Shown: piece by piece, positions 1 through 64,000 of the stretch | Layout of the letters: every line of letters begins with the position of its first letter | Position numbering within the stretch: position 1 is the stretch's first letter | Assembly: GCF_017875645.1 (NCBI RefSeq) | Contig: NZ_JAGGMR010000001.1 | Location: 2,976,001 to 3,040,000 of the forward strand | Direction: 5' to 3' | Length of the DNA: 64,000 nt | From: Nocardia goodfellowii | GTDB taxonomy: Bacteria; Actinomycetota; Actinomycetes; Mycobacteriales; Mycobacteriaceae | The notes under the pieces: generated by a model | What the model saw: only the letters and a program-made list of their open reading frames with translations | What the model was told of the DNA's origin: nothing | The model's database searches: none | Made by a program: the position numbers and the translations under genes

Positions 1-476
1 CCGAGGAGACCACCGAAATGGGTCCGCTCATCTCCGCCGCTCATCGCGAGCGGGTGGCCGGTTTCCTGGAGCCGTCGACCAAGATCGCGTTCACCGGGAC
101 CAAGCCCGAGGGTCCCGGATTCTGGTACCCGCCCACGGTCGTACTGCCGGACGCGCCCACCGATCGCGTGCTCACCGAGGAGATCTTCGGCCCCGTCGTC
201 GCGGTGCTCCCGTTCGACGACGAAGCCGACGCCCTGCGACTGGCGAACGACACCGACTACGGTCTGTCCGGCTCGATCTGGACCAACGACGTCGGGCGCG
301 CGCTGCGGGTGTCCCGGGGTGTGGAAGCCGGCAATCTGTCGGTCAATTCGCACTCGTCGGTGCGGTACTGGACCCCGTTCGGCGGCTACAAACAGTCCGG
401 CCTCGGCCGGGAACTGGGACCCGACGCCGCGCTCGCCTTCACCGAAACCAAGAACGTCTTCATCGCCACCCAGTAG
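1..476 (+). CDS. Aldehyde dehydrogenase, C-terminal part (5' end outside window)
   Basis: Last ~157 codons of an NAD(P)-dependent aldehyde dehydrogenase, which oxidises an aldehyde to its acid in the cytoplasm. Reading enters in frame at base 3 and runs to TAG at 474-476. Visible family landmarks are [13 protein letters not shown], the glycine-rich [12 protein letters not shown] segment and the C-terminal [12 protein letters not shown] stretch that forms the oligomerisation tail. The catalytic Cys and Glu lie before the window. The next gene (SDR) begins 7-10 nt downstream, so the two are probably co-transcribed. The same aldehyde dehydrogenase-SDR order occurs, as I recall, beside glnA4 in Mycobacterium (aldC, Rv2858c/Rv2857c), which would suggest amine or amino-aldehyde catabolism. 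Substrate is inference. Confidence 0.93.
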
Positions 477-483
477 AGGAGAA

Positions 484-1284
484 GTGTTGCTGAGTTCATC
501 CACCCCGCCGGCCGCCGTCCCCGGGCGCTTACACGATCGAGTCGCCGTGGTCACCGGCGGCGGTAGCGGCATCGGCCTCGCCACCGTCCGCCGTTTTGCC
601 GCGGAGGGTGCGAAAGTTGTTGTGGCCGACATTGATACGGACAGCGGCGAGGCCGCCGCGACGGCGGCCGGTGGCCTGTTCGTCAAGGTCGACGTCACCG
701 ACGAGGCCCAGGTGCGGGCGATGTTCCAGACCGCGGTGGACACCTACGGCGGCCTCGACATCGCCTTCAACAACGCGGGAATCTCACCGCCGGAGGATGA
801 TTCGATTCTCACCACCGGCATCGACGCCTGGCGGCGCGTGCAGGAGGTGAACTTGACTTCGGTCTATCTGTGCAGCAAATACGCCATCGAACACATGCTG
901 GAGCGCGGTAAGGGTTCGGTGATCAACACCGCCTCCTTCGTCGCCGTAATGGGCGCGGCCACCTCGCAGATCTCCTACACCGCCTCCAAGGGCGGCGTGC
1001 TCGCCATGAGCCGCGAACTCGGAGTTCAGTTCGCGCGTCAGGGCATTCGCGTCAACGCCCTGTGCCCTGGACCGGTGAACACCCCGCTGCTCCAAGAGTT
1101 GTTCGCCAAGGACCCGGAACGCGCCGCTCGTCGCCTCGTGCACATCCCGGTGGGCCGGTTCGCCGAACCCGAGGAAATCGCCGCCGCCGTGGCGTTTCTC
1201 GCCAGCGACGACGCGTCGTTCATCACCGCGTCCCAATTCCTGGTGGACGGCGGGATCGCCGGGGCGTATGTAACACCGCTGTAG
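484..1284 (+). CDS. SDR-family oxidoreductase (classical short-chain dehydrogenase)
   Basis: Classical NAD(P)-dependent short-chain dehydrogenase of about 266 residues. The cofactor motif TGGGSGIG, the NNAG motif after strand 4, and the catalytic Ser and SYTASKGG (YxxxK) are all intact, as is the PG motif (CPGPVNTPL). GTG at 484 and TTG at 487 are both possible starts; AGGAG at 477-481 lies 2 nt before GTG and 5 nt before TTG, so TTG 487 may be the true one. It follows the aldehyde dehydrogenase directly and probably acts in the same catabolic route, but neither sequence nor context fixes the substrate. Resembles proteins often labelled 3-oxoacyl-ACP reductase, a label I would not trust here. 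Confidence 0.9.
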   Translation: MLLSSSTPPAAVPGRLHDRVAVVTGGGSGIGLATVRRFAAEGAKVVVADIDTDSGEAAATAAGGLFVKVDVTDEAQVRAMFQTAVDTYGGLDIAFNNAGISPPEDDSILTTGIDAWRRVQEVNLTSVYLCSKYAIEHMLERGKGSVINTASFVAVMGAATSQISYTASKGGVLAMSRELGVQFARQGIRVNALCPGPVNTPLLQELFAKDPERAARRLVHIPVGRFAEPEEIAAAVAFLASDDASFITASQFLVDGGIAGAYVTPL

Positions 1285-1336
1285 GACAACCGATTCCACT
1301 GGTAGAACGGTGAACTACTCGGGGAGGGTTGACACC

Positions 1337-1558
1337 ATGGCCGTCCGGTTCTGCGCAGGTGACGGCTGCCGACGCATGCTCTCGATCTCGGTGATCCCCG
1401 GCGGCAATCCGGTCGCGCGGGCCGACCCCGAACACTTCGCCGTCCGCTTCCGCACCTGCACGGTCTGCCGCTCGGGGTTCTGCGATCGGTGCCTGCCCGA
1501 GGATTCCCCGTTCTACCGGCTCCGCGCCTGCCCGAAATGCGGTGCCGATCTGCTCTGA
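1337..1558 (+). CDS. Small zinc-ribbon-like protein
   Basis: A 73-residue cytosolic protein with no family I can name. It has eight cysteines, including three CxxC pairs (CTVC, CDRC, CPKC) plus an N-terminal CAGDGC, which is the pattern of one or two small zinc-binding ribbons. ATG 1337 is chosen because GGAGGG at 1323-1328 sits 8 nt upstream; an in-frame GTG at 1310 exists but has no ribosome-binding site. It lies 52 nt after the SDR on the same strand and may be the last gene of that transcript. No DNA-binding or enzymatic motif beyond the cysteines is visible. Confidence 0.7.
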   Translation: MAVRFCAGDGCRRMLSISVIPGGNPVARADPEHFAVRFRTCTVCRSGFCDRCLPEDSPFYRLRACPKCGADLL

Positions 1559-1653
1559 GCAGTCGGCGCACCGGATCTAGCACTTCAGGGTGATGCGGGG
1601 GTGCGCTGTCTCCCGTGACGATCCCCTCAGCAGGCGATCTGGAGGGACGGACG

Positions 1654-3066
1654 ATGAAGTGGTGGTGGGTGGCCGGTGCGGCCATGGTGTCGGCGCTGTT
1701 GTGGCGCTTCGGTTTCGGGCTGACGCCGACGCCGGGTCTGGCGCTGCTCGCGCCGCTGCCGGTGCTGCTGGTGGCGCCGCGGGTATCGGGAAGGGTGACG
1801 TTCGGAATAGGGCTCGGCTCCTGGTTGGCCGGGGCGCTGATCAGCTTCTGGTCGTACCTGGTCGTCACGCTCGAGCAGCCGGTACCGACTGCCGCCGCGC
1901 TGATCGGTGTCTCCGCGCTGGTGTACGGCGGCGCGGTGACGCTGTGGCGGACGCTGCTGTTGCGCGGACGGGTGGGCCTGGCCGTGCTGGCGCTGCCCGC
2001 GGTCTGGGTCGCTTTCGAGTTCCTGCTCGCGCTGACGGAGTTGTTCGGCGCGTGGTGGAGCATCGCCTACACCCAAGCCGCGGTGCTGCCGCTGATCCAG
2101 ACCGCGGCGTTGACCGGGCCGTGGGGACTCAGTTTCCTGATTCTGCTGGTACCGGCGGCCATCGCGGTGCTGTCCGCTCCGGCGGTGACCCGGCCGCAAC
2201 GGGTGCGGATCGGTGCGTCGGCCGCGGCCGTGCTGGTGGCGGTGGCGGCGTTCGGATTCTGGCAGCTGGCGCTGCCGCGGCCGGAGAACTCGGTGCGGGT
2301 AGGTCTGCTGGCGGTGGCGCAACCGCCGGAATATGTGCCGGTCGATTCCGCCGCGGGCCGCGACATGATCCAGCGCGTCGTCACCGAGGTCGAACGGCTG
2401 GCGGACCGCGGGGCGCAGGTTGTGGTCCTGCCGGAAAAGGCTTGGCGCGCAGAGGAATCCACGCTTCCAGTGCTCGCCGCCCCGTTGACCGAGGTCGCGA
2501 CGCGACGCAACATCGATATCGTCGCCGGGCTGATCAGCACCCGCGACGGCCGCAGTGTGAACGCCGCGATCGCCTATCCGTCGGGCGTCGAATACGCCAA
2601 GCACTACTTGATCGCCGGGCTGGAGGATGAACTGCGGCCCGGCAGTGCGTGGCAGCAGGTCCCGGGCAGGCCCTGGGCCCTGGCAGTGTGCTTCGACCTG
2701 GATCGGCCCGCGCTGGTTCGCGAGAACGCCCGCCGGGGCGCCACCATGATGCTGGTTCCAGCTCTCGATTTCACCGTCGACGCCTGGCTGCACAGCCGGA
2801 TGGCGATCCTGCGCGGCGTCGAGTCCGGGGTGGCGGTGGCGCGCGCACCGCAACTCGGCGAACATGTGGCAAGCGACGCGCGGGGCCGTATTCACGCCAC
2901 CGCGCGGACCGACGTCAGCGTCACCCGGTCCGCGCTCGCGACGCTGCCGCTCACCGAGAGCCGGACCGTCTACGCCCGTTTCGGCAACTGGTTCGGCTGG
3001 CTCTGTGTCGCGCTGGGCGCGATTGTCCTGCTCGTGGTTGCTGTCGGCGGAAAGCGTCGTTCCTGA
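1654..3066 (+). CDS. lnt: Apolipoprotein N-acyltransferase homologue (Lnt-like, CN-hydrolase domain)
   Basis: Integral membrane protein of 470 residues: about six or seven hydrophobic helices up to residue ~215, a carbon-nitrogen hydrolase (nitrilase) domain from ~225 to 445, and a last helix near 450-468. Lnt transfers a fatty acyl chain from phospholipid to the N-terminal cysteine of a lipoprotein at the outer face of the membrane. The nitrilase triad is present: Glu261 (VLPEKAW), Lys316 (YAKHYL) and Cys346 (LAVCFD). ATG 1654 has GGAGGG 7 nt upstream; an earlier GTG frame start at 1615 is unsupported. The 96-nt gap before it suggests its own promoter. Actinobacteria often carry several Lnt paralogues, so it could be a specialised one. 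Confidence 0.87.
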   Translation: MKWWWVAGAAMVSALLWRFGFGLTPTPGLALLAPLPVLLVAPRVSGRVTFGIGLGSWLAGALISFWSYLVVTLEQPVPTAAALIGVSALVYGGAVTLWRTLLLRGRVGLAVLALPAVWVAFEFLLALTELFGAWWSIAYTQAAVLPLIQTAALTGPWGLSFLILLVPAAIAVLSAPAVTRPQRVRIGASAAAVLVAVAAFGFWQLALPRPENSVRVGLLAVAQPPEYVPVDSAAGRDMIQRVVTEVERLADRGAQVVVLPEKAWRAEESTLPVLAAPLTEVATRRNIDIVAGLISTRDGRSVNAAIAYPSGVEYAKHYLIAGLEDELRPGSAWQQVPGRPWALAVCFDLDRPALVRENARRGATMMLVPALDFTVDAWLHSRMAILRGVESGVAVARAPQLGEHVASDARGRIHATARTDVSVTRSALATLPLTESRTVYARFGNWFGWLCVALGAIVLLVVAVGGKRRS

Positions 3067-3116
3067 GCTCGCGATTAGCCGAATAGCTGCCCGCTCTGCG
3101 GTATGCGCTGTGCGTT

Positions 3117-3134
3117 ATGTGATGGGGATCACAT
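3117..3134. promoter_or_regulatory. Candidate Crp/cAMP-receptor-type operator
   Basis: The 18 bases ATGTGATGGGGATCACAT are a perfect inverted repeat with 7-bp arms and contain TGTGA-N6-TCACA, the classical Crp half-site arrangement also used by mycobacterial Crp (Rv3676). It lies about 180 nt before the transporter start at 3315 and 50 nt after the lnt-like gene. Seen directly; the assignment to Crp is inference. Confidence 0.55.
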
Positions 3135-3204
3135 TTATCGAGAAAGTGGCAGGTCACCCTTCGTGCTTCTAGGTCCTCCGTGTCTGACCCCGGGTTTGTC
3201 CGCC

Positions 3205-3300
3205 AGCAAATCTGGGTAACGGAAGGTTCGGTGCCGTGCACTCCCGAGAGCCGGGAGGCTCGGCCGGGGAGAACCGAGTTAGGTCCGCGGGGGAGCGGGC
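3205..3300 (+). promoter_or_regulatory. Foldable 5' leader of the MHS transporter gene
   Basis: Between the Crp-like box and the gene, the RNA can form a hairpin CTCCCG-AGAGC-CGGGAG (3240-3256) inside arms GGTTC/GAACC (3226-3230 and 3272-3276), then a second hairpin GGTCCGC-GGGGGA-GCGGGCC (3282-3301) ending just before the AAGGAGG ribosome-binding site at 3303-3309. A structure next to the ribosome-binding site could control translation. I compared it by eye with guanidine, c-di-AMP, SAM, TPP and cobalamin riboswitches and matched none. Confidence 0.35.
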
Positions 3301-3314
3301 CGAAGGAGGTACGA

Positions 3315-4766
3315 ATGACCGCGTCCACAGCCGCCGAGACGGGCAGTCCGGGGTCCGGGCAATCATTACGCAAGTCCGTCGCCGCGTCCGCGATGGGCAA
3401 TGCCACGGAGTGGTTCGACTACGGCGTCTACGCCGCTACCGCCACCTACCTGACCGAAGCCTTCTTCCCCGGTGAACTCGGCACCCTGGGCACCATGCTC
3501 GGTTTCGCGGTCTCGTTCCTGCTGCGCCCGCTCGGCGGCATGGTCTGGGGCCCGATCGGCGACCGGATCGGCCGCAAAGCGGTGCTGGGCACCACGATTC
3601 TGCTGATGGCCGCCGCCACCGGCGCGATCGGCCTGATCCCCACGCACGCGTCCATCGGCGTCGCCGCGCCCATTCTGCTGATCCTGCTGCGCGTCGTCCA
3701 AGGTTTCTCCACCGGCGGTGAATACGGCGGCGCCGCGACCTATCTCGCCGAATGCGCCACCGACCGCAAACGTGGCTTCTTCGGCAGTTTCCTGGAGTTC
3801 GGCACGCTGTTCGGTTTCGTCGGCGGCTCGGCGACGGTGCTGGCCTGTCAGCTGGTCCTCGGCTCCGACGCCATGCAGGCCTGGGGCTGGCGGATCCCGT
3901 TCCTGATCGCGGTGCCGCTCGGCCTGATCGGCTGGTATCTGCGCGCCCGCCTGGACGAGTCGCCGGTGTTCGAGGAAGTCGCCGACCAGCCGCATCCGCC
4001 GGGTGGCCTGCGCGAGGTGCTGACCACCTACCGGCGCGAAACCCTCACGCTGATCGGCCTGGTCGTGGCGTTGAACGTGGTGAACTACACCCTGCTGACC
4101 TACCAGCCGACGTATTTGCAGAACACCATCGGCGTCAGTGACTCCACCACCACCGCGATGATGCTGATCGGTCAGCTGGTGATGATGGTGGTGCTGCCCT
4201 TCTTCGGCGCGCTGTCCGACCGAGTCGGCCGGCGCCCGATGTGGCTGGTTTCGCTGATCGGTCTGTCCGTGCTCGCGCTGCCCATGTATTGGCTGATGGG
4301 CAAGGGCATCGTCTGGGCCGTCATCGGCTTCGTCGTACTCGGGTTGTTCTACGTGCCGCAGCTGGCCACCATCAGCTCCACCTTCCCGGCGATCTTCCCC
4401 ACACATGTGCGCTACGCCGGTTTCGCGCTCGGCTACAACGTGTCCACCGCCGCGTTCGGTGGTACCGCCCCGCTGGTCAACGAGGCCGTCATCGAGAGCA
4501 CCGGCTGGGCGCTGTTCCCCGCGGCATACATGATCGGCGCCTCGCTGATCGGCCTGGTGGCGTGGTCGTTCCTGCGCGAGACCGCCGGAACGTCGTTGCG
4601 CGGCACCGAGGTTCCCGATGTGGAGAACAGCGAGGTGCCCGTCGCGGCCGCGGCATTGACGAATACCGCCGTCCTCGATCCGATCGTGGACACCGCCGTG
4701 CTCGACGCCCTCGGCCCGGATACCGACGATCCCGGTCCGGCCGCCCCCGCCACAGCACCCGCCTGA
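3315..4766 (+). CDS. MFS transporter, metabolite:H+ symporter (ProP-like) family
   Basis: Twelve-helix major facilitator transporter of 483 residues, in the metabolite:H+ symporter subfamily that includes ProP (proline/betaine) and dicarboxylate or shikimate carriers. The N-terminal MGNATEWFDYGVYAA segment is the subfamily hallmark. Loop 2-3 has GPIGDRIGRKAVLG and loop 8-9 has GALSDRVGRRPMW, the two copies of MFS motif A. The Ala/Asp/Pro-rich C-terminal tail (~40 residues) is cytoplasmic. ATG 3315 has AAGGAGG six nt upstream. A Crp-like palindrome and a structured leader precede it, so expression is probably controlled by carbon or osmotic state. Substrate is unknown; ProP-like osmolyte uptake is one guess. 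Confidence 0.88.
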   Translation: MTASTAAETGSPGSGQSLRKSVAASAMGNATEWFDYGVYAATATYLTEAFFPGELGTLGTMLGFAVSFLLRPLGGMVWGPIGDRIGRKAVLGTTILLMAAATGAIGLIPTHASIGVAAPILLILLRVVQGFSTGGEYGGAATYLAECATDRKRGFFGSFLEFGTLFGFVGGSATVLACQLVLGSDAMQAWGWRIPFLIAVPLGLIGWYLRARLDESPVFEEVADQPHPPGGLREVLTTYRRETLTLIGLVVALNVVNYTLLTYQPTYLQNTIGVSDSTTTAMMLIGQLVMMVVLPFFGALSDRVGRRPMWLVSLIGLSVLALPMYWLMGKGIVWAVIGFVVLGLFYVPQLATISSTFPAIFPTHVRYAGFALGYNVSTAAFGGTAPLVNEAVIESTGWALFPAAYMIGASLIGLVAWSFLRETAGTSLRGTEVPDVENSEVPVAAAALTNTAVLDPIVDTAVLDALGPDTDDPGPAAPATAPA

Positions 4767-4789
4767 CCGAAACCTGGTACGACAGTGCC

Positions 4790-5686
4790 ATGAAGATCGG
4801 TTTCTCGATTCCACAGTTCGGTGCCCACGCGCGGGCGGCGGCTCGGATCCCAGAGTTCGCCGCAGCGATGGAAAACGCAGGGGCGGATAGCCTTTGGGTC
4901 GGCGATCGCCTCATCGCCGCCACCGAACCGAAGGTCGGTTACGGCGGGACCGACAGCATCCCGGCGGAGTTCAATCAGGTGCTGGACCCGTTCCTGACCC
5001 TCGCGCTGGCCGCGGCGGCGACGGAGCGGGTCCGCCTGGGCGCGAATGTGCTGATCGCGCCGCTGTATCCGCCCGCCGTCCTCGCTCGTGCGCTCACCAC
5101 GCTGGACGTGGCCAGCGGCGGCAGGCTGATCCCCGGCTTCGGTATCGGCTGGTCGCCGGAGGAATACGAGGCCGCGGGGGTGCCGTTCAGTCAGCGCGGT
5201 GCGCGGCTGGAGCAGACGCTCGATGCGCTGGAAGCGATCTGGACCACCGACCCCGCCGAATACTCCGGCACCTTGGTGTCCGTGCCCCGGCATCGCGCCG
5301 AGTTGAGCACGGTGCAAAAGCCTCGTCCTCCAGTGCATCTCGCCGCCTTCACACCTGCGGCGCTGGACCGCGTCGGCCGCCGCGGCGACGGCTGGCTGCC
5401 GGTGGTCCCGGTGCCCGGGCCGCCGCAGTGGGGCGTGCGGCTGCGCGAACTGCGCGACGTGGTCGACCGCGCCGCCGAACAAGCCGGTCGTGACCCTGCC
5501 GCGATCGAGACCATCGTCCGGGTCAACGTCAAGGCGGGCACCGGGCTCGACCACATCGCGGAAGCGGTGCGGCGCACCGCGGACCAATCCGGGTTCGACG
5601 ACTTCTTCATCGACCTGACCTACTTGTCCGCGTCGGTGGACAGCGCCCTGACCGACGCCCACCGTCTGCTCGACCTGCTCGCCTGA
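4790..5686 (+). CDS. LLM-class flavin-dependent (probably F420) oxidoreductase
   Basis: Single-domain TIM-barrel protein of 298 residues of the luciferase-like monooxygenase superfamily; in actinobacteria most such short members use coenzyme F420. Visible landmarks: MKIGFSIPQFG at the first strand, GADSLWVGDR, and SGGRLIPGFGIGWSPEEY, the usual loop before the cofactor site. ATG 4790 is 23 nt after the transporter stop and no good ribosome-binding site is seen, so it is probably translated by reinitiation from the same transcript. The enzyme's substrate cannot be read from sequence; neighbours give no pathway. Confidence 0.85.
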   Translation: MKIGFSIPQFGAHARAAARIPEFAAAMENAGADSLWVGDRLIAATEPKVGYGGTDSIPAEFNQVLDPFLTLALAAAATERVRLGANVLIAPLYPPAVLARALTTLDVASGGRLIPGFGIGWSPEEYEAAGVPFSQRGARLEQTLDALEAIWTTDPAEYSGTLVSVPRHRAELSTVQKPRPPVHLAAFTPAALDRVGRRGDGWLPVVPVPGPPQWGVRLRELRDVVDRAAEQAGRDPAAIETIVRVNVKAGTGLDHIAEAVRRTADQSGFDDFFIDLTYLSASVDSALTDAHRLLDLLA

Positions 5687-5691
5687 GGTGT

Positions 5692-6579
5692 TCACGGTTT
5701 CCAATCGGTGCTGCGCAACCAGGTCTCCAGGTCCATCAGGCCCGGATGCCGGGCGCGCAGCGCCGCGGTATCGACAGGCTCGCCCGCACCTTTGTTGAAG
5801 TAGGCGAACATCTTCCCGACCTGCTCGTCGAACGCCATGACCTGCTCGACCGGTATCTGGTTGCTGTGCGCCGGGAGTTCGGTGATCCGCCCGAACACCT
5901 CGGCGATCTGCGGGGGAGTAAGGCGGTCGCCGGACAGGGGCACCGTGCGGCCCAGGTACTCCGCGGGGTGGTCGAACGCGACGGCGGCGAACGCGCCGAT
6001 GTCGTGCACGGAGATCAGCTCCATCGGAATATCCGGCCGGACAGCGAGATTCACCAATATATCGCCGCGCTCGGTGCGCATCGGCCGATTGAAGGTGTTG
6101 AAATTGTCCATGAAGAACACCGGCCGCAGAATCGTCGCGGGCAACCCGGAATCCCCGATATAACTCTCGATGGCTTCTTTCGCCGCGTAATACTCCACAC
6201 CGGAGTCCTCGCCCGCACCTTTGAGCGAGCTGTAGACGAAGTGCCGGATACCGAGCTCCGCGGCGAGATCGACCACCGTTTTGCCCCGGCGTTCTTCTGC
6301 CGCAACACCTTCCGCGGTGATATGCACGCCCTCCATCATGGTCAGCATCATGAACACCCCGTACGCACCGGTCATCGCGGCCCGCACCGAGCCGATGTCG
6401 TCGAGATCGCCGACGGGCAACTCCGCCCCCGCCTTGCGCAGCGCCCGCGCCGCGGGTGCCTCCGGGTCGCGCACGAAAGCCTTTACTTCCCAACCCCGTT
6501 CGAGCAACTGCCGTGTGGTTGCCCGGCCCTGCTGCCCGGTCGCTCCGATGACCAGAACCGGTCCCTTGTCGCTACTCAT
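5692..6579 (-). CDS. NmrA-like NAD(P)-binding reductase
   Basis: Atypical short-chain dehydrogenase of 295 residues in the NmrA/HSCARG group. The Rossmann motif is VLVIGATGQQGRATT near residue 8, followed by VKAFVRDP (cofactor-binding Arg) and GVFMMLTMM. The usual YxxxK is replaced by HFVYSSLKGAG and a downstream EYYAAKEAIE. Family members reduce quinones or act as NADPH sensors. ATG 6579 has AAGGAG about 6 nt upstream; a longer in-frame form lacks support. It diverges from the MmyB-type regulator at 6694, and the 114-nt gap contains two inverted repeats, the usual layout for a regulator controlling a neighbouring reductase. Confidence 0.83.
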   Translation of the reverse strand: MSSDKGPVLVIGATGQQGRATTRQLLERGWEVKAFVRDPEAPAARALRKAGAELPVGDLDDIGSVRAAMTGAYGVFMMLTMMEGVHITAEGVAAEERRGKTVVDLAAELGIRHFVYSSLKGAGEDSGVEYYAAKEAIESYIGDSGLPATILRPVFFMDNFNTFNRPMRTERGDILVNLAVRPDIPMELISVHDIGAFAAVAFDHPAEYLGRTVPLSGDRLTPPQIAEVFGRITELPAHSNQIPVEQVMAFDEQVGKMFAYFNKGAGEPVDTAALRARHPGLMDLETWLRSTDWKP

Positions 6580-6597
6580 GTCATGCTCCTTGTCGGT

Positions 6598-6618
6598 GGT
6601 GATCGGTGCTCGATCACC
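6598..6618. promoter_or_regulatory. Inverted repeat in the nmrA-like gene leader
   Basis: GGTGATCG at 6598-6605 and CGATCACC at 6611-6618 form a perfect 8-bp inverted repeat around a 5-nt centre, 19 nt before the reductase start. It could be an operator or an RNA hairpin in the 5' leader. Confidence 0.4.
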
Positions 6619-6640
6619 TGATGACTGGAACGTTAGAGAC

Positions 6641-6677
6641 GGGTAGCGGTCTGGTCCTGGCACCAATACTGCTACCC
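6641..6677. promoter_or_regulatory. Candidate operator between divergent reductase and regulator
   Basis: GGGTAGC (6641-6647) and GCTACCC (6671-6677) are perfect inverted arms 23 nt apart, with inner GGT/ACC continuing the symmetry. The element lies 17 nt before the regulator start and is well placed to be bound by the MmyB-type protein. Confidence 0.45.
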
Positions 6678-6693
6678 ATAAAGGGATCTCGGG

Positions 6694-7524
6694 ATGAGTG
6701 AGAGCCATCGTGCGGAGCTGGCGGACTTTCTCAAGGCACACCGCTCGCGGTTACGGCCTTCTGATGTCGGTTTGCCCGGGGATCTGATCCCTGGGCGGCG
6801 ACGCACACCGGGCTTGCGTCGCGAAGAGGTCGCCGAGTTGGCTGGGGTGAGTCTCACTTGGTACACGTGGTTGGAGCAAGGCCGAAAGATCGCTGCCAGC
6901 CCGCAGGTGGTGGATGCGCTGGCGCGGGCGCTGCGTCTGAATCCTGTGCAGCACAGGCAGTTGCGCAGGCTCGCCGGTCTCGCCGACCCGGTGGTGAAGT
7001 ATCAGGCCGGCGATGAGATCGCGCGTTTACAACGGTTGGTCGACGCGATGTATCCGAGCCCGGCCGTGGTGCACGATGCCCGACTGGATTTCGTCGTCTG
7101 GAATAGTGCATTCAGCCGGATTCGTACCGACCCGACCGCGCTGGCACCCGAGCGCCGGAATCTGCTGTGGTGGATGTACACCGACGACCGTAACCGCGCC
7201 ATGATGCGCCGCTGGGAAGCAGCCGCACGGGCGATCATCAGCCAGTTCCGGGTGCTGCTCGGCAACAGCCCCGGCGACCCGCGCCTGACCCGGGTGGTGA
7301 CCGAATTGTGCGCTGTCAGCAGCGAATTTCGCACATGGTGGTCGGAGTATCCGGTGCAGGACTTCCAACCCACCATCATCGGCATCGACCACCCCGAGGC
7401 GGGGCCGATCAACCTGGAACTGTTCCAACTGCGCCTGGTCGAGAACCCGGAACTGCTACTCGTCGTCCAGCTTCCAGCAACCGACGATGACCGCGAACGC
7501 ATCGACACATATCTGAACACATGA
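6694..7524 (+). CDS. MmyB-type XRE-family transcriptional regulator
   Basis: A 276-residue regulator. Residues ~5-90 hold an XRE helix-turn-helix (TPGLRREEVAELAGVSLTWYTWLEQG, read as two parts) typical of the MmyB group, and ~105-270 the MmyB ligand-binding domain, a PAS-like fold that binds fatty-acid-like ligands in known members (VVHDARLDFVVWNSAF; RNLLWWMYTDD). ATG 6694 begins MSESHRAEL. It diverges from the NmrA-like reductase and probably represses or activates it in response to a small hydrophobic ligand. Its 3' end marks the left edge of an accessory segment, and a degenerate copy of the same kind of 3' end lies at 11413-11501. Confidence 0.88.
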   Translation: MSESHRAELADFLKAHRSRLRPSDVGLPGDLIPGRRRTPGLRREEVAELAGVSLTWYTWLEQGRKIAASPQVVDALARALRLNPVQHRQLRRLAGLADPVVKYQAGDEIARLQRLVDAMYPSPAVVHDARLDFVVWNSAFSRIRTDPTALAPERRNLLWWMYTDDRNRAMMRRWEAAARAIISQFRVLLGNSPGDPRLTRVVTELCAVSSEFRTWWSEYPVQDFQPTIIGIDHPEAGPINLELFQLRLVENPELLLVVQLPATDDDRERIDTYLNT

Positions 7525-7603
7525 AGGTTGCAGAAGTGGTCCGAGATCATCCGCGGCCTGCAGACGCTAACGGAACGCCCGCTGATGGTTAACCGCACCC
7601 GCA

Positions 7604-8614
7604 CTACTTGCCTCGCGCCCTATCGTCTCGATCCCGGGCCTCTCGTGCGCGTGTCTCAGCTTCTCTACGGTGGCGGCACACCTCGTCTGCGGTACGCGCC
7701 TCGGGAGCAGGAGGCGGAACCGATGTTGTGCCAGGTACTTGGAATGGTCCCATTCGTCCTCGAGCCCACTCGATCGCTGCGTTGCGCTCTCTGTCGGCTG
7801 CCGCCCGGGCTGCCCTGGCCTGGTCATCTCCTGAGGTGCGAGACGGCGCCGCAGGTGGTTCCATCGCCTTGTCCATCGCAGCGCGAGCTTCTTTGGCAAC
7901 GGCCTCGGCCGCGTCACGGATGACCTTGTCTCGCCCTGTCGGCTCTGGTGCCGACCGGGGCTCCGGGGCGCTACGTGCAGGTTGAGGTGAGCCGACTGCC
8001 CGCTCCATCCGTGCCCGGGCTTCCTCGGCGACCCGGGTAGCGGCCTCTCGCTGAACACGCTCGCGGTCGGCACGGACCCGCTCCTGATGGCGAGCTTCCT
8101 TCTCTTTCGACCGTTGCTGGTCCCGCTGCTCGCGTGCCTTCTCACCAACCCCCGGCAACTCCATCTGCTTGCCGGGCTCTCTCTGAATGCCTTTTTGGAA
8201 CGCCTCTCGCGCTTCTGATCGTGATAAGAGCTGATGAGTGAACTTGTCGGGGAAGTCTCTCTTCAGAGCTTCTATTTCTTCCCTGCACTGTGGATCGACA
8301 TGTTCGCCTGCAACAGATCTCAGGGTGTGCTGGTCGATTTCACCCCGCGTGAGTGCCTCTCGCACGCCCTTCAGCTGCTTGAGATCTTTGCGCCCGCTGA
8401 TCCTGCCGGACTTCTCCTCGATCGTATGCAGTTTGTCGTTGATCTCTCGTTCTTTATCGACCTGAAAGTGTGCGTCGCCAGGGCCGTAATTACGGGAATG
8501 CTGGCTGTAGCCGTTCTCGCGATCCCGAAAGTGAGATTCGCAGCCATTCTGAAATATACGACCACGATCGTTTGGTTCGATGTTGTCTCGGATTTTGTCG
8601 TAGTCATCAGGCAT
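7604..8614 (-). CDS. Highly charged hypothetical protein
   Basis: A 336-residue protein I do not recognise. Residues 1-~165 look folded (YSQHSRNYGPGDAHFQ; EEKSGRISGRKDLKQLK; LKRDFPDKFTHQLL). From ~165 to the end it is Arg/Glu/Ala-rich and likely forms long coiled-coil helices broken by a Pro-rich stretch (QPARSAPEPRSAPEPTG). The basic charge contrasts with the acidic protein encoded just upstream. The folded half vaguely recalls domains near polymorphic toxins, but I see no catalytic motif and make no such call. It is the last of four minus-strand genes. Base composition is less GC-biased than the flanking chromosome. Confidence 0.6.
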   Translation of the reverse strand: MPDDYDKIRDNIEPNDRGRIFQNGCESHFRDRENGYSQHSRNYGPGDAHFQVDKEREINDKLHTIEEKSGRISGRKDLKQLKGVREALTRGEIDQHTLRSVAGEHVDPQCREEIEALKRDFPDKFTHQLLSRSEAREAFQKGIQREPGKQMELPGVGEKAREQRDQQRSKEKEARHQERVRADRERVQREAATRVAEEARARMERAVGSPQPARSAPEPRSAPEPTGRDKVIRDAAEAVAKEARAAMDKAMEPPAAPSRTSGDDQARAARAAADRERNAAIEWARGRMGPFQVPGTTSVPPPAPEARTADEVCRHRREAETRAREARDRDDRARGK

Positions 8615-8679
8615 GGCTCGACCGGCCCCCGCTCGCGGTGCGTAATGCGCAGTCCTTCAGAGAGTTCGGCTGCTATTTG

Positions 8680-9213
8680 TTACTCGGGAACGAACTTGCA
8701 TTCCTCTTTGTACTCGCCCATGAAGTCGACCATCACTGAGAAAAGGCCATAGTCGTACTCTTTCGCCTCTTCGAACATGACTTCCATGAGCTGCCAGGCC
8801 GTCTGGTCCGTCGACCCCTTGAACCCGTAGTGCAGGGCCGGATTCACGTCAGGGTAGAACGAGCGCTCTCGCCCGACCGGGCTGTCGTACCAGGAGGCGC
8901 GTGCGAAGTTCGCGAAACATTGACCGAGGAAGCACAGGTAGGCATCTGCCATGTCTGCGCGCTCGGTCGAACGCATCGCGGCCATGTCAGGAAACAACTC
9001 CGCCACTGCGGCGTCGGCGGACTTGCGCTCTGCCATCAATTCGGGAGACTCGCTTTCGGTCCACAGCTCGGCCGGGACCTCCAGAATGCCGGCGTAGTCC
9101 ATGAACTTTCGCGCCTGGATCGTCTGCCGACTGGTATCGACCCATCGCGCCCACGCGGATGGCTCGACCTCTACGCCGAGGTCCATGCTGATCTGGTCGT
9201 CGGTGTCGCTCAT
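8680..9213 (-). CDS. Acidic hypothetical protein
   Basis: Unrecognised 177-residue cytosolic protein, rich in Asp/Glu, with aromatic clusters such as FMDYAGILEVPAELW and EEAKEYDYGLFSVMVDFMG. It has no signal peptide or membrane segment. ATG 9213 overlaps the stop of the preceding gene by one base (TAATG), so the two are translationally coupled. A 65-nt gap separates it from the charged protein gene downstream. An acidic protein beside a basic one could be a binding pair such as toxin and immunity protein, but that is speculation. Confidence 0.55.
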   Translation of the reverse strand: MSDTDDQISMDLGVEVEPSAWARWVDTSRQTIQARKFMDYAGILEVPAELWTESESPELMAERKSADAAVAELFPDMAAMRSTERADMADAYLCFLGQCFANFARASWYDSPVGRERSFYPDVNPALHYGFKGSTDQTAWQLMEVMFEEAKEYDYGLFSVMVDFMGEYKEECKFVPE

Positions 9214-9725
9214 TACTCCGCCTCCCTCGTGTGGTCGGTCACCGGCCAGTTTGACACGGCTCGGCGCAGGGGTGGGCTCCCGTCTCCTTCGGGCGTTTCG
9301 CGCTCCGAGCGATCTTCAGAGTGTGCCGGATTCGACTTGTCGTGAGATGCGAACCGATGGTGTCTCCATCTTTGGACGGCGGCATCGACGTTCCGTTGAT
9401 CCGCTGATGCGCTTTCCCATTCGAGATCGAGGACACTCGGGTCGGCCACGCGGAGCCTGGCACGTAGGACAGACGACAGTGGCAACCCGCTGAAATGGAT
9501 TGTTCCGGGCACGTAAATGATGGGCTCACCGAGGTTGTTCCACATTGTCCGGAGTCGTTCCAGCGGACGAGGCTGCTCGTCTGCGGCAGGGTTGTGGAGG
9601 ACGAATCCGCAGAAGTCCGTTCCGTCTACGCTCGCCACCGCGCGGATCAACTGTTGGTGCAGGTGCAGTTGATTGCCACACAGTTCGGTGTTCAGGAAGC
9701 CGATTGCGTTGGGCCGCCGTGTCAT
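9213..9725 (-). CDS. Hypothetical protein, possibly resolvase-N-like
   Basis: A 170-residue protein. The first ~100 residues (IGFLNTELCGNQ; LIRAVASVDG; IIYVPGTIHFSGLP) have the alternating strand/helix pattern of a small group of actinobacterial proteins related to the resolvase N-terminal domain but lacking the recombinase catalytic serine and DNA-binding part. The C-terminal ~60 residues are polar and probably disordered. ATG 9725 follows the stop of a 54-codon gene by 4 nt, and its own stop overlaps the next start. Assignment by memory of pattern only; function unknown. Confidence 0.5.
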   Translation of the reverse strand: MTRRPNAIGFLNTELCGNQLHLHQQLIRAVASVDGTDFCGFVLHNPAADEQPRPLERLRTMWNNLGEPIIYVPGTIHFSGLPLSSVLRARLRVADPSVLDLEWESASADQRNVDAAVQRWRHHRFASHDKSNPAHSEDRSERETPEGDGSPPLRRAVSNWPVTDHTREAE

Positions 9726-9729
9726 CGAC

Positions 9730-9894
9730 TCACCTCTCCCTCTCCCAGCAGTTGGTCGGAATGATCACGACTTGGAGATCGCCCCTGATCGTTGCGACGA
9801 ATCGGTGGCGTAGGACATCCACTGGCAGGCCGCAGTCGCGGAGGTGTCTGTACTCGCTCACGAGCTGGGCGGGTATGGCTGTCGTGGTCATCAT
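9730..9894 (-). CDS. Small conserved-looking protein, first gene of the accessory operon
   Basis: A 54-codon frame reading MMTTTAIPAQLVSEYRHLRD and ending in CWERER. It has a clear hydrophobic/charged pattern (helix, then FVATIRGDLQVVIIP strand pair). A purine-rich GAGGGGGG precedes two tandem ATG codons at 9894 and 9891; the second has better spacing. The stop is 4 nt before the next start, so it fits as the first cistron of the four-gene minus-strand set divergent from the regulator at 10085. Function unknown. Confidence 0.5.
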   Translation of the reverse strand: MMTTTAIPAQLVSEYRHLRDCGLPVDVLRHRFVATIRGDLQVVIIPTNCWERER

Positions 9895-10035
9895 GACCCC
9901 CCTCTCGCGTAGTGGCTTAGGTGCACCCGGGGTGTCCCGACTCCTCGGTCCGAGAGAGCCGAACTGCTACGAACATTCGGTTCCCGGGTGCAAGTTCAGA
10001 TGACCACAAGACGCCGTTGACCTGCGGGACTATGC

Positions 10036-10068
10036 TGTTTTCAAGACCCATTCGCCGAACTGAAAACA
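10036..10068. promoter_or_regulatory. Inverted repeat before the HTH/TPR regulator gene
   Basis: TGTTTTC at 10036-10042 and GAAAACA at 10062-10068 are perfect 7-bp inverted arms 19 nt apart, in the 190-nt gap between the divergent accessory genes and 17 nt before the regulator start. An extended -10-like TATGCT lies just left of it (10031-10036). Likely operator for the HTH protein. Confidence 0.4.
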
Positions 10069-10084
10069 ACAGACGGGGTGCGAC

Positions 10085-11320
10085 GTGAACTCCGCAGCGC
10101 CACGATTGGGTGGGATGGACGCAAACCGGACTGGTGCCACGCTCAAGCGACTCCGCGAGGAGCGCGGGCTCACCTTGCGCGAACTCGCGGGCCTGACCTT
10201 CGACTCGTATTCACAGCTGGCCAACATCCAAGAGGGTCGAAGATGGCCGAAGGATCGCGGCTGGGCCGAACGGGTAGACCTGGTGCTGGGCGGCAAAGGT
10301 CAGCTCGTGGCGGCCTGGGATCAGGACCAGCGTGCACGGGCACAAGCCGAGGACACCGTTCGAATGCTGGACCAAGCGCGGCGCGATTCTGAAGCGCTGC
10401 TGGTCGCCCCGGACGGAGCCGAACTGGACTCCATTCAGGACGGAATCCTGCATATCTCAACGAACGCCCGATTCGAGCCGTATGAGAAGACATTGACCCG
10501 CGCACTAGAGATTCGCGCAGAGCTGATGAGACGCGTTCGTTCCGGAGCCTATCGTCCCGAGGAGATCCGAGAACTGTACGTGGCCCTGGGGCGGACCTCT
10601 GGCGTGCTGTCCTACTTGACACTCGATCTCGGTCAGGCCGACACAGCGCGGGTGCACGCGCAGGCTGCATTCTCGTTGGGCGATCGGGCGGGCCATGATC
10701 ACCTGAGGGCGTGGGCTCGCGGGACACAAGCGCTGGCCTATCGATTCGTCAAGGATTTCGAGGCCGCGAGAGACGCGGCCACAGATGGCTTGAACTACGT
10801 TGGCCGCTCCACAGGGACCGCCGAACCACGCCTCCTGTGCGGTCTAGCCGCCTCGGTCGCCAACCTCGGTGATTCGGCACGCGCGCTGGAGTTGTTGGAG
10901 CAGGCAGATCGGGTCCGAGAGACAGTTCGGCCCGACGAGGTTCCTGGGCTATTCACTTTCTCGCCTGCGAAACAGGTTTATTACCACGGGTTTTCGCTGA
11001 TGTGGGCGGATGAGAAGAAGTTGCTCGAGAAGTCGGTTGCGGCGTCTGAGGATGCCATTGAGGCATGGCAGGCACAGCACTCGCCGGGCGACGAGATGCT
11101 GAGCCAGATCTACTTGTCCACGGCAAGCGCCCGGCTGGGCGACCTCGACGCGAGTATCGCGGCAGTGACGCCGGTCTTGGAGTCCCCCATCTCGGCCCAC
11201 TTCTCGTGGGTACGGAAACGCCTCAACCAACTCGACGGGCTCCTGCAAGAGCATTTCCCGGACTCCCGCGTGGCGGGCGATATGCGCGAAACGCTACGAG
11301 CGTACGTCCACGCTGCTTGA
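10085..11320 (+). CDS. XRE-family regulator with helical-repeat (TPR-like) domain
   Basis: A 411-residue cytosolic protein. An XRE helix-turn-helix covers about residues 14-70 (LKRLREERGLTLRELAGLTF), with YSQLANIQEGRRWP as recognition region. The remaining ~300 residues are consecutive amphipathic helices with Ala/Leu/Tyr spacing of TPR-like repeats (ALGRTSGVLSYLTLDLGQAD; ARAWARGTQALAYR-like), as in many actinobacterial and peptide-sensing regulators. GTG 10085 is preceded by GGGGTG; an internal ATG at 10115 is also possible. It diverges from the four-gene hypothetical operon and probably controls it through the inverted repeat at 10036-10068. The ligand is unknown. Confidence 0.75.
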   Translation: MNSAAPRLGGMDANRTGATLKRLREERGLTLRELAGLTFDSYSQLANIQEGRRWPKDRGWAERVDLVLGGKGQLVAAWDQDQRARAQAEDTVRMLDQARRDSEALLVAPDGAELDSIQDGILHISTNARFEPYEKTLTRALEIRAELMRRVRSGAYRPEEIRELYVALGRTSGVLSYLTLDLGQADTARVHAQAAFSLGDRAGHDHLRAWARGTQALAYRFVKDFEAARDAATDGLNYVGRSTGTAEPRLLCGLAASVANLGDSARALELLEQADRVRETVRPDEVPGLFTFSPAKQVYYHGFSLMWADEKKLLEKSVAASEDAIEAWQAQHSPGDEMLSQIYLSTASARLGDLDASIAAVTPVLESPISAHFSWVRKRLNQLDGLLQEHFPDSRVAGDMRETLRAYVHAA

Positions 11321-11412
11321 ACAAGCGGGGAGCCTGCGCCACCAATAGTCCAGATTGTCGGGTACGTACTTGTGCAGTAAGGCAGTACATCACAGGATCA
11401 GCCGTGGATTTC

Positions 11413-11501
11413 GTGGCCATGGGGAATCCGGAACTGCGACTGGTGCTTCAGATTCCGCTAGCGGGAACGACCACGAACGCATCCGTGCCTACCTGAACTG
11501 A
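11413..11501 (+). pseudogene. Remnant of the 3' end of an MmyB-type regulator gene
   Basis: One frame reads GNPELRLVLQIP and a second, after a frame change near 11461-11468, reads DHERIRAYLN and stops at 11499-11501. Together they match the C-terminus of the intact regulator at 6694-7524 (ENPELLLVVQLP followed by DRERIDTYLN). No start, HTH or ligand domain remains. The preceding ~90 bases show nothing recognisable. It is a decayed fragment at the right edge of the accessory segment. Confidence 0.5.
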
Positions 11502-11555
11502 ATCACGAAGAAGGGGAAGCGGCGTCCTGCCTGCGGAATGCTCGGTGGCGCGCCA

Positions 11556-11584
11556 TTGACAGACCATACGCATGTGCATATCGT
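11556..11584 (+). promoter_or_regulatory. Candidate sigma-70-type promoter
   Basis: TTGACA at 11556-11561, 17 nt, then TATCGT at 11579-11584: near-consensus housekeeping promoter spacing. It would drive the hypothetical gene at 11675 with a ~85-nt leader. Confidence 0.4.
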
Positions 11585-11674
11585 AAGCGCACGCAGACGA
11601 TCTGCGTCGCGAGCTCGGAAGGAGAACGGGGGCCGCGAGGTCTGCCCTGTGGGCGGATAGGTCCCCGACTATCA

Positions 11675-12205
11675 ATGGAATCGACACGCACACCCTGGCG
11701 CAATCTGCTCGATATCCGGCCCCCGTGGCAGACCTGGTGGCGGGGGCGGGCGGCTGGTTCGCCGCTGGCCGAGTTTGTGCTCAACAGCGGATGGAAACAT
11801 GGGGGCGGGGATGCGGTTGGTGGGCCGCTCATGATCAGTTTGACCCAGTACACGACGAAGCACGCCACCGATATTCCGGCGATCTGGCGTGCCTCGGAGC
11901 GGCTCGGTGATCAGTTGGCGTTGATTGACGGAGCGGTGGGGATGCTTACTTATTTCCGGCCTGTCCGGCGGCAGGTTGGGTCGCTGTCGATCTGGGCGGA
12001 TGACAAAGGGTTGGCGGAGTTCATGAGTTTGCCTGAGCACGTTCGGATCATGCGGACGTATCGGCCGCGTGGACTGCCGATTCGGTCAGCTCAATGGTGG
12101 TCCGAGGAGTTGGATGTCGGGGCGGCGTTGATGGAGAGCTTGCGGATGCTCGACACGAATCCGGATCGCAGGCGGGTTCGTGTTCATCGTTCGGCTGAAG
12201 CGTAA
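11675..12205 (+). CDS. Hypothetical protein (monooxygenase-like fold possible)
   Basis: A 176-residue protein with no clear family. The first ~50 residues are Trp/Arg/Gly-rich (RPPWQTWWRGRAAGSP). From MISLTQYTTKH on, the strand/helix pattern (IWRASERLGDQLALIDGAVGM; LSIWADDKGLAEFMSLPEHV) resembles dimeric alpha/beta-barrel proteins such as antibiotic-biosynthesis monooxygenases and DUF3291-like proteins. ATG 11675 is used; translation from an internal ATG at 11831 would give just the folded part. Its 3' end overlaps the convergent gene by 22 nt. Function unknown. Confidence 0.5.
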   Translation: MESTRTPWRNLLDIRPPWQTWWRGRAAGSPLAEFVLNSGWKHGGGDAVGGPLMISLTQYTTKHATDIPAIWRASERLGDQLALIDGAVGMLTYFRPVRRQVGSLSIWADDKGLAEFMSLPEHVRIMRTYRPRGLPIRSAQWWSEELDVGAALMESLRMLDTNPDRRRVRVHRSAEA

Positions 12206-12522
12206 TCGGCTGTGACGGAACCGGTTCGGTCCACCGTGATGACGAAGCTGTCCCAGGGGTCGGTGTCGCTCATCAGCTGACGCAGTGTGATCATGTCGCC
12301 GGTGATCGCCGCGGCCTCGTAGGCGGGGAGCTGGTCGAGGGCGAAACCGCGGAAGACGCCTGTGCTGTCCTGGAATTCGATCGCCGTGCGGGTCCAGCCG
12401 TCGCCGGCATCGCCGGTCGCGCGGATCCGCACGGCGTCGGCCGGCAGGATCGCGCGCAGGGTCTGCCCGATCCGGTCGGTGATTTCGGTGGCCGGATCCC
12501 CGGCTGCGGCTGCTGAATTCAT
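12184..12522 (-). CDS. Hypothetical protein, possibly YezG-like immunity family
   Basis: A 112-residue acidic protein. The C-terminal part (DPWDSFVITVDRTGSVTADY) recalls the end of YezG/DUF600-type immunity proteins, where a W-x-S-F strand precedes a G-x-x-x-x-D-Y hairpin; the rest (ILPADAVRIRATGDAGDGWT) is compatible with that fold. It lies 31 nt downstream of another small acidic protein on the same strand. No toxin gene is recognised in the window. Family assignment is weak and made by eye. Confidence 0.5.
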   Translation of the reverse strand: MNSAAAAGDPATEITDRIGQTLRAILPADAVRIRATGDAGDGWTRTAIEFQDSTGVFRGFALDQLPAYEAAAITGDMITLRQLMSDTDPWDSFVITVDRTGSVTADYASAER

Positions 12523-12553
12523 GGGCCTCTCCCGCGGCGGGGGTGGGGCTCGT

Positions 12554-12901
12554 TCAGCCCTGCGCGGCGTCCGGCCACTCGTCTTCGATGATCAAGCCGT
12601 CATCGGCGATGGCGGCCGTATAGCGTTCGGCGACCAGCGAGACCGGGTAACTCGGCCAGTATGAGACAGCGCCGGTGGCCTTGTCGATGACCGACACCGG
12701 CCGCAGGGGCGGCGCGATCGTCTGATCGGCGGTACTGCGGATCTCCGCCACGACCGTGAAGCACGATTCGAATTCGGTGACCACATTCTCGACGCCGGTC
12801 GCCGTATCGCTCGGATCCGTCAGGTGGGTGGCCGCGATCCGCTCGGCTTCGGGGAGTTGCACCGGCACAGTGGCATCGGTCGGATAGGCGTGGACTTGCA
12901 T
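12554..12901 (-). CDS. Hypothetical protein, possibly immunity-type
   Basis: A 115-residue acidic cytosolic protein. The segment PVSVIDKATGAVSYWPSYP followed by an Arg-Tyr helix is like the 'D-x-x-T-G-x-V' hairpin of YrhB/Imm35-type small proteins found beside secreted toxins, but similarity is limited. ATG 12901 begins MQVHAYPTD; an upstream extension exists in frame but overlaps TetR. It is the middle of three minus-strand genes (TetR, this, and the YezG-like gene) with short gaps. Confidence 0.5.
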   Translation of the reverse strand: MQVHAYPTDATVPVQLPEAERIAATHLTDPSDTATGVENVVTEFESCFTVVAEIRSTADQTIAPPLRPVSVIDKATGAVSYWPSYPVSLVAERYTAAIADDGLIIEDEWPDAAQG

Positions 12902-12936
12902 GGTTCTGCCTATCACAGATAGAAATCGGCTGCGGC

Positions 12937-13506
12937 TCAATCGAGTTGGACGGTGGCCAGCATCTCCCGGGCGAGCGCCTCGGGGTCGTCGGTGGTGGCC
13001 AGTGCCGAGTTCTGTAGTGCCCCTTCGCGCCACAGTGCCGCGAACCCGTGCACGAGCGACCATGCCGCCAGCTGAGTGGCGTGTTGACGATGCTGCGGGC
13101 GGGTGGGCGACAGCTCGGCCACTCCGGCCCGCAGTGCGGTGCCCGATCGAGCGCGGGCGGCCGCCAGGTCCGGATCGTCGCCGCGCAGCAGGTCTCGGCG
13201 ATACATCACGTCGAAGTGTCCGGGATGGCGCAACGCGAATCGCACGTAGGCGACCGCGACTTCGCGGAAATCCGTTCCGGCGCTGGTCAATTCGGCGCCT
13301 AGTAGATCGAAGCCCTCGATCGCCAGCGCGGTGAGCAGCCCCGCGCGGTCGCCGAAGTGATGGGTCGGCGCCGCATGGGACACCCCGGCCCGCCGGGCGA
13401 GGCCGCGTAGGGACACCGCGTCTACGCCCTCGGTCGCGATCTGCTCGGCGGCCGCGCCCAGGATGGTGGCCCGCAGATCGCCGTGGTGGTAGCGGCTTTT
13501 TCCCAT
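12937..13506 (-). CDS. TetR/AcrR-family transcriptional regulator
   Basis: A 189-residue repressor-type protein. The N-terminal HTH (residues ~9-55: TEGVDAVSLRGLARRAGVSH then HHFGDRAGLLTAL) is canonical TetR; the C-terminal half (ALRHPGHFDVMYRR; AWSLVHGFAALW) is the WHG domain that binds small ligands and dimerises. It is divergent from the DoxX gene 99 nt away, whose promoter carries TTGACA/TGTCAA symmetric elements, so it probably controls that gene and itself. Confidence 0.88.
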   Translation of the reverse strand: MGKSRYHHGDLRATILGAAAEQIATEGVDAVSLRGLARRAGVSHAAPTHHFGDRAGLLTALAIEGFDLLGAELTSAGTDFREVAVAYVRFALRHPGHFDVMYRRDLLRGDDPDLAAARARSGTALRAGVAELSPTRPQHRQHATQLAAWSLVHGFAALWREGALQNSALATTDDPEALAREMLATVQLD

Positions 13507-13534
13507 GGGCCCATCATGGCCCGGAATCTAGGCA

Positions 13535-13580
13535 TTGACAAGTTTCGGGTCGCGGGCCTATCTTTCCACTGTCAAGATTC
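13535..13580 (+). promoter_or_regulatory. DoxX gene promoter with flanking inverted elements
   Basis: TTGACA at 13535-13540, 18-nt spacer, TATCTT at 13559-13564. TGTCAA at 13570-13575 is the inverse of the -35 element, giving an inverted pair ACTTGTCAA-like around the promoter that could be the TetR operator. The pairing is seen; the binding is inference. Confidence 0.45.
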
Positions 13581-13605
13581 GCTGCCACAGCTCAGGAGAA
13601 CCCCG

Positions 13606-14043
13606 ATGGCACCGCTGCTCGTCCTCGCCGTCATCACCCTGCTCGCCCGTCTGACGGGCTGGCTGGGCGATATCGCCTGGCTCGATTCGTGGCCGCGCGC
13701 CGCGACGCTCGGCCTGGCCGCCATGTTCCTGCTCACCGCCTCGGCGCACTTCGCGGAACCACGCCGCGGCGCGCTGGTCGCGATGGTGCCGCCGCGGCTG
13801 CCCAATCCGGGGGCCTGGGTCACCGGCACCGGCGTGCTCGAAATCGCGGGGGCCGTCGGCCTGCTGATTCCGGCGACCGCGAAACTCGCCGCAATCTGCT
13901 TGGCGCTGTTGCTGATCGCGATGTTCCCCGCCAACATCCGTGCGGCGCGGGCGAACCTGGGTATCAAGACGATGCCGTTGCCGGTGCGCACGCTGGTGCA
14001 GGGCGTCTTCCTGGGCGCGACTGCCCTGGTGGTGTTCGGCTGA
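13606..14043 (+). CDS. DoxX-family membrane protein
   Basis: A 145-residue membrane protein with four hydrophobic segments (residues ~3-22, 38-55, 72-95, 120-143). It has the DoxX features RPAATLG-like helix 2 and LEIAGAVGLLIPATAK in helix 3, and the PANIRAARANLGIK loop. DoxX-like proteins are linked to quinone or thiol redox protection; the exact activity is unproven. ATG 13606 has AGGAGA 6 nt upstream, and an upstream in-frame extension is not supported. The divergent TetR gene is its likely regulator. Confidence 0.8.
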   Translation: MAPLLVLAVITLLARLTGWLGDIAWLDSWPRAATLGLAAMFLLTASAHFAEPRRGALVAMVPPRLPNPGAWVTGTGVLEIAGAVGLLIPATAKLAAICLALLLIAMFPANIRAARANLGIKTMPLPVRTLVQGVFLGATALVVFG

Positions 14044-14109
14044 GGTGCGGAAAACCGAAAAGCTCGGCGGCACCGGTCATGCCGTCGAGCTCTTCGTTCC
14101 CCGGTGGCC

Positions 14110-14131
14110 CTGCTCCCCCCTCCTGGAGCAG
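14110..14131. terminator. Hairpin between convergent DoxX and SDR genes
   Basis: CTGCTCC and GGAGCAG (7 bp) enclose an 8-nt loop, with GGC/GCC continuing the stem past one bulged C. There is no T-tract, but it lies between convergent genes, where such hairpins often end transcription in actinobacteria. Confidence 0.4.
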
Positions 14132-14201
14132 GCCCTGCCGGTTGATAAGAACAATGCCTTGGGGTACTTGACAGGCCCTTAAAGCACCCTTAAGGAAGCG
14201 A

Positions 14202-14951
14202 TCACCCCATCTTGGCGATGACCGAACCCGGCAGCCGGGGGAGCACTAGGTCGAACAACCGCCACGGCCAGGCGGGCACACAGGCCCGGACCTGCTCTTT
14301 CTCGATCGCCCGCACCATCGAGGCCACGCCCTTGTCCAGTGGTGCGACCAATTTCGCGTCACCGGCCTGGGTGACCATGTCGGTGGCGATGAACCCGGGC
14401 AGCAGGGTGGTCACGGCGATGGGGGATTTCGCCAGCTCCACCGCGAGCCCCGCACCCAAGGCGGCCAGTCCGGCTTTGCTCGCCGCGTAGGCGGCTTTCT
14501 TCCCGGGCAGCCCGCGCACGGCGCTCATCGAGGAGACCAGCACCAGATGCCCGGCACGCTGCGCTCGGAAAATCTCCAGCGCGGCCTCGGCCTGGGCCAG
14601 TGCGCTCACGAAATTCGTTGTCGCGGTAGCGATATTCGCGTCCGCGCGGCCACCGCCGACGCGTGCGCCCTTGCCCAGGCCCGCGTTGACGATCACCCGG
14701 TCCAGTCCGCCCAGCTCATCCCGAAGCTCGCCGAACACCTGCGGCACCGCCGCGTGATCGTCGACATTTAGCGCCCGCACGGCGACGGTGATATTCGGAT
14801 GGGCGGCAATCAATTCCGCGCGCAAAGCTTCCAGTGCGTCCAATCGCCGGGCGCACAGGGCCAGATCGCGCCCCTTGGCCGCGAATTCCCGGGCCATGCC
14901 CGCGCCGAGTCCGGCGCTGGCTCCGGTGATCAGAATTTTGGTCCTCGTCAT
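14202..14951 (-). CDS. SDR-family oxidoreductase
   Basis: Classical short-chain dehydrogenase of 249 residues: cofactor motif TGASAGLG at ~9-16, NADP-favouring CARRLDALE after strand 2, VNAGLGKG, catalytic Ser in VLVSSMSAV and YAASKAG. The C-terminal region (VPAWPWRLFDLVLPRLPG) is hydrophobic and resembles membrane-associated mycobacterial SDRs acting on lipids. The gene stands alone between a convergent DoxX gene and a secreted-protein gene. Substrate unknown. Confidence 0.87.
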   Translation of the reverse strand: MTRTKILITGASAGLGAGMAREFAAKGRDLALCARRLDALEALRAELIAAHPNITVAVRALNVDDHAAVPQVFGELRDELGGLDRVIVNAGLGKGARVGGGRADANIATATTNFVSALAQAEAALEIFRAQRAGHLVLVSSMSAVRGLPGKKAAYAASKAGLAALGAGLAVELAKSPIAVTTLLPGFIATDMVTQAGDAKLVAPLDKGVASMVRAIEKEQVRACVPAWPWRLFDLVLPRLPGSVIAKMG

Positions 14952-14970
14952 ACCGAGGACCCTAACTGTC

Positions 14971-15342
14971 TCAGCCGCCGAATGACCCGGTGCTGGGTGG
15001 CGTGGGAATCAGCCGCCAGGGCCCGCAATTGGTGGTCTTGAACGCCACGTCGGTCGGTTTGATCACGGTGCGCAGCGGGCGCACCCGGGTGAAGTCGTTG
15101 CCGATGATGTTGCGTTGGTCGGTGTTGTCGCCCTCGACCTTCCACAGCCGCCGGAAATCGCAGCCGTGGGCGAGGTCCGGTGTCCCGGGGGCCTCCCAGG
15201 TGCCGGGCACGATATCGACGTTGACCAGGTAGAGGCCGTCTTCGGGCATGATCGTGGCGGGCTCGGCCGCCGCGACTCCGGATAGGGACAGGGTCATAGC
15301 GGACGCCATCGCCCCCGCGACCACGAACGCGCGTGCACGCAT
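14971..15342 (-). CDS. Small secreted protein
   Basis: A 123-residue protein with a Sec signal peptide (MRARAFVVAGAMASAMTLSL, cleavage probably after VAAA near residue 26). The mature part begins with EPATIMPEDGLYLVNVDIVPG, a motif common in small exported proteins of Nocardia and Mycobacterium (PGxW-type beta domain: GLYxVxxDIxPGTWEAPG), and has two cysteines likely to form a disulfide. A single free-standing gene with 19 nt to the SDR downstream. Function unknown; it should be released to the envelope or medium. Confidence 0.75.
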   Translation of the reverse strand: MRARAFVVAGAMASAMTLSLSGVAAAEPATIMPEDGLYLVNVDIVPGTWEAPGTPDLAHGCDFRRLWKVEGDNTDQRNIIGNDFTRVRPLRTVIKPTDVAFKTTNCGPWRLIPTPPSTGSFGG

Positions 15343-15496
15343 GATCTGCTTCTCTCCTTGTGAAACGGGCCCGACCTCAGCGGTCAGAGATACCAGAGTT
15401 CATTCATAGCCGCAGGCGATTCGGGAGATTCCGGTCACGCGCACAAGCCGCCCGCGCCGCGGTTGTCATTCGTGTCCGCCGCCGCGATATCGATGC

Positions 15497-16033
15497 GTGA
15501 ACGGTTGTGGCACCACCTGCGCCGGCTTGTGCACCGAGCAAGGCATCTCCACCGTGCTGAAAGCGGATCGGGCGCTGCTGCATTGGCGCGCCATGCGCGG
15601 ACTCGGCGATTCCGGACTGGCCGAGCAGGCGGTGCAGGAGACGCTGTTGCGGGCCTGGCGCGCCTGCGCCCGCTTCGACCCGGAAAAGGGCAGCGTGCGG
15701 ACCTGGCTGCTGGCGATCCAGCGCAATGTGCTGATCGATCTGAGCCGCGCCCGCGCCGCCCGGCCGGTGTCCGCGGACTGGGCCGAGCACGGCGAGCTGC
15801 TCGAGCTGCGGCATGCCAGCCCGGATTTCGCCGACGGTTTGATCGACGGTCTGGTACTCGACGACCTGCTCGCGCGGCTGCCGCGGGTGCAGCGGGAGGC
15901 CGTGATCGAGGTGATCCTGCGCGACCGCGCCTATGGCGAGGTGGCCGCTGAACTCGGCATTCCGGTGGGGACGGTGAAGACGCGGGTGCACTACGCGCTG
16001 CGGACCTTGCGCAGGCTACGAATGGCCGCCTGA
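15497..16033 (+). CDS. ECF-family RNA polymerase sigma factor
   Basis: A 178-residue sigma factor with region 2 (LAEQAVQETLLRAWRACARF then VRTWLLAIQRNVLIDLSR) and region 4 (LDDLLARLPRVQREAVIEV; GEVAAELGIPVGTVKTRVHY). It directs RNA polymerase to its own promoters. GTG 15497 is a weakly supported start; the first ~20 residues carry three cysteines (GCGTTCAGLC), unusual for this family and possibly redox- or metal-sensitive, or simply upstream of the true start. No anti-sigma gene is adjacent, and the ATP-grasp gene begins 43 nt downstream on the same strand. Confidence 0.85.
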   Translation: MNGCGTTCAGLCTEQGISTVLKADRALLHWRAMRGLGDSGLAEQAVQETLLRAWRACARFDPEKGSVRTWLLAIQRNVLIDLSRARAARPVSADWAEHGELLELRHASPDFADGLIDGLVLDDLLARLPRVQREAVIEVILRDRAYGEVAAELGIPVGTVKTRVHYALRTLRRLRMAA

Positions 16034-16076
16034 ACAGCGAGTGTTTCATAATGCTTGATTCGGCTAGGCCTCAAGA

Positions 16077-17363
16077 ATGCCGAAGAATGTTTTCGTTCCT
16101 GCCCTGACAGACCTACAACGCGGTGAGATCGGCACGGTCGAGATCCCCGGCGGCATGCGGTTGCACCAGCTGCTCGACTACGAGACCCTGGTCGGCGCCG
16201 ACGAGTTCGACTTCGAGGACCTGCTCGACCGCTGCCGCGCCCAACTGCGCGCCTTCGACGGCGAGGTCGACGCCATCATCGCGCACTGGGACTTCCCGAC
16301 CAGCGTGATCGTCCCGATCCTGGCGGCCGAGCACGGTCTGCCGGCACCGAGCCTGGAGAGTGTGCTCCGGTCGGAGCACAAGCTGTGGAGCCGGCTACTG
16401 CAGCGGGAGTCGGTGCCGGAATGCGTGCCCGAATTCAGTGCCTTCGACCCCTTCGACCCCGACGCGCTGGACCACATCGACGTGGCGTTCCCGTTCTGGG
16501 TCAAGCCGATCAAATCGCACTCCTCCCAGCTCGGATTCAAGGTGTCCACGCCTGAGGAGTTCGCGGCCGCCACCAAGCGCATCAGAGCCGAGATCGGCCG
16601 GATCGCGGACCCGTTCGACCAGGCCCTCGCCCACGTGCGGGTGCCCGAGGAAGTCCGCGCCGCCGGAGCCCGGACCTGTCTGGCCGAGCAGATCGTCACC
16701 GGTACGCAAGCCGCGCCGGAGGGGTCGATGTTCCGCGGTGAGTACCACGTGCACGGCGTGTTCGATATGCGCAAGGACGCCAACGGCCACAGCTTCTCCC
16801 ACCTCGACTATCCGGCGCGCACCGTCCCGGAGTCGGTGCAGCAGCAGATGATCGACGTCACCGAGCGTTATCTGCGCCACGCCGGATACGACAACGGCTG
16901 TTTCAACTCCGAATTCATGTGGGACGAGGAGACCGGCAAGCTCTGGTTGATCGAGGTGAACACCCGGATCTCGCAGTCGCACAGCGACCTGTTCGCCAAG
17001 GTGGACGGTGTCTCCAACCATGCCGTCGCGATCGACGTCGCGCTGGGCCGGCGCCCCGAAATGCCCAGGAGGAAGGGCGAATTCGCGGTAGCTGCGCAGT
17101 GCATGGTGCCCCGGTACGAGGACGGTGTCGTCACCCGCGTGCCCGGCCCCGAGCAGATCGACGCGCTGCGACGGCGCTTTCCCGGCACCGTGGTGCAGCT
17201 CGACGTGGCGCCCGGCGATCGCCTGTCCGAACTGGCCGACCAGGACTCCTACCGCTACAAGCTCGCCACCCTGTACATCGGCGCGGCCGATCACGACGCG
17301 CTCGAGCAGCGCTATCAGGACTGCCTGGAGGCGTTGACATTCGAATTCGAGGAGGTCGACTGA
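16077..17363 (+). CDS. ATP-grasp domain carboxylate-amine ligase-like protein
   Basis: A 428-residue cytosolic protein. Residues ~1-105 are the pre-ATP-grasp domain, ~105-300 the ATP-grasp core (FWVKPIKSHSSQLGFKV nucleotide loop; LAEQIVTGTQ; metal-binding LWLIEVNTRISQSHSDLF with Glu and Asn), and a ~120-residue C-terminal domain follows. Such enzymes activate a carboxylate as acyl-phosphate and couple it to an amine, thiol or hydroxyl. The next gene, a serine hydrolase, starts at the base after this stop, so the two proteins are made together and likely act on the same compound. Substrates are unknown. Confidence 0.8.
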   Translation: MPKNVFVPALTDLQRGEIGTVEIPGGMRLHQLLDYETLVGADEFDFEDLLDRCRAQLRAFDGEVDAIIAHWDFPTSVIVPILAAEHGLPAPSLESVLRSEHKLWSRLLQRESVPECVPEFSAFDPFDPDALDHIDVAFPFWVKPIKSHSSQLGFKVSTPEEFAAATKRIRAEIGRIADPFDQALAHVRVPEEVRAAGARTCLAEQIVTGTQAAPEGSMFRGEYHVHGVFDMRKDANGHSFSHLDYPARTVPESVQQQMIDVTERYLRHAGYDNGCFNSEFMWDEETGKLWLIEVNTRISQSHSDLFAKVDGVSNHAVAIDVALGRRPEMPRRKGEFAVAAQCMVPRYEDGVVTRVPGPEQIDALRRRFPGTVVQLDVAPGDRLSELADQDSYRYKLATLYIGAADHDALEQRYQDCLEALTFEFEEVD

Positions 17364-19409
17364 GTGCACACGGTCGAATCGTTCCCCTACGAGGTACGCG
17401 TCACCGAAAACGTCTTCATCCCCATGCGCGACGGCACGCGTCTGGCGGCCCGGTTGTGGCGACCGGTCACCGACGAACCGTTGCCCGCGGTCTTCGAGTA
17501 CATCCCGTACCGCAAACGCGATCTCACGCGCGCGCGTGATGCCCTCAACCACCCGTATCTCGCCGGGCACGGCTATGTGGCCGTGCGCGTCGACCTGCGC
17601 GGCAGCGGTGATTCCGACGGCGTGCTGCGCGACGAGTACCTCGCGGCCGAGCACGACGACGCCTGCGACGTCATCGAATGGCTGGCCGCGCAGCCCTGGT
17701 GTGACGGCAATGTCGGCATGATGGGCATCTCCTGGGGCGGGTTCAACAGCCTGCAGGTCGCCGCGCGCCGGCCGCCCGCGCTGAAGGCGATCGTCAGCGC
17801 CTCCGCCACCGAGGATCTGTACGTCGACAACATGCACTACATGGGTGGCTGCCTGCTCTCGGACAATCTGTCCGAGGCGACGGTCATGTTCGCGTTCAAC
17901 AGCCTGCCGCCCGACCCCGAGATCGTGGGGGACCGGTGGCGCGAGATGTGGCAGGAACGTCTCGTCGGCAGCGGATTGTGGATCGAACAGTGGCTCGAGC
18001 ACCAGCATCGCGACGACTACTGGAAACGGGCCTCCGTCAACGAGGACTACAGCGCGGTGCGGTGCCCGGTGCTGGCGGTCGGCGGGTGGGCCGACGGTTA
18101 CACCAACGCGATCTTCCGGCTGCTCGAGCATCTGGACGTGCCGCGTCGCGGCCTGATCGGGCCGTGGGGTCACAAGTACCCGCATCTGGGCGTGCCCGGA
18201 CCGGCGATCGGATTCCTGCAGGAACTGGTCCGCTGGTGGGATCACTGGCTCAAGGGCCGCGACACCGGAATCATGGACGAGCCGATGTTGCGCGCGTGGA
18301 TGCAGGACAGCATCTCGCCGCATCCGTCCTACGCGGACCGGCCCGGCCGCTGGGTGGGCGAACCGCAGTGGCCCACACCGCATATCGATCAGCGCCGATT
18401 CGTCCTCGGGCGGTACGTCATGTCCGAAGATCCCGAGGCGGTGCAGGCCCGGGAGCTGTCCGTGCAGTCGCCGCTGAGCGTCGGCATGTTCGCCGGTAAA
18501 TGGGCGTCCTACGCGGCGACACCGGACCTGCCGTCCGATCAACGCGACGAGGACGGCGGTTCGCTGGTCTTCGAAACGGACGAGCTGACCGAGACCTTCG
18601 AAGTGCTCGGCCTACCGGCCCTCGACCTGGAGATAGCGGCGGATCGGCCCAACGCGATGGTCGCCGCCCGGCTCTCCGATGTCGCGCCCAACGGTGAGGC
18701 GACCCGGGTGACCTACGGCCTGCTCAACCTCACTCACCGGAATGGCAGCGCGACGCCGGAACCGCTCGAACCGGGCCGTGCCTACCGCGTGCGCGTGCCG
18801 CTCAACGGCTTGGCGCACTCCTTCCCGGCCGGGCATCGGATCCGGCTGTCGGTGTCCTCGTCGTATTGGCCGCTGGCCTGGCCCTCCCCGGAGCCGGCGA
18901 TGCTGACGATCTCCACCGGGCGCAGCGCGTTGACCTTGCCGCACCGCCCGCCGCGCGCCGAGGACGATCGGCTGCGGCCGTTCGATCCACCGGAGGCCGC
19001 ACCCGAAGCGCCCGCTACCCGCGTCGAACCCGGTAAACACCACTGGAAGGTCGAGCGCGACCTGGCCAGCGGCGTGTCCACCCTCGAGATCGAGAACGAC
19101 CAGGGGACCGTCGTCCTCGACGATGTCGGCACCCTGGTGCGCGGCGCCACCACGGAGTGGTTCAGTTTCCGCCACAACGACGTCACCTCGGTACGCGGCG
19201 AAACCCGCACCCTGCGCCGGTTAGAGCGCGACGACTGGCGCACCGAGGTGATCACGAACACCGTCTTGCGGTGTACGGCCGAGGACTTCGTGCTGGACGC
19301 GCGACTCGACGCCTTCGAACTGGAAGATCAGGCGACAGACCCGCGCACTGTGCGCAAGCGGGTGTATTCACAGAACTGGCAGCGCCGGATTCCGCGCAAT
19401 CTGGTCTGA
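17364..19409 (+). CDS. CocE/NonD-family hydrolase (peptidase S15 type)
   Basis: A 681-residue serine hydrolase. The alpha/beta-hydrolase domain (to ~290) has nucleophile Ser123 in GISWGGFNS, acid Asp244 (GGWADGYTN) and His270 (GPWGHKYPH); the C-terminal ~400 residues contain the jelly-roll PepX_C domain (GLPALDLEIAADRPNAMVAA; FPAGHRIRLSVSSSYWPLAW). The family includes cocaine esterase, X-Pro dipeptidyl-peptidase and glutaryl-7-ACA acylases, which cut esters or amides. GTG 17364 directly abuts the ATP-grasp stop (TGAGTG). No signal peptide, so it is cytosolic. A ligase plus amidase/esterase pair suggests making and trimming a conjugate; that is inference. Confidence 0.87.
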   Translation: MHTVESFPYEVRVTENVFIPMRDGTRLAARLWRPVTDEPLPAVFEYIPYRKRDLTRARDALNHPYLAGHGYVAVRVDLRGSGDSDGVLRDEYLAAEHDDACDVIEWLAAQPWCDGNVGMMGISWGGFNSLQVAARRPPALKAIVSASATEDLYVDNMHYMGGCLLSDNLSEATVMFAFNSLPPDPEIVGDRWREMWQERLVGSGLWIEQWLEHQHRDDYWKRASVNEDYSAVRCPVLAVGGWADGYTNAIFRLLEHLDVPRRGLIGPWGHKYPHLGVPGPAIGFLQELVRWWDHWLKGRDTGIMDEPMLRAWMQDSISPHPSYADRPGRWVGEPQWPTPHIDQRRFVLGRYVMSEDPEAVQARELSVQSPLSVGMFAGKWASYAATPDLPSDQRDEDGGSLVFETDELTETFEVLGLPALDLEIAADRPNAMVAARLSDVAPNGEATRVTYGLLNLTHRNGSATPEPLEPGRAYRVRVPLNGLAHSFPAGHRIRLSVSSSYWPLAWPSPEPAMLTISTGRSALTLPHRPPRAEDDRLRPFDPPEAAPEAPATRVEPGKHHWKVERDLASGVSTLEIENDQGTVVLDDVGTLVRGATTEWFSFRHNDVTSVRGETRTLRRLERDDWRTEVITNTVLRCTAEDFVLDARLDAFELEDQATDPRTVRKRVYSQNWQRRIPRNLV

Positions 19410-19495
19410 TCGGTCACAGGCGGTTTGGCCTCGCACCGCGGTGGTAGTGCGTTCGGGTCCAACGATGAGAAGCGAGTCCGAAAGGAGACACATTC

Positions 19496-19678
19496 ATGGG
19501 CCAGAATCCGATCCAGGTGCAGAAATACTTGTCCGGTGTCGACTACCCGTGTGACCGCGACGGCATTGTCTCGGCCGCCCGCGACAACGGGGCCGACCAG
19601 GGCATCATCAAAGCGCTCGAGTCGATGCCCGACCGGGTCTACAACGGACCCAACGCGGTCAGCGAAGCTGTCTCGTAG
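19496..19678 (+). CDS. DUF2795 family small protein
   Basis: A 60-residue protein beginning MGQNPIQVQKYLSGVDYP and ending in VYNGPNAVSEAVS. It matches the DUF2795 pattern: short helix, xxYPxxRDxIVxxARxxGADxxIIxxLExxPDRxYxxPxxV. Function unknown in the family. AAGGAGA lies about 9 nt before ATG 19496. It is followed by a strong hairpin terminator and is probably expressed alone or as the last gene after the hydrolase (86-nt gap). Confidence 0.85.
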   Translation: MGQNPIQVQKYLSGVDYPCDRDGIVSAARDNGADQGIIKALESMPDRVYNGPNAVSEAVS

Positions 19679-19696
19679 CAACTGAACTCGTGTGAG

Positions 19697-19740
19697 ACGG
19701 TGCGGTCGGACAAGTTACCGACCGCACCGTTCATCGTTTT
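19697..19740. terminator. Bidirectional rho-independent terminator
   Basis: A perfect 13-bp stem ACGGTGCGGTCGG / CCGACCGCACCGT (19697-19709, 19718-19730) with an 8-nt loop, followed by TCATCGTTTT on the plus strand. It separates the DUF2795 gene from the convergent UDP-glucose dehydrogenase gene. Confidence 0.85.
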
Positions 19741-19751
19741 CGACAAGGAGT

Positions 19752-21065
19752 TCAGGCGCGTTCGGCCACTGCCACCTTGCCGGTGCCCAGCACCGTGAAA
19801 CCGGCCTCGCTCAACTGACGTTCATCGAGCAGGTTGCGGGTATCGACGATCACGGCCTGGTCCACGTAACTGGCGAGTTTGCCCCAGTCGAGCGCACGGA
19901 ACTCGGGCCATTCGGTGAGGATCACGATCGCCGCGGCGCCCTTGGCGACCAGATACGGGTCGTCGACCACCTGAATGCCATCGAGATCGGTGTGGTCCGA
20001 CTCGGACACGCACGGGTCGTAGGCGGTGACCACGGCCTCGTGCCGGGAAAGCTGCCGTGCGATCGCCACGGCGGGGGATTCGCGCAGGTCGCCCGTCCCG
20101 GCTTTGAAGGTGAGACCGAGCACGCCGATGCGAGTTTTCGCCAGCGACCCGTCCACCGCTCCGGTGACCGCCCGCCGGACCTTGCGCATCACCAGCGCGC
20201 GCTGATAGTCGTTGGCGCGCAGCGCGTCTCGGACCAGCGCGAAATCCACGCCGGTCGCCTCCGCGCCGCGCAGCAGTGCCCGCGTGTCCTTGGGCAGGCA
20301 GGAACCGCCCCAGCCTGGTCCGGGTGCGAGGAAGGCGGGACCGATCCGATCGTCGAGGCCCATCGCCTCGGTGACCTTGGTGATATCGGCGCCGACCTGT
20401 TCGCAGAGCTCGGCGAGCGTATTGACGAAGGACAGCTTGACCGCGAGGAACGCGTTGCTCGCGTATTTGGCGAGTTCCGCACTGGCCGAGTCGGAGCGCA
20501 GCACCGGCGCGCCCGTCCCGGCGTACAGCGCGGCCACCCGGTCGGCGGCCTCCCGGTCCGGCTCGTCGGCCCCGATCAGCACCCGATCGGGGCTCAGGAA
20601 GTCCTCGACCGCGCGGCCCTCCCGCAGGAATTCGGGATTGCTGACGATCGGCCGGTCGGCGAGACCCGCGCGTATTCGCGCCGCGGTCCCTACCGGAACG
20701 GTGGATTTGGTGACCAGCACGCACTCGGGCGCGAGAACGGGAGCGAGAGCGTCTAGCGCGTTCTCGAGGATGCCGAGGTCGGCCGTCCCGCCGGCACCCA
20801 TCGGGGTGGGCAGGCACAGGAGAACCACTTCGCATTCGCGCAGTTCCCCGGGGTCGGTGGTGAAGACGAGCCGGTTCTCCGCGAGATTTTCCCGGACCAG
20901 TTCGGGCAGACCTGGTTCGACGATCGAGACCGTACCCGCGCGCAGCGCGTCGACCTTGGTGTCGTCGTTGTCGACACACACCACGTGATGACCCAGGTGC
21001 GCGAGGCAGGCGGCGCTGGTCAGTCCGACATAACCGGCACCCACCACGCCGACACGATTACCCAT
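19752..21065 (-). CDS. ugd: UDP-glucose 6-dehydrogenase
   Basis: A 437-residue UDP-glucose/GDP-mannose dehydrogenase: N-terminal NAD domain (VGVVGAGYVGLTSAACLAHL), middle domain with the catalytic cysteine in GGSCLPKDT, and C-terminal UDP-binding domain (LGLTFKAGTGDLRESPA). It oxidises UDP-glucose to UDP-glucuronate with two NAD+. The UDP-xylose synthase eight genes upstream in the same operon uses this product. ATG 21065 lies inside the last 8 nt of the GT9 gene. It is the last gene of the eleven-gene minus-strand glycan operon, ended by the hairpin at 19697. Confidence 0.92.
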   Translation of the reverse strand: MGNRVGVVGAGYVGLTSAACLAHLGHHVVCVDNDDTKVDALRAGTVSIVEPGLPELVRENLAENRLVFTTDPGELRECEVVLLCLPTPMGAGGTADLGILENALDALAPVLAPECVLVTKSTVPVGTAARIRAGLADRPIVSNPEFLREGRAVEDFLSPDRVLIGADEPDREAADRVAALYAGTGAPVLRSDSASAELAKYASNAFLAVKLSFVNTLAELCEQVGADITKVTEAMGLDDRIGPAFLAPGPGWGGSCLPKDTRALLRGAEATGVDFALVRDALRANDYQRALVMRKVRRAVTGAVDGSLAKTRIGVLGLTFKAGTGDLRESPAVAIARQLSRHEAVVTAYDPCVSESDHTDLDGIQVVDDPYLVAKGAAAIVILTEWPEFRALDWGKLASYVDQAVIVDTRNLLDERQLSEAGFTVLGTGKVAVAERA

Positions 21066-22002
21066 GGCGCACCTTCTCTCCGAGTAGACCGGACGCGGCT
21101 GTCAGTACGTGTTCGGGTCGCACCATGAGCAACCCGGGGTCTGGCTGGTCGCCGTGCGGATCCCCGACGCGCCCGGCCCACAGCGTTCGATGCTGGGCCG
21201 CGGCGGGCGGTCCCCATCGAGCCGGTGGCGTAGGACCGAAGATCAGCACCGAGGGAGTGCCGAACGCGGTGGCGAGATGTCCGACGCCGGTGTCTCCGCA
21301 CACGACCAAGGCCGCGGCCGCCACCAGTGCGGCCAGTTCCGCGAGACCGGTGCGGCCCGCGTACACCGTGTCCGGCGGTAGCTCCGCCTGCTCGGCGACG
21401 GCGGTAGCCAACGGCACTTCCGCCGGTGATCCGGTGAGCACCACGCGGTGGCCCTCGGCGGTCAGTTCCCGGGCGACGCGCGCGAAGCGATCGACGGGCC
21501 AGCGCCGCGCGGGATAGGCCGCACCGGGATGGAGGACGACGACATTCGACTCGACCGGCGGCCCGGGCGGCTCCGGCAGCCGCAACGCTGCCGGATCGGC
21601 GTCGATTCCGCTGTAAGCCAACAGCCGGCACCAGCGGTCCACTTCGTGCAGGTCCGGGTTCCATTCCGGGCCCGGCAATTCCGGAAAATCCGGGTGGCGA
21701 TGGGTCAGCAGCTCGTCCGCGCCGACAGCGCGGAGATCACGGATGCTTTCCGGTCCGCTGCCGTGCAGGTTGACCGCCAGTCGCGGCGGCTCCAACTGCG
21801 GCAGCGCGCCCAGACCGGCGGTGGGCAGCAACTCGTCGACGGCGTCGATGAGCTCGACCAGATCGCGTAGTCCCTCCGGCGCGGCGAGCACCACCCGGTC
21901 CGCCGGGTAGGCCGCGCGTAGCCCGCGCAACGCCGGCACGGCGGTCAGCAGGTCGCCGAGCCCCAGCGCGCGGAGCACGAGAATCGAGCGGCTCAAGGCC
22001 AC
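21058..22002 (-). CDS. Glycosyltransferase family 9 (heptosyltransferase-like)
   Basis: About 314 residues, GT-B fold of the GT9 family, whose known members add heptoses from ADP-heptose in LPS cores. It shows the N-terminal VLRALGLGDLLTAVPALRGL, the nucleotide-binding VVLHPGAAYPARRWP, and the late VVCGDTGVGHLATAFGTPSV signature. GTG 22002 (3 nt after GAGGG) or TTG 21996 (overlapping the SDR stop as TTGA, better spaced) could be the start. A GT9 enzyme beside gmhA, hldE and gmhB makes an ADP-heptose the likely donor. The acceptor is unknown. Confidence 0.88.
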   Translation of the reverse strand: MALSRSILVLRALGLGDLLTAVPALRGLRAAYPADRVVLAAPEGLRDLVELIDAVDELLPTAGLGALPQLEPPRLAVNLHGSGPESIRDLRAVGADELLTHRHPDFPELPGPEWNPDLHEVDRWCRLLAYSGIDADPAALRLPEPPGPPVESNVVVLHPGAAYPARRWPVDRFARVARELTAEGHRVVLTGSPAEVPLATAVAEQAELPPDTVYAGRTGLAELAALVAAAALVVCGDTGVGHLATAFGTPSVLIFGPTPPARWGPPAAAQHRTLWAGRVGDPHGDQPDPGLLMVRPEHVLTAASGLLGEKVRHG

Positions 22003-22682
22003 GATCCCTCGACCGACGCGCAGACGACCATTTCCCGCACCTCGCATCCCGGTGGTTGGCGCAACGCGAAAACCACTGTGTCGGCGACATCTTCGGGCCG
22101 GTTGAGCTTGGCGTCCGGCGGCGGCTTGTACTGCTCGTCGCGGTCGTCGAAAAACGCCGTGTGCATGCCGCCGGGAATCAACAGGGTCACACCGACGCTG
22201 CCGGCGGTCTCGGCGGCCAGCGCCCGGGTGAACCCGACGACGCCGAATTTCGACGCGCAATAGGCGGTGGCGTCACCGACCGCCTTGATACCCAGTGTCG
22301 ACGCGCAGGTGACCACCGTTCCGTTGCTCTCCCGCAGAGCGGGTAGGGCGGCCCGGATGACGGCCACGGTGCCGAGCAGATTCACCCGGACCACGTTCTC
22401 CCACTTCGCGGTCGGCACGGCGTCCAGCGGACCGCAGGCATCGGTACCGGCGGCGGTGAAGACGCCGTCGATGCGACCGTCCGCGCGTTCGATGAGCTGC
22501 CGGACCGCCGCTTCGGTGGCGGCGGTATCGGCTAGGTCGGCTTGCGCGAAATCGACGGGGTGCTCGGGCTGGACCCGGTCGATCACGAGGGGCCGGCCGC
22601 CGTTGTCACGGACGGCCGCGGTCACCGCCGCGCCGAGCCCGGAGGCTCCGCCGGTGATCAAGATATTGCCAAGGGTTCGCAT
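21993..22682 (-). CDS. SDR-family oxidoreductase in glycan cluster
   Basis: Classical short-chain dehydrogenase of 229 residues with TGGASGLG, FTAAGTDACG (in place of NNAG), catalytic Ser in VVTCASTLG and YCASKFG. It is too short and lacks the features of the extended SDR HldD, so it does not supply the missing ADP-heptose 6-epimerase by homology. ATG 22682 has AAGGAG 5 nt upstream. Lying between hldE and a GT9 gene in a tight operon, it probably oxidises or reduces a sugar or sugar nucleotide intermediate. Confidence 0.85.
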   Translation of the reverse strand: MRTLGNILITGGASGLGAAVTAAVRDNGGRPLVIDRVQPEHPVDFAQADLADTAATEAAVRQLIERADGRIDGVFTAAGTDACGPLDAVPTAKWENVVRVNLLGTVAVIRAALPALRESNGTVVTCASTLGIKAVGDATAYCASKFGVVGFTRALAAETAGSVGVTLLIPGGMHTAFFDDRDEQYKPPPDAKLNRPEDVADTVVFALRQPPGCEVREMVVCASVEGSWP

Positions 22683-22699
22683 CGCGCTCCTTCGTCGTA

Positions 22700-24073
22700 T
22701 CAATCGGCGGACTGGGCCGCTGCGACCAGTTGTGAGGTCGAGTAGCCGGGAACCGTGGGAATCAGGGCTATTTCGCCGCCGTAGCCGCGAACGACATCGG
22801 CCTCCGGCAGGTCCGCGCCGGTGTAATCACCGCCTTTGACCCAGATATCGGGACGCAGCCGGTCCAGTACCGCGCTCGGTGTCGGTTCGTCGAATATGAC
22901 GACGGCGTCCACCGAGGCGAGTTCGGTGAGCAGGCGGGCCCGGTCGGGTGCGGCCACGATCGGGCGGCTCGGTCCTTTCAGATTCCGCACGGACGCATCG
23001 GAATTGAGACAGACCACCAGCGCGTCACCCATGGCCCGCGCCTGGCGCAGCAGACTCACATGGCCCGGGTGCAGCAGGTCGAAGCAGCCGCCGGTGGCGA
23101 CCAGCTTGCCGCCGCGGGACCGGATTCGGGCCGCCACCTCGAAGGCCGAGCCGCCCGTCGCGGTGGCGGCGACCGAGGTGCTGTCACAGGTCGACATGGT
23201 CGCCGCGCCGCCCGCCGCCACGAAGGTGGCCGCCGCTTCCACCGCGTGCGACACCGCTTCCGCCACCGTCGACCCGCCGAGCAGGGCGGCGGCCGCGGCG
23301 GCGGCGAAGCGATCGCCGGCACCGCAGGTGTCCGAGCGGATGTGGCCCGCGACCTGAACCTCGACGGGCACCGGTACCACGCTGAGCCGCTTGCCGTTGG
23401 CCAGCACCGCGCCGTCGGCGCCGGTGGTGACCGCGACGGAATCGGCGGCCCACTCGTCCCGGAGCACTTTCGCCAGCTCGTCCGCTTCGGCGTATCCCGG
23501 CGCGAATTGGCGCGCCTCCTTCAGGTTCGGCGAGACCAGCGACGCACCGGGCGTCGGCGCCGGGCCGCGCGGATGTGGATCCCACACCACCGGCACGGTC
23601 CGGGCCAGTTCGGTCAGCACCTGCCGAATCCGCGGATGCGCGGCGACGCCTCGACCGTAATCCGCGACCAGGATGGCACCGGCGGCGCGCAGCGTATCGA
23701 GCACCGCCGCGTTCACCGAACCGATATCGGCGGTGCCGCCGCCGGTGTCGAGCCGCACTACGGACTGCCCTGCGGCTCGGACGCGGGTTTTGCGGACCGT
23801 CTCACCGCGCAGCGCCAGCGGGACGACCTCTACGTGCCGCCGGAGCAGTTGGGTGAGCGTGTGGCCGTCCGGGTCGTCGGCGACCGCGGTGATGAGACAG
23901 ACCTCCTCGACCGACTGCGCCGCCAGCGCGGCCGCCAAGCCGGCGCCGCCGGGCCGCCGCCATTCCCGTTGCACGTCGACCACGGGCACGGGCGCTTCGG
24001 GACACAACCGTTCGGCCACCCCCTCGATGTCGACATCGAGGATGGCATCGCCGAGCACCACCAGCGGCTTCAT
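22700..24073 (-). CDS. hldE: Bifunctional heptose 7-phosphate kinase / heptose 1-phosphate adenylyltransferase
   Basis: A 457-residue two-domain enzyme. Residues 1-~310 form a PfkB/ribokinase kinase (GDAILDVDIEGVAERLCPEA; anion-hole DTCGAGDRFAA), which phosphorylates D-glycero-D-manno-heptose 7-phosphate at C1. Residues ~325-457 form a nucleotidyltransferase with GGCFDLLHPGHVSLL (HxGH) and KGGDYTGADLPEA, which transfers AMP to give ADP-heptose after dephosphorylation by GmhB. ATG overlaps the gmhA stop (ATGA). Both active sites look intact. Domain order is that of Gram-negative HldE rather than the split HddA/HddC GDP-heptose pathway recalled from Mycobacterium. Confidence 0.92.
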   Translation of the reverse strand: MKPLVVLGDAILDVDIEGVAERLCPEAPVPVVDVQREWRRPGGAGLAAALAAQSVEEVCLITAVADDPDGHTLTQLLRRHVEVVPLALRGETVRKTRVRAAGQSVVRLDTGGGTADIGSVNAAVLDTLRAAGAILVADYGRGVAAHPRIRQVLTELARTVPVVWDPHPRGPAPTPGASLVSPNLKEARQFAPGYAEADELAKVLRDEWAADSVAVTTGADGAVLANGKRLSVVPVPVEVQVAGHIRSDTCGAGDRFAAAAAAALLGGSTVAEAVSHAVEAAATFVAAGGAATMSTCDSTSVAATATGGSAFEVAARIRSRGGKLVATGGCFDLLHPGHVSLLRQARAMGDALVVCLNSDASVRNLKGPSRPIVAAPDRARLLTELASVDAVVIFDEPTPSAVLDRLRPDIWVKGGDYTGADLPEADVVRGYGGEIALIPTVPGYSTSQLVAAAQSAD

Positions 24074-24633
24074 GTCGGCACCCCCAACGCTTCGTCGAGC
24101 GCTGTGCACAGGGCATGCACCAAGACCAGGTGCACCTCCTGGACGGTGGCGGTGCTCGGCGCTTCGACGGCCAGCGCCTCATCGCACAGCGCCGCCAGGG
24201 GATTCGGCGCGGGTCCGGTGATCGCCCAGGTGGTGACGCCGATGTCGTGCGCGGCTTTCGCCGCCGCGACGACGTTCTGACTGGTGCCGCTGGTGGACAA
24301 CAGCACAAGAACGTCGCCGGGCCTGCCGTGCGCCCGGACCTGACGGGCGAACATCTCCGCTTCGCCGTAGTCGTTGACGATCGCCGTCCCCGCCGACGTG
24401 TCGGCGTGCAGGGCGATCGCCGACAGCGGTCGCCGCTCGTTGCGGAAGCGGCCGACCAGTTCCGCGGTCAGGTGCTGGGCTTCGGCGGCGCTGCCGCCAT
24501 TGCCACAGGCGAGCAACCTGCCGTCGTCGTCGAACACTTCGGCCAGATGCCGGCCCCACCTGCGGATAATCGGTGCGAAGCCGCTGTTGCGTTCCAGCGC
24601 TGTGCGTAACGCCGCGAAATGCTCCTCGATCAC
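24070..24633 (-). CDS. gmhA: Sedoheptulose-7-phosphate isomerase (phosphoheptose isomerase)
   Basis: A 187-residue SIS-domain enzyme converting sedoheptulose 7-phosphate to D-glycero-D-manno-heptose 7-phosphate, the first step of heptose nucleotide synthesis. Visible are LLACGNGGSAAEAQHLTAEL (GmhA substrate loop), LSTSGTSQNVVAA (SIS phosphate loop) and the C-terminal VQEVHLVLVHALCTALDE helix with a metal/catalytic His. GTG 24633 has AGGAG 6 nt upstream and overlaps the upstream stop (GTGA). The longer in-frame extension to 24747 overlaps the GT9 gene and is rejected. Confidence 0.93.
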   Translation of the reverse strand: MIEEHFAALRTALERNSGFAPIIRRWGRHLAEVFDDDGRLLACGNGGSAAEAQHLTAELVGRFRNERRPLSAIALHADTSAGTAIVNDYGEAEMFARQVRAHGRPGDVLVLLSTSGTSQNVVAAAKAAHDIGVTTWAITGPAPNPLAALCDEALAVEAPSTATVQEVHLVLVHALCTALDEALGVPT

Positions 24634-25673
24634 GTCATACTCCTGTCCCGCAGACGACCCAACCTGCCTGCGCTGAGTTGTTCCGTCACCCGGACGACTT
24701 CTTCCGGAGTGATCGATTCGAGGCAGGGATGCCCCGCGACCGGACATTCGCGCGCCCTGGTGCCGCGGCAGGCGGCGTGCTGATCACCGAGCACCGCCAC
24801 CGGCACCCCATAGGGCGCCCACCGTTCGGCGGGCACCACCGGCGCGAACAGGGAAACCACCGGCGTTCCGACGGCGGCGGCGAGATGGGCCGGACCGGTG
24901 TTGGGCGCCACCACGACACTCGCATCACGCAGCACCGCGGCGAGCTCGGCCAGCGTGGTGTCGCCGCCGAGGTCGGTGCCGTGCGCACCGGCGACCGCGG
25001 CGGTGAGCGCGCGCTCGGATCGGCCGCCGGTCACGATCACTCGATGCCCGGCCTCGGCCAGGGCGGCCACGATGGCGGCCGCCTTGGCGGTGGACGGCTG
25101 CCGCGCCGGTACCGAGGCCGCCGGATGGACCACTACATAGCCGGGTTCGCCGGTCACCCCGGAGACATCCGGCAACGGCCGGCGGACAGCGAGTTTCCCG
25201 TCGTCGCCGGGCGGCAACCGGAAACCGGCCGCCGTTGCGAGCGACAGGGCCCGTTCGGCCTCGGGCGGATCACCGTCGACGCGATGGCGCAGATCCAGCA
25301 GTGCGCCGGGGTAGTCGTCGGAGATCGCACCGATCCACGGCACGCCCGCCATCCGGAGCAGCAGCGCCAGCGGCAGCGGGGACTGGTGGAAGGAAGTGAG
25401 GATCAACGCGAGATCCAGTTCCAGCGAACGTATTTCGTCGACGAACGCCGTCATGCCCGCCGAGGTCACCGGTGGCGGCTCCAGATCGATCCACGGCGCG
25501 CACCAGGTGACGACGCGGTCCACACCGGGCAGCAGTTCGGCCGCCGCGCGACCGCGCGGACCCGCCAGCAAGGTCACCGAATCGGTGTGTGCCGCCACCG
25601 CGCGCACGCACGGCCCCGCCAACAGCACGTCACCGGCGTTGTCCAGCCGCGCTACCAGCGCGCGCCCGGTCAC
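24630..25673 (-). CDS. Glycosyltransferase family 9 (heptosyltransferase-like), second copy
   Basis: A 347-residue GT9 protein: ALVARLDNAGDVLLAGPCVR at the N-terminus, VVVHPAASVPARQ at the donor site, and VVAPNTGPAHLAAAVGTPVVSLF. GTG 25673 overlaps the preceding stop (GTGA), and its own stop overlaps gmhA. It is clearly distinct from the GT9 protein at 21058-22002, so the glycan probably carries two differently linked heptoses or related sugars. A C-terminal CRGTRARECPVAGHPCLESI segment with three cysteines is typical of GT9 proteins. Confidence 0.88.
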   Translation of the reverse strand: MTGRALVARLDNAGDVLLAGPCVRAVAAHTDSVTLLAGPRGRAAAELLPGVDRVVTWCAPWIDLEPPPVTSAGMTAFVDEIRSLELDLALILTSFHQSPLPLALLLRMAGVPWIGAISDDYPGALLDLRHRVDGDPPEAERALSLATAAGFRLPPGDDGKLAVRRPLPDVSGVTGEPGYVVVHPAASVPARQPSTAKAAAIVAALAEAGHRVIVTGGRSERALTAAVAGAHGTDLGGDTTLAELAAVLRDASVVVAPNTGPAHLAAAVGTPVVSLFAPVVPAERWAPYGVPVAVLGDQHAACRGTRARECPVAGHPCLESITPEEVVRVTEQLSAGRLGRLRDRSMT

Positions 25674-27166
25674 GACACACCTGCCATCGCCAATCGGACG
25701 GCTTCGGTCAGGTCCAGCGCCACGGTCGCCTCGCGGTGCGCGCGCTCCACCTCTTCGGGCAGCGTCCGGGCCGTGGGTACCAGGATCGCGCGCGCTCCCG
25801 CCGCGGTCGCGGCATCGACGTCGGCGCCGGTGTCACCGATCAGCACGCATCGGCGGACATCGACTCCCAGCTCGGCCGCGGCCCGGTGGACCAAGCCGGG
25901 CGCGGGTTTACGGCAGCCGCAGCCATCGTCTTCCCCGTGCACACAGACCTGCCAGGTGCCGAACGGTCCGAGCAACTCCTCCACGCGAGAGTTCACCGCG
26001 GCGAGCTGATCTGGACTGATCAGCCCACGCGCGACACCGGATTGGTTGCTCACGATGCCGAGCCGCAGCCCAGCCGTCCGGATCGAGCGGAGGGCGGCAG
26101 CGGCTCCGGGCACCGGTTGCACCTTGGTCGGATCGGCGTTGTATGGCACATCGACGATGAGGGTGTCGTCCCGGTCGAAGAGCACCGCCAGCGGCGAACT
26201 GTGGGTGGCGTGCCGATGACGCACTTCGCCGCGCAGACGGTGCCAGCACGCGACCGGCGGAATCAGCGCACTGCTCAACAGCATTCGGCCGATCTCATCG
26301 GGTGTCCGAGGACCCGGCGCGATCCGTCGTGCGGCGAAGTCGCCGGTCAACGCGGTCCAGACCGCCGCCGACCCGAGGGCGGCGCGTTTGCGTCCCGCGA
26401 TACCGAACGCCACGGCCAGCGCGCCCGCGGCGGTGGTGAGCGCGTGGCGGGGCAGGAGTCCGGCGCCTTCGCCGATGCGCTGACGCCATCGGTTGCCGTA
26501 CTTACGTCGCATCAACGCGTTGTCGGCGTTCCCGCGTTGGGCCCGCACGCTGGCCAACGCCCCGGAATTGCGGACCGGATGACGTGTACATCGCTCCCCG
26601 GCCGCGATGCGGTAACCGGCCAGGCAGACGCGCATCGCCAGGTCGGCGTCCTCCCGAAAGGCTCGCGGGAACCGTTCGTCGAATCCGCCGACCTCTTCGA
26701 GCGCGGAGCGGCGATAGGCCATATCGGCGGTGATCCACCGTGCGGTGGCCAGTCCGGCGACGCCGCGCTCCTCATCGGTCGGCCGGCGGTGCGCGGGCAG
26801 CGGCACTTCGATCTGCGCGGTGGAAGCCGCGGTTTCCGCGTCCAGGTCGCGCAGATCGTCGGCGAGACGGGCGGCCCAATCCGCAGCGATCACCACGTCG
26901 TCGTCGAGGAAGGCGATCCAGGCGCCGCTGGCCTGCCGCCAGCCGGCGTTGCGTGCGGCCGCCGGTCCCCGGCCGCCGGACTGGACGACCCGCACCGGCG
27001 GCTCCGTCGGCGGCAGTGTGAGCGCCGCACCCGCCGGGCGATCGTCGACCACGATGATCTCTCGTGGCTTCGGGCCCGTCGCCCGGTCGAGCGACTCGAG
27101 CAACAGCATCAGATTCGCCCGGCCGGTGGTCGGGATGACGACGCTGTAGTCCAGGCTGTCGTTCAT
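25670..27166 (-). CDS. gmhB: Fusion: GT2 glycosyltransferase + D,D-heptose 1,7-bisphosphate phosphatase (GmhB)
   Basis: A 498-residue two-domain protein. Residues ~1-300 are a family-2 glycosyltransferase (DYSVVIPTTGRANLMLLLES; IIVVDDRPAG; AWIAFLDDDVVIAADW with DxD-like DDD; GGFDERFPRAFREDADLAMR). Residues ~325-498 are a HAD phosphatase of the GmhB type: Asp331 and Asp333 in FDRDDTL, SNQSGVARG, a zinc site CVHGEDDGCGCRKPAPG, and LIGDTGADVDAA. GmhB removes the C7 phosphate of heptose 1,7-bisphosphate. Joining it to a glycosyltransferase is unusual. ATG 27166 shares one base with the carbamoyltransferase stop (TGATG). Both halves look active. Confidence 0.88.
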   Translation of the reverse strand: MNDSLDYSVVIPTTGRANLMLLLESLDRATGPKPREIIVVDDRPAGAALTLPPTEPPVRVVQSGGRGPAAARNAGWRQASGAWIAFLDDDVVIAADWAARLADDLRDLDAETAASTAQIEVPLPAHRRPTDEERGVAGLATARWITADMAYRRSALEEVGGFDERFPRAFREDADLAMRVCLAGYRIAAGERCTRHPVRNSGALASVRAQRGNADNALMRRKYGNRWRQRIGEGAGLLPRHALTTAAGALAVAFGIAGRKRAALGSAAVWTALTGDFAARRIAPGPRTPDEIGRMLLSSALIPPVACWHRLRGEVRHRHATHSSPLAVLFDRDDTLIVDVPYNADPTKVQPVPGAAAALRSIRTAGLRLGIVSNQSGVARGLISPDQLAAVNSRVEELLGPFGTWQVCVHGEDDGCGCRKPAPGLVHRAAAELGVDVRRCVLIGDTGADVDAATAAGARAILVPTARTLPEEVERAHREATVALDLTEAVRLAMAGVS

Positions 27167-28785
27167 CAGCGCCGCACCAGGAACGGGCCGATGGCGAGCA
27201 GATCGATGGGTGCGGAGCCGAAGCACTCGAGCGCGTCCCGCGGCGAGTCCACCATGGGGCGTCCCGCGGTGTTCAGACTCGTATTGACGACCACGGGTAG
27301 CCCGGTGCGCCGCTCGAATTCGCTCAGCATCCGGGCCAGCACGGGGTTGTCGCCGGGGTCGACCGTTTGCACCCGGGCGGTCCCGTCCACATGGGTGACG
27401 GCCGGAATGCGTTCGCGCCAAGCGGGTTCGACGTCGTGTACGAACAGCATGTACGGGCTCGGCAACGGTCCGCGCCGGAAGATCTCGGGCGCCCGATCGG
27501 CGAGCACCATCGGCGCCACCGGCCGGAACTGTTCCCGGCCCTTGACGTCGTTGAGGCGTTCCAGATTCGCCGCCCGGCCGGGATGCGCGAGCAGCGAACG
27601 ATGCCCGAGCGCGCGCGGGCCGAACTCGGCCCGGCCTTGGAACCAGGCGACCACCTGATCGTCCGCGAGCGCTTGCGCCACCTCGGCGGCGAGGTCATCG
27701 GCCCTGGTGTACCGCACCTTCGCGGTGCGCAGAATGTTCTCCAGTTCCTCGTCGGTCCACTCGCGGCCGAGGTCGGCTCCGCGCATCGGCGTTGTCCGCT
27801 CGCCGAATTCGGCGGCCAGCTGCAAGGCGGCGCCGAGTGCGGTGCCCGCGTCACCCGACGCGGGCTGGACCCAGATCTTGTCGTACGGCCCTTCGGCGTA
27901 CAGGCGTGTGTTCGCGACGCAGTTGAGCGCGATGCCGCCGGCCAGGGTGAGATGACGCTGTCCGGTCTGCTCGTGCAGCCACGAGGTCAATTCCAGCAGT
28001 ACGTCTTCCAGTCGGCGCTGCACGCTCGCCGTCAGGTCGGCGTGGTCCCGGCCGAGTTCGCCACCCTTCGCGGCGGGCGCGAAGGACGCCCAGTCCACCG
28101 GTTCCGTGCGGAAGCCGCCGTCACCGGTGGTGTAGATCAGTTCCCGGAATTCGTCGAGGAATCGCGGTGTGCCGTAGGAGGCGAGGGCCATCACCTTGTA
28201 TTCGTCGCTGGATCGGGCGAACCCGAGATGTTCGGTGAGGTCCTCGTACATCAAGCCGAGCGAGTGCGGCAACTGCTGGGCCGCCAACTCGACAAACTTG
28301 CCGTCGCGATATTCACCGGCGAGATAGGACTGACTCTCCCCGCGTCCATCGGCCACCAGGACCGCGGAGTCGCCGCCGGGGGCGGCCAGCGCCGCGGACG
28401 CCGCGTGCGCGACGTGATGTCGCACGAAACGCACGATCGAGGGGTCCAGGCCCGGCAGCGCGGCCGCCAGAAACGCGGGGGCCCGGCGCGCGTAATCCGT
28501 TCGGGTCTCCTCGCTTCGCTGATCCAGGCCGCCCAGCGAATGATCGACCAGCCGTGGGTCGTAGGAGTAGCCCACGGCGTCGAGTTGGTCCGGCCGGATG
28601 CCGCCGCGCTCCAGGCACCACGCGGCCGCTTGTTCAGGCAACTCCCACGCGGAGAACGGGACCGGCCGTTTGCCGTGCTTGCGCCGCGTGAAGCGCTCTT
28701 CCTCGGCGGCGGCCACGATTTCGCCGTCCACGATCAGAGCAGCAGCAGGGTCATGAAATACCGCGTTGATCCCGAGGATGCGCAC
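27166..28785 (-). CDS. Carbamoyltransferase (NodU/CmcH/TobZ family)
   Basis: A 539-residue enzyme that makes carbamoyl-adenylate from carbamoyl phosphate and ATP and transfers the carbamoyl group to a hydroxyl, typically of a sugar. The N-terminal Kae1-like ASKHA domain shows MRILGINAVFHDPAAALIVD, metal-binding HHVAHAASAA and SLGLMYEDLTEHLGF; the C-terminal domain shows FQGRAEFGPRALGHRSLLAHP and VVNTSLNTAGRPMVDSP. GTG 28785 has AAAGG upstream. There is a 98-nt gap to the UDP-xylose synthase gene, the largest break in the operon. It predicts an O-carbamoylated sugar in the final glycan. Confidence 0.9.
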   Translation of the reverse strand: MRILGINAVFHDPAAALIVDGEIVAAAEEERFTRRKHGKRPVPFSAWELPEQAAAWCLERGGIRPDQLDAVGYSYDPRLVDHSLGGLDQRSEETRTDYARRAPAFLAAALPGLDPSIVRFVRHHVAHAASAALAAPGGDSAVLVADGRGESQSYLAGEYRDGKFVELAAQQLPHSLGLMYEDLTEHLGFARSSDEYKVMALASYGTPRFLDEFRELIYTTGDGGFRTEPVDWASFAPAAKGGELGRDHADLTASVQRRLEDVLLELTSWLHEQTGQRHLTLAGGIALNCVANTRLYAEGPYDKIWVQPASGDAGTALGAALQLAAEFGERTTPMRGADLGREWTDEELENILRTAKVRYTRADDLAAEVAQALADDQVVAWFQGRAEFGPRALGHRSLLAHPGRAANLERLNDVKGREQFRPVAPMVLADRAPEIFRRGPLPSPYMLFVHDVEPAWRERIPAVTHVDGTARVQTVDPGDNPVLARMLSEFERRTGLPVVVNTSLNTAGRPMVDSPRDALECFGSAPIDLLAIGPFLVRR

Positions 28786-28883
28786 GAAGGTGCCTTTCTA
28801 CTCGAATACCAAGCCTTGGCGATCTTTTCGCTGACGTACAGGGCGCTACCCGGTCGGCCGCCGGTCAAACGGCTGGGCGCTGA

Positions 28884-29861
28884 TCATGGCGGGGCCTGCA
28901 CCAGCGGTTGGGACGCGCGCGCGGCGAACCAGTCGATGGTCCGGCGCAACCCGGCTGCCCGGTCGATGGTGGGCCACCAGCCCAGCTCCCGCCGGGCCAG
29001 CGAAATATCCGGACAACGCCGCTGCGGGTCGTCGATCGCGCCGTCGATCTGGACCAGCGGCGACTCGGAGCCGGTGGCCGCGCGGATTTCCGCCGCGAGT
29101 TCGCGCACCGAGACTTCGTGCGGATTGCCGATATTGATCGGTCCCGGATGTTCGGCCGCCGCCAGTGCGATCAGGCCGCGCACGGTGTCCTCGACGTAGC
29201 ACAGTGACCGGGTCTGCGCACCGCTGCCGGCGATGGTCAACGGCGCGTTCGACAGCGCCTGGGCGATGAAGGTGGGCACCATGCGCCCGTCGTCCGTGCG
29301 CATCCGCGGGCCGTAAGTATTGAAGATGCGGGCGATTCCGGTGTTCGCGCCGCATTCCCGGCGGACCGCCATGGTCCACGCCTCGGCATACCGCTTCGCC
29401 TCGTCGTAGACGCTGCGCGGCCCGATCGGGTTGACGTGGCCCCAATATTGCTCGGTCTGCGGGTGGACGGCCGGGTCGCCGTACACCTCACTGGTCGAGG
29501 CGAGCACGAACCTGGCGCGGTGCCGTTCGGCCAGCTCGAGGGCGTTCGCGGTGCCCAGGGAACCGGCGCGCAACGTCTCGATCGGCAGCCGCAGATAATC
29601 CGGCGGGGACGCGGCGGAGGCGAGATGGAAGACGACGTCGACGGAGCCCAACGCCGGCAGCGGCTCGGTGACGTCGTGCCGCACCAGCTCGAAGCCGGTG
29701 CGGTCCAGTAGATGCGCCACGTTGTCCGGGGCCGAGGTGGCGAAGTTGTCGAGAGCGACCACGGCAGCGCCCGCGTCGAGTAGCTGCTCGCACAGGTGCG
29801 ATCCGACGAAGCCGCAACCGCCGGTCACCAACGCTCGATCGAAATGTTCGGGCAATGTCAT
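28884..29861 (-). CDS. uxs: UDP-glucuronate decarboxylase (UDP-xylose synthase)
   Basis: A 325-residue extended SDR. GGCGFVGSHLCEQLL binds NAD; FHLASAASPPDYLRLPIETL, STSEVYGDPAVHPQTEQYWG and NPIGPRSVYDEAKRYAE (catalytic YxxxK) together are the signature of UDP-xylose synthase rather than of galactose epimerase or HldD; RIFNTYGPRMRTDDGRMVP follows. It decarboxylates UDP-glucuronate, the product of Ugd in the same operon, to UDP-xylose. ATG 29861 overlaps the GT4 stop (ATGA). Confidence 0.9.
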   Translation of the reverse strand: MTLPEHFDRALVTGGCGFVGSHLCEQLLDAGAAVVALDNFATSAPDNVAHLLDRTGFELVRHDVTEPLPALGSVDVVFHLASAASPPDYLRLPIETLRAGSLGTANALELAERHRARFVLASTSEVYGDPAVHPQTEQYWGHVNPIGPRSVYDEAKRYAEAWTMAVRRECGANTGIARIFNTYGPRMRTDDGRMVPTFIAQALSNAPLTIAGSGAQTRSLCYVEDTVRGLIALAAAEHPGPINIGNPHEVSVRELAAEIRAATGSESPLVQIDGAIDDPQRRCPDISLARRELGWWPTIDRAAGLRRTIDWFAARASQPLVQAPP

Positions 29862-31126
29862 CTCCGATCCGTGAATCCGCTGGCACGAACACCACCCACG
29901 TCCGGCGCGGACCCGGTGCGCAACTCGCCTGCGGCGCGTGCGCCCGCGGCGGCGACCCGCCGGTATTCACGCAAGGTGTCCCGGGCGATCCGGTCCCAGG
30001 AATAGCGAGCGTGCACGCGGTCGTGTCCGGCCCGGCCGTAGGCTCGGCGGGTTTCCGGCGAGGCCAGCAGATCGCCGACCGCCGCAGCGAGTTCCGCGGG
30101 TGCGCGCGGTGTGACCAGTCGTCCGGTGACACCGTCGACAACGGTGTCGATCAGTCCGCCGACCGCACTGGCCACCACGGGTACGCCGCAGGCCATCGCT
30201 TCCAACGGGGTGATGCCGAACGGCTCGTACCACGGCGTGCACACGACCACGTCCGCCGACCGCAGCAATGGTGGTACCTCGCTGCGCGGCACCTGGCCCA
30301 CCATGCGCAGCCGATCGCGCACACCGAGCTCGTCGGCCAGCGCCAGCAGCCGCCTGCCTTCCGGATCTTCGGCGACGTCGCGGTCGTCCGGGCCACCGAC
30401 CAGCACCAACTCGGTGTCGGGCAGGTCGGCGAGCGCGGTGATCGCGATGTCGAAACCTTTGCGCGGCACCAGCCTGCCGACACTGACCACCCGATGCGGG
30501 GCCGTTTTCGACGCGCTCGGGCCGTCGAGGGTGAACTGCTGGAGATCGACACCGCACGGAATCACCGACGTCCGGGCGGGCGGCACGCCCATCCTGGCGA
30601 GTTCGAAGACCTCGTCGGTGCAGGTGGCGATGATGCGGTCGGCTTGTTCGCCGATCACTTGTTCGAGCTGGATCCGGTCGGCGGGGCTGGTGTCGTCGGC
30701 CCCCTGATAGCGGCGCTTCACCACGCCGAGGGCATGAAAGGTTTGGACTACCGGGATTTCGACCGGTTGTGCTGCCGCGAGGGCGGCGATCCCGGACATC
30801 CAGAAATGCGCGTGCACCACATCGGGTGGGTCCTGGCTCCAGTGCTCGCGCAGGAAGTCGCCGAATTCGCCCATATGCGGCAGCAATTCGTCTTTCGGCA
30901 GGGGATGCGCGGGACCGGCGGGCACGCCGATCACGCGATAGCCCGGCTCGGTGGTGGTGATTCCCGCCGATGCGGCATCCTCGCGCCTGGTGTAGACGGT
31001 GACGTCGTGCCCTTGCCGGCACAGCGCGGCCGACAGCTCCGCGACATGCACGTTCTGTCCACCGGCATCGACACCACCCAGCGCGGCGAGCGGACTGGCG
31101 TGTTCGGACACCATCGCGATCTTCAT
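29858..31126 (-). CDS. Glycosyltransferase family 4
   Basis: A 422-residue GT-B retaining transferase. MKIAMVSEHASPL then GGVDAGGQNVHVAELSAAL at the acceptor side (a stretch seen in sucrose-phosphate-synthase and MshA-like enzymes), VVHAHFWMSGIAAL, VVSVGRLVPRKGFDIAI, and the donor motif YEPFGITPLEAMACGVPVVA (EX7E). It adds a sugar from a nucleotide donor in the cytoplasm. ATG 31126 overlaps the upstream stop (ATGA). MshA-like features raise the possibility of UDP-GlcNAc as donor, but xylose or glucuronate from the cluster are equally possible. Confidence 0.88.
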   Translation of the reverse strand: MKIAMVSEHASPLAALGGVDAGGQNVHVAELSAALCRQGHDVTVYTRREDAASAGITTTEPGYRVIGVPAGPAHPLPKDELLPHMGEFGDFLREHWSQDPPDVVHAHFWMSGIAALAAAQPVEIPVVQTFHALGVVKRRYQGADDTSPADRIQLEQVIGEQADRIIATCTDEVFELARMGVPPARTSVIPCGVDLQQFTLDGPSASKTAPHRVVSVGRLVPRKGFDIAITALADLPDTELVLVGGPDDRDVAEDPEGRRLLALADELGVRDRLRMVGQVPRSEVPPLLRSADVVVCTPWYEPFGITPLEAMACGVPVVASAVGGLIDTVVDGVTGRLVTPRAPAELAAAVGDLLASPETRRAYGRAGHDRVHARYSWDRIARDTLREYRRVAAAGARAAGELRTGSAPDVGGVRASGFTDRR

Positions 31127-32133
31127 GAGGCTGCCTTCCGGTCGGGGACGCTGCTTGCATCGGTGAGCTCGGCGAGTACGGCGTCCCACCGGCGCAGGAA
31201 GAGGTCGAGGCCGAAATGCTCCAGCGCGAACTGCCGACCGGATTTGCCCGCGAGCACGGCCAAGTCGGGTTCGTGCAGGAATTCCTGGAATTTCGCCGTG
31301 AGCGCCGTGACATCGGCGGAAACCAGGCCGGCTTCCGGCGGCACCGCACCGGGAGCCTCGGTGGTGGCCAAAGCCACCACCGGCATGCCCAGGTGCATGG
31401 CTTCCAGCAGTGACAATCCGAGCGAAGTCCAGCGCGCGGTATGCAGATACACCCGTCGCCGCGCCATCTCGCGGTGCAGCACCGACTGCGCGAAGTCGCC
31501 GATGCCCCGAATCGGATGTTCGGCCGGGGTGTCCGGCCGGAATTCGTCCGCTCCGATGCCGTACAGGTCGACCGGTCCGTGCCTGGCGAAGGCGGGCAGC
31601 AGATCACTGCCGGTGATCCGGCCGCGCCGCACGGGCTCGTTGATCAACGCGACGCCGTGCGGAAGTTCGCCGGTGTACAGCGGGCCGGGATCGACGATGC
31701 CGTGCGGCACGACCCGGGTGGGGGCGCGGCCGTTGTCCCACATCAGCTCGTTGAAATGGGTGACGTGCACGATCGGGATGTCGGCGCGCTCGGCCAGCGG
31801 ATGCCTGGTGGTGGCCGCGGCGGGGCGCGGGGTGTTGTGCTCGACATAGACGGCCGGGATGTCGGCGCCGGGCCGGCGGCCGAGCCAGCGCTCGGCGAGT
31901 TCGAGCTCCTCCGGGCGTTGCAGAACAATCAGATCGGGCTCGGCGCGGCGTAGGTCGTTCGCGTGCACCTCCGTGGTGGCGGGCCAGTCGCGACCGCATC
32001 GGCCGCGTCCCCACGGTCCGCCGTCGTCCACCACGGGAAGGAGATAACGGTGTCCGCCTTGGACGAACGACGTCGTCCAAGACCCGTGCACATGCCACAG
32101 CAACACAGTGAGCTGTCGGATGGTCGGGGCCAT
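31123..32133 (-). CDS. Glycosyltransferase (GT4-like)
   Basis: About 336 residues, first gene of the minus-strand operon. N-terminal LTVLLWHVHGSWTTSFVQGG, middle YVEHNTPRP and HVTHFNELMW, and a C-terminal SLGLSLLEAMHLGMPVVALA that is the GT4-type donor segment. GT-B fold with a shortened first domain. ATG 32133 is preferred to a TTG at 32166; neither has an obvious ribosome-binding site, so translation may start on a leaderless or short-leader transcript. It shares the 123-nt divergent promoter region with the aldehyde dehydrogenase gene. Confidence 0.82.
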   Translation of the reverse strand: MAPTIRQLTVLLWHVHGSWTTSFVQGGHRYLLPVVDDGGPWGRGRCGRDWPATTEVHANDLRRAEPDLIVLQRPEELELAERWLGRRPGADIPAVYVEHNTPRPAAATTRHPLAERADIPIVHVTHFNELMWDNGRAPTRVVPHGIVDPGPLYTGELPHGVALINEPVRRGRITGSDLLPAFARHGPVDLYGIGADEFRPDTPAEHPIRGIGDFAQSVLHREMARRRVYLHTARWTSLGLSLLEAMHLGMPVVALATTEAPGAVPPEAGLVSADVTALTAKFQEFLHEPDLAVLAGKSGRQFALEHFGLDLFLRRWDAVLAELTDASSVPDRKAAS

Positions 32134-32256
32134 GTCTGAAGCAGTTGCCGCTCGCCGCCGACTCAAACCCGGTCACACTGGACAGCGATCCATCGGTTAT
32201 CTACCAACGCGGCGCGACACCGTTTGAATCGCAAGCGTCCGGCAACCCCCCGCGGT

Positions 32257-33600
32257 ATGAGCGCACTCGAAATCCTCGACCCCGAACCCGGGGCCGCCGC
32301 CGGTACGGTGCCCGGAACCGATCCCGCCGACCTCGACCGGTGCGTACGAGCGGCCAACGGCGTCCAAACCCGATGGGCCCGAACACCTGCGGCGGAGCGG
32401 GCGGCCGCGCTGCGGGCCGGCGCCGCCTTGCTGCGTGATCATGCCGACGAACTCGCCGAGTTGAACGAGGCCGACACGGGACGGCCGCAGCCGGAGGCCA
32501 GGGAAGGCGTACTGGCCGGTGCGGCGACATTGGAGCAATACGCCGAATTGGGACCGGTGCATCGGGGAAAAAGTCTGATGGGAGACTTCGAGGCTACCGA
32601 CCTCATGGTCTGGGAGCCGCGCGGAGTCGTCGTCGCCCTGACACCCTGGAACGACCCCGTGGCGGTGTCCTGCGGTTTGCTCGGCGCCGCGCTCGCGGTC
32701 GGTAACACGGTCATCTACAAGCCGAGCGAACGCGCACCGCGGACCGGTCAGCGCCTCGGCGAACTGCTCGCCCAGCCGCTGCCCGCTGACGTGCTGCAGA
32801 CCGTGCACGGTGACGGGCAGGTCGGTGCCCTCCTCGCCGCGCGGACGGACGTGGATGTGGTCGCACACGTCGGCAGCACGGCCACCGGCCGGTCGATCGC
32901 GAAGAGCGTTGCCGCCACGGGAGCCAAGGCGCTGCTGGAAAACGGCGGCAATGATGCCCTCATCGTGGATTCCGGCGTCTCGATCGGCTGGGCCGCCGAA
33001 CAAGCCGCCCTGGGCGCGTTCGCGAACGCGGGTCAGATCTGCGTGTCCGTCGAACGGATATTCGTGCACCGCGACGTCGCGGCGGACTTCCTGGACGCGC
33101 TGGTCGCCGCCGCCGAGGCCTGGGACGGAGCGCCCTTGGTGGACCGCCGTCATCGTGACCACGTGCACTCCCACGTGCGGGACGCGATCGAGCACGGGGC
33201 CGAACTGCTGACCGGCGGCGTCGTGCCGCCCGGCGACGGCGCGCACTATCCGCCGACGGTGCTGACCGGCTGCGATCCGAGCATGCTGATCATGCGTGCC
33301 GAAACCTTCGGTCCGGTCGCGCCCGTCCGGGTCGTGGACAGCTTCGAACAGGCCGTCGCGGAGGCCGCCGCCGACGAATACGGGCTGGCCGCGACCGTAC
33401 TCACCCCGTCGATGGCCCATGCCCAGCACGCCTGGCGCGACCTCCCGGTCGGCACGGTGAAGATCAACGCCGTGTTCGGCGGCGCACCCGGTGGGGCCGC
33501 GCATCCACGCCGGGCCAGCGGCGCCGGATTCGGTTACGGGCCGGAACTACTCGACGAGATGAGCCAGACCAAAGTCGTGCACTTGCGCCCTGCCCCCTGA
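32257..33600 (+). CDS. Aldehyde dehydrogenase family protein in glycan cluster
   Basis: A 447-residue NAD(P)-dependent aldehyde dehydrogenase, slightly shorter than usual. VALTPWNDPVAVSCGLLGAA and VIYKPSERAP bind cofactor; the catalytic Glu lies in LLENGGNDALIVD and Cys in GAFANAGQICVSVERI; ETFGPVAPVRVV follows. ATG 32257 is used; an in-frame start at 32224 adds 11 residues. It is the first of four plus-strand genes divergent from the main glycan operon, with 33 nt to the next gene. It may oxidise a sugar aldehyde or supply a precursor; not established. Confidence 0.85.
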   Translation: MSALEILDPEPGAAAGTVPGTDPADLDRCVRAANGVQTRWARTPAAERAAALRAGAALLRDHADELAELNEADTGRPQPEAREGVLAGAATLEQYAELGPVHRGKSLMGDFEATDLMVWEPRGVVVALTPWNDPVAVSCGLLGAALAVGNTVIYKPSERAPRTGQRLGELLAQPLPADVLQTVHGDGQVGALLAARTDVDVVAHVGSTATGRSIAKSVAATGAKALLENGGNDALIVDSGVSIGWAAEQAALGAFANAGQICVSVERIFVHRDVAADFLDALVAAAEAWDGAPLVDRRHRDHVHSHVRDAIEHGAELLTGGVVPPGDGAHYPPTVLTGCDPSMLIMRAETFGPVAPVRVVDSFEQAVAEAAADEYGLAATVLTPSMAHAQHAWRDLPVGTVKINAVFGGAPGGAAHPRRASGAGFGYGPELLDEMSQTKVVHLRPAP

Positions 33601-33633
33601 ACCCGCCGTCACCGCATCGGGAGGTGCTGAGAC

Positions 33634-34521
33634 ATGCGTGTACTCGTCACCGGTTGGCCGAGCTTTCTGCACGGTGAGGCGACCGCGGGGGACGTGTTGA
33701 GCATGAGCCGGGTGTGCGACGCGCTGCACGCGGCCGATGTGCCCTACGACACGGCGTGGAGCCCGGTATACCGTTCCGACGGCTTGCATCTGGCCGACGC
33801 CGACTCCGGCCGCTATTCGCATCTGGTGTTCGTCTGCGGGCCCGCGCACGGAGAACAGGTGCGGTCCCTGCACGAGCGATATGCGAATTGCCGGCGCATC
33901 GCCGTGGGGGTGTCGATTCTCGATCCAGACGACGCCGCCGTGACCGGATTCCATCGCGTGCTGCCGCGCGACGGTCTGTCGAGGCCCCGGCCGGACATGG
34001 CCGTCGCCGCCCGCACCGTGCATGTTCCGGTGGTCGGCGCGGTCTTCGCTCCCGGGCAGGCCGAGTACGGAACCGCCCGTCGCCACGAGACGGTGCACGA
34101 AGCGCTGACGCGCTGGCTAGCCGAACTCGACTGCGCGCGACTACCCCTCGACACCCGGCTCGCGCCCGATGATTGGCGCCAATGCCGCACGCCCGACCAG
34201 CTCGCGTCGGTGTTCGCCCGCCTCGACGCCGTGGTCACCACGCGCCTGCACGGCTTGGTGCTGGGACTGCGCGCGGGCGTCCCGGTTCTGGCCGTGGATC
34301 CGATCGCGGGCGGCGGAAAAGTCAGCGCGCAGGCGCAGGCGCTGAACTGGCCCGCGCTGATTCCCGCCGAACGCGCTGTCGAGCCCGGTGCGTTCGATCG
34401 TTGGTGGCAGTGGTGCCTGTCCCCGGCCGGGCGGGCGCGGGCCGGCCGCCGCGACTTTCCGGCCGTCGACGCGTTGACCGCGGACCTGCTCGACGAACTG
34501 CGCGCAGGACAGCCGTCGTGA
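33634..34521 (+). CDS. Polysaccharide pyruvyltransferase-like protein
   Basis: A 295-residue cytosolic protein. The C-terminal AVVTTRLHGLVLGLRAGVPVLAVDPIAGGGKV is the hallmark of the polysaccharide pyruvyltransferase (CsaB/WcaK) family, quoted here in two overlapping parts: VTTRLHGLVLGLRAGV and PVLAVDPIAGGGKV. The N-terminal half (VLVTGWPSFLHGEATAGDVL) fits the GT-B-like fold. Members transfer pyruvate from PEP to make ketal-linked sugars. AGGTG lies upstream of ATG 33634, and the stop overlaps the next start (GTGA). Somewhat short for the family. Confidence 0.75.
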   Translation: MRVLVTGWPSFLHGEATAGDVLSMSRVCDALHAADVPYDTAWSPVYRSDGLHLADADSGRYSHLVFVCGPAHGEQVRSLHERYANCRRIAVGVSILDPDDAAVTGFHRVLPRDGLSRPRPDMAVAARTVHVPVVGAVFAPGQAEYGTARRHETVHEALTRWLAELDCARLPLDTRLAPDDWRQCRTPDQLASVFARLDAVVTTRLHGLVLGLRAGVPVLAVDPIAGGGKVSAQAQALNWPALIPAERAVEPGAFDRWWQWCLSPAGRARAGRRDFPAVDALTADLLDELRAGQPS

Positions 34522-35402
34522 GCCCCTCGGCCACGGCGAAGACGACTGTCGTCATCGCCACCCGCAACCGCGCCGCCGAACTGTCGCGCACCTTGCGCGA
34601 GTTGACCGCGTTGCGTCCCTGTCCGCCGATTGTGCTGGTGGACAACGCATCCACCGACGACACCGTCGATGCCGCGGCGGCGTTCGAGGGTGTGGAGATC
34701 GTCCGGCTGCCGGACAACCTCGGCGCGGCGGCGCGCAATATCGGCGTCGCCAGGGCCAAGACGCCCTATGTCGCGTTCAGTGACGACGACTCCTGGTGGG
34801 CCGACGACGCGCTGCCGACCGCCGAGCGGATGCTGGACGAGCATCCACGACTCGGTCTCATCGCGGGACGCACCCTGGTCGGCGCGGAGCACCGGGACGA
34901 TCCGGTCAACGAGCTGATGGCGCACAGCCCGCTCGGTCATCCGCCGGGTCTGCCCGGCCCGCTGGTGCTCGGCTTCCTGGCCTGTGCCGCGGTCGTCCGC
35001 AAGGAGGCCTACCAGCGGGCCGCCGGATTCAGTTCGCTGCTGCACTTCGGAGCCGAAGAACGCTTGCTGTCGCTCGACCTCGCGGCCGACGGCTGGCACC
35101 TCTGCTACGTCCCGCACGTGCGGGCCCACCACCATCCGTCGCGGCGGCGGCCCCCGCCACCGTGGCGCAGGCGTGTCGAACAGCGCAACAACGCGCTGAT
35201 CACCTGGATGCGGCGGCCGTGGCGGCGATGTATCGCGGAAACCTCCCGGCTGCTCGGCCGGGCCGTGCGCGACCCCGAAACGTTGCTGGTGGTAGGGGGT
35301 CTCGTCCGTCGCCTGCCGCGGGCGCTGGCCCAGCGCCGCCAGTTGCCGCCGGAGGTAGAACGCGGGGCGCGGACGCTCGAACTTCTCCATGAAAGGAAGT
35401 GA
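34518..35402 (+). CDS. Glycosyltransferase family 2
   Basis: A 294-residue GT-A inverting transferase: TTVVIATRNRAAELSRTL, IVLVDNASTDDTVDAAAA, NLGAAARNIGVARAKTPYVA, metal-binding FSDDDSWW, and a later FGAEERLLSLDLAADGW. GTG 34518 overlaps the upstream stop. The C-terminal ~70 residues are Arg-rich and could lie on the inner membrane face. It is about half identical by eye to the next gene, so the two are probably a tandem duplication that has diverged in specificity. Confidence 0.88.
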   Translation: MSPSATAKTTVVIATRNRAAELSRTLRELTALRPCPPIVLVDNASTDDTVDAAAAFEGVEIVRLPDNLGAAARNIGVARAKTPYVAFSDDDSWWADDALPTAERMLDEHPRLGLIAGRTLVGAEHRDDPVNELMAHSPLGHPPGLPGPLVLGFLACAAVVRKEAYQRAAGFSSLLHFGAEERLLSLDLAADGWHLCYVPHVRAHHHPSRRRPPPPWRRRVEQRNNALITWMRRPWRRCIAETSRLLGRAVRDPETLLVVGGLVRRLPRALAQRRQLPPEVERGARTLELLHERK

Positions 35403-35406
35403 CCGG

Positions 35407-36303
35407 ATGGCCACGGACCGAATGACGGTCGTCATCATCACCCGCGACCGGCGCGAGCAACTGCTGGAAACCCTCGCGCACATGACCGGGCTGCCCGATG
35501 CCGCGCCGATCATCGTCGCGGACAACGGCTCCACCGACGGCACCGCGGACGCGGTCGCGGCGGCGTTCCCCACTGTCCAGTTGCTGCGCTCGCGGGAGAA
35601 CCTGGGCGCGGTGGCCCGGAATCTCGCCGTCGAGCGTGCGACCACGCCGTATGTGGCGTTCTGCGATGACGACACCCAGTGGCAGCCGGGATCTCTGACG
35701 CGCGCGGCCGATCTGCTCGACGAGTATCCCGGGCTGGCTTCGGTGACGGGACGATGCCTGGTCGAGCCGGATCTGCACGAGGATCCGATCACGCCCGAGC
35801 TTCGCGAGTCGCCGATTTCGGGGCCGGAGTGGCTCCCCGGGCCCGCGCTGCTCGGAGTGATGGCCGGTCTGTCGGCTTTCCGGGTCAATGCGTTCCAGCA
35901 GGTCGGCGGCTTCTCCGACCGCCTGTGGTTCGGTGGTGAGGAGGAGTTGCTCGCCCTCGACCTCGCGGCGCACGGCTGGTGGATGTGCTGGGTGGAGGAC
36001 ATGGTCATCCATCACGCGCCGTCGCAGCGACGGGATTCCACCCATCGCCGTCGTCTCGGTATTCGAAACACGTTGTGGACCATGTGGTTACGACGTCCGG
36101 CGCGCAGCGCCCTCCGGCGGTCCGCCGTGGTGCTGAAGTCCGCTCCGGCCGACCGGACCACGGCCGGAGCCGTCCTCGACACCTTGCGGGGGTTGCCCTG
36201 GGTGCTGCGCGAACGCGCGGTCGTCCCCCCGCACATCGAGGCCGGTCTGGTGCTGCTAGAGGATTCGCAGCGCAGTTCGCGCGCGCGGCGTTATGTCGGC
36301 TGA
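35407..36303 (+). CDS. Glycosyltransferase family 2 (tandem paralogue)
   Basis: A 298-residue GT-A protein parallel to its neighbour: MTVVIITRDRREQLLETL, IIVADNGSTDGTADAV, NLGAVARNLAVERATTPYVA, FCDDDTQW, and FGGEEELLALDLAAHGWWMC. ATG 35407 is chosen for its ribosome-binding site (AAAGGAAG about 8 nt before); an in-frame start at 35389 adds six residues. It is the last gene of the plus-strand glycan set. Donor and acceptor unknown. Confidence 0.88.
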   Translation: MATDRMTVVIITRDRREQLLETLAHMTGLPDAAPIIVADNGSTDGTADAVAAAFPTVQLLRSRENLGAVARNLAVERATTPYVAFCDDDTQWQPGSLTRAADLLDEYPGLASVTGRCLVEPDLHEDPITPELRESPISGPEWLPGPALLGVMAGLSAFRVNAFQQVGGFSDRLWFGGEEELLALDLAAHGWWMCWVEDMVIHHAPSQRRDSTHRRRLGIRNTLWTMWLRRPARSALRRSAVVLKSAPADRTTAGAVLDTLRGLPWVLRERAVVPPHIEAGLVLLEDSQRSSRARRYVG

Positions 36304-36436
36304 CCAGCGCTGATAGCAATCACGGTTCGGTAAAGGTGCTTGCACGCTGTGCCGAATGTTGTCAGAGTGAACTTCTGAGTCTGGTGTTACTAGTGGGAAG
36401 GGAGGGGTGCTCCGTCCCGGGGCACCGACACCGCAC

Positions 36437-38311
36437 ATGAAGCCAAGCACTCTGAGAACCGGTCTTTGCGCAAGTGTGTCCGCCGCCGTCGCGATCACGA
36501 TATCCGGATTGTTGCCCGCCGCCGCGCACGCCGCTCCGATACCGCCCGAGATGGCGACCAAACTGCTAGGCAAGACGATTTTCCTGGACCCGGGCCATCA
36601 GGGTCCCCATCACGGTGAGGACCTGTCGCGCCAGGTAGACAATGGCCGCGGCGGCACCAAGGACTGTCAGACCACCGGCATGGTCACCGTCAACGGCATC
36701 CCCGAGCACACCATCAACTGGAATGTTGCTCAACTGGTCAAGTCGTCGTTGGAGAGCCTCGGCGCGCGGGTCGTCCTGAGCCGCGCCGACGACAGTGGCT
36801 GGGGCGGCTGCGTCGACGACCGGGCGCGGGCCGCCAATGCCTCCGGCGCCGCGGTCGCGGTGAGCATCCACGCCGACAGCGCCCCCGCCGAGGCGAGCGG
36901 CTTCCATCTCATCGTCCCGCAGCTACCGATCCCGGACCCAGCCGTCGAACAGGCCCAATCCGCCGCGGGCCGGGCGGCCTCCCAGCTCGTGCGTGACGCC
37001 TACCTGCACGCGGGCTTCCAGCCCGCCGACTATGCCGGTGTCCAGGAGGGCCTACAGACCCGCGCCGACGTGGCCGGCCCAGCGCTGTCCACCGTGCCGA
37101 CGGTGTTCGTCGAAATGGGCAACGGAGCCAACCCCGAAGACGCCGCCCTACTGGAGAGCGAAGCGGGCCAACTGCGCCACGCCATCGCGATCACCACCGG
37201 CCTGTCGAGCTACCTGCTCGGCGTGCCGCCGGGCGGCACAGGCTCGGCCGAAAGTGCCCCCGCCGCAGCGGTATTGGCCCAACCGATACCCGCCGCCACT
37301 GCGCCGGACGCCTCGCCGTCGCCGATCCCGGGCACGCCGCCGGCGCAACCCGAACTCCCCGCCGCGCCCGGTACCCCGAACCAAACCAGGCCCGGCGTGC
37401 AGGGGCAGGACGCGGCTACGCCGAATATGCAAGGCCAGGGCCAATATTCGACTACGCCGGGTACGCAGAATTCGGCCTCGGCCGGTACGCAGGACCAGAA
37501 CTCGGCTTCAGAGGGAGTGCAGGGTCACGCCCAGAGCTCCACTCCGCCGGTCCAGAGCCAGAGCTCGCCTTCCGCGGGTACGCAGAGTGACAACCAGAGC
37601 TCCGCATCCCTGGGCGCACAGGGCCAGAACGCGACTTCGGCGGGTACGCAGGGCCAAGCTTTCGCTTCACCGGGCGCGCAAGATCAGAACTCGACCCCGC
37701 CGGGCGTGCATGGGCAAAGTCGGAACGCGACCTCGCCGACCATGCATGGCCAGAACCCGAGCCAAAACTCGCCTTCGGTCGGCGTGCAGGCGGAAAACTC
37801 GACTCCGCCGGGCGTTCACGGGCAGGGTCAGAACGCCACCTCGCCCGGTGTGCCGGGTCAGGGGCAGGGCTTGGTGTCGCCGAGTGTGCCGGGTCAGGGC
37901 CAGGGCTTGACCTCGCCGGGCACGCAGGGACAGGAGCAAGGATTGACTCGGCCGGATGTGCAGGGCCAGGGCCAGACCGCGGCCACCCCGGGTACACAAG
38001 GTCAGAGTCAGAATTCGGTTTCGCCGGGCGGGCAGACTCAAAATCAGAATTTGCGCCCGAATCAGCAGTCGACGCCTGGTTGCGCGACTACTGCAGGGGC
38101 GGTGAAGGTGCCGGGTTGCCCAGATTCGGGTACGCAGCAGCAGACCAAGCCCGAAACCGAAAAGCTGGATAGCAGCACACTTGTCAATGCCGGTATGCAG
38201 CTGTTGCTTCCGCTGATCCGCTCGTTCGGCATGGACAACTCCGCCATCACCTCGGAGCTGATCAACCTCGCCTACACCCTGGCGAGCACCTTGCTCGGTC
38301 CCGCCGAATAG
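36437..38311 (+). CDS. N-acetylmuramoyl-L-alanine amidase with long repeat tail
   Basis: A 624-residue exported protein. Signal peptide (residues 1-~35, LLPAAAHA cleavage), Amidase_3 domain at ~47-265 with zinc ligands His in FLDPGHQGPH, Glu in IPEHTINW and His in VSIHADSAP, and catalytic Glu in VFVEMGNGA, then a ~230-residue Gln/Gly/Ser/Thr repeat tail and a C-terminal helix (STLVNAGMQLLLPLIRS). It cleaves the bond between muramic acid and the stem peptide. The catalytic domain resembles mycobacterial Ami1 (Rv3717), which lacks such a tail. ATG 36437 begins MKPSTLRT; ten codons upstream are in frame but unlikely. Confidence 0.9.
   Translation: MKPSTLRTGLCASVSAAVAITISGLLPAAAHAAPIPPEMATKLLGKTIFLDPGHQGPHHGEDLSRQVDNGRGGTKDCQTTGMVTVNGIPEHTINWNVAQLVKSSLESLGARVVLSRADDSGWGGCVDDRARAANASGAAVAVSIHADSAPAEASGFHLIVPQLPIPDPAVEQAQSAAGRAASQLVRDAYLHAGFQPADYAGVQEGLQTRADVAGPALSTVPTVFVEMGNGANPEDAALLESEAGQLRHAIAITTGLSSYLLGVPPGGTGSAESAPAAAVLAQPIPAATAPDASPSPIPGTPPAQPELPAAPGTPNQTRPGVQGQDAATPNMQGQGQYSTTPGTQNSASAGTQDQNSASEGVQGHAQSSTPPVQSQSSPSAGTQSDNQSSASLGAQGQNATSAGTQGQAFASPGAQDQNSTPPGVHGQSRNATSPTMHGQNPSQNSPSVGVQAENSTPPGVHGQGQNATSPGVPGQGQGLVSPSVPGQGQGLTSPGTQGQEQGLTRPDVQGQGQTAATPGTQGQSQNSVSPGGQTQNQNLRPNQQSTPGCATTAGAVKVPGCPDSGTQQQTKPETEKLDSSTLVNAGMQLLLPLIRSFGMDNSAITSELINLAYTLASTLLGPAE
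37378..38070 (+). repeat. Degenerate tandem repeat coding for Gln/Gly-rich tail
   Basis: About 18 copies of a 30-42-nt unit that encodes variants of P-G-(T/V)-Q-G-Q-x-Q-N-(A/S)-(T/S)-S. Examples are AGTQGQAFASPGAQDQ and PGVPGQGQGLVSPSVPGQ. The reading frame is preserved throughout, so the repeats are selected as protein. Likely a flexible wall-spanning linker; repeat number may vary between strains. Confidence 0.8.
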
Positions 38312-38411
38312 ATTCGCGACCCGTCCCGGCCGCCTGGTACGCCGGACACCCGTCGGAGCCCGCCCTCCGACCGTGGTGTCCGGCGTTTCCGGTTCTACTA
38401 GGCTCTGTCGG

Positions 38412-39449
38412 GTGGCTGAGCGGATTCCTGTTCTGATCGTGGCGGGTTTTCTCGGATCCGGGAAGACGACGCTGCTCAACCATTTGCTCCGCAACACCCG
38501 GGGCACCCGGATCGGGGTGGTGGTCAACGACTTCGGTGCGATCAATATCGACGCCATGCTGGTCGCGGGGCAGGTCGACGCCATGGTGTCGCTGGGCAAC
38601 GGCTGCGTGTGCTGTGCGGTCGACGTCTCCGAACTCGACGACATGTTCACCGCGCTGTCCGAACCGCGCGCCCGCATCGATGTGATCGTCGTCGAGGCGA
38701 GCGGGCTGGCCGAGCCGCGCAATCTGATCCGGATGGTGGTGGCCAGCGAGAACCCGCGCATCCGCTACGGCGGGCTGGTGGAGGTCGTGGACGCCGAGCA
38801 GTTCCCGGCCAGCCGCGCCCAGCATCCGGAGCTGGCCAAGCATCTGCGGCTCGCGGATCTGGTGGTGCTGAACAAGAGCGACCGCGTCCCGGCCGCGGAC
38901 CTGGCGCGATTGCGCGGCGACCTGACCGAGCTGGTCGGGCAGGTGCCGGTGTACGCCACCACGCACGGCCGGATCGAGCCCGGGCTGCTCTTCGACGAGC
39001 CGCTGCGGGAAACCGCCACGCAGGCAGAGCAATTGAGCTTCGACGCATTGCTCACCGAGCACGACCACGATCATGACGACCCGGCGCACCGGCACCTGCA
39101 CGACGACTACACGAGCGTGTCCTTCACCAGCGAAGCGGAATTGGATCCGCGCCGCCTCATCGACTTCCTGGACGATCCGCCGACGGGCCTGTTCCGCGCC
39201 AAGGGGTTCGCCGCTTTCGCCGTCGCCGGGGAACGCCGCAAGTTCTTGTTCCACCTGGTCGGCCGGCACCTGGTCTTCGAACCCGGCGCCTGGTCCCGTG
39301 GCGAGCCACGCACCACCCAGCTGGTCCTGATCGGCACCGGCCTGGACTCCGACACCGCGCTCAAACGCCTGCGGGACTGCGTCCACACCGCCGCCGAACC
39401 ACTCGATCCGCAAGCGTTGCTGGGTGTTTGGCGCTACACCCCGCACTGA
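38412..39449 (+). CDS. CobW/COG0523 family GTPase (metal-chaperone type)
   Basis: A 345-residue cytosolic G3E GTPase. P-loop GFLGSGKTTLLNHLL, switch region with the metal-binding GNGCVCCAVD (CxCC), VVEASGLAEP, base-specificity VLNKSD, a His/Asp-rich stretch HDHDHDDPAHRHLHDDY at ~220-236 and a C-terminal CobW_C domain (GLFRAKGFAAFAVAGERRKF). Family members deliver zinc, cobalt or iron to client enzymes using GTP. GTG 38412 has no strong ribosome-binding site; an in-frame start at 38373 is possible. Single gene; the client is not evident from the neighbours. Confidence 0.9.
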   Translation: MAERIPVLIVAGFLGSGKTTLLNHLLRNTRGTRIGVVVNDFGAINIDAMLVAGQVDAMVSLGNGCVCCAVDVSELDDMFTALSEPRARIDVIVVEASGLAEPRNLIRMVVASENPRIRYGGLVEVVDAEQFPASRAQHPELAKHLRLADLVVLNKSDRVPAADLARLRGDLTELVGQVPVYATTHGRIEPGLLFDEPLRETATQAEQLSFDALLTEHDHDHDDPAHRHLHDDYTSVSFTSEAELDPRRLIDFLDDPPTGLFRAKGFAAFAVAGERRKFLFHLVGRHLVFEPGAWSRGEPRTTQLVLIGTGLDSDTALKRLRDCVHTAAEPLDPQALLGVWRYTPH

Positions 39450-40034
39450 TCGAAAGTTGGCGCGTTCGCGCGGACGCTGGCGCGTTAATCCCTGTCGCCT
39501 CCCGCCACCCACCACCAGAATTGAGCTCTACCTGCCGAGCCGGGGCCTGTGCAACGATGCACAGACCTCGGCGCGGTACGGACGCTACGAGAACACGCGG
39601 CGCATGTCGCGCCTCCCGTAGCCGAGTAACTGGGCAGGGCACGCCCGTCTGCTGTGGTGGCCTGCCGCAGGCGTCTACCGCGCGCCCGGCCCAGTTCCTC
39701 CCACCGGATAAGGCCCGGCCCCCGGAACCGCGCCGCGGCCGCAGTGCGCGCGCCCTGATGACAGTCGCCGCGGCACCTCTCCTCGCTGCGCCCCCGCTCC
39801 CGCGTCGCGTCCGCCCTCACGGTCGCGTTCGCCCAGCTTTGCTCCCGCCTCGCGTCGCCTCCACCCCGCCCCGCTGCACTTCCCGTGGTCTCCGGCCCGC
39901 TTCGCCTCGCGTCGCCTCCACCCCGCCCGCGCCTCGTCCTGAAACAGTCCGGTGCTGCGGCCGTGTGCCCGAAATCGGCCAGTCGTCGGGCGTCGATTTT
40001 TGTGTATGGGGCTGTCGATGACCGGCCGACCGCG
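39450..40034. other. Long gap without a convincing gene
   Basis: 585 bases between the CobW gene and the convergent moaE stop. Open frames exist on both strands but translate to Arg/Pro/Ala-rich, low-complexity sequence without start signals, as expected of very GC-rich non-coding DNA. It contains a 25-bp direct repeat (listed separately). No RNA gene is recognised; a regulatory RNA cannot be excluded. Confidence 0.5.
39846..39927. repeat. 25-bp direct repeat
   Basis: The same 25 bases, containing CGCGTCGCCTCCACCCCG, occur at 39846-39870 and 39903-39927, start to start 57 bp. The copies are identical. Origin unknown. Confidence 0.75.
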
Positions 40035-40460
40035 TCAGCCGCAGGCGTTGACCCATTCGGACAGTCCGTCGGCGAACAGCTGGCGCTTCCAGATCGGCAC
40101 CTCGTGTTTGATCCGGTCCACCAGGTCCGCGCAGGTGCTGAAGGCTTCGGCGCGGTGTGGGGCGGCGACGGCCACGACGATCGCGAGATCGCCGATGCCC
40201 AGGGGGCCGACTCGGTGTACGGCGGCGACGGGTAATCCGGATGCGGCGGCCGCTTCGGCGCAGCATTTGCGCAGGAAGCGTTCGGCGTCCGGATGCGCGG
40301 AGTACTCCAGTGCCGAAACCGCCTGTCCGCCATCGTGATCGCGGACCTTGCCGGTGAAGACCACGACCGCGCCGTGTTCGGGCCCGGTCACCGCCTGCTC
40401 CACCTCGGCGGGATCGAGCGGTTGGTCGCTGATCCGGGCGACTTGCACTGTGTCACTCAT
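40035..40460 (-). CDS. moaE: Molybdopterin synthase catalytic subunit MoaE
   Basis: A 141-residue subunit that, with thiocarboxylated MoaD, inserts the dithiolene sulfurs into cyclic pyranopterin monophosphate. Diagnostic parts are GAVVVFTGKVRDHDGGQAV, the Arg/His in AAVHRVGPLGIGD, and VDRIKHEVPIWKRQLFADG with the active-site lysines. ATG 40460 overlaps the moaC-moaB stop by 8 nt. The MoaD partner is encoded at 44164 on the other strand. Confidence 0.94.
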   Translation of the reverse strand: MSDTVQVARISDQPLDPAEVEQAVTGPEHGAVVVFTGKVRDHDGGQAVSALEYSAHPDAERFLRKCCAEAAAASGLPVAAVHRVGPLGIGDLAIVVAVAAPHRAEAFSTCADLVDRIKHEVPIWKRQLFADGLSEWVNACG

Positions 40461-41706
40461 GGTTGCCGCCTCCGGCTACTTGCGCGAGCAGATGATCGAG
40501 GAGCGGTTCGAGCACCGCGATACCGTCCTTTACGCCGCCGGGGGAACCAGGCAGGTTCACCACGACCGAGCGTCCGGCGAGTCCGGCGACGCCACGGCTG
40601 AGCGCGGCCAGCGGGAACTTCTCGGTCCCGCGCCGGCGGATCGCTTCGGCGACGCCGGGCAGCTCACGATCGAGCAGGCTCAGGGTGGCTTCCGGGGTGC
40701 CGTCGGTGGGGGAGGCTCCGGTACCGCCGGTGGAGATGACCAGGTCGGGTTCGAAACGCAGCGCGTCGGCCAGGCCGAAGGAGATATCAGCGTCCGCGTA
40801 GACGAGCGGACCGCGGACCGAGAAACCCAGCCCGGCAAGCCAATCCACCAGCACCGGACCGGTGGTGTCCTCCCGGGTCCCGGCCGCCGCGCCGGTCGAC
40901 GCGACCAGCACCACCGCGGACCCCGCCTCGGGGCTGTCCGGATCGCGCCGATGCGCCTCGTGCAGCTGGACCAGCGGATCGCCGGATTCGGCTGTGGCGT
41001 CGCCGGATCCGACTGTTGCGTTGCGGGTTTCGCCTGTCGCCTCGCCGGATACGATTGGGGCGTTGCGGGCTCCGTCCGTTGCATCGCCGGAACCGATTGT
41101 GTCGTAGCGAGTTTCGTCCGCAGCGTCACCAACATCGATCGCGGTGTGACCGGAATCGACCGCTAAGCGGCGGGATCCGACTGTCGCGTCGTCCGATTCG
41201 ACTTCCCCCACCGCGACCGCCCCACCACCGTTCTCCTCCGGCCGCTCCCAATGCCCATGCTTCCCACCCTCTTTGGTAAGCAACCGGACACCGTTCAACA
41301 CCGCCGCCGGATCCACCGCCTTGACCATGTCGTGCAGCGTCAGGCCCGCCACCGCCACGGCGGTCAGCGCCTCCATTTCGACGCCGGTCTGGCCCCTGGT
41401 CTTGGCCGAGGCTTCGATGGTGATGCTGGTATCGGTGAACCCGAACTCCACTTTCACCGACGACAGCGCCAGCTGATGGCACAGCGGGATGAGTTCGGAG
41501 GTCTTCTTCGCGGCCATGATCCCGGCGATGCGCGCGGTCGGCAGCACGTCGGCCTTGGGCATGTCGTCGGCCCGCACCAGCGCCACCACCTCGGCGGTGG
41601 TCCGCAGCTCACCGGCGGCGACCGCGATCCGGGTGGACTCGCTTTTCGCACTCACGTCGACCATGCGGGCCCGGCCGGCACCATCGACATGCGACAACTC
41701 ACTCAT
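40453..41706 (-). CDS. moaCB: Fused MoaC-MoaB (cyclic pyranopterin monophosphate synthase + MoaB/Mog-type domain)
   Basis: A 417-residue fusion. Residues ~1-155 are MoaC, which with MoaA makes cyclic pyranopterin monophosphate (SELIPLCHQLALSSVKVEF; KTRGQTGVEMEALTAVAVAG). Residues ~255-417 are a MoaB/Mog domain for molybdopterin adenylylation (VLVASTGAAAGTREDTTGPV; VISTGGTGASPTDGTPEA; VVVNLPGSPGGVKDG). Between them, ~165-240 form an Asp/Thr-rich degenerate repeat. MoaC-MoaB fusions occur in other actinobacteria, but a linker this long and repetitive is unusual. ATG 41706 begins MSELSHVDGAG. moaE overlaps its end. Confidence 0.92.
   Translation of the reverse strand: MSELSHVDGAGRARMVDVSAKSESTRIAVAAGELRTTAEVVALVRADDMPKADVLPTARIAGIMAAKKTSELIPLCHQLALSSVKVEFGFTDTSITIEASAKTRGQTGVEMEALTAVAVAGLTLHDMVKAVDPAAVLNGVRLLTKEGGKHGHWERPEENGGGAVAVGEVESDDATVGSRRLAVDSGHTAIDVGDAADETRYDTIGSGDATDGARNAPIVSGEATGETRNATVGSGDATAESGDPLVQLHEAHRRDPDSPEAGSAVVLVASTGAAAGTREDTTGPVLVDWLAGLGFSVRGPLVYADADISFGLADALRFEPDLVISTGGTGASPTDGTPEATLSLLDRELPGVAEAIRRRGTEKFPLAALSRGVAGLAGRSVVVNLPGSPGGVKDGIAVLEPLLDHLLAQVAGGGNHE
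40975..41180 (-). repeat. Degenerate repeat coding the MoaC-MoaB linker
   Basis: About five units of 13-14 codons in the middle of the fused gene, each giving a variant of V-x-S-G-(D/E)-A-T-x-(G/E)-x-R-(N/Y)-(A/D)-(T/P): for instance GSGDATDGARNAPIVSGEAT and GETRNATVGSGDAT. In frame throughout and Asp-rich, so the linker is probably disordered. Confidence 0.7.
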
Positions 41707-41737
41707 ACTTCCCAGCCTCGCACAATCCGGTGCACCC

Positions 41738-42931
41738 TCACAGCGCGCGCACGCTGACCGCCGTCCCGGCGGGCACCTCGGTCGCCTCGGCCGGGATATC
41801 GATCAGCACATCCGCCCATGCCATTCCCGCCACCAGGTGCGACCCGGGGCCCGACACCGGTTCCACACCGTCGGCCGTGATCCGGCCGCGCAGGAACTGC
41901 CGTCGTCCCGCGGGCGAACGCACCGCTTCCGACAGCGGCAATTCCCGGGTCTCTACCTCGGGCAGGCCGCCGAGCCGCCGCAGGATGGGGCGGGCGAACA
42001 CCTCGAACGACACCATGGTGCTGACCGGATTGCCCGGGAAACTCAGCACCGGCACGCCGTCGGCGACGGTCAGGCCCTGCGGCCCGCCGGGCTGCACCGC
42101 TACCACGCCGAACGTCCCGCCCAGCGGGGTCAGCACATCCTTGACCACCTCGAAATCGCCCTGGGACACCCCGCCCGAGGTGAACACCAGATCGGCGGAA
42201 CCGGTTGCGGCGTCCAGTCGCCGGCGGAATTCGGCCGGGTCGTCGGTGCTGTGTTCGACCGACACCACCGCGACGCCGTTCGCGCTCAGCGCGGCCGCCA
42301 GGGCGATGCCGTTGGAGTTGTAGATCTGTCCGGGTCGCAAGGTCTTTCCGGCCGGAACCAGTTCGTCGCCGGTGGTGATGACCGCCGCCCGGATCTGCTC
42401 GAAAACCGGCACCTCGGCCAGGCCCACCGCCGCGAGCGCCGCGATATGACGGGGGTTCAGCGCGACGCCGACGGGAACCAGCAGGTCCCCGGTGCGCACG
42501 TCGGTGCCTGCCTCGCGCACGAATTCCCCTGCGACGCGGGCACGTTCGATGGTGACGGTGTCGCCTGCGGCATGTGTGTCCTCCACCGGCACCACGCAGT
42601 CGGCCCCGGGCGGGATCGGCGCGCCGGTCATCACTTTGAGCGCACCGCCGGGCGGCAGGGGAGTCTCGCCGGGATTGCCGGCCGCGACCACCCCCGCCAG
42701 CGGCAGTGTCACCGGCGCGGCCGCCACCGATTCGGCGCGCACCGCGTAACCGTCCATGGCGGAATTACGGAATACCGGCAGGTCCACCGGCGAACGCACA
42801 TCCTCGGCCAGTTGCCGGCCGAGCGCGTCGGGCACCGGCACGGACTCGACCGCGCGCGCCGCCAAGGGGCGCAGCATCTGTTCGATGGTTTCGCGGTATT
42901 CGTCGACGGACCGGGCTGGTCGAGAACTCAT
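41738..42931 (-). CDS. moeA: Molybdopterin molybdenumtransferase MoeA
   Basis: A 397-residue enzyme inserting molybdate into adenylylated molybdopterin. It shows PVFRNSAMDGYAVRA (domain I), LPPGGALKVMTGAPIPPGAD, the nucleotide-binding VITTGDELVPAGKTLRPG, TSGGVSQGDFEVVKDV, QPGGPQGL and FPGNPVSTMVSFEVF, and domain IV to the end. ATG 42931 follows a TTG start possibility by two codons. It is 31 nt upstream of moaC-moaB on the same strand, so moeA-moaCB-moaE form one transcript. Confidence 0.94.
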   Translation of the reverse strand: MSSRPARSVDEYRETIEQMLRPLAARAVESVPVPDALGRQLAEDVRSPVDLPVFRNSAMDGYAVRAESVAAAPVTLPLAGVVAAGNPGETPLPPGGALKVMTGAPIPPGADCVVPVEDTHAAGDTVTIERARVAGEFVREAGTDVRTGDLLVPVGVALNPRHIAALAAVGLAEVPVFEQIRAAVITTGDELVPAGKTLRPGQIYNSNGIALAAALSANGVAVVSVEHSTDDPAEFRRRLDAATGSADLVFTSGGVSQGDFEVVKDVLTPLGGTFGVVAVQPGGPQGLTVADGVPVLSFPGNPVSTMVSFEVFARPILRRLGGLPEVETRELPLSEAVRSPAGRRQFLRGRITADGVEPVSGPGSHLVAGMAWADVLIDIPAEATEVPAGTAVSVRAL

Positions 42932-43100
42932 GAGCAAAGCCTAGGGCCAGGACGGCCGTGCTCGAGAAATTCGGTCCCACCTCGCGCGCGCTTTCGGCGG
43001 TTCCACCGAGCCGAGCTCACTGTCGGAGCGGCGGTCTCGTGAGATCCTCCGAACCTGTGTCGGATCCCACGCGCCTCTGCCCAGCCCGGGTCGGCACGTA

Positions 43101-43115
43101 CATAATGAAGGCGTG
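43101..43115 (+). promoter_or_regulatory. -10 element for a probably leaderless moaA transcript
   Basis: CATAAT (43101-43106, within TACATAAT) ends 6 nt before GTG 43113, and no ribosome-binding site precedes that codon. This spacing places transcription start at or within a base of the GTG, the usual arrangement for leaderless mRNAs in mycobacteria and relatives. Confidence 0.5.
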
Positions 43116-44171
43116 ACGTTGGTCGAAATGGGCATCCCCGCCGTGCGATCAGGGCGCCCTTCGCTCGACGGGCGTCCGGAAACGCCGTTCCTGGTGGACA
43201 GATTCGGCCGGGCGGCCCGCGATCTGCGGGTCTCCATCACCGAGAAGTGCTCGCTGCGCTGCACCTACTGCATGCCGGAAGAGGGCTTGCCGCCCATCCC
43301 CAAGGACGAACTGCTCACGGTCGAGGAGATCGTGCGGCTGGTCGTGCTGTCGGTGCGTGAACTGGGCATCGAAGAGGTGCGCTTCACCGGCGGTGAACCG
43401 CTGCTGCGCCGCGATCTGGAGCAGATCATCGCGGGCTGCCATGCGCGGGTGCCCGAGGTTCCGCTGGCGATGACCACCAACGGTGTCGGTCTGAAGCATC
43501 GCGCCCGCGGTCTGGCCGAAGCCGGTCTGCACCGGGTGAACGTCTCCCTCGACACCGTCGATCGGCTGGGCTTCGCCCGCCTCACCCGCCGCGATCGCCT
43601 CGAATCGGTGTTCGCCGGTATCCGCGCCGCCCGCGACGCGGGGCTCGCTCCGGTGAAGGTGAACGCGGTCTTGATGCGCGAAACCCTCGCCGGAGCCCCC
43701 GATCTGCTCCAGTGGTGTCTCGACGAACAGTGCGAACTGCGCTTCATCGAGGAGATGCCGCTCGACGCCGATCAGGAGTGGGCGCGGGCCAACATGGTCA
43801 CCGCCGCCGAACTGCTCGACGTCCTCGGCGCCCGTTTCGCACTCGTCGAAGCCGGTCGCGCCGATCCGTCCGCCCCCGCGGAGAAGTGGCTCGTCGACGG
43901 CGGCCCGGCCACGGTAGGCATCATCGCCTCGGTGACTCGCAAGTTCTGCGACACCTGCGACCGCACCCGCCTCACCGCCGACGGCATGCTGCGCTCCTGT
44001 CTGTTCAGCGACCAGGAATTCGATCTGCGCGCGGTCCTGCGCTCCGGCGCCGACGACGCCGAGATCGCCACCATCTGGCGTGGCGCGATGTGGAACAAAT
44101 GGGCCGGCCACGGTATCGATGCCGCGGATTTCGTCCCGCCGGAACGCACGATGGGAGCTATCGGTGGTTGA
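43113..44171 (+). CDS. moaA: GTP 3',8-cyclase MoaA (radical SAM)
   Basis: A 352-residue radical-SAM enzyme that, with MoaC, converts GTP to cyclic pyranopterin monophosphate. The SAM cluster cysteines are Cys46, Cys50 and Cys53 (CSLRCTYC); the second [4Fe-4S] cluster uses the C-terminal [32 protein letters not shown] is the SAM-binding GGEP loop. The C-terminal GG tail (AIGG) needed for activity is present. Start GTG 43113; the gene overlaps moaD by 8 nt and is divergent from moeA. Confidence 0.94.
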
Positions 44172-44406
44172 GATCCGCTACTTCGCCGCCATCGCCGACG
44201 CGGTCGGCAAGGCGAGTGAGACCTTGGACCTGCCCGCCGAGGCCACCGTCGCGGATCTGCGCACCGTCCTCGCCGACACCTACGGCCCCGACCTGGACAA
44301 GATGCTCGGCGTCTGCGCCTACCTGGTCGGCGACGAACTCACCCGTGACCCGTCGACGGCGCTGACTCCGCGCGTCGACGTCTTGCCGCCTTTCGCGGGC
44401 GGCTGA
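44164..44406 (+). CDS. moaD: Molybdopterin synthase sulfur carrier MoaD
   Basis: An 80-residue ubiquitin-fold carrier: [15 protein letters not shown] at the first strand and [10 protein letters not shown] at the end, where the terminal Gly-Gly is adenylylated and thiocarboxylated, then delivers sulfur to MoaE. GTG 44164 lies within the last codons of moaA, indicating coupled translation. Short and complete. Confidence 0.92.
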
Positions 44407-44424
44407 ACATTTTTTCCGCGTCCG

Positions 44425-44454
44425 TGTAGAGATCGCCGCGTGGTGTTCGTCGTC
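44425..44454 (+). promoter_or_regulatory. Candidate ECF-type promoter for the DGPF gene
   Basis: TGTAGA at 44425-44430, a 17-nt spacer, then CGTCGTC at 44448-44454, about 50 nt before the gene. ECF42 sigma factors are recalled to use a TGTCGA-like -35, so this may be an autoregulated promoter. Match is partial. Confidence 0.3.
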
Positions 44455-44503
44455 TGGATAGCGTGGGGTATCGGACCCCCGTGATTCGAGGGAGGATGAC
44501 GAC

Positions 44504-45214
44504 ATGCACTACCTGGCGACATTGGCCGGCCGTGAGGACAACAGCGCCGAGCCGGGCACCCCGGAGTTCGAGGCGGAACTCCAGCGGTATGTGGATTTCG
44601 AGAAGCAGGCCGGTGCGGCGATCGCGGGTGGAGCGGCGCTGTATCCGGCCGAGACCGCTCTGATCGTCCGGCACAGTGCGGGCGAGACGCTGGTCACCGA
44701 CGGCCCCTTCACCGAGCAGGCGGAGGTCGTAGGCGGGTTCTACGTTCTGGACTGCCCGGATCTGGACGCGGCGATTCAGTTGGCGCGCAACATTCCGGCC
44801 GCCACGAGCGGCGCCATCGAACTGCGTCCCACGGTCATGTACAACCCGCACGAGGTCCCGGGGCCGGACTGGTGGATGGCTCTGCTGTGGGATCAGCCGG
44901 ACGCGGTGATCGCGCCGGAGGCCCCCGAGTGGGACAAGGCGGTGGCCGAGCACACGCGGTTCGGTGACGCTCACAGCGCGGCGATCCGGGGCGGCTGCGC
45001 GGTGCTGCCGCCGTCGACCGCCACCACGCTGCGCGTCCGGGACGGCGAATTGCTGCTCACTGATGGTCCGTTCCCCGAGATCGCGGAGGTGGTCGACGGC
45101 TTCTACCTGTTCGCGGCCCCCGACCGCGCGGCGGCGGCCGAGATCGCCGCGCAGATCCCGTGCGGCGAGAAGGGGCAGGTAGAGGTGCGTCAGGTCGTGG
45201 ATCTGGGCGCCTGA
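44504..45214 (+). CDS. DGPF (YCII-related) protein, two-domain
   Basis: A 236-residue protein made of two tandem YCII/DGPF domains: the first (1-~115) with LVTDGPFTEQAEVVGGFYVL, the second (~120-236) with LLLTDGPFPEIAEVVDGFYLF. DGPF proteins are small ferredoxin-like-fold proteins encoded beside ECF42 sigma factors; their biochemical role is not known. GGGAGG precedes ATG 44504. The sigma factor gene follows with 1 nt between stop and start, so the pair is one unit. Confidence 0.88.
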   Translation: MHYLATLAGREDNSAEPGTPEFEAELQRYVDFEKQAGAAIAGGAALYPAETALIVRHSAGETLVTDGPFTEQAEVVGGFYVLDCPDLDAAIQLARNIPAATSGAIELRPTVMYNPHEVPGPDWWMALLWDQPDAVIAPEAPEWDKAVAEHTRFGDAHSAAIRGGCAVLPPSTATTLRVRDGELLLTDGPFPEIAEVVDGFYLFAAPDRAAAAEIAAQIPCGEKGQVEVRQVVDLGA

Positions 45215-45215
45215 G

Positions 45216-46466
45216 GTGACCACCGGCCCGGCCGACGTCGACGCTGTCTACCGCGCCGAATTCGGCCGGGCCCTGGCTACTCTGGTGCGCCTGGTGGGCG
45301 ATATCGGGCTGGCCGAGGACGCCGTGCACGAGGCTTTCGCCGACGCGCTGCGGTCCTGGCCCGGGCACGGTCTCCCGTCGAATCCGGGCGCCTGGATCAC
45401 CACCGCGGCGCGGCACCGCGCGCTGGACCGGCTGCGGCGGGAATCATCCAGGGCCGCGAAAGAACAGGACGCGGTGCGGCTGGACCGGAACGGGTATCCC
45501 GCGCCGGACGAGGAGCTCGATATGTCCCCGGTCGCCGACGACCAGTTGCGCATGATCTTCACCTGCTGCCATCCCGCGCTGTCGGCCGAATCGCAGGTCG
45601 CCCTGACGCTGCGGCTGGTGTGCGGATTGCGCACCGCGGAGATCGCCCGCGCCTTCCTGCAGCCCGAACACACTGTGGCGCAACGGCTTACTCGGGCGAA
45701 GGCGAAGATCCGGCAGGCCGGTATCCCGCTGCGGGTGCCGCCCGCGCACCTGCTTCCCGAACGCCTGCCCGCCGTGCTGTCCTGCGTGTACCTGGTCTTC
45801 AGCGAGGGATACTTCGCCACCTCCGGATCCTCGGCGGTGCGAGACGAGTTGTGCGAGGAGGCGATTCGGCTCGGCCGCCTGCTGTGCGGTCTGCTCCCGG
45901 CGGAACCGGAGGCCCGTGCTCTGCTGGCCCTCATGCTGCTCAACGACAGCCGCCGCGACCAACGCCGTTCCGGGACAGGCGAGTTGGTGCCGTTGGAGGA
46001 ACAGGACCGTACCCGCTGGAACCGTCCGGCCATCGAATCCGGCCTGCGCTGCCTGATCTCGGCCGCGGCGCGCGGTCACAGCGGCCCCTATCTCGCGCAG
46101 GCTCGGATCGCCGCCGCGCACGCGGTCGCGCCGAGCTGGGAGCAAACGGATTGGCGCGCGATCGTTTCCGCCTACGACGAGCTCGCGCGGTACACCCGTT
46201 CGCCGGCGGTGCAGGTCAACCGGGCCGTCGCGATCGCCTTCCGCGACGGTTTCGACGCGGGCTCGGCCGCGCTCGACGCCGTCGCCGACCACCCGCGCCT
46301 GGCCGGTTCGCACCAGGTCGCCGCCACCCGCGCCGACCTGTGCCGCCGGGCGGGCCGCTACGCCGAGGCGGCCGAGCACTACCGCCAGGCGATAGCGTCG
46401 GCCGGCAACGAGCAGGTGCGAAGATTCCTCATCCGCCGCCTCGCTGAAGTCGAAGCCGCCGAATAA
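45216..46466 (+). CDS. ECF42-type RNA polymerase sigma factor with C-terminal TPR-like domain
   Basis: A 416-residue sigma factor. Residues ~10-75 are region 2 (LVGDIGLAEDAVHEAFADAL; NPGAWITTAARHRALDRL), ~115-170 region 4 (IFTCCHPALSAESQVALTLR; TVAQRLTRAKAKIR), and ~185-416 a large helical extension (LPAVLSCVYLVFSEGYFATS; YLAQARIAAAHAVAPSWEQT; YAEAAEHYRQAIA) of the DUF6596/TPR type. In this group the C-terminal extension, not a separate anti-sigma, controls activity. GTG 45216 directly follows the DGPF stop. Confidence 0.88.
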   Translation: MTTGPADVDAVYRAEFGRALATLVRLVGDIGLAEDAVHEAFADALRSWPGHGLPSNPGAWITTAARHRALDRLRRESSRAAKEQDAVRLDRNGYPAPDEELDMSPVADDQLRMIFTCCHPALSAESQVALTLRLVCGLRTAEIARAFLQPEHTVAQRLTRAKAKIRQAGIPLRVPPAHLLPERLPAVLSCVYLVFSEGYFATSGSSAVRDELCEEAIRLGRLLCGLLPAEPEARALLALMLLNDSRRDQRRSGTGELVPLEEQDRTRWNRPAIESGLRCLISAAARGHSGPYLAQARIAAAHAVAPSWEQTDWRAIVSAYDELARYTRSPAVQVNRAVAIAFRDGFDAGSAALDAVADHPRLAGSHQVAATRADLCRRAGRYAEAAEHYRQAIASAGNEQVRRFLIRRLAEVEAAE

Positions 46467-46469
46467 CCT

Positions 46470-47294
46470 TCAGCGCCACCAGGTATCGAGCGGCGACACC
46501 GGCACGGTGCGCTTGTGCCGGGTGTTCAGGAAGACGGATTCGACCTTCTTCGCTACCTCGTCGGTGACGTCCTTGCCCTCGAGGTAGTCGTCGATCTCGC
46601 TGTAGCGCAGCCCGAGCGCTTCCTCGTCGGGGAGGGCGGGCCGATCGTCTTCCAGATCGGCGGTGGGTACCTTGGACCAGATGCTCGCCGGCGCGCCGAG
46701 CTCTTGCAGCAGTGCCGCGCCCTGGCGTTTGGTCAGTCCGGTCAGCGGGGTCAGATCGACGCCGCCGTCACCGTATTTGGTGAAGAAGCCGGTGACCGCC
46801 TCGGCCGCGTGATCGGTGCCCACCACCAGCAGGTTGTCCTGACCGGCGATGGCGTACTGCACCACCATGCGTTCGCGCGCCTTGATATTGCCGCGGACGA
46901 AATCCCGCAGTTTGTCCACCTTCACGGCGGAGGCCACCTCGGCGGCCACCGCGTTCGCGCTGGGCCGGATATTGACCACTACCGACCGGTCGGGCTGGAT
47001 GAAGCGCATCGCGGTCCGCGCGTCCGCCTCGTCGGACTGCACCCCGTAGGGCAGTCGCACCGCGACGAAGGTCGCCTCGTATCCGGCGGTCCGCAACTCC
47101 TCCACGGCCAGCTGACATAGTCGGCCGACCAGCGCGCTGTCCTGCCCGCCACTGATCCCGAGCACGAAACCCTTTGCGGGAGTGGCGCGCAGATAGTCCT
47201 TGAGGAAATCGACTCGCCGCCGTACCTCTTGCTTCGGTTCGATGCTCGGCTGGACACCCAGCTCCGTGACGATCTGTTCGCGCAGACTACCCAT
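46470..47294 (-). CDS. nadE: NH3-dependent NAD+ synthetase
   Basis: A 274-residue enzyme that amidates deamido-NAD+ with ammonia and ATP. It has the ATP-pyrophosphatase loop [55 protein letters not shown] and [20 protein letters not shown]. There is no N-terminal glutaminase (nitrilase) domain, unlike the long mycobacterial NadE, so ammonia must come from solution. ATG 47294; its stop is 3 nt from the convergent sigma gene stop. Single gene; 6 nt from the TetR gene upstream. Confidence 0.93.
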
Positions 47295-47300
47295 GGCAAA

Positions 47301-47951
47301 TTACTCTACGATGCGCCGCACGAAGGCTTCCCAGTTGTCACCGATTTGCTCGCGCGTGTAGCCCAGGACGTTCATCTGATGCATGACCAAGGGGGCGCCG
47401 AGTACGGCGAGCAGTCCGTCGGTGAGCAACGGCAGTTCACCGTGCGCGCCGCCGGCCCGCAGCAACATCGCCACGTGTGCCTTGAGCAGGCCGTAGGGCG
47501 CGCCGGAGTAGCGGTCGTCGCCTTCGCCGATCTCGGCCGCGCGATGCAGTTCGCCCTCCACCTCGATATCGAGCAGCCGGGCCCGGCCGAACGCGATGAG
47601 CCGGTCCAGCGCGGGCGCGCCCGGCCCGAGCGGCGGCGGCCCGAACATGAAGGCGGCCTGGAACTTCTGTTCGGAGTGGTCCAGCAGGGCCCGCATGAGT
47701 CCGGACCGGTTGCCGAACCGCCGGAAGACGGTACCTTTGCCGACACCGGCTCGTTTGGCGAGCGCGTCCATGGTCAGGCCGTCGGCGCCCTGTTCCCGGA
47801 CCAGCTGCTGGGCCGCGTCCAGCAGCAGCTGCCGGTTGCGGGCGGCATCGGCGCGTTCGTGGGCTTCGGCTCCGGCGGGCAGACCGGAACTCAACGGCAG
47901 CAGATTCCGGACGCCGGCCGCGTTGCCGGGGAGGGATGTGCTGTAGGTCAC
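47301..47951 (-). CDS. TetR-family transcriptional regulator
   Basis: A 216-residue regulator. HTH at ~35-80 (ADGLTMDALAKRAGVGKGTV; FRRFGNRSGLMRALLDHSE), then a TetR C-terminal ligand domain (LLKAHVAMLLRAGGAHGELP; VMHQMNVLGYTREQIGDN). GTG 47951 gives the form starting MTYSTSLPG. It is divergent from the FMN reductase gene, as Rv3055 is from Rv3054c, and the gap contains a perfect palindromic operator. It likely represses the reductase and itself in response to a small molecule such as a quinone. Confidence 0.87.
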   Translation of the reverse strand: MTYSTSLPGNAAGVRNLLPLSSGLPAGAEAHERADAARNRQLLLDAAQQLVREQGADGLTMDALAKRAGVGKGTVFRRFGNRSGLMRALLDHSEQKFQAAFMFGPPPLGPGAPALDRLIAFGRARLLDIEVEGELHRAAEIGEGDDRYSGAPYGLLKAHVAMLLRAGGAHGELPLLTDGLLAVLGAPLVMHQMNVLGYTREQIGDNWEAFVRRIVE

Positions 47952-47979
47952 AGTACTTCTCGCACTCTCGAGGGAATGG

Positions 47980-47999
47980 AACCGGACCACAGTCCGGTT
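47980..47999. promoter_or_regulatory. Perfect palindromic TetR operator
   Basis: AACCGGACCACAGTCCGGTT: 8-bp inverted arms around CACA, midway between the divergent TetR and FMN reductase starts. Size and symmetry are typical of TetR operators. Confidence 0.65.
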
Positions 48000-48050
48000 A
48001 GTGTCTGGTGAAAGCTTCCCACACACTCGCTCAGTACATCAGGAGTCATC

Positions 48051-48620
48051 ATGTCGGAGACCCGAATCCTCGCTCTCGTCGGTAGTCTGCGCGCCGCGTC
48101 GATCAACCGCCGACTGGCCGAGGCCGCGGTGCAGACCGCGCCGGAGGATGTCGAGATCACCCTCTTCGAGGGCCTCGGCGATATTCCCTTCTACAACGAG
48201 GACATCGACGTGGAAGGCGCGGTGCCCGCCGCCGCGCAGGCGCTGCGCGACGCCGTGGCGGCCGCGGACGGCGTTCTGCTGGTAACCCCGGAGTACAACG
48301 GCACCATTCCCGCTGTGCTGAAGAACGCCATCGACTGGGCGTCCCGGCCGTACGGCGCCGGCTCGCTGAAGGGCAAGCCGACCGCTGTGGTGAGTGCGTC
48401 GATCAGCTCCAACGCGGCACGCTGGTCGCACGGCGATGCGGTCAAGGCGCTCGGCGTGGCGGGCGGCGTGGTCGTGGAGTCGGCGCACGCGCACTTCGGT
48501 GTGATCGGCGAGCGATTCGCGTCCGCTCATCCGCGTGAGGACGCCGAGGCGCTGACTCGGCTGGGCGCGACGGTGCACGAGCTGGTGGCGGCCGCGCGAG
48601 GTGAACTTGTGTCCGCCTGA
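48051..48620 (+). CDS. NADPH-dependent FMN reductase / quinone reductase
   Basis: A 189-residue flavodoxin-fold reductase: phosphate loop LVGSLRAASINRRLAEAA binds FMN, LVTPEYNGTIPAVLKNAIDWA is the family signature and AVVSASISSNAARW closes the site. It reduces FMN, quinones or chromate with NAD(P)H. AGTCATCATG context: SD-like AGGAG at 48040-48044 precedes ATG 48051. Controlled by the divergent TetR. It lies just upstream of nrdH, an arrangement shared with mycobacteria (Rv3054c), but a strong terminator separates it from the nrd genes. Confidence 0.9.
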   Translation: MSETRILALVGSLRAASINRRLAEAAVQTAPEDVEITLFEGLGDIPFYNEDIDVEGAVPAAAQALRDAVAAADGVLLVTPEYNGTIPAVLKNAIDWASRPYGAGSLKGKPTAVVSASISSNAARWSHGDAVKALGVAGGVVVESAHAHFGVIGERFASAHPREDAEALTRLGATVHELVAAARGELVSA

Positions 48621-48640
48621 GTCCTCGCCCGCCTGTAGTA

Positions 48641-48670
48641 GAGGCCGTCCGGTATGCGCCGGGCGGCCTC
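48641..48670 (+). terminator. Hairpin terminator after FMN reductase gene
   Basis: GAGGCCGTCCGG (48641-48652) pairs with CCGGGCGGCCTC (48659-48670) as a 12-bp stem with one G-T pair and a 6-nt loop, followed by TTGCTG. It lies 21 nt after the stop. Confidence 0.75.
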
Positions 48671-49106
48671 TTGCTGTGGCGTGTCGCTGCCTCGAACTGG
48701 GGGCGGCGGGACAGTCGAGACGGGTGTGACACAAGTGCCGGAAAAAGTTTGCTGAGAAAGAGCTGCGGTACAAAACTGTGATCTACGCCATTGTCGTGTC
48801 GGGTTGCGTATCGAGCGTGCAGGTACTTACCCCAAGAGAATTTCATCCTTGTGACTCGCAACATGTCGTGTTGTATGAATCTGTCGGCCACTAGGTGTAG
48901 TGTCTTCACTGCTGGAGGACGACGCGAGACACCCTTCGGGGAGCACCACTTCGAAGCGGTGCGAACAGGGGTTTCGTAGCCGGATCCAGGAGTTTGCGCA
49001 GCACACGTTGGACCATGCGTCGCTTGCGCCTGCTTGCCAGGCCGCTCGCAAAGATCGGCATACGGATCACTGGCTGTGGAATCCGAGACTTGGAGAGAGG
49101 GACACC
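48671..49106 (+). other. nrdH upstream region
   Basis: About 435 bases without a convincing gene between the terminator and nrdH. The right half holds the NrdR-like boxes and a probable promoter (TTGTGA at 48849-48854; TATGAA at 48874-48879 after 19 nt). From about 48905 to 49095 the sequence is a long 5' leader; a frame opening at 48900 runs into nrdH in phase, but its residues look non-coding. Confidence 0.5.
48858..48903. promoter_or_regulatory. Candidate pair of NrdR boxes before nrdHIE
   Basis: Box 1, GCAACATGTCGTGTTG (48858-48873), is CAACA-N5-TGTTG. Box 2, CCACTAGGTGTAGTGT (48888-48903), read in reverse is ACACTACACCTAGTGG, close to the NrdR consensus ACACWATATATWGTGT. They start 30 bp apart, about three DNA turns, the usual NrdR spacing. 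NrdR is the ATP/dATP-sensing repressor of ribonucleotide reductase genes. Box 2 is the better match. Confidence 0.45.
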
Positions 49107-49340
49107 ATGACGATCACCGTGTACACCAAGCCCGCTTGCGTCCAGTGCAATGCCACCTACAAGGCGCTCGACAAGGCCGGGGTGGACTACGAGGTCATCG
49201 ACATCTCCGAGAACGCGGAGGCGCGTGACTACGTGATGGCCCTGGGCTACCTGCAGGCCCCCGTCGTCGTCGCCGGCGAGGACCACTGGTCCGGCTTCCG
49301 GCCCGACCGCATCAAGTCGCTCGCGACCGTCGCTGCCTGA
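49107..49340 (+). CDS. nrdH: Glutaredoxin-like protein NrdH
   Basis: A 77-residue thioredoxin-fold protein that reduces the class Ib ribonucleotide reductase. Redox pair Cys11-Val-Gln-Cys14 (CVQC), then the NrdH signature YLQAPVVVAGEDHWSGFRPD. ATG 49107 has GAGAGGG 5 nt upstream. A longer frame from 48900 is rejected. First gene of nrdHIE; electrons come from thioredoxin reductase. Confidence 0.95.
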   Translation: MTITVYTKPACVQCNATYKALDKAGVDYEVIDISENAEARDYVMALGYLQAPVVVAGEDHWSGFRPDRIKSLATVAA

Positions 49341-49374
49341 TCGTCTGTAGTTCCTTCGAGGAAGGAGACCGACC

Positions 49375-49827
49375 ATGTCTGGTCTGGTGTACTTCTCCAG
49401 CGCCTCGGAGAACACACATCGTTTCGTCGAGAAGCTGGGTATCCCGGCCACTCGCATACCGCTGCACACCGCCGATACGCTCCGAGTCGACGAACCCTAC
49501 GTGCTGATCGCCCCCACCTACGGGGGCGGTCGGCACGTCTTGGGTGGTACCAGGGACGACAAGGAATTCGTACCGCGGCAAGTCGCCAAGTTCCTCAACG
49601 ATCCGCACAACCGTGCCCTGCTGCGCGGGGTGGTCGCGGCCGGCAACACGAACTTCGGCGATACCTTCTGCGCTGCCGGTGAGGTCATCTCGCGTAAGTG
49701 CGGGGTGCCGTACCTGTATCGCTTCGAACTCATGGGAACCGCTGAGGACGTCGCACGCGTCCGCGAGGGATTGGGATTGTTTTGGCAACAGCAACAACAG
49801 CACCGGCAGGCAAGTCAGCTCGTTTAG
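49375..49827 (+). CDS. nrdI: Flavodoxin-like NrdI
   Basis: A 150-residue flavodoxin-like protein that supplies superoxide/peroxide to assemble the dimanganese-tyrosyl cofactor of Nrd[21 protein letters not shown] is the FMN phosphate loop, [13 protein letters not shown] and [18 protein letters not shown] follow. GAAGGAG lies 8 nt before ATG 49375. The Gln-rich end (QQQQQHRQ) overlaps the nrdE start region by 46 nt. Confidence 0.94.
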
Positions 49828-51974
49828 AGCAGCAGCAGTCGGGACGGCTCGCGGAGGCCGGTGAGGTCTTGGATTACCACGCCCTCAACGCGATGCTGAA
49901 CCTCTACGGCCCGAACGGCGAGATCCAGTTCGACAAGGACCGCGAGGCCGCGCACCAGTACTTCCTGCAGCACGTCAACCAGAACACCGTCTTCTTCCAC
50001 AACCTGGACGAGAAGCTGGACTATCTGGTCGAGGAGAACTATTACGAGCCGGAGGTGCTGGAGAAGTACAGCCGCGCCTTCATCAAGAAGCTGTTCAAGC
50101 AGGCCTACGCGCACAAGTTCCGGTTCCCCACCTTCCTCGGCGCGTTCAAGTACTACACCTCGTACACGCTGAAGACCTTCGACGGCAAGCGCTACCTGGA
50201 GCGCTTCGAAGACCGGGTCTGCATGGTGGCGCTGACCCTCGCCGACGGCGACGAGGTGCTGGCGAGCAAGCTGGTCGACGAGGTCATCGACGGCCGCTTC
50301 CAGCCGGCCACCCCGACCTTCCTGAACTCGGGCAAGAAGCAGCGCGGCGAGCCGGTGTCCTGCTTCCTGCTGCGCATCGAGGACAACATGGAGTCCATCG
50401 GGCGCTCCATCAACTCGGCGCTGCAGCTGTCCAAGCGCGGCGGCGGTGTCGCGTTGCTGCTCACCAACATTCGCGAGCACGGCGCGCCGATCAAGAAGAT
50501 CGAGAACCAGAGCTCGGGTGTCATCCCGATCATGAAGCTGCTGGAGGATTCGTTCTCCTACGCCAACCAGCTGGGCGCGCGGCAGGGCGCGGGCGCGGTG
50601 TATCTGCACGCGCACCACCCCGACATCTACCGCTTCCTCGACACCAAGCGCGAGAACGCGGACGAGAAGATTCGCATCAAGACCCTCTCGCTCGGTGTGG
50701 TGATCCCGGACATCACCTTCGAACTGGCGAAGAAGAACGAGGACATGTATCTGTTCTCGCCGTACGACGTAGAGCGTATCTACGGCAAGCCGTTCGCCGA
50801 TATCGATGTCACCGAAAAGTACTACGAGATGGTCGACGACAAGCGGATCCGCAAGTCGAAGATCAAGGCGCGCGAGTTCTTCCAGACCATCGCCGAGCTG
50901 CAGTTCGAATCGGGCTACCCGTACATCATATTCGAGGACACGGTGAACCGGGCCAACCCGATCGCCGGCAAGATCACGCACTCGAATCTGTGCTCGGAGA
51001 TCCTGCAGGTGTCCACGCCCTCGGAGTTCAACGACGACCTGTCCTACGCCAAGGTCGGCAAGGACATCTCCTGCAACCTGGGTTCGATGAACATCGCCAA
51101 GTCGATGGACTCGCCGGACTTCGCGCAGACCATCGAGGTGGCGATCCGGGCGCTGACCGCCGTTTCGGATCAGACCCACATCTACTCGGTGCCCTCGATC
51201 GAGCAGGGCAACAACCAGTCCCACGCCATCGGTCTCGGCCAGATGAACCTGCACGGGTACCTGGCGCGGGAACGGGTGCACTACGGGTCCGAAGAGGGCA
51301 TCGACTTCACCAACATCTACTTCTACACCGTTGTCTACCACGCGATTCGGGCCTCGAACCTGATCGCGCAGGAACGCGGCACCTACTTCGGCGGGTTCCC
51401 CGAATCCAAGTACGCCACGGGTGAGTACTTCGACAAGTACACCGATCAGGTGTGGGAGCCCAAGACCGAGAAGGTGCGTCAGCTCTTCGCCGACGCGGGC
51501 GTGCACATCCCCACCCAGGACGATTGGCGTCAGCTCAAGACCCTGGTGATGGAGCACGGCATCTACAACCAGAACCTGCAGGCCGTTCCGCCGACCGGCT
51601 CAATCTCCTACATCAACAACTCCACCAGCTCCATCCACCCGGTGGCGTCGAAGATCGAGATCCGCAAGGAAGGCAAGATCGGTCGCGTCTACTACCCCGC
51701 GCCCTACCTCACCAACGACAACCTCGAGTACTACCAGGACGCCTACGAAATCGGCTACGAGAAGATCATCGACACCTATGCCGCCGCCACCCAGCACGTG
51801 GACCAGGGCCTGTCGCTGACGCTGTTCTTCAAGGACACCGCCACCACCCGCGACCTGAACAAGGCCCAGATCTACGCCTGGCGCAAGGGCATCAAGACTC
51901 TCTACTACATCCGCCTGCGCCAGATGGCGCTGGAAGGCACCGAAGTCGAGGGTTGCGTGTCCTGCATGCTGTAG
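49782..51974 (+). CDS. nrdE: Class Ib ribonucleoside-diphosphate reductase alpha subunit
   Basis: A 730-residue catalytic subunit reducing NDPs to dNDPs. The first ~50 residues lack the ATP cone, as expected for class Ib. Visible are [20 protein letters not shown] (active-site Cys), [63 protein letters not shown] and the C-terminal redox pair EGCVSCML that accepts electrons from NrdH. TTG 49782 is the likely start inside nrdI; there is GAGGGATTGGGA upstream. No nrdF follows: a terminator lies 14 nt downstream, so the beta subunit is encoded elsewhere, as in mycobacteria. Confidence 0.94.
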
Positions 51975-51987
51975 ACAGCACACGGTG

Positions 51988-52020
51988 AAAGGGCGGCCTC
52001 CCCACGGAGGCCGCCCTTTT
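51988..52020. terminator. Rho-independent terminator after nrdE
   Basis: A perfect 14-bp stem (AAAGGGCGGCCTCC / GGAGGCCGCCCTTT) with loop CCAC, then a T. It serves nrdE and the convergent receiver gene, whose stop codon starts at the last base. Confidence 0.9.
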
Positions 52021-52784
52021 CAGTCGTTCCGGAGCAGGCCGAGGGTGGTCAGTTCCTCCATCAGCTCGATGGCCGAGGAGGTGACGAAGTTCGCTCCCGC
52101 GGTCAGTGCGGGTTCCCGGAACCGGGCGGCGGCGTCCCGGCTGGTGAAGATGACAACCGGCAGCGTTATCCCGCGCCGCCGCACCTCCTCGATCAGGTGC
52201 AGACCGGCTTGGCGGCCATCGTCCTTCCGGCCGATATCGGACAGGACCGCGCCGTAATGGTTGCGGTCGAGCAGGTGCAGGCCCTCCTGCGTGGTCCGGG
52301 CTGAGTCGACCCGAATTCCGCTGCGCTCCAGGCGATCCAAGATCAGTGCGTTGTTGGCGGGATTGTCGTCCACCCAGAGGACGGCGGCCAGGGCTCGCCG
52401 CGTGGCGACCGCACCCGCGTCCGGCGCGGGCACCTCGCCCGCCGGTTCCATCCACGGCGGCGGACCACCGAAGGTGGGGCCGCCGGGAACCGGATTTTCG
52501 GTCGTCCGCGCGGGCTCCAACTCACGTACCGGCACGGAGCGCCCATTGAGTTGCACCATTTCTGCCCGGAGCTGCACCAGTTGCGCCTGCAGGTCCGCGA
52601 TCAGGTCGTCCTGCTGTTCGCTGAGCTGCTGCATATCGAGTTCTTGACCGCCGACGCGCAGGGTGAACTGGCGGCGCTCCGCGGAGGCGATCACCCTGGT
52701 CAAGGGGCGCTTGAAGACCACCAGGGTCACCAGGGCGAGTACCGGCCAGGACAAAGCGGCAATGGAATCGATGATTTCTTGCAT
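52020..52784 (-). CDS. Membrane-anchored receiver-domain protein
   Basis: A 254-residue protein with no family I can name. Residues ~11-24 are one hydrophobic helix (LSWPVLALVTLVVF), ~48-80 a coiled coil (MQQLSEQQDDLIADLQAQLV), ~90-125 Pro-rich, and ~133-250 a response-regulator receiver domain with acidic pair Asp139/Asp140, phospho-acceptor Asp183 (GAVLSDIGR) and Thr214 (VVIFTSRD). The conserved Lys of receivers is absent (GANFVTSS). There is no output domain and no adjacent histidine kinase. A receiver tethered to the membrane by a coiled coil is unusual; it may signal by oligomerisation. GGGGGAA precedes ATG 52784. Confidence 0.75.
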   Translation of the reverse strand: MQEIIDSIAALSWPVLALVTLVVFKRPLTRVIASAERRQFTLRVGGQELDMQQLSEQQDDLIADLQAQLVQLRAEMVQLNGRSVPVRELEPARTTENPVPGGPTFGGPPPWMEPAGEVPAPDAGAVATRRALAAVLWVDDNPANNALILDRLERSGIRVDSARTTQEGLHLLDRNHYGAVLSDIGRKDDGRQAGLHLIEEVRRRGITLPVVIFTSRDAAARFREPALTAGANFVTSSAIELMEELTTLGLLRND

Positions 52785-52844
52785 GTATTCCCCCGAGAAG
52801 ATGCGTTCGCTTCTCGTGCACCATATTTCAGTGCCGTCGCACGG

Positions 52845-52878
52845 AGAAGGGCGGCCTCCGCCGGGCGGCCGCCCTTCT
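52845..52878. terminator. Hairpin between receiver gene and LLM gene
   Basis: A 12-bp stem AGAAGGGCGGCC / GGCCGCCCTTCT with a 10-nt loop, 18 nt past the LLM gene stop. Sequence closely resembles the hairpin at 51988-52020. Confidence 0.65.
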
Positions 52879-52896
52879 CGTGGTGGCGGAGCCGGA

Positions 52897-53889
52897 TCAG
52901 CGGAGCGCCGGGGCGATCTCGCGTTCGAAGAGCTCGATGCCGGAGGTGTCGTAGGCCGACTCGGGGAAGTTGAAGATGGCGTAGCCCAAGCCGAGATCCT
53001 TGACGGCCGTGAGGTTTTCGATGACCTGCTCCGGAGTGCCCACGGCGGGCGAGGTGCGGAACTGGCCGTCGACGAAGCCCTTGGCTTCGTCCTCACCGAT
53101 GACGGCGGCCAGTTTGGCTTGCACGCCCGAAAGCCGTTCCTCCACTTCGGCTTCGGTGCTGCCGACGACGATGTTGAAGTTCGAGGAGCGGGTGATGGCG
53201 TCGAAATCGGTACCGACGGTGGCGCAATGGCCGCGCAGGATCTCCGACTTCGCCTCGAACTCGGCGAGGTTGCCGCTGAAGTTGGTGTACTGGGCGTACT
53301 TGGCCGCGATCTTCAGCGTCACCTTCTCGCCGCCGCCGGCGATCCACAGCGGAATACCGCCCTCCTGCAACGGAAGTGGCCGCACCAGGGCGCCGTTCAC
53401 CTGGTAGTACTTGCCGTCCAAGGTGGCTTCGCCGGTGGTCCAGGCCTGCCGGAAGATCTGCACGCCCTCGTCGAGGCGGCCCAGCCGCTCCTTGGCGGAG
53501 GGGAAGCCGTAGCCGTAGGCCCGCCATTCGTGCTCGTACCAGCCGCCGCCGATCCCCATCTCGGTGCGGCCGCCGGAGATCGAATCCACGGTCGCCGCCA
53601 CCTTGGCCAGATAGGCCGGATTCCGGTACGCCATCGCGGTACACATCTGCCCGAGGCGGATCCGGGAGGTCGAGGCCGCGAACGCCGACATCAGCGTCCA
53701 GGCCTCATGGGTGGCCTCCTCGGTCGGCACCGGCACGGTGTGGAAGTGGTCGTACACCCACAGCGACTCCCAGACCTCGGCGGCGTCCGCCCGTCGGGCG
53801 AGATCACGCATCACCTGCCATTGCGCGGCCGGCTCGATGCCGACCAGGTCGAGCCGCCAACCCTGCGGGATGAAGATGCCGAAGCGCAC
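52897..53889 (-). CDS. LLM-class F420-dependent oxidoreductase
   Basis: A 330-residue TIM-barrel enzyme of the luciferase-like superfamily. FGIFIPQGWRLDL at strand 1, ESLWVYDHFHTVP, SGGRTEMGIGGGWYEHEWRA (loop near the cofactor) and the late PLPLQEGGIPLWIAGGGEKV are typical of probable F420-dependent members. ATG 53889 has AGGAGAT 8 nt upstream. It stands 66 nt after the ferredoxin gene on the same strand, so it could be the distal end of the sulfur operon or a separate unit. Substrate unknown. Confidence 0.87.
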   Translation of the reverse strand: MRFGIFIPQGWRLDLVGIEPAAQWQVMRDLARRADAAEVWESLWVYDHFHTVPVPTEEATHEAWTLMSAFAASTSRIRLGQMCTAMAYRNPAYLAKVAATVDSISGGRTEMGIGGGWYEHEWRAYGYGFPSAKERLGRLDEGVQIFRQAWTTGEATLDGKYYQVNGALVRPLPLQEGGIPLWIAGGGEKVTLKIAAKYAQYTNFSGNLAEFEAKSEILRGHCATVGTDFDAITRSSNFNIVVGSTEAEVEERLSGVQAKLAAVIGEDEAKGFVDGQFRTSPAVGTPEQVIENLTAVKDLGLGYAIFNFPESAYDTSGIELFEREIAPALR

Positions 53890-53955
53890 AGATATCTCCT
53901 TCGTGTTTTTACTCGAACCTAGCGGCTGGAAATCGGCTCGGCACGCCGTTCCCGG

Positions 53956-54282
53956 TCAGGGCAATTCGGGGCCGATCGCGTCGCGTGCGGTGAGGCGGCC
54001 GCCACCCCAGCCGAGGGCTTTGCGGTAGCTGCCGAGCAGGCCGTGCTCGATCAGGTGCCGCTCGTCGCGTTGCGGGTCGTCCGGCGGCAACGGCGTGGTG
54101 CGCGGCGCGACGAACAGGGCGTCGACGGGGCAGTACGCCTCGCACAGGAAGCAGGTCTGGCAGTCCGATTGCCGCGCGAGGACCGGGATTCCGTCCGGGC
54201 CGCGGTCGAAGACGCGGGTGGGGCAGACCTCGACGCACTTGTCGCATTCGATGCAGCGGTCGGCGGAGACGAGTTCGATCAT
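53956..54282 (-). CDS. 4Fe-4S dicluster ferredoxin, partner of the flavoprotein
   Basis: A 108-residue ferredoxin with two cluster-binding motifs: CIECDKCVEVCPTRVF and CQTCFLCEAYCPVDALF. The order and spacing are close to AprB-type or 2[4Fe-4S] electron carriers. ATG 54282 overlaps the flavoprotein stop (ATGA), so the two are translationally coupled and very probably form one complex, with electrons passing between the FAD and the iron-sulfur clusters. The C-terminal ~45 residues form a tail (LGSYRKALGWGGGRLT) that may wrap around the partner, as in AprB. Confidence 0.87.
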   Translation of the reverse strand: MIELVSADRCIECDKCVEVCPTRVFDRGPDGIPVLARQSDCQTCFLCEAYCPVDALFVAPRTTPLPPDDPQRDERHLIEHGLLGSYRKALGWGGGRLTARDAIGPELP

Positions 54283-55853
54283 GCCGGCACCAGCGCCCGG
54301 CGACCGCGGAAGACGGGTTCGGGAGTGGTCCAGATATCGTCGAGGCCACCGGTGAGCAGCCGGTAGTGCTGCGCGGGGTCGAGATCGGGGAAATCCTGGC
54401 GCCGGGCCATGCCGCGGGATTCGGTGCGGGCCAAGGCCGCGGTGTACATCCAGCGGGCGTGCGCGGTCATCGCCGCCGCCGAACGAGCCTTCGAGGTGTC
54501 GGGTGCGGACAGGCCCGATCGGGCCTGCCGCCACAGCTCGTTCAGGGTGGCCAGGGCGGGCCGCAGCCGGTCACCGTGGCGCAGGTAGTTCTTGTCGTAG
54601 GGCAGCACCTCGGCCTGAACCGCCGCGACCAGGTCCGCCGGTCGCAGCTCGGCGTCGGGCCGGTCCAGCGGGCGCACACCAGCGCCACCGGCGCCGAGGC
54701 GGGGGCGCGGCACCGAATCCCGTTGCCGCAGTGCGTAACCACCCGCGCCGGTCCCCGCCCAAATGCCCGAGGACATGGCCCAGGCGGCATTGTGGCTACC
54801 GCCGCCGGTGAAGCCGCCGCAGATCAGCTCGCGGGTGGCGACATCACCGGCCACGTACAGGCCCGGCACGCTGGTCGAGCAGTCCGGGCCCGTGATCCGG
54901 ACGCCGCCGGTGCCGCGAACGGTGCCCTCGAGCAGCAGGGTGACCGGGAAGCGGTCGGTGAAGGGATCGATGCCGAGCCGGTCGAAGGTGAGGAAGAAAT
55001 TCGGCTGGCCGCGGCGCATGGCCTGCCGCTGAGCCGCGTCGGCGCGATCGAGAGTGCAGTACACCGGTTCGGTCAGCAGCGCCTTGGCGATCGGGGTCCG
55101 GGCCTTGCCGGAGGCGCCCGCCAGCGGTTCACCGCTGCCCAGATAGAAGGTGGCGAAGGAGTAGTAGGCGGTCTTGGTGACCGAGGTGAATTCCGGGGCG
55201 ATCGCGTAGGCGTTGGAGAACTCCATGCCCGACAGCTCGGCGCCCGCCTCGACCGCCATGAGCGCGCCGTCACCGGTATTCACGTTGCAGCCCAGGGTTT
55301 TCGAGAGAAACGCGCAGCCGCCGGTGGCGAGTACGACCGCCGCCGCCGCGACGTCGATCCGGGTGCCGTCGGCCAGGCGTTGCAGCCGGGCGCCCGCGAC
55401 CGCGCCGTAGGGATCGACGAGCAGTTCCACCGCGGGGGAGTGATCGAGAATGCGCACACCGGCGCGTTGCACCCGAAGCCGTTGGCGCTTCATGTAATCG
55501 GGACCTTGGACCCCGGTGCGGATCTGCTGCCCGTCGGGTCCGACCGGGAACGGGTAGCGGCCGTCGGTCGCGAGTTCATCGACCCGGTCGTAGGTTTCGT
55601 CGAGCACCCGCGCCATCCATTCGCGGTCGGCCAGATAGCCGCCCAGACCTTCGCGGCTCGCCATCGCCCGCTCACGAAGCTCGGGCTCCGGCCGGACATA
55701 CCAGATTCCGGTGCCCGCGGCGGCGGTAGCGCCGCTGCTGCCGCAGAAACCCTTGTCCGCCAGCAGGACCGAGGCGCCGGTGGCCGCGGCCTTCAGCGCG
55801 GCCCAGGTTCCGGCGGGTCCACCGCCGAGGACGAGCACGTCTGTTTCGATCAT
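54279..55853 (-). CDS. FAD-dependent oxidoreductase (AprA/fumarate-reductase flavoprotein type)
   Basis: A 524-residue flavoprotein of the succinate dehydrogenase/fumarate reductase/adenylylsulfate reductase superfamily. DVLVLGGGPAGTWAALKAA binds FAD, SSGATAAAGTGIW and VVLATGGCAFLSKTLGCNVN follow, and GLYVAGDVATRELICGGFTG is the second FAD motif. With the adjacent ferredoxin it mirrors the AprA-AprB arrangement. ATG 55853 overlaps the MFS stop. An open frame continues upstream to 57101 but only as a shadow of the MFS gene. In an organosulfur operon it may oxidise or reduce a sulfur intermediate such as sulfite; that is inference. Confidence 0.86.
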   Translation of the reverse strand: MIETDVLVLGGGPAGTWAALKAAATGASVLLADKGFCGSSGATAAAGTGIWYVRPEPELRERAMASREGLGGYLADREWMARVLDETYDRVDELATDGRYPFPVGPDGQQIRTGVQGPDYMKRQRLRVQRAGVRILDHSPAVELLVDPYGAVAGARLQRLADGTRIDVAAAAVVLATGGCAFLSKTLGCNVNTGDGALMAVEAGAELSGMEFSNAYAIAPEFTSVTKTAYYSFATFYLGSGEPLAGASGKARTPIAKALLTEPVYCTLDRADAAQRQAMRRGQPNFFLTFDRLGIDPFTDRFPVTLLLEGTVRGTGGVRITGPDCSTSVPGLYVAGDVATRELICGGFTGGGSHNAAWAMSSGIWAGTGAGGYALRQRDSVPRPRLGAGGAGVRPLDRPDAELRPADLVAAVQAEVLPYDKNYLRHGDRLRPALATLNELWRQARSGLSAPDTSKARSAAAMTAHARWMYTAALARTESRGMARRQDFPDLDPAQHYRLLTGGLDDIWTTPEPVFRGRRALVPA

Positions 55854-57082
55854 GAGATCACCTTCTGTGGAAGAGACAGGGCCACCGGGGGCCAGGGGAT
55901 GTGGCGGGGGATGAATCGGCCCATCACCACCGCGCCGAGTGCCGCGACACCGCCGATGGTCAGCGCGGCGGCGGCCAGCGGCGCGGCACCGGCCAGGATG
56001 CCGAGCAGCAATGGGCCGCCGAAAGCGCCGCAATCGTGGGTGAGCCGCCAGGCGGCCAGGAACTCCGCGCGCATGCCCGGTGGCGCGACATCGGCGCCGA
56101 GCACCATGATCAGCCCATTGCCGATGCCGTTGCCGACCCCCAGGGCGACCGCCACCGCGCCGAGCGTGATGGTCGAATGAGTCAGCGGCACAGCCAAATA
56201 CGAGGCCGACAGGATGCCGAGCGACGGGACCGCGATCGGTGCTCGCCCGTAGCGGTCCATGAGATGCCCGGCCGGATAGGCGAAGACGAGTTCCAGGGCG
56301 GCGGCGATGCCGAAAAGCAAACTCGCGGTGGCCGCGTCGATTCCGATGTGGTGGGCCCACAGCGGCAGGATCACCTCCCGCGAGGCGCGGGCCGCGCCCA
56401 TCAGCATCGACCCTGCGCCCAGCGTGCACAGCACCGAACGATGCTGCCGGGCCACACCGAGCAGCGAAATGGGCGGGGCCACCGCCGGTTCGGTGTAGCT
56501 GCCGCCCGGCAGCGGCAGCCGCACCATCATCCAGCCGGCGACCAGGAACGCCAGGAACTGCACCGCGAACCCGCCGCGGATCCCCACCCCGAGAATCGCG
56601 GCCGCGCCGAGCAGCGGTCCGACGAAGAAGCCCAGCCGCATCGCGCCGCCGAACAGCGACATGGCGCGCGCTCGCAGCGGCAGCGCGATGGCCTCGGCCA
56701 TGAACGTCATCCGGGCCAAACCCCAGACCGCATTGGACAGTCCGACGATCAGCAGGCCGACGCACAGCACCGGCACGTTCGGCGCGAACACGCACAGCAG
56801 CACGCCCACCAGGCCCACGGCGGTACCCCAGATGGTCGAGGCGCGCTCGCCCATCCAGGCCACCAGCTGACCGGACGGAATACCGCCGAGCACCTGGCCG
56901 AGCCCCACCAGCGCTACCGCCAGACCCGCGACCGCCACCGACGCGCCGAGGTCGACGGCGGTGAGCGTCATCACCGGCGCGGCAGCGCCCATCCCGATGC
57001 CCCGCGCCAAGGTGGGCACGTAGACCGTGAGCACCAGAGGGCGCAGGGAATCGATCGGGGCGGCTTCGAGACATGCCGTCAC
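55850..57082 (-). CDS. MFS transporter in organosulfur operon
   Basis: A 410-residue, twelve-helix major facilitator protein. Helices alternate with short loops (LVLTVYVPTLARGIGMGAAA; LGQVLGGIPSGQLVAWMGER motif-A-like; YPAGHLMDRYGRAPIAVPSL second motif A). GTG 57082 starts MTACLEAAP; no ribosome-binding site is obvious, and the 24-bp triplicate repeat lies 28 nt upstream. It overlaps the flavoprotein start. It may export a product, for example sulfite or the desulfonated carbon skeleton, or import a second substrate. Confidence 0.85.
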   Translation of the reverse strand: MTACLEAAPIDSLRPLVLTVYVPTLARGIGMGAAAPVMTLTAVDLGASVAVAGLAVALVGLGQVLGGIPSGQLVAWMGERASTIWGTAVGLVGVLLCVFAPNVPVLCVGLLIVGLSNAVWGLARMTFMAEAIALPLRARAMSLFGGAMRLGFFVGPLLGAAAILGVGIRGGFAVQFLAFLVAGWMMVRLPLPGGSYTEPAVAPPISLLGVARQHRSVLCTLGAGSMLMGAARASREVILPLWAHHIGIDAATASLLFGIAAALELVFAYPAGHLMDRYGRAPIAVPSLGILSASYLAVPLTHSTITLGAVAVALGVGNGIGNGLIMVLGADVAPPGMRAEFLAAWRLTHDCGAFGGPLLLGILAGAAPLAAAALTIGGVAALGAVVMGRFIPRHIPWPPVALSLPQKVIS

Positions 57083-57109
57083 GCCCGCGGCTCGCAGGCA
57101 CGCGCTCCC

Positions 57110-57181
57110 GCGGCGGGGCGGACCACGGTTTGCGCGGCGGACCGCAACATGGTTCGCGCGGCGGGGCGGACCATGGTTCGC
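57110..57181. repeat. Three tandem 24-bp repeats between LLM and MFS genes
   Basis: Units at 57110-57133, 57134-57157 and 57158-57181, each beginning GCGGCGG and ending GGTTTGC or GGTTCGC. The first and third differ at two positions; the middle one diverges in its centre. Lies between the monooxygenase stop and the MFS start. Could be operators, a processing site, or simple expansion. Confidence 0.75.
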
Positions 57182-57185
57182 GTCC

Positions 57186-58526
57186 TCACGCGCTCACTTC
57201 GGTGCGCACCGCCGCGAATTGACTTTCGACCGGTCCGAGCCCGTAATGCCCACGCAGAGTGTCGGATTCGTAGTCGGCGCGGAACAGGCCGCGCTCCTGC
57301 AAGATCGGCACGACCTTGTCCACGAAGTCCTCCAGACCGCCCGGCAGGAACGGCGGCATGATGTTGAAGCCGTCGGCCGCACCACCCTCGAACCAGGCCT
57401 GCAGTTCGTCGGCGATCTGTGCCGGGGTCCCCGCGAACGAGCGGTGCCCGCGGCCGCCGCCGAGCTTGCCGATGAGCTGGCGCACGGTCAGATTCTCGGT
57501 CTCGGCCAGTTCTTTGACCAGCAGGAATCGGCTCTTTCCGCCTTCGATCTCGGTGACCGAGGGTAGCGGCGGCAGCGGTGCGTCCAGGGCGTGCTGGGTC
57601 AGGTCGACGCCGAGCAGGCGGGAGAGCTGGCTCAGGGCGTAGTCCGGGGAGATCAGGTCGGTGAACTCCTGCTCCAGCGCGTTGGCCTGCGCCTCGGTGT
57701 CGGCGATGTAGGGCACCAGGCCGGGCAGCACCTTCAGATCGTCGGCCGAGCGCCCGTATTTGGGCAGCCGCGACTTCAGGTCGCGGTAGAACGCCTGCCC
57801 TTCCTCGAGCGTGCGCTGCGCGGTGAACACGGCCTCGGCGTACTGCGCCGCGAATTCCTTTCCAGCCTCGGAAGATCCGGCCTGCACCAGCAACGGGCGG
57901 CCCTGCGGGCTGCGCGGTGAGTTCAGCGGCCCGCGGACCTTGAAGCGCGGGCCGTCGTAGTCGAGGGTGTGCACTTTGTCCGGGTCGGCGAAGACGCCCG
58001 CTTCCTCGTCCAGCACGATCGCGTCGGATTCCCAGCTGTCCCACAGCCGCACGGCTAGATCGACGAATTCCTGAGCTCGCTCGTAGCGGCGGGCGTGCTC
58101 GGGGATCGCGTCGTAGCCGAAGTTGAACGCCTCCTCCTCGCTGCCGGAGGTGACGATGTTCCAGCCGGCCCGGCCGCCGCTGATGTGATCGAGCGAGGCG
58201 AATTTGCGGGCCAGGTTGAAGGGTTCGTTGTATGTGGTGGACGCGGTCGCGATCAGCCCGACCTTGGAGGTGGCGGCCGCGATCGCGGCCAGCAAGGTCA
58301 CCGGCTCGAAGACAGCGAGGGTGTTGCGCTTGATCCGCGGGCCGACCGCGAGGCCGTCGGCGAAGAACACCGAGTCCAGCTTGCCGCGTTCGGCGATGCG
58401 GCCGAGTTCCTGAAAGTGCGCGACATCGAGCACGGCGGGTGCTTCGGTGCGCGGGTGCCGCCAGGCGGCCTCGTGGTGGCCGACGCCCATCAGGAAGGCG
58501 TTGATGTGGAACTGCTTGGGAGACAT
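57186..58526 (-). CDS. FMN-dependent monooxygenase, NtaA/SnaA/DszA family
   Basis: A 446-residue two-component-type luciferase-like monooxygenase. HINAFLMGVGHHEAAWRHP at the start, SVFFADGLAVGP, LDHISGGRAGWNIVTSGSEE (the family signature for NtaA/DszA/SfnG-like enzymes) and LLVQAGSSEAGKEFAAQYAE are visible. Such enzymes use reduced FMN and oxygen to cleave C-S or C-N bonds, e.g. sulfones, dimethyl sulfide or nitrilotriacetate. AGGAAC lies 7 nt before ATG 58526. Encoded downstream of the ABC importer; a separate flavin reductase is needed and is not adjacent. Confidence 0.88.
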   Translation of the reverse strand: MSPKQFHINAFLMGVGHHEAAWRHPRTEAPAVLDVAHFQELGRIAERGKLDSVFFADGLAVGPRIKRNTLAVFEPVTLLAAIAAATSKVGLIATASTTYNEPFNLARKFASLDHISGGRAGWNIVTSGSEEEAFNFGYDAIPEHARRYERAQEFVDLAVRLWDSWESDAIVLDEEAGVFADPDKVHTLDYDGPRFKVRGPLNSPRSPQGRPLLVQAGSSEAGKEFAAQYAEAVFTAQRTLEEGQAFYRDLKSRLPKYGRSADDLKVLPGLVPYIADTEAQANALEQEFTDLISPDYALSQLSRLLGVDLTQHALDAPLPPLPSVTEIEGGKSRFLLVKELAETENLTVRQLIGKLGGGRGHRSFAGTPAQIADELQAWFEGGAADGFNIMPPFLPGGLEDFVDKVVPILQERGLFRADYESDTLRGHYGLGPVESQFAAVRTEVSA

Positions 58527-58544
58527 AGATTGTTCCTCTATCGA

Positions 58545-59423
58545 TCAGGAGTTGGTCTGGACGCGCCAGCGGGAGAAGCGGCGCTCCAGCGTGACGAGCA
58601 CGCCGTTGAAGGTGAGCCCGAGCAGCGAGATGGCGAGAATGCCCGCGTACATGTTCGGGATCTGGAAGTTCTGCTGAGCGGCGGTGATCAGGTAGCCGAG
58701 ACCAGCTCGGGCGCCGACCATTTCGGCGGCCAGCAGCACCAGGATGGAACTGGCGGCGGCCATCCGCAGACCGGTGAAGATCGACGGGATGGCGGCGGGC
58801 AGGATCACCTTCTGGAACAGCCGGATCGGCCGCAGGCCGAGGGACACCGCCGATTTGACGAGCAGTGGATCGACCGTGCGGACACCGGTGATGGTGTTCA
58901 GCAGAATCGGGAACGAGCTGGCGTAGACGACCAGCGCGACCTTCGAGGTCTCGCCGATGCCCAAAATCAGCACGAACACCGGCAGCAGCGCCAGCGCGGC
59001 GGTGTTGCGGAACAGCTCGAGGATCGGATTCAGCAACTCCGAAACCGGTTTGTACCAGGCGATCGCGATACCCAGGGGCACGGCGATCACCAGCGCGATA
59101 CCGAAACCGGTGACCGAGCGTCCCAGGCTGGTGGACACGTGGTTCCACATCTCACCGCTGCGCACCAGGTCGACGAAGGCTTCGGCGACGACGGTGAACG
59201 GCGGCAGGAATACCTCGTCCACCAGCCCGGCGGCGGGGGCGAACTGCCACAGCAGCAGGAACGCGGCGATGGCCAGGAACGGTTTGGTCACCCGCCAGGT
59301 CAGTTGCCGGGCGGCCACCAGCGCACGCTGTGACATTGCGGGAGAACGTGTTTCGTCCCGCTGATAGGTGGTCGCTACCCTGCTGCGGACGGGCGGCTCG
59401 ACTAGTTCCACTGCGCTAGACAT
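58545..59423 (-). CDS. ABC transporter permease (SsuC/TauC-like)
   Basis: A 292-residue permease with about six helices (AIAAFLLLWQFAPAAGLVDE near the N-terminus) and the EAA loop AVSLGLRPIRLFQKVILPAA that contacts the ATPase. It belongs to the nitrate/sulfonate/taurine importer class. ATG 59423 overlaps the ATPase stop by 8 nt. The first ~40 residues are a cytoplasmic tail. The upstream in-frame extension to 59585 is rejected because it lies inside the ATPase gene. Confidence 0.9.
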   Translation of the reverse strand: MSSAVELVEPPVRSRVATTYQRDETRSPAMSQRALVAARQLTWRVTKPFLAIAAFLLLWQFAPAAGLVDEVFLPPFTVVAEAFVDLVRSGEMWNHVSTSLGRSVTGFGIALVIAVPLGIAIAWYKPVSELLNPILELFRNTAALALLPVFVLILGIGETSKVALVVYASSFPILLNTITGVRTVDPLLVKSAVSLGLRPIRLFQKVILPAAIPSIFTGLRMAAASSILVLLAAEMVGARAGLGYLITAAQQNFQIPNMYAGILAISLLGLTFNGVLVTLERRFSRWRVQTNS

Positions 59424-60276
59424 GACTCGGCCTTTCGGTGCGTGCTTCGGCGGAGGTGGCGTTCTCGGTACCGGATTCGAGCTCCAGGCCCTGCGCGCGT
59501 TCGACCTCGCTGCGCAACAGGCTCCAGATCTGGTGCCGGTAGGCGCGGAAGGCCTCGGTGGAGCGGATGTCCTCGTCGCCCGCACGGGCGATGTCCACCT
59601 CGACGACGGCCTTGACCCGGCCGGGCCGGGAGGTGAGCACGGCGACCCGTTGCCCCAGATACACCGCCTCGTCGATGCCGTGGGTGATGAACAGGATCGT
59701 CTTGCCGGTGGCCTTCCAGATCCGTAACAGCTCGTCCTGCAACGACTCCCGGGTCTGGGCGTCCAGCGCCGCGAATGGTTCGTCCATCAGCAGAACCTCC
59801 GGATCGAAGGCGAGGCTGCGCGCGATAGCGACGCGCTGCTTCATGCCGCCGGAGAGTTCGTGCGGGTAGCGGTCGCCGAAACCGGTGAGGCCCACCAGTT
59901 CCAGGTACTCCTCGGCACGGGCCCGACGCTCTCTACGGCGGAGACCCTTTGCCTCCAAGCCGAATTCGATGTTGGCCCGGGCGGTGCGCCAAGGGAAGAG
60001 GGCGTACTGCTGGAAGACGATGCCGCGGTCCAGTCCGGGGCCGGTGACCGGGACGCCGTCCAGCAGGATCTCGCCCGAACTCGGCTTGGTCAGCCCGCCC
60101 AGCAGGTCCAGCAGCGTGGACTTGCCCGAGCCGCTGGGTCCGACGAGGACCAGGAATTCACCGGCGCGCACGTCCAGCGAGATCTCCTCGATGGCGGTGA
60201 AGGTGTCGTTCGCGCCGCGAACCGGGAATCGTTTGCTCACCCGGTTGATCGCGAGTTTCGGAGTGCGGTCGCTCAT
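59416..60276 (-). CDS. ABC transporter ATP-binding protein (SsuB/TauB-like)
   Basis: A 286-residue nucleotide-binding subunit. Walker A VGPSGSGKSTLLDLLGG, Q-loop FQQYALFPWRTARANIEFGL, signature LSGGMKQRVAIARSL, Walker B VLLMDEPFAALDAQTRESLQ and switch His in LFITHGIDEAVYLG, all intact. The pattern LFPWRTARANIEFGLEAKG is typical of the sulfonate/nitrate group. ATG 60276 overlaps the binding-protein stop (ATGA). It powers uptake of the substrate caught by the lipoprotein encoded upstream. Confidence 0.93.
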   Translation of the reverse strand: MSDRTPKLAINRVSKRFPVRGANDTFTAIEEISLDVRAGEFLVLVGPSGSGKSTLLDLLGGLTKPSSGEILLDGVPVTGPGLDRGIVFQQYALFPWRTARANIEFGLEAKGLRRRERRARAEEYLELVGLTGFGDRYPHELSGGMKQRVAIARSLAFDPEVLLMDEPFAALDAQTRESLQDELLRIWKATGKTILFITHGIDEAVYLGQRVAVLTSRPGRVKAVVEVDIARAGDEDIRSTEAFRAYRHQIWSLLRSEVERAQGLELESGTENATSAEARTERPSHV

Positions 60277-61352
60277 TTCGCCGCCACCACCTCTCCGGTG
60301 GGGCCGCTGGCGGGTTGGTAGGTGCCGTTGGCGTACGGGTTCAACTTGTTGGTGAACAGGTCGGTGCTCTTCAGCTGGTCCTTCTTCAGCTCGCCGTTGC
60401 GGACCAGCCAGTCGATCCAGATCTGGATCTCCTTCTCCTGCACCACCGCGCCGGGCGTCGGCAGACCGGAGCTCTTCCAATACTTCAGCAGGTCGGTGTT
60501 CTCGTTGCGCCCGCGCTCGGCGATGATCGAGCTGAACCGCGCCAGCACCTCCTCGCGCGGGGTGACCTGCAGCCAGCGGGTGGCGCGAGCGGTGCCCTGC
60601 ACGAAGTCCTGCACGGCGTCGGCGTTCTTGGCGAGGAACTCGTTCCGGAACACATAGGTGCCGTAGCTGGCCTGCCCGAAGATCGCGGTATCGGTGTAGA
60701 GCGGATGGATGCCGCCGCGTTCCAGGGCCGAATCCCGGAACACCTGGCCCAGGGTCCCGACCTCGACCTGGCCCTTGCGCAGCGCGTCCTCGGTGTTGGC
60801 CGGCGGGACGACAAGCAGTTGAACCTGCTTGATCTCGTCCTCGGTCAAACCTTCCTTGTGCAGCCATTCCCGAGTGATGAACTCGTGGTGCGCGCCGAGG
60901 GTGTTGACCGCCACCTTCTTGCCGATCAGATCCCGCGCGGTCTTGATGGGGGAGTCGTCGCGGACGTAGTAGCCGGTGAAGGTCTTGTCGTCCGAACCGT
61001 AGGAACTCAGCACCGAGGTGACCTTCGCGCCACCGGCGATCAGCTTCACCACCGCGCCGTTGAACGCGCTGCCGAACTCGACCTGGTTGGTGGCCGCCGC
61101 CTGGATGTTGGCCGGACCGCTGGTGGTGTCGCCCTCCCACCGCAGCGAGATCTTGGTGAAATAGCCGAGGTCCGCGGCCAATTCGTAGGGGGTGACCTGG
61201 CCGGTGCTGCCCTGGTAGCGCAGCACGGTCTTGCCGTCGGCGGTCGTGCCCGCGTCGGACCTGCCGCACGCGGTGAGCACGGACACGCTGGTGAGCAGGG
61301 CCAAAGTGGCGGCGATCGCGCGGTGTCGTCGCCGTGGTGCGGTGAAGCGCAT
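60273..61352 (-). CDS. ABC transporter substrate-binding lipoprotein (SsuA/NMT1-like)
   Basis: A 359-residue extracytoplasmic binding protein. Signal peptide with lipobox LTAC (Cys29), then RYQGSTGQVTPYELAADLGYF and the periplasmic-binding-protein type II fold (FGSAFNGAVVKLIAGGAKVT; DLIGKKVAVNTLGAHHEFIT; GQASYGTYVFRNEFLAKNAD). Members bind sulfonates, taurine, nitrate or thiamine precursors. AAGGAAC lies 5 nt before ATG 61352. It is the first structural gene of the operon and follows the sulfur leader peptide by 118 nt, which points to a sulfur compound as ligand. Confidence 0.9.
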   Translation of the reverse strand: MRFTAPRRRHRAIAATLALLTSVSVLTACGRSDAGTTADGKTVLRYQGSTGQVTPYELAADLGYFTKISLRWEGDTTSGPANIQAAATNQVEFGSAFNGAVVKLIAGGAKVTSVLSSYGSDDKTFTGYYVRDDSPIKTARDLIGKKVAVNTLGAHHEFITREWLHKEGLTEDEIKQVQLLVVPPANTEDALRKGQVEVGTLGQVFRDSALERGGIHPLYTDTAIFGQASYGTYVFRNEFLAKNADAVQDFVQGTARATRWLQVTPREEVLARFSSIIAERGRNENTDLLKYWKSSGLPTPGAVVQEKEIQIWIDWLVRNGELKKDQLKSTDLFTNKLNPYANGTYQPASGPTGEVVAAK

Positions 61353-61436
61353 GGTGTTCCTTCAGGATGAAAAATGCTGCCGCGCACGTGAAAAGGGCAT
61401 GCGGCGGCCGAGGTGTCGAGGGTCTGGACAAGGGGG

Positions 61437-61460
61437 CCGGTCCACGGAATCCGCGGCCGG
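61437..61460 (-). promoter_or_regulatory. Hairpin after the leader peptide
   Basis: Read on the minus strand, CCGGCCGCGG-ATT-CCGTGG-A-CCGG forms a 10-bp stem with one bulged A, 10 nt after the leader stop and about 85 nt before the first structural gene. No T-tract follows, so it may act as part of a pause or antiterminator, or by Rho-dependent control. Confidence 0.4.
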
Positions 61461-61470
61461 ACGCGAAGCG

Positions 61471-61548
61471 TCAGAGTCGACAGATCCCGTGCGGCACCCG
61501 CATGAGGTCGATCGCGCGGCGGCGGATCAGCGCTGTGGATGTCAACAC
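61471..61548 (-). CDS. Cysteine-containing sulfur leader peptide (25 codons)
   Basis: A 25-codon frame starting at GTG 61548 with AGGAAG 8 nt upstream (TTG 61545 is next) and ending in TGA at 61471. Its C-terminal 17 residues read RRRAIDLMRVPHGICRL. This matches the pattern R-R-x-x-I-D-L-x-R-V-x-x-x-x-C-R of actinobacterial 'putative leader peptides' that precede sulfur-assimilation and sulfonate ABC-transporter operons. Ribosome stalling at the Cys codon (TGT) when cysteine is low is thought to let transcription or translation of the operon proceed. The gene was not found by length but by this motif. Confidence 0.8.
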   Translation of the reverse strand: MLTSTALIRRRAIDLMRVPHGICRL

Positions 61549-61662
61549 GGTGGGTACTTCCTGGTCTGGATCGGAATGCGGGCGGGGCCCGTGGCTTTCA
61601 TGGTGTGGGCGCGCCGGGTGCCAGACAACGGCCATTCCACATTGTGAAAATCAGGGTGAGTT
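61549..61662 (-). promoter_or_regulatory. Promoter region of the organosulfur operon
   Basis: The 114 bases between the IclR stop and the leader peptide must hold the operon promoter unless transcription continues from iclR. I see no consensus -35/-10. TTTTCACAATGTGGAA (minus strand, near 61630-61645) has the symmetric core TTCACA-ATGTGGAA, a possible regulator site. Confidence 0.3.
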
Positions 61663-62379
61663 TTACTCGGGTGTGCTGTTCTGGACGACGGAGCCGATCC
61701 GCACCGCGAAATGCTGCATGGCCGGCAAGATCTCGCGGACCAGTTCGTCGGTGAGCCGCGCCGAGCGCGCCTGCACGCTGAGCGCGCCCCAGACCTGCCG
61801 GCCCGGACCGAAGACCGGGACCGCGACGGCCCGCAGCGGGTCCGCCACGGCGATCTCGTGCAGCGCGAAACCCTTGCGCCGCACCAGGTCCAGGTCCGGG
61901 ACGCGCCGCTGGTCGGCCGGCGTGTAGGCGAGCAGGGCGTGGCCGGCCGCGCTGGACCGCAGCGGCTGCCGGGGCCGGGGCAGCTGGTTGTTGCAGAACA
62001 GCACCGGAGGACGTGCCTGCAGGATCGTCACGGCGTCGCCGGCATCGATCACGCTGAGATTGGCCGTGATCTTGATCCCCGCTGCCAGCGCGTACATGTG
62101 CGGAGCGGCGGAATCGATGCCGAGCCGGGTCAGCGCCGGGCGCGCCAGAGTCGCCAGGCCCTGGCCCACGCGATAGCGATCGGTAGCCGGATCCTGCTCC
62201 AGCAGCCGCCCGCGCACCAACGCCTGGGCCAGCCGATGCGCGGTGCTCACCGGCACCCCGGCCAGGTGAGCGAGCTCACTGAGGGAGAACTCGGGGTCCT
62301 CGCCCTCGAAACAATTGAGCAGATGAATGGCTCGCTCGACGGCTTGTGACCCCGAACGAGGCTGATCGGTACTGGTCAT
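61663..62379 (-). CDS. IclR-family transcriptional regulator
   Basis: A 238-residue regulator: winged HTH at ~12-75 (FSLSELAHLAGVPVSTAHRL; GRLLEQDPATDRYRVGQGL) and a C-terminal IclR effector domain (LPRPRQPLRSSAAGHALLAY; VAVPVFGPGRQVWGALSVQA). ATG 62379 begins MTSTDQPRSG; an in-frame extension to 62457 is unlikely. It is upstream of and on the same strand as the organosulfur operon (114 nt to the leader peptide), so it probably controls the operon in response to the substrate or a breakdown product. Confidence 0.88.
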   Translation of the reverse strand: MTSTDQPRSGSQAVERAIHLLNCFEGEDPEFSLSELAHLAGVPVSTAHRLAQALVRGRLLEQDPATDRYRVGQGLATLARPALTRLGIDSAAPHMYALAAGIKITANLSVIDAGDAVTILQARPPVLFCNNQLPRPRQPLRSSAAGHALLAYTPADQRRVPDLDLVRRKGFALHEIAVADPLRAVAVPVFGPGRQVWGALSVQARSARLTDELVREILPAMQHFAVRIGSVVQNSTPE

Positions 62380-62417
62380 GGGTAGAGCCTCGGCGCTCGG
62401 GCCCGCGCTGCACAGGG

Positions 62418-62438
62418 TTAGACGCCCGATGCATCTAA
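62418..62438. promoter_or_regulatory. Inverted repeat upstream of iclR-type gene
   Basis: TTAGA (62418-62422) and TCTAA (62434-62438) are inverted arms 11 nt apart, with the inner palindrome GATGCATC at 62428-62435 adjoining. They lie 39-59 nt before the regulator start; a plausible self-regulatory site. Confidence 0.3.
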
Positions 62439-62525
62439 TTGGGTCGACGTCCAACAAGCGCCCCGCACGGGTACTGCAGCCCGGCCGAGGTCTACGTTGA
62501 GCATCTGAACAGCCCGATTTGCGGT

Positions 62526-63029
62526 TCAGCTGTCGGACCTGGTCCAGGTCAGGTATTCGGCCTCACGGGACGGTGTGCCGTTCCACGGATGCTCCCGGAA
62601 GCCCTCGTCGCGCAGTTCGGTCCGGCTCGGGAGGTGAGCGCAGACGCAGGCAATGGTCAATGTGGCTGTGCGGGAACCGAGTTCGTCGGCCTTGAGGTCG
62701 TGGGCCAGGCCGGTGGCGACCGGAAGGAGGTCGTTCATCGTCGCCGTGCCCGGCAGGCAGAGGTCGAGATACAAGTCGACCAAGCCCGGTCGCCCGGGCG
62801 ACACGGCCGATCTTCCCGCGGCTATGCGGACATCCGATGGGAGGCGGGTGCGCTGCATGAATGTCGAAAGGTCGAAACCGGCGATCGTCTGTGGACCGGT
62901 CACAAATTTGCCCTGGCACGCCAGAACGGTCTGTGGAGGCTCGGGCGCGGTGGTGTCGTCGGGCAGCTGGCAGGCGGCGACCAGCGTCGCCGCGAGGATC
63001 GAGATCAAGGCTGTCGCACGTCGTCTCAT
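62526..63029 (-). CDS. Putative lipoprotein
   Basis: A 167-residue exported protein with signal peptide and lipobox LVAAC (Cys20), so it should be lipid-anchored outside the membrane. The mature part has a DUF3558-like feel: short strands, conserved-looking cysteines (VLACQGKF, LDLCLPG, IACVCAHLP) and DLYLDLCL. No enzymatic motif. ATG 63029; divergent from the small gene at 63078 with a 48-nt gap. Confidence 0.7.
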   Translation of the reverse strand: MRRRATALISILAATLVAACQLPDDTTAPEPPQTVLACQGKFVTGPQTIAGFDLSTFMQRTRLPSDVRIAAGRSAVSPGRPGLVDLYLDLCLPGTATMNDLLPVATGLAHDLKADELGSRTATLTIACVCAHLPSRTELRDEGFREHPWNGTPSREAEYLTWTRSDS

Positions 63030-63077
63030 CGGAAAATGATGCTAGTGGTTCGTCACCGGGCGATGTGAGCATCGGCG

Positions 63078-63374
63078 GTGACGACGGTCCGCGCCTACTA
63101 CCCGGGTGATGATTGGTTCGTTGTCGGTGCCGACCGCGCGGCCGCCATCGCGGCGCTGCATGCGGAATTCGACCGGCGGATCCAAGATCCGGCGTATGTG
63201 GCCGAGCATTGGGCGCGGACCCAGCGTCATCTGAATGGTGAGGTCACTCCAGGTTTCGAGGTCCGCGAGCTCAGCACCGAGGAGTACGAGCGACGGACCA
63301 CCGACAGCGCCTTTCAGCGCAAAGACGACGTGTCCGCGGGCGCGGGGCGTGTTCGAATGCGGTATGAACACTGA
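63078..63374 (+). CDS. Small hypothetical protein
   Basis: A 98-residue cytosolic protein, unrecognised. GTG 63078 (MTTVRAYYPGDDWFVVGADR) has no clear ribosome-binding site. It contains a helix AAAIAALHAEFDRRIQDPAY and polar regions. It overlaps the next gene by 11 nt and is probably co-translated with it. Confidence 0.5.
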   Translation: MTTVRAYYPGDDWFVVGADRAAAIAALHAEFDRRIQDPAYVAEHWARTQRHLNGEVTPGFEVRELSTEEYERRTTDSAFQRKDDVSAGAGRVRMRYEH

Positions 63375-63873
63375 TGTAATACCTCGCCTGGGCGTGGATT
63401 TCGGGCGAGTGATCCAAGGGGCACTGTTGGAACCGGGGGACGCCGATACGGTTTTCCTCGACGGAGGTTTTGCCGAGGCGATGCGAACACCGCCCAGTCC
63501 CAATGCCTTTGAAGTCCTGACTCGGCTGGTGACGCGGTTCGAGGGGCGGGTCTGGGTGATTTCCAAGTGTGGGCCGAGAGTGCGGGAGCGGACGCGGCAG
63601 TGGCTCGACCAGCACGAGTTCTACGCCCGCACCGGGGTGCCGGAAGACAACGTGCGCTTCTGCCTGGAACGTGCCGACAAAGCGGGGCACTGTGCCGAGT
63701 TGGGGATCACCCACATGATCGACGACCGGATCGAAGTGCATCGGGCGCTGCGCGGGCTGGTCCCGTATCTCTATCTTTTCGGAGCGCAGAGCAAACCGGT
63801 TCCCGACTGGGTTCGGCACGTACCTACCTGGGACGATGCCGAATCGTCCATCGTCGCGACGCTGCCGGACTGA
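63364..63873 (+). CDS. HAD-like phosphatase/nucleotidase-type protein
   Basis: A 169-residue protein with HAD-like features: GVDFGRVIQGALLEPGDADT at the N-terminus (one Asp then Phe-Gly-Arg in place of DxD), VWVISKCGPRVRERTRQWLD (motif II Ser, Lys) and ITHMIDDRIEVHRALRG (motif III/IV DD). The second motif-I Asp is replaced, so phosphatase activity is uncertain; it could be a non-enzymatic relative. ATG 63364 begins MNTDVIPRL, within the end of the preceding gene. Confidence 0.7.
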   Translation: MNTDVIPRLGVDFGRVIQGALLEPGDADTVFLDGGFAEAMRTPPSPNAFEVLTRLVTRFEGRVWVISKCGPRVRERTRQWLDQHEFYARTGVPEDNVRFCLERADKAGHCAELGITHMIDDRIEVHRALRGLVPYLYLFGAQSKPVPDWVRHVPTWDDAESSIVATLPD

Positions 63874-63905
63874 GCGGAGTCACCGGACGTGGTGAGCGTG
63901 TTCTC

Positions 63906-63942
63906 GGATACATGTATCCTTCTCGAGGATGCATTCGCATCC
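63906..63942. promoter_or_regulatory. Two palindromes near the right edge
   Basis: GGATACATGTATCC (63906-63919) is a perfect 14-bp palindrome. GGATGCATTCGCATCC (63927-63942) has perfect 6-bp arms around ATTC. Their outer halves are related (GGATRC), so they look like two operator copies for a regulator or gene beyond the window. Nothing else is visible after 63874. Confidence 0.45.
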
Positions 63943-64000
63943 GTTCAACGTTTTCCGGGTAGCGACGCGTAGACCGTCCGGGTCCGCGGCACGACGAGCA

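Follow-up and report, generated by a model that had tools for sequence, protein, structure and literature searches.

A conserved single-cysteine leader peptide, resembling actinobacterial sulfur leaders, precedes a putative organosulfur operon in Nocardia

Organization of the locus

The window, the whole 64,000-nt stretch of Nocardia goodfellowii DNA analyzed here, contains on its minus strand a short open reading frame followed by a gene group that looks like an operon for organosulfur uptake and oxidation. The leader and the genes behind it are as follows.

61471..61548, minus strand: leader peptide ORF of 25 codons, with a GTG start and a TGA stop (sequence, and a core conserved in relatives)
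61480..61482, minus strand: single Cys codon of the leader, TGT, at D+9, nine residues past the conserved Asp
61557..61562, minus strand: Shine-Dalgarno sequence AGGAAG of the leader, 8 nt ahead of the GTG, read from the sequence
60273..61352, minus strand: SsuA-like substrate-binding lipoprotein, the first gene past the leader (TIGR01728, 78.2 bits; NMT1 in Pfam)
59416..60279, minus strand: ABC transporter ATPase (profile matches)
58545..59432, minus strand: ABC transporter permease (profile matches)
57186..58526, minus strand: NtaA/DmoA-family FMN-dependent monooxygenase (TIGR03860, 581 bits, above the cut-off)

The leader frame (61548 to 61471, minus strand) encodes MLTSTALIRRRAIDLMRVPHGICRL. 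A mechanical ORF list runs this frame back to an upstream ATG, which gives 54 codons. The sequence confirms the first-pass annotation in its reading of a frame of 25 codons that has a ribosome-binding site of its own and whose stop lies 118 nt from the ATG (61352) of the SsuA-like gene, and the D+9 Cys is located two codons ahead of that stop. The same annotation had described the importer as SsuABC-type. An SsuA-family binding protein, an ATPase, and a permease are indeed present, but the TIGR01728 score of the binding protein is well under the family cut-off of 163.5 bits, and the importer substrate is putative. A Pfam search with the leader peptide gave no match, and an Rfam search of the region returned a chance MS2-hairpin match and nothing else. 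Farther down the same strand, positions 53956-55835 encode an FAD-binding oxidoreductase (profile matches) and a small protein with, by eye, an IECDKC ferredoxin-like motif; homologues of these genes lie near the importer in many Nocardia loci.

Conservation and selection among Nocardia relatives

Two overlapping sets of loci were compared. In the named-genome set, 41 loci were retrieved with the importer protein, 38 of them from Nocardia, and the leader is present in 35 of the 41, that is, in 35 of the 38 Nocardia loci; it is missing at L029, L031, L034, the Rhodococcus locus, and two Bradyrhizobium loci. In the same-genus set of 150 genomes, the importer protein was found at E 1e-40 or better in 99, and upstream DNA was covered for 110 of the 133 importer matches listed (81 orthologues and 29 of the 52 weaker ones). 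The first-pass annotation had asked for conservation in related Nocardia, and this is what we found: the core is conserved and the leader stands at 69 of the 81 orthologous loci. The more distant loci gave none (0/29, one of them clipped to 61 nt), likewise with a looser pattern, and the reverse strand of these 110 regions yielded no leader match. The leader counts include L010 and L019, which were spotted by eye after a first, looser pattern had missed them.

When both sets were pooled, 69 distinct leaders were obtained, among which 61 different 45-nt cores and 28 different peptide cores occur. The pN/pS ratio is 0.29 in the 15-codon core, as against 0.96 in the preceding 8 codons, and reading the core in the other two frames gives 0.82 and 5.3. 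An ATG or GTG occupies the same column in 52 of the 69 leaders; in the other 17, the 8 N-terminal codons open with neither of these, and part of them may be non-coding there. Codon-level comparison thus indicates that the leader frame is under protein-level selection. The stop lies two codons past the D+9 Cys in 66 of the 69 Nocardia leaders, and at L021 and L104 the frame runs 18 or 34 codons beyond the Cys instead of two.

Six of the twelve leaderless orthologous loci (L089, L091, L095, L097, L099, and L124; L095 is of the same sequence family as L031) contain another kind of short frame, with a TGT TGT pair close to its beginning. It starts about 86-95 nt before the importer-gene mark and extends into the importer gene, out of frame with it. 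This frame is possibly an independent cysteine leader.

Upstream region and the adjacent regulator

Upstream of the leader, three further features were noted.

61663..62457, minus strand: IclR-family regulator gene, just upstream of the leader (Pfam HTH_IclR and IclR_C)
61635..61649, strand not assigned: imperfect palindrome TTTCACAATGTGGAA, candidate operator of the adjacent IclR-type regulator
61600..61628, minus strand: promoter-like TTGTCT-N17-CACCAT, common by eye to the palindrome-matching relatives

The palindrome, which occurs in its strict form at 27 of the 69 distinct leader loci, is probably the operator of the adjacent regulator. A consensus promoter scan of the region found no promoter; from the promoter-like pair, the transcript is predicted to start about 45 nt ahead of the leader. 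The IclR gene is absent within 8 kb (E 1e-20) at no fewer than 11 Nocardia loci that still have the leader. Since these loci, whose upstream DNA differs by eye, keep the leader, the leader is not dependent on the IclR regulator. Among L008, L011-L016, L018-L020, and L024, several lack a nearby IclR gene and have by eye a common upstream block of another kind, GTCGAACTGTTGCTCCCATGC...GGGACAGTG or close to it, and the same leader is kept at the loci with this block.

Relationship to sulfur leader families

The first-pass annotation had placed the peptide in a pattern of actinobacterial sulfur leaders. Its similarity to NF042933 and NF042934 holds, and the D+9 spacing was already contained in that pattern, but both scores are below the curated cut-offs for membership: 19.7 bits against 45 for NF042933 (E 4.9e-4) and 17.2 bits against 27 for NF042934 (E 2.8e-3). 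When the whole genome was searched with NF042934, the window leader ranked fourth at E 0.17, a threshold so loose that some match appears in 10 of 14 unrelated control genomes as well. The three better matches in the genome (E 1e-4 to 0.009), all below the NF042934 cut-off, are as follows.

Leader ending GGCCCLCA: precedes a DUF4395-like and sulfurtransferase pair (by eye)
Leader ending AAHLCR: precedes a symporter (PF00375, by Pfam)
Leader ending CSACCLPGSLR: precedes a sulfite reductase with CysH- and CysD-like genes (by eye)

A profile built from 33 chosen leaders recovered the same four frames at E up to 1.7e-5, with the next match at 0.68. Of these four, the sulfite reductase leader is absent from the profile, whereas the other three belong to it by construction. 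In the alignment of these 33 leaders, the window's included, R (D-4), D, R (D+3), and C (D+9) are invariant. At E 0.01, 141 of 150 genomes from the order have an NF042934 match (126 above the cut-off), as do 17 of 198 genomes drawn from the phylum (11 above the cut-off) and none of the 14 control genomes.

Ten downstream genes from other Actinobacteria, picked by eye, all proved to be sulfur or cysteine genes: sulfurtransferase, nitrite/sulfite reductase, CysC, CysD, SsuA, SsuE, SfnG, serine acetyltransferase, cysteine dioxygenase, and cysteine synthase, the last about 400 nt from its leader and perhaps not the first gene. The window leader is likewise a short ORF ahead of such genes, with the importer substrate being putative. 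By sequence, it resembles the actinobacterial sulfur-type leader peptides and seems to belong with them.

Several leaders (L190, L191, L201, L202, L203, and L211) end in GCVCRPS and lie ahead of what by eye seems to be one gene family. The gene behind L201 is a cysteine dioxygenase (PF05995), whose logic is opposite to that of biosynthetic targets; since it would be expected to respond to a surplus, it fits poorly with a simple rule that low cysteine switches the genes on. Leaders also occur as opposite-strand pairs (G171:C57:40374/40500, G257:C85:4775/4907, G215:C53:51490/51631, G296:C74:28054/28168, and G212:C40:135170/135464), with cores about 58-238 nt apart, apparently back to back ahead of divergent operons.

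Position and codon of the conserved cysteine

The family sample consisted of best-scoring matches, namely 57 loci and 60 places chosen among the matches listed (117 in total). These gave 115 frames (without L184 and L207), of which 112 were kept (L196-L198 were left out as having no Cys or lying within long frames), and merging of two duplicate peptides left 110 distinct leaders from 13 host families. Cys is at D+9 in 108 of the 110, L265 and L268 being the exceptions; 103 of these Cys residues are encoded by TGT and 5 by TGC, a bias absent from the first-pass annotation. At D+1 to D+8, the proportion is reversed (TGT 15, TGC 86); the contrast gives a Fisher value of 5e-36 computed as if the leaders were independent, which they are not because they share ancestry. 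TGT is commoner again at D+10 to D+12 (23 vs 11 TGC), and TGC at D+13 to D+15 (15 vs 1 TGT). In the background, TGT makes up 125 of 701 Cys codons (18%) in long frames around the family loci and 268 of 1175 in the Nocardia loci. For comparison, the Asp codon is GAC in 76 and GAT in 34 of the family leaders.

The 69 distinct Nocardia leaders have TGT at D+9 without exception (69/69), while a neighboring Cys at D+10 is encoded by TGC in 12/12 leaders that have one; their Asp codon is GAC in 40 and GAT in 29. TGT is the majority codon in 12 of the 13 host families, with f14 as the exception (TGT 2 vs TGC 3), and among 71 distinct 13-residue cores, 67 have TGT only, 3 TGC only, and 1 both.

Because the family model may itself favor Cys at D+9, 150 genomes were also searched in a way blind to Cys, by a DNA pattern covering just RRHVDLxR, and 29 of its 30 loci could be parsed (without L349). 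In 20 of the 29 frames, a stop follows within 20 codons; the D+9 Cys is present in 18 of them and missing in L343 and L353. Among the nine longer frames, only one has it. The D+9 codons are 15 TGT and 3 TGC, the latter from one genus of family f16, and the nine Cys codons at other positions are all TGC. In that genus (g39), TGC is used in 3 of 4 leaders with a D+9 Cys, and the sulfurtransferase leader of the window genome itself also has TGC there. UGU at D+9 is thus usual but not obligatory. The TGC-type leaders L341, L342, and L345 (f16) and L226, L233, and L238 (f14) offer a natural contrast against which to judge the UGU rule.

All three tRNA-Cys genes of the genome have the anticodon GCA, and UGU must therefore be decoded by wobble. 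Wobble reading is in general the slower kind, and would be so for UGU here. Judged from conservation, the codon preference suggests a decoding step, and the fixed placement of the R, D, and R residues suggests a role for the nascent chain. Together, they suggest a stall at a wobble-read UGU at a fixed distance from an R-x3-D-L-x-R nascent chain.

An alternative explanation is plain codon-starvation attenuation: at low Cys-tRNA, the ribosome would be delayed at one or several Cys codons close to the stop, whatever the sequence of the peptide. Relatives of the same family do have runs of Cys codons, and a precedent is said to exist in the mycobacterial polycysteine leaders of Canestrari et al. 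2020. However, 50 of the 110 distinct leaders have a single Cys, which is at D+9 in 48 of them, and since plain starvation gives the nascent chain no role, it leaves both this fixed spacing and the four invariant residues unexplained. We consider it unlikely.

The leader might instead be a functional small protein or merely an aid to re-initiation on the next gene, without any sensing. The codon-level selection on the core would agree with a protein product, but the N-terminus is unconstrained, the stop falls 0-7 codons past the D+9 Cys in 108/108 family leaders, the downstream genes tested are confined to sulfur and cysteine metabolism, and a synonymous bias toward TGT would be meaningless for such a product. 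This explanation seems very improbable to us, and a stall at the UGU remains our preferred reading.

The spacer behind the leader

Three features describe the DNA between the leader and the binding-protein gene.

61353..61470, minus strand: spacer from the leader to the binding-protein gene, C 41%, G 25%, candidate Rho-loading region
61437..61460, minus strand: 10-bp hairpin of the first-pass annotation (predicted fold), with no T-run behind it
61370..61408, minus strand: second hairpin (61408-61379) with a 9-nt loop and TTTTT four bases later at 61374-61370, terminator-like in the window

The first-pass annotation had noted the hairpin at 61437-61460 behind the leader. It is present in the predicted fold, but it has no T-run, the relatives' spacers differ, and no such hairpin was seen in them; the folding of the region as a whole is only a little stronger than that of shuffled sequences (z = -1.09, with 24 of 200 doing as well). 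What is supported of that reading overall is a selected leader of the actinobacterial sulfur type, and what is not supported is the hairpin as a working part; the cysteine-dependent attenuation that it read from the leader is inferred. The second hairpin (-15.5 kcal/mol, z = -1.96) lies just ahead of the ribosome-binding site of the importer gene.

Transcription attenuation by an intrinsic terminator in the spacer could draw on this second hairpin with its five T and on the first, which folds too. A narrow scan of this strand of the window, however, found no terminator with loops of 3-8 nt, and missed the second hairpin because its loop is 9 nt long; besides this loop, the candidate has a weak T-run. 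A looser scan showed no enrichment of terminator-like sites over shuffles, either in the Nocardia spacers (6/69 vs 9.3) or behind the family leaders (8/110 vs 10.0), the window being among the loci with a candidate. Attenuation by an intrinsic terminator is, in our judgment, quite improbable. A conserved attenuator fold was set aside, the spacers being by eye too divergent.

We also considered RNA-structure control of translation, in which the leader RNA would form base pairs with the spacer or with the ribosome-binding site of the next gene, and this pairing, not decoding, would preserve the TGT. Complements of the TGT context in the spacer average 4.38 nt, as against 4.04 nt; the value of 4.38 is attained by 2 of 100 shuffle sets. 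For 56 loci, the accessibility of the next ribosome-binding site was predicted (13 of the 69 leaders were left out, having no clear start of the next gene); it rises by more than 0.1 in 16 of the 56 and falls in 2, with a small overall gain from 0.42 to 0.49. On the other hand, the spacer varies widely in sequence and in length (42-176 nt), the window itself shows nil gain (0.38 to 0.39), and the bases around TGT vary unless fixed by the protein: position -3 carries 0.06 bits of information, +5 carries 0.29, +6 carries 0.25, and +3 and +4 carry about 0.6 each, though the preceding base (-1) is C or G with 1.0 bits. Occlusion of the ribosome-binding site is thus a weak candidate, with a small predicted opening that is missing from the window, and so is base pairing as the cause of TGT, given the slight excess of spacer complements. 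We hold RNA-structure control to be improbable.

The composition of the spacer points elsewhere. All 54 spacers tested, that of the window among them, contain more C than G, as do the 60 nt past the stop in 107 of 110 family leaders and 68 of 69 Nocardia leaders; the corresponding figures are 16/28 for leaderless relatives and 8/12 for leaderless orthologues. The DNA ahead of the leader is also C-rich in 60 of the 69 Nocardia leaders. A C-rich, G-poor stretch thus adjoins the leader stop, as is expected of Rho-coupled regulation of the TnaC type, and this composition favors a Rho-type output. Counting against it, besides the C-rich DNA ahead of the leader and in most leaderless orthologues, a ribosome on the UGU would cover just the first bases of the C-rich stretch. 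We favor a Rho-type output, with translational control or the window terminator as alternatives.

A proposed mechanism

We propose that the translating ribosome would hold R-R-R-x-[IV]-D-L-M-R in its exit tunnel on reaching the single UGU. When Cys-tRNA is short, the wobble-read UGU would be decoded slowly, and the nascent chain would deepen the pause. The stalled ribosome would then cover the start of the C-rich stretch past the stop, so that Rho could not end transcription and the operon would be on; for some relatives, opening of the next ribosome-binding site on the stall is predicted as well. When Cys-tRNA is ample, translation would terminate immediately, leaving the C-rich stretch bare and the operon low. 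Taken as a whole, this explanation seems to us a probable one: a cis-acting leader that couples the organosulfur import and oxidation operon to the cysteine supply through a UGU stall and a Rho output. More tentative, and slightly on the doubtful side of an even judgment, is its extension to an Actinobacteria-wide two-part lock, in which a wobble UGU nine residues past Asp acts together with exit-tunnel contacts, one codon may be enough, and the Nocardia leader would represent the minimal single-Cys form.

If true, the explanation would extend leader control of the cysteine type to organosulfur scavenging in Nocardia. It would make testable a question open since 2005, namely the working of actinobacterial cys leaders without obvious terminators, and the D+9/TGT rule may provide a compact signature for annotating sulfur-responsive operons.

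Comparison with known systems

Cysteine-responsive leaders of mycobacteria are already known, as far as the accessible parts of the reports indicate (PMC13236596, PMC9094748). In the accessible part of their study, Seliverstov et al. 2005 (PMC1262725) described candidate cys leader peptides in Actinobacteria without obvious terminators, with Rho proposed as a weak prediction and with runs of Cys codons in the leaders of Mycobacterium, Propionibacterium, and Bifidobacterium; no remark on a fixed spacing or on UGU was found in that part. Neither the UGU bias nor the D+9 spacing came up in the accessible parts of PMC8079986 and PMC11133741. In the portions of the literature that we could reach, the main mycobacterial paper aside, there was no report of the UGU bias, the D+9 spacing, or a Nocardia organosulfur leader, and we provisionally regard all three as new. 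As far as the seen part of PMC1262725 goes, the window leader is like the candidates of 2005 in its position ahead of a sulfur operon and in the lack of an obvious terminator as a family feature, and differs in that those candidates have Cys-codon runs.

Like NF042934 (cis_reg_atten, putative leader peptide) and NF042933 (Ms5788A family Cys-rich leader peptide), the window leader has the L-x-x-R-x3-D-L-x-R core, Cys at D+9, and a position ahead of sulfur genes; unlike them, it has M at D+2 and P-H-G-I before its single Cys, and scores below the cut-offs. Leaderless short ORFs with polycysteine runs reportedly respond to cysteine in mycobacteria, as Canestrari et al. are said to have described in 2020. 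The window leader shares with these a short ORF with a Cys codon ahead of a sulfur operon, but has one Cys codon and no run, its own Shine-Dalgarno sequence with a predicted 5′ leader of about 45 nt from the promoter-like pair, both of which speak against a leaderless start, and an organosulfur importer as its target. TnaC is an arrest peptide with a Rho-dependent output. The arrest that we propose beside a stop, next to a Rho-loading stretch, resembles TnaC in logic alone, with no homology claimed, and differs from it in that the signal here would be charged tRNA, both arrest and Rho being parts of our proposal.
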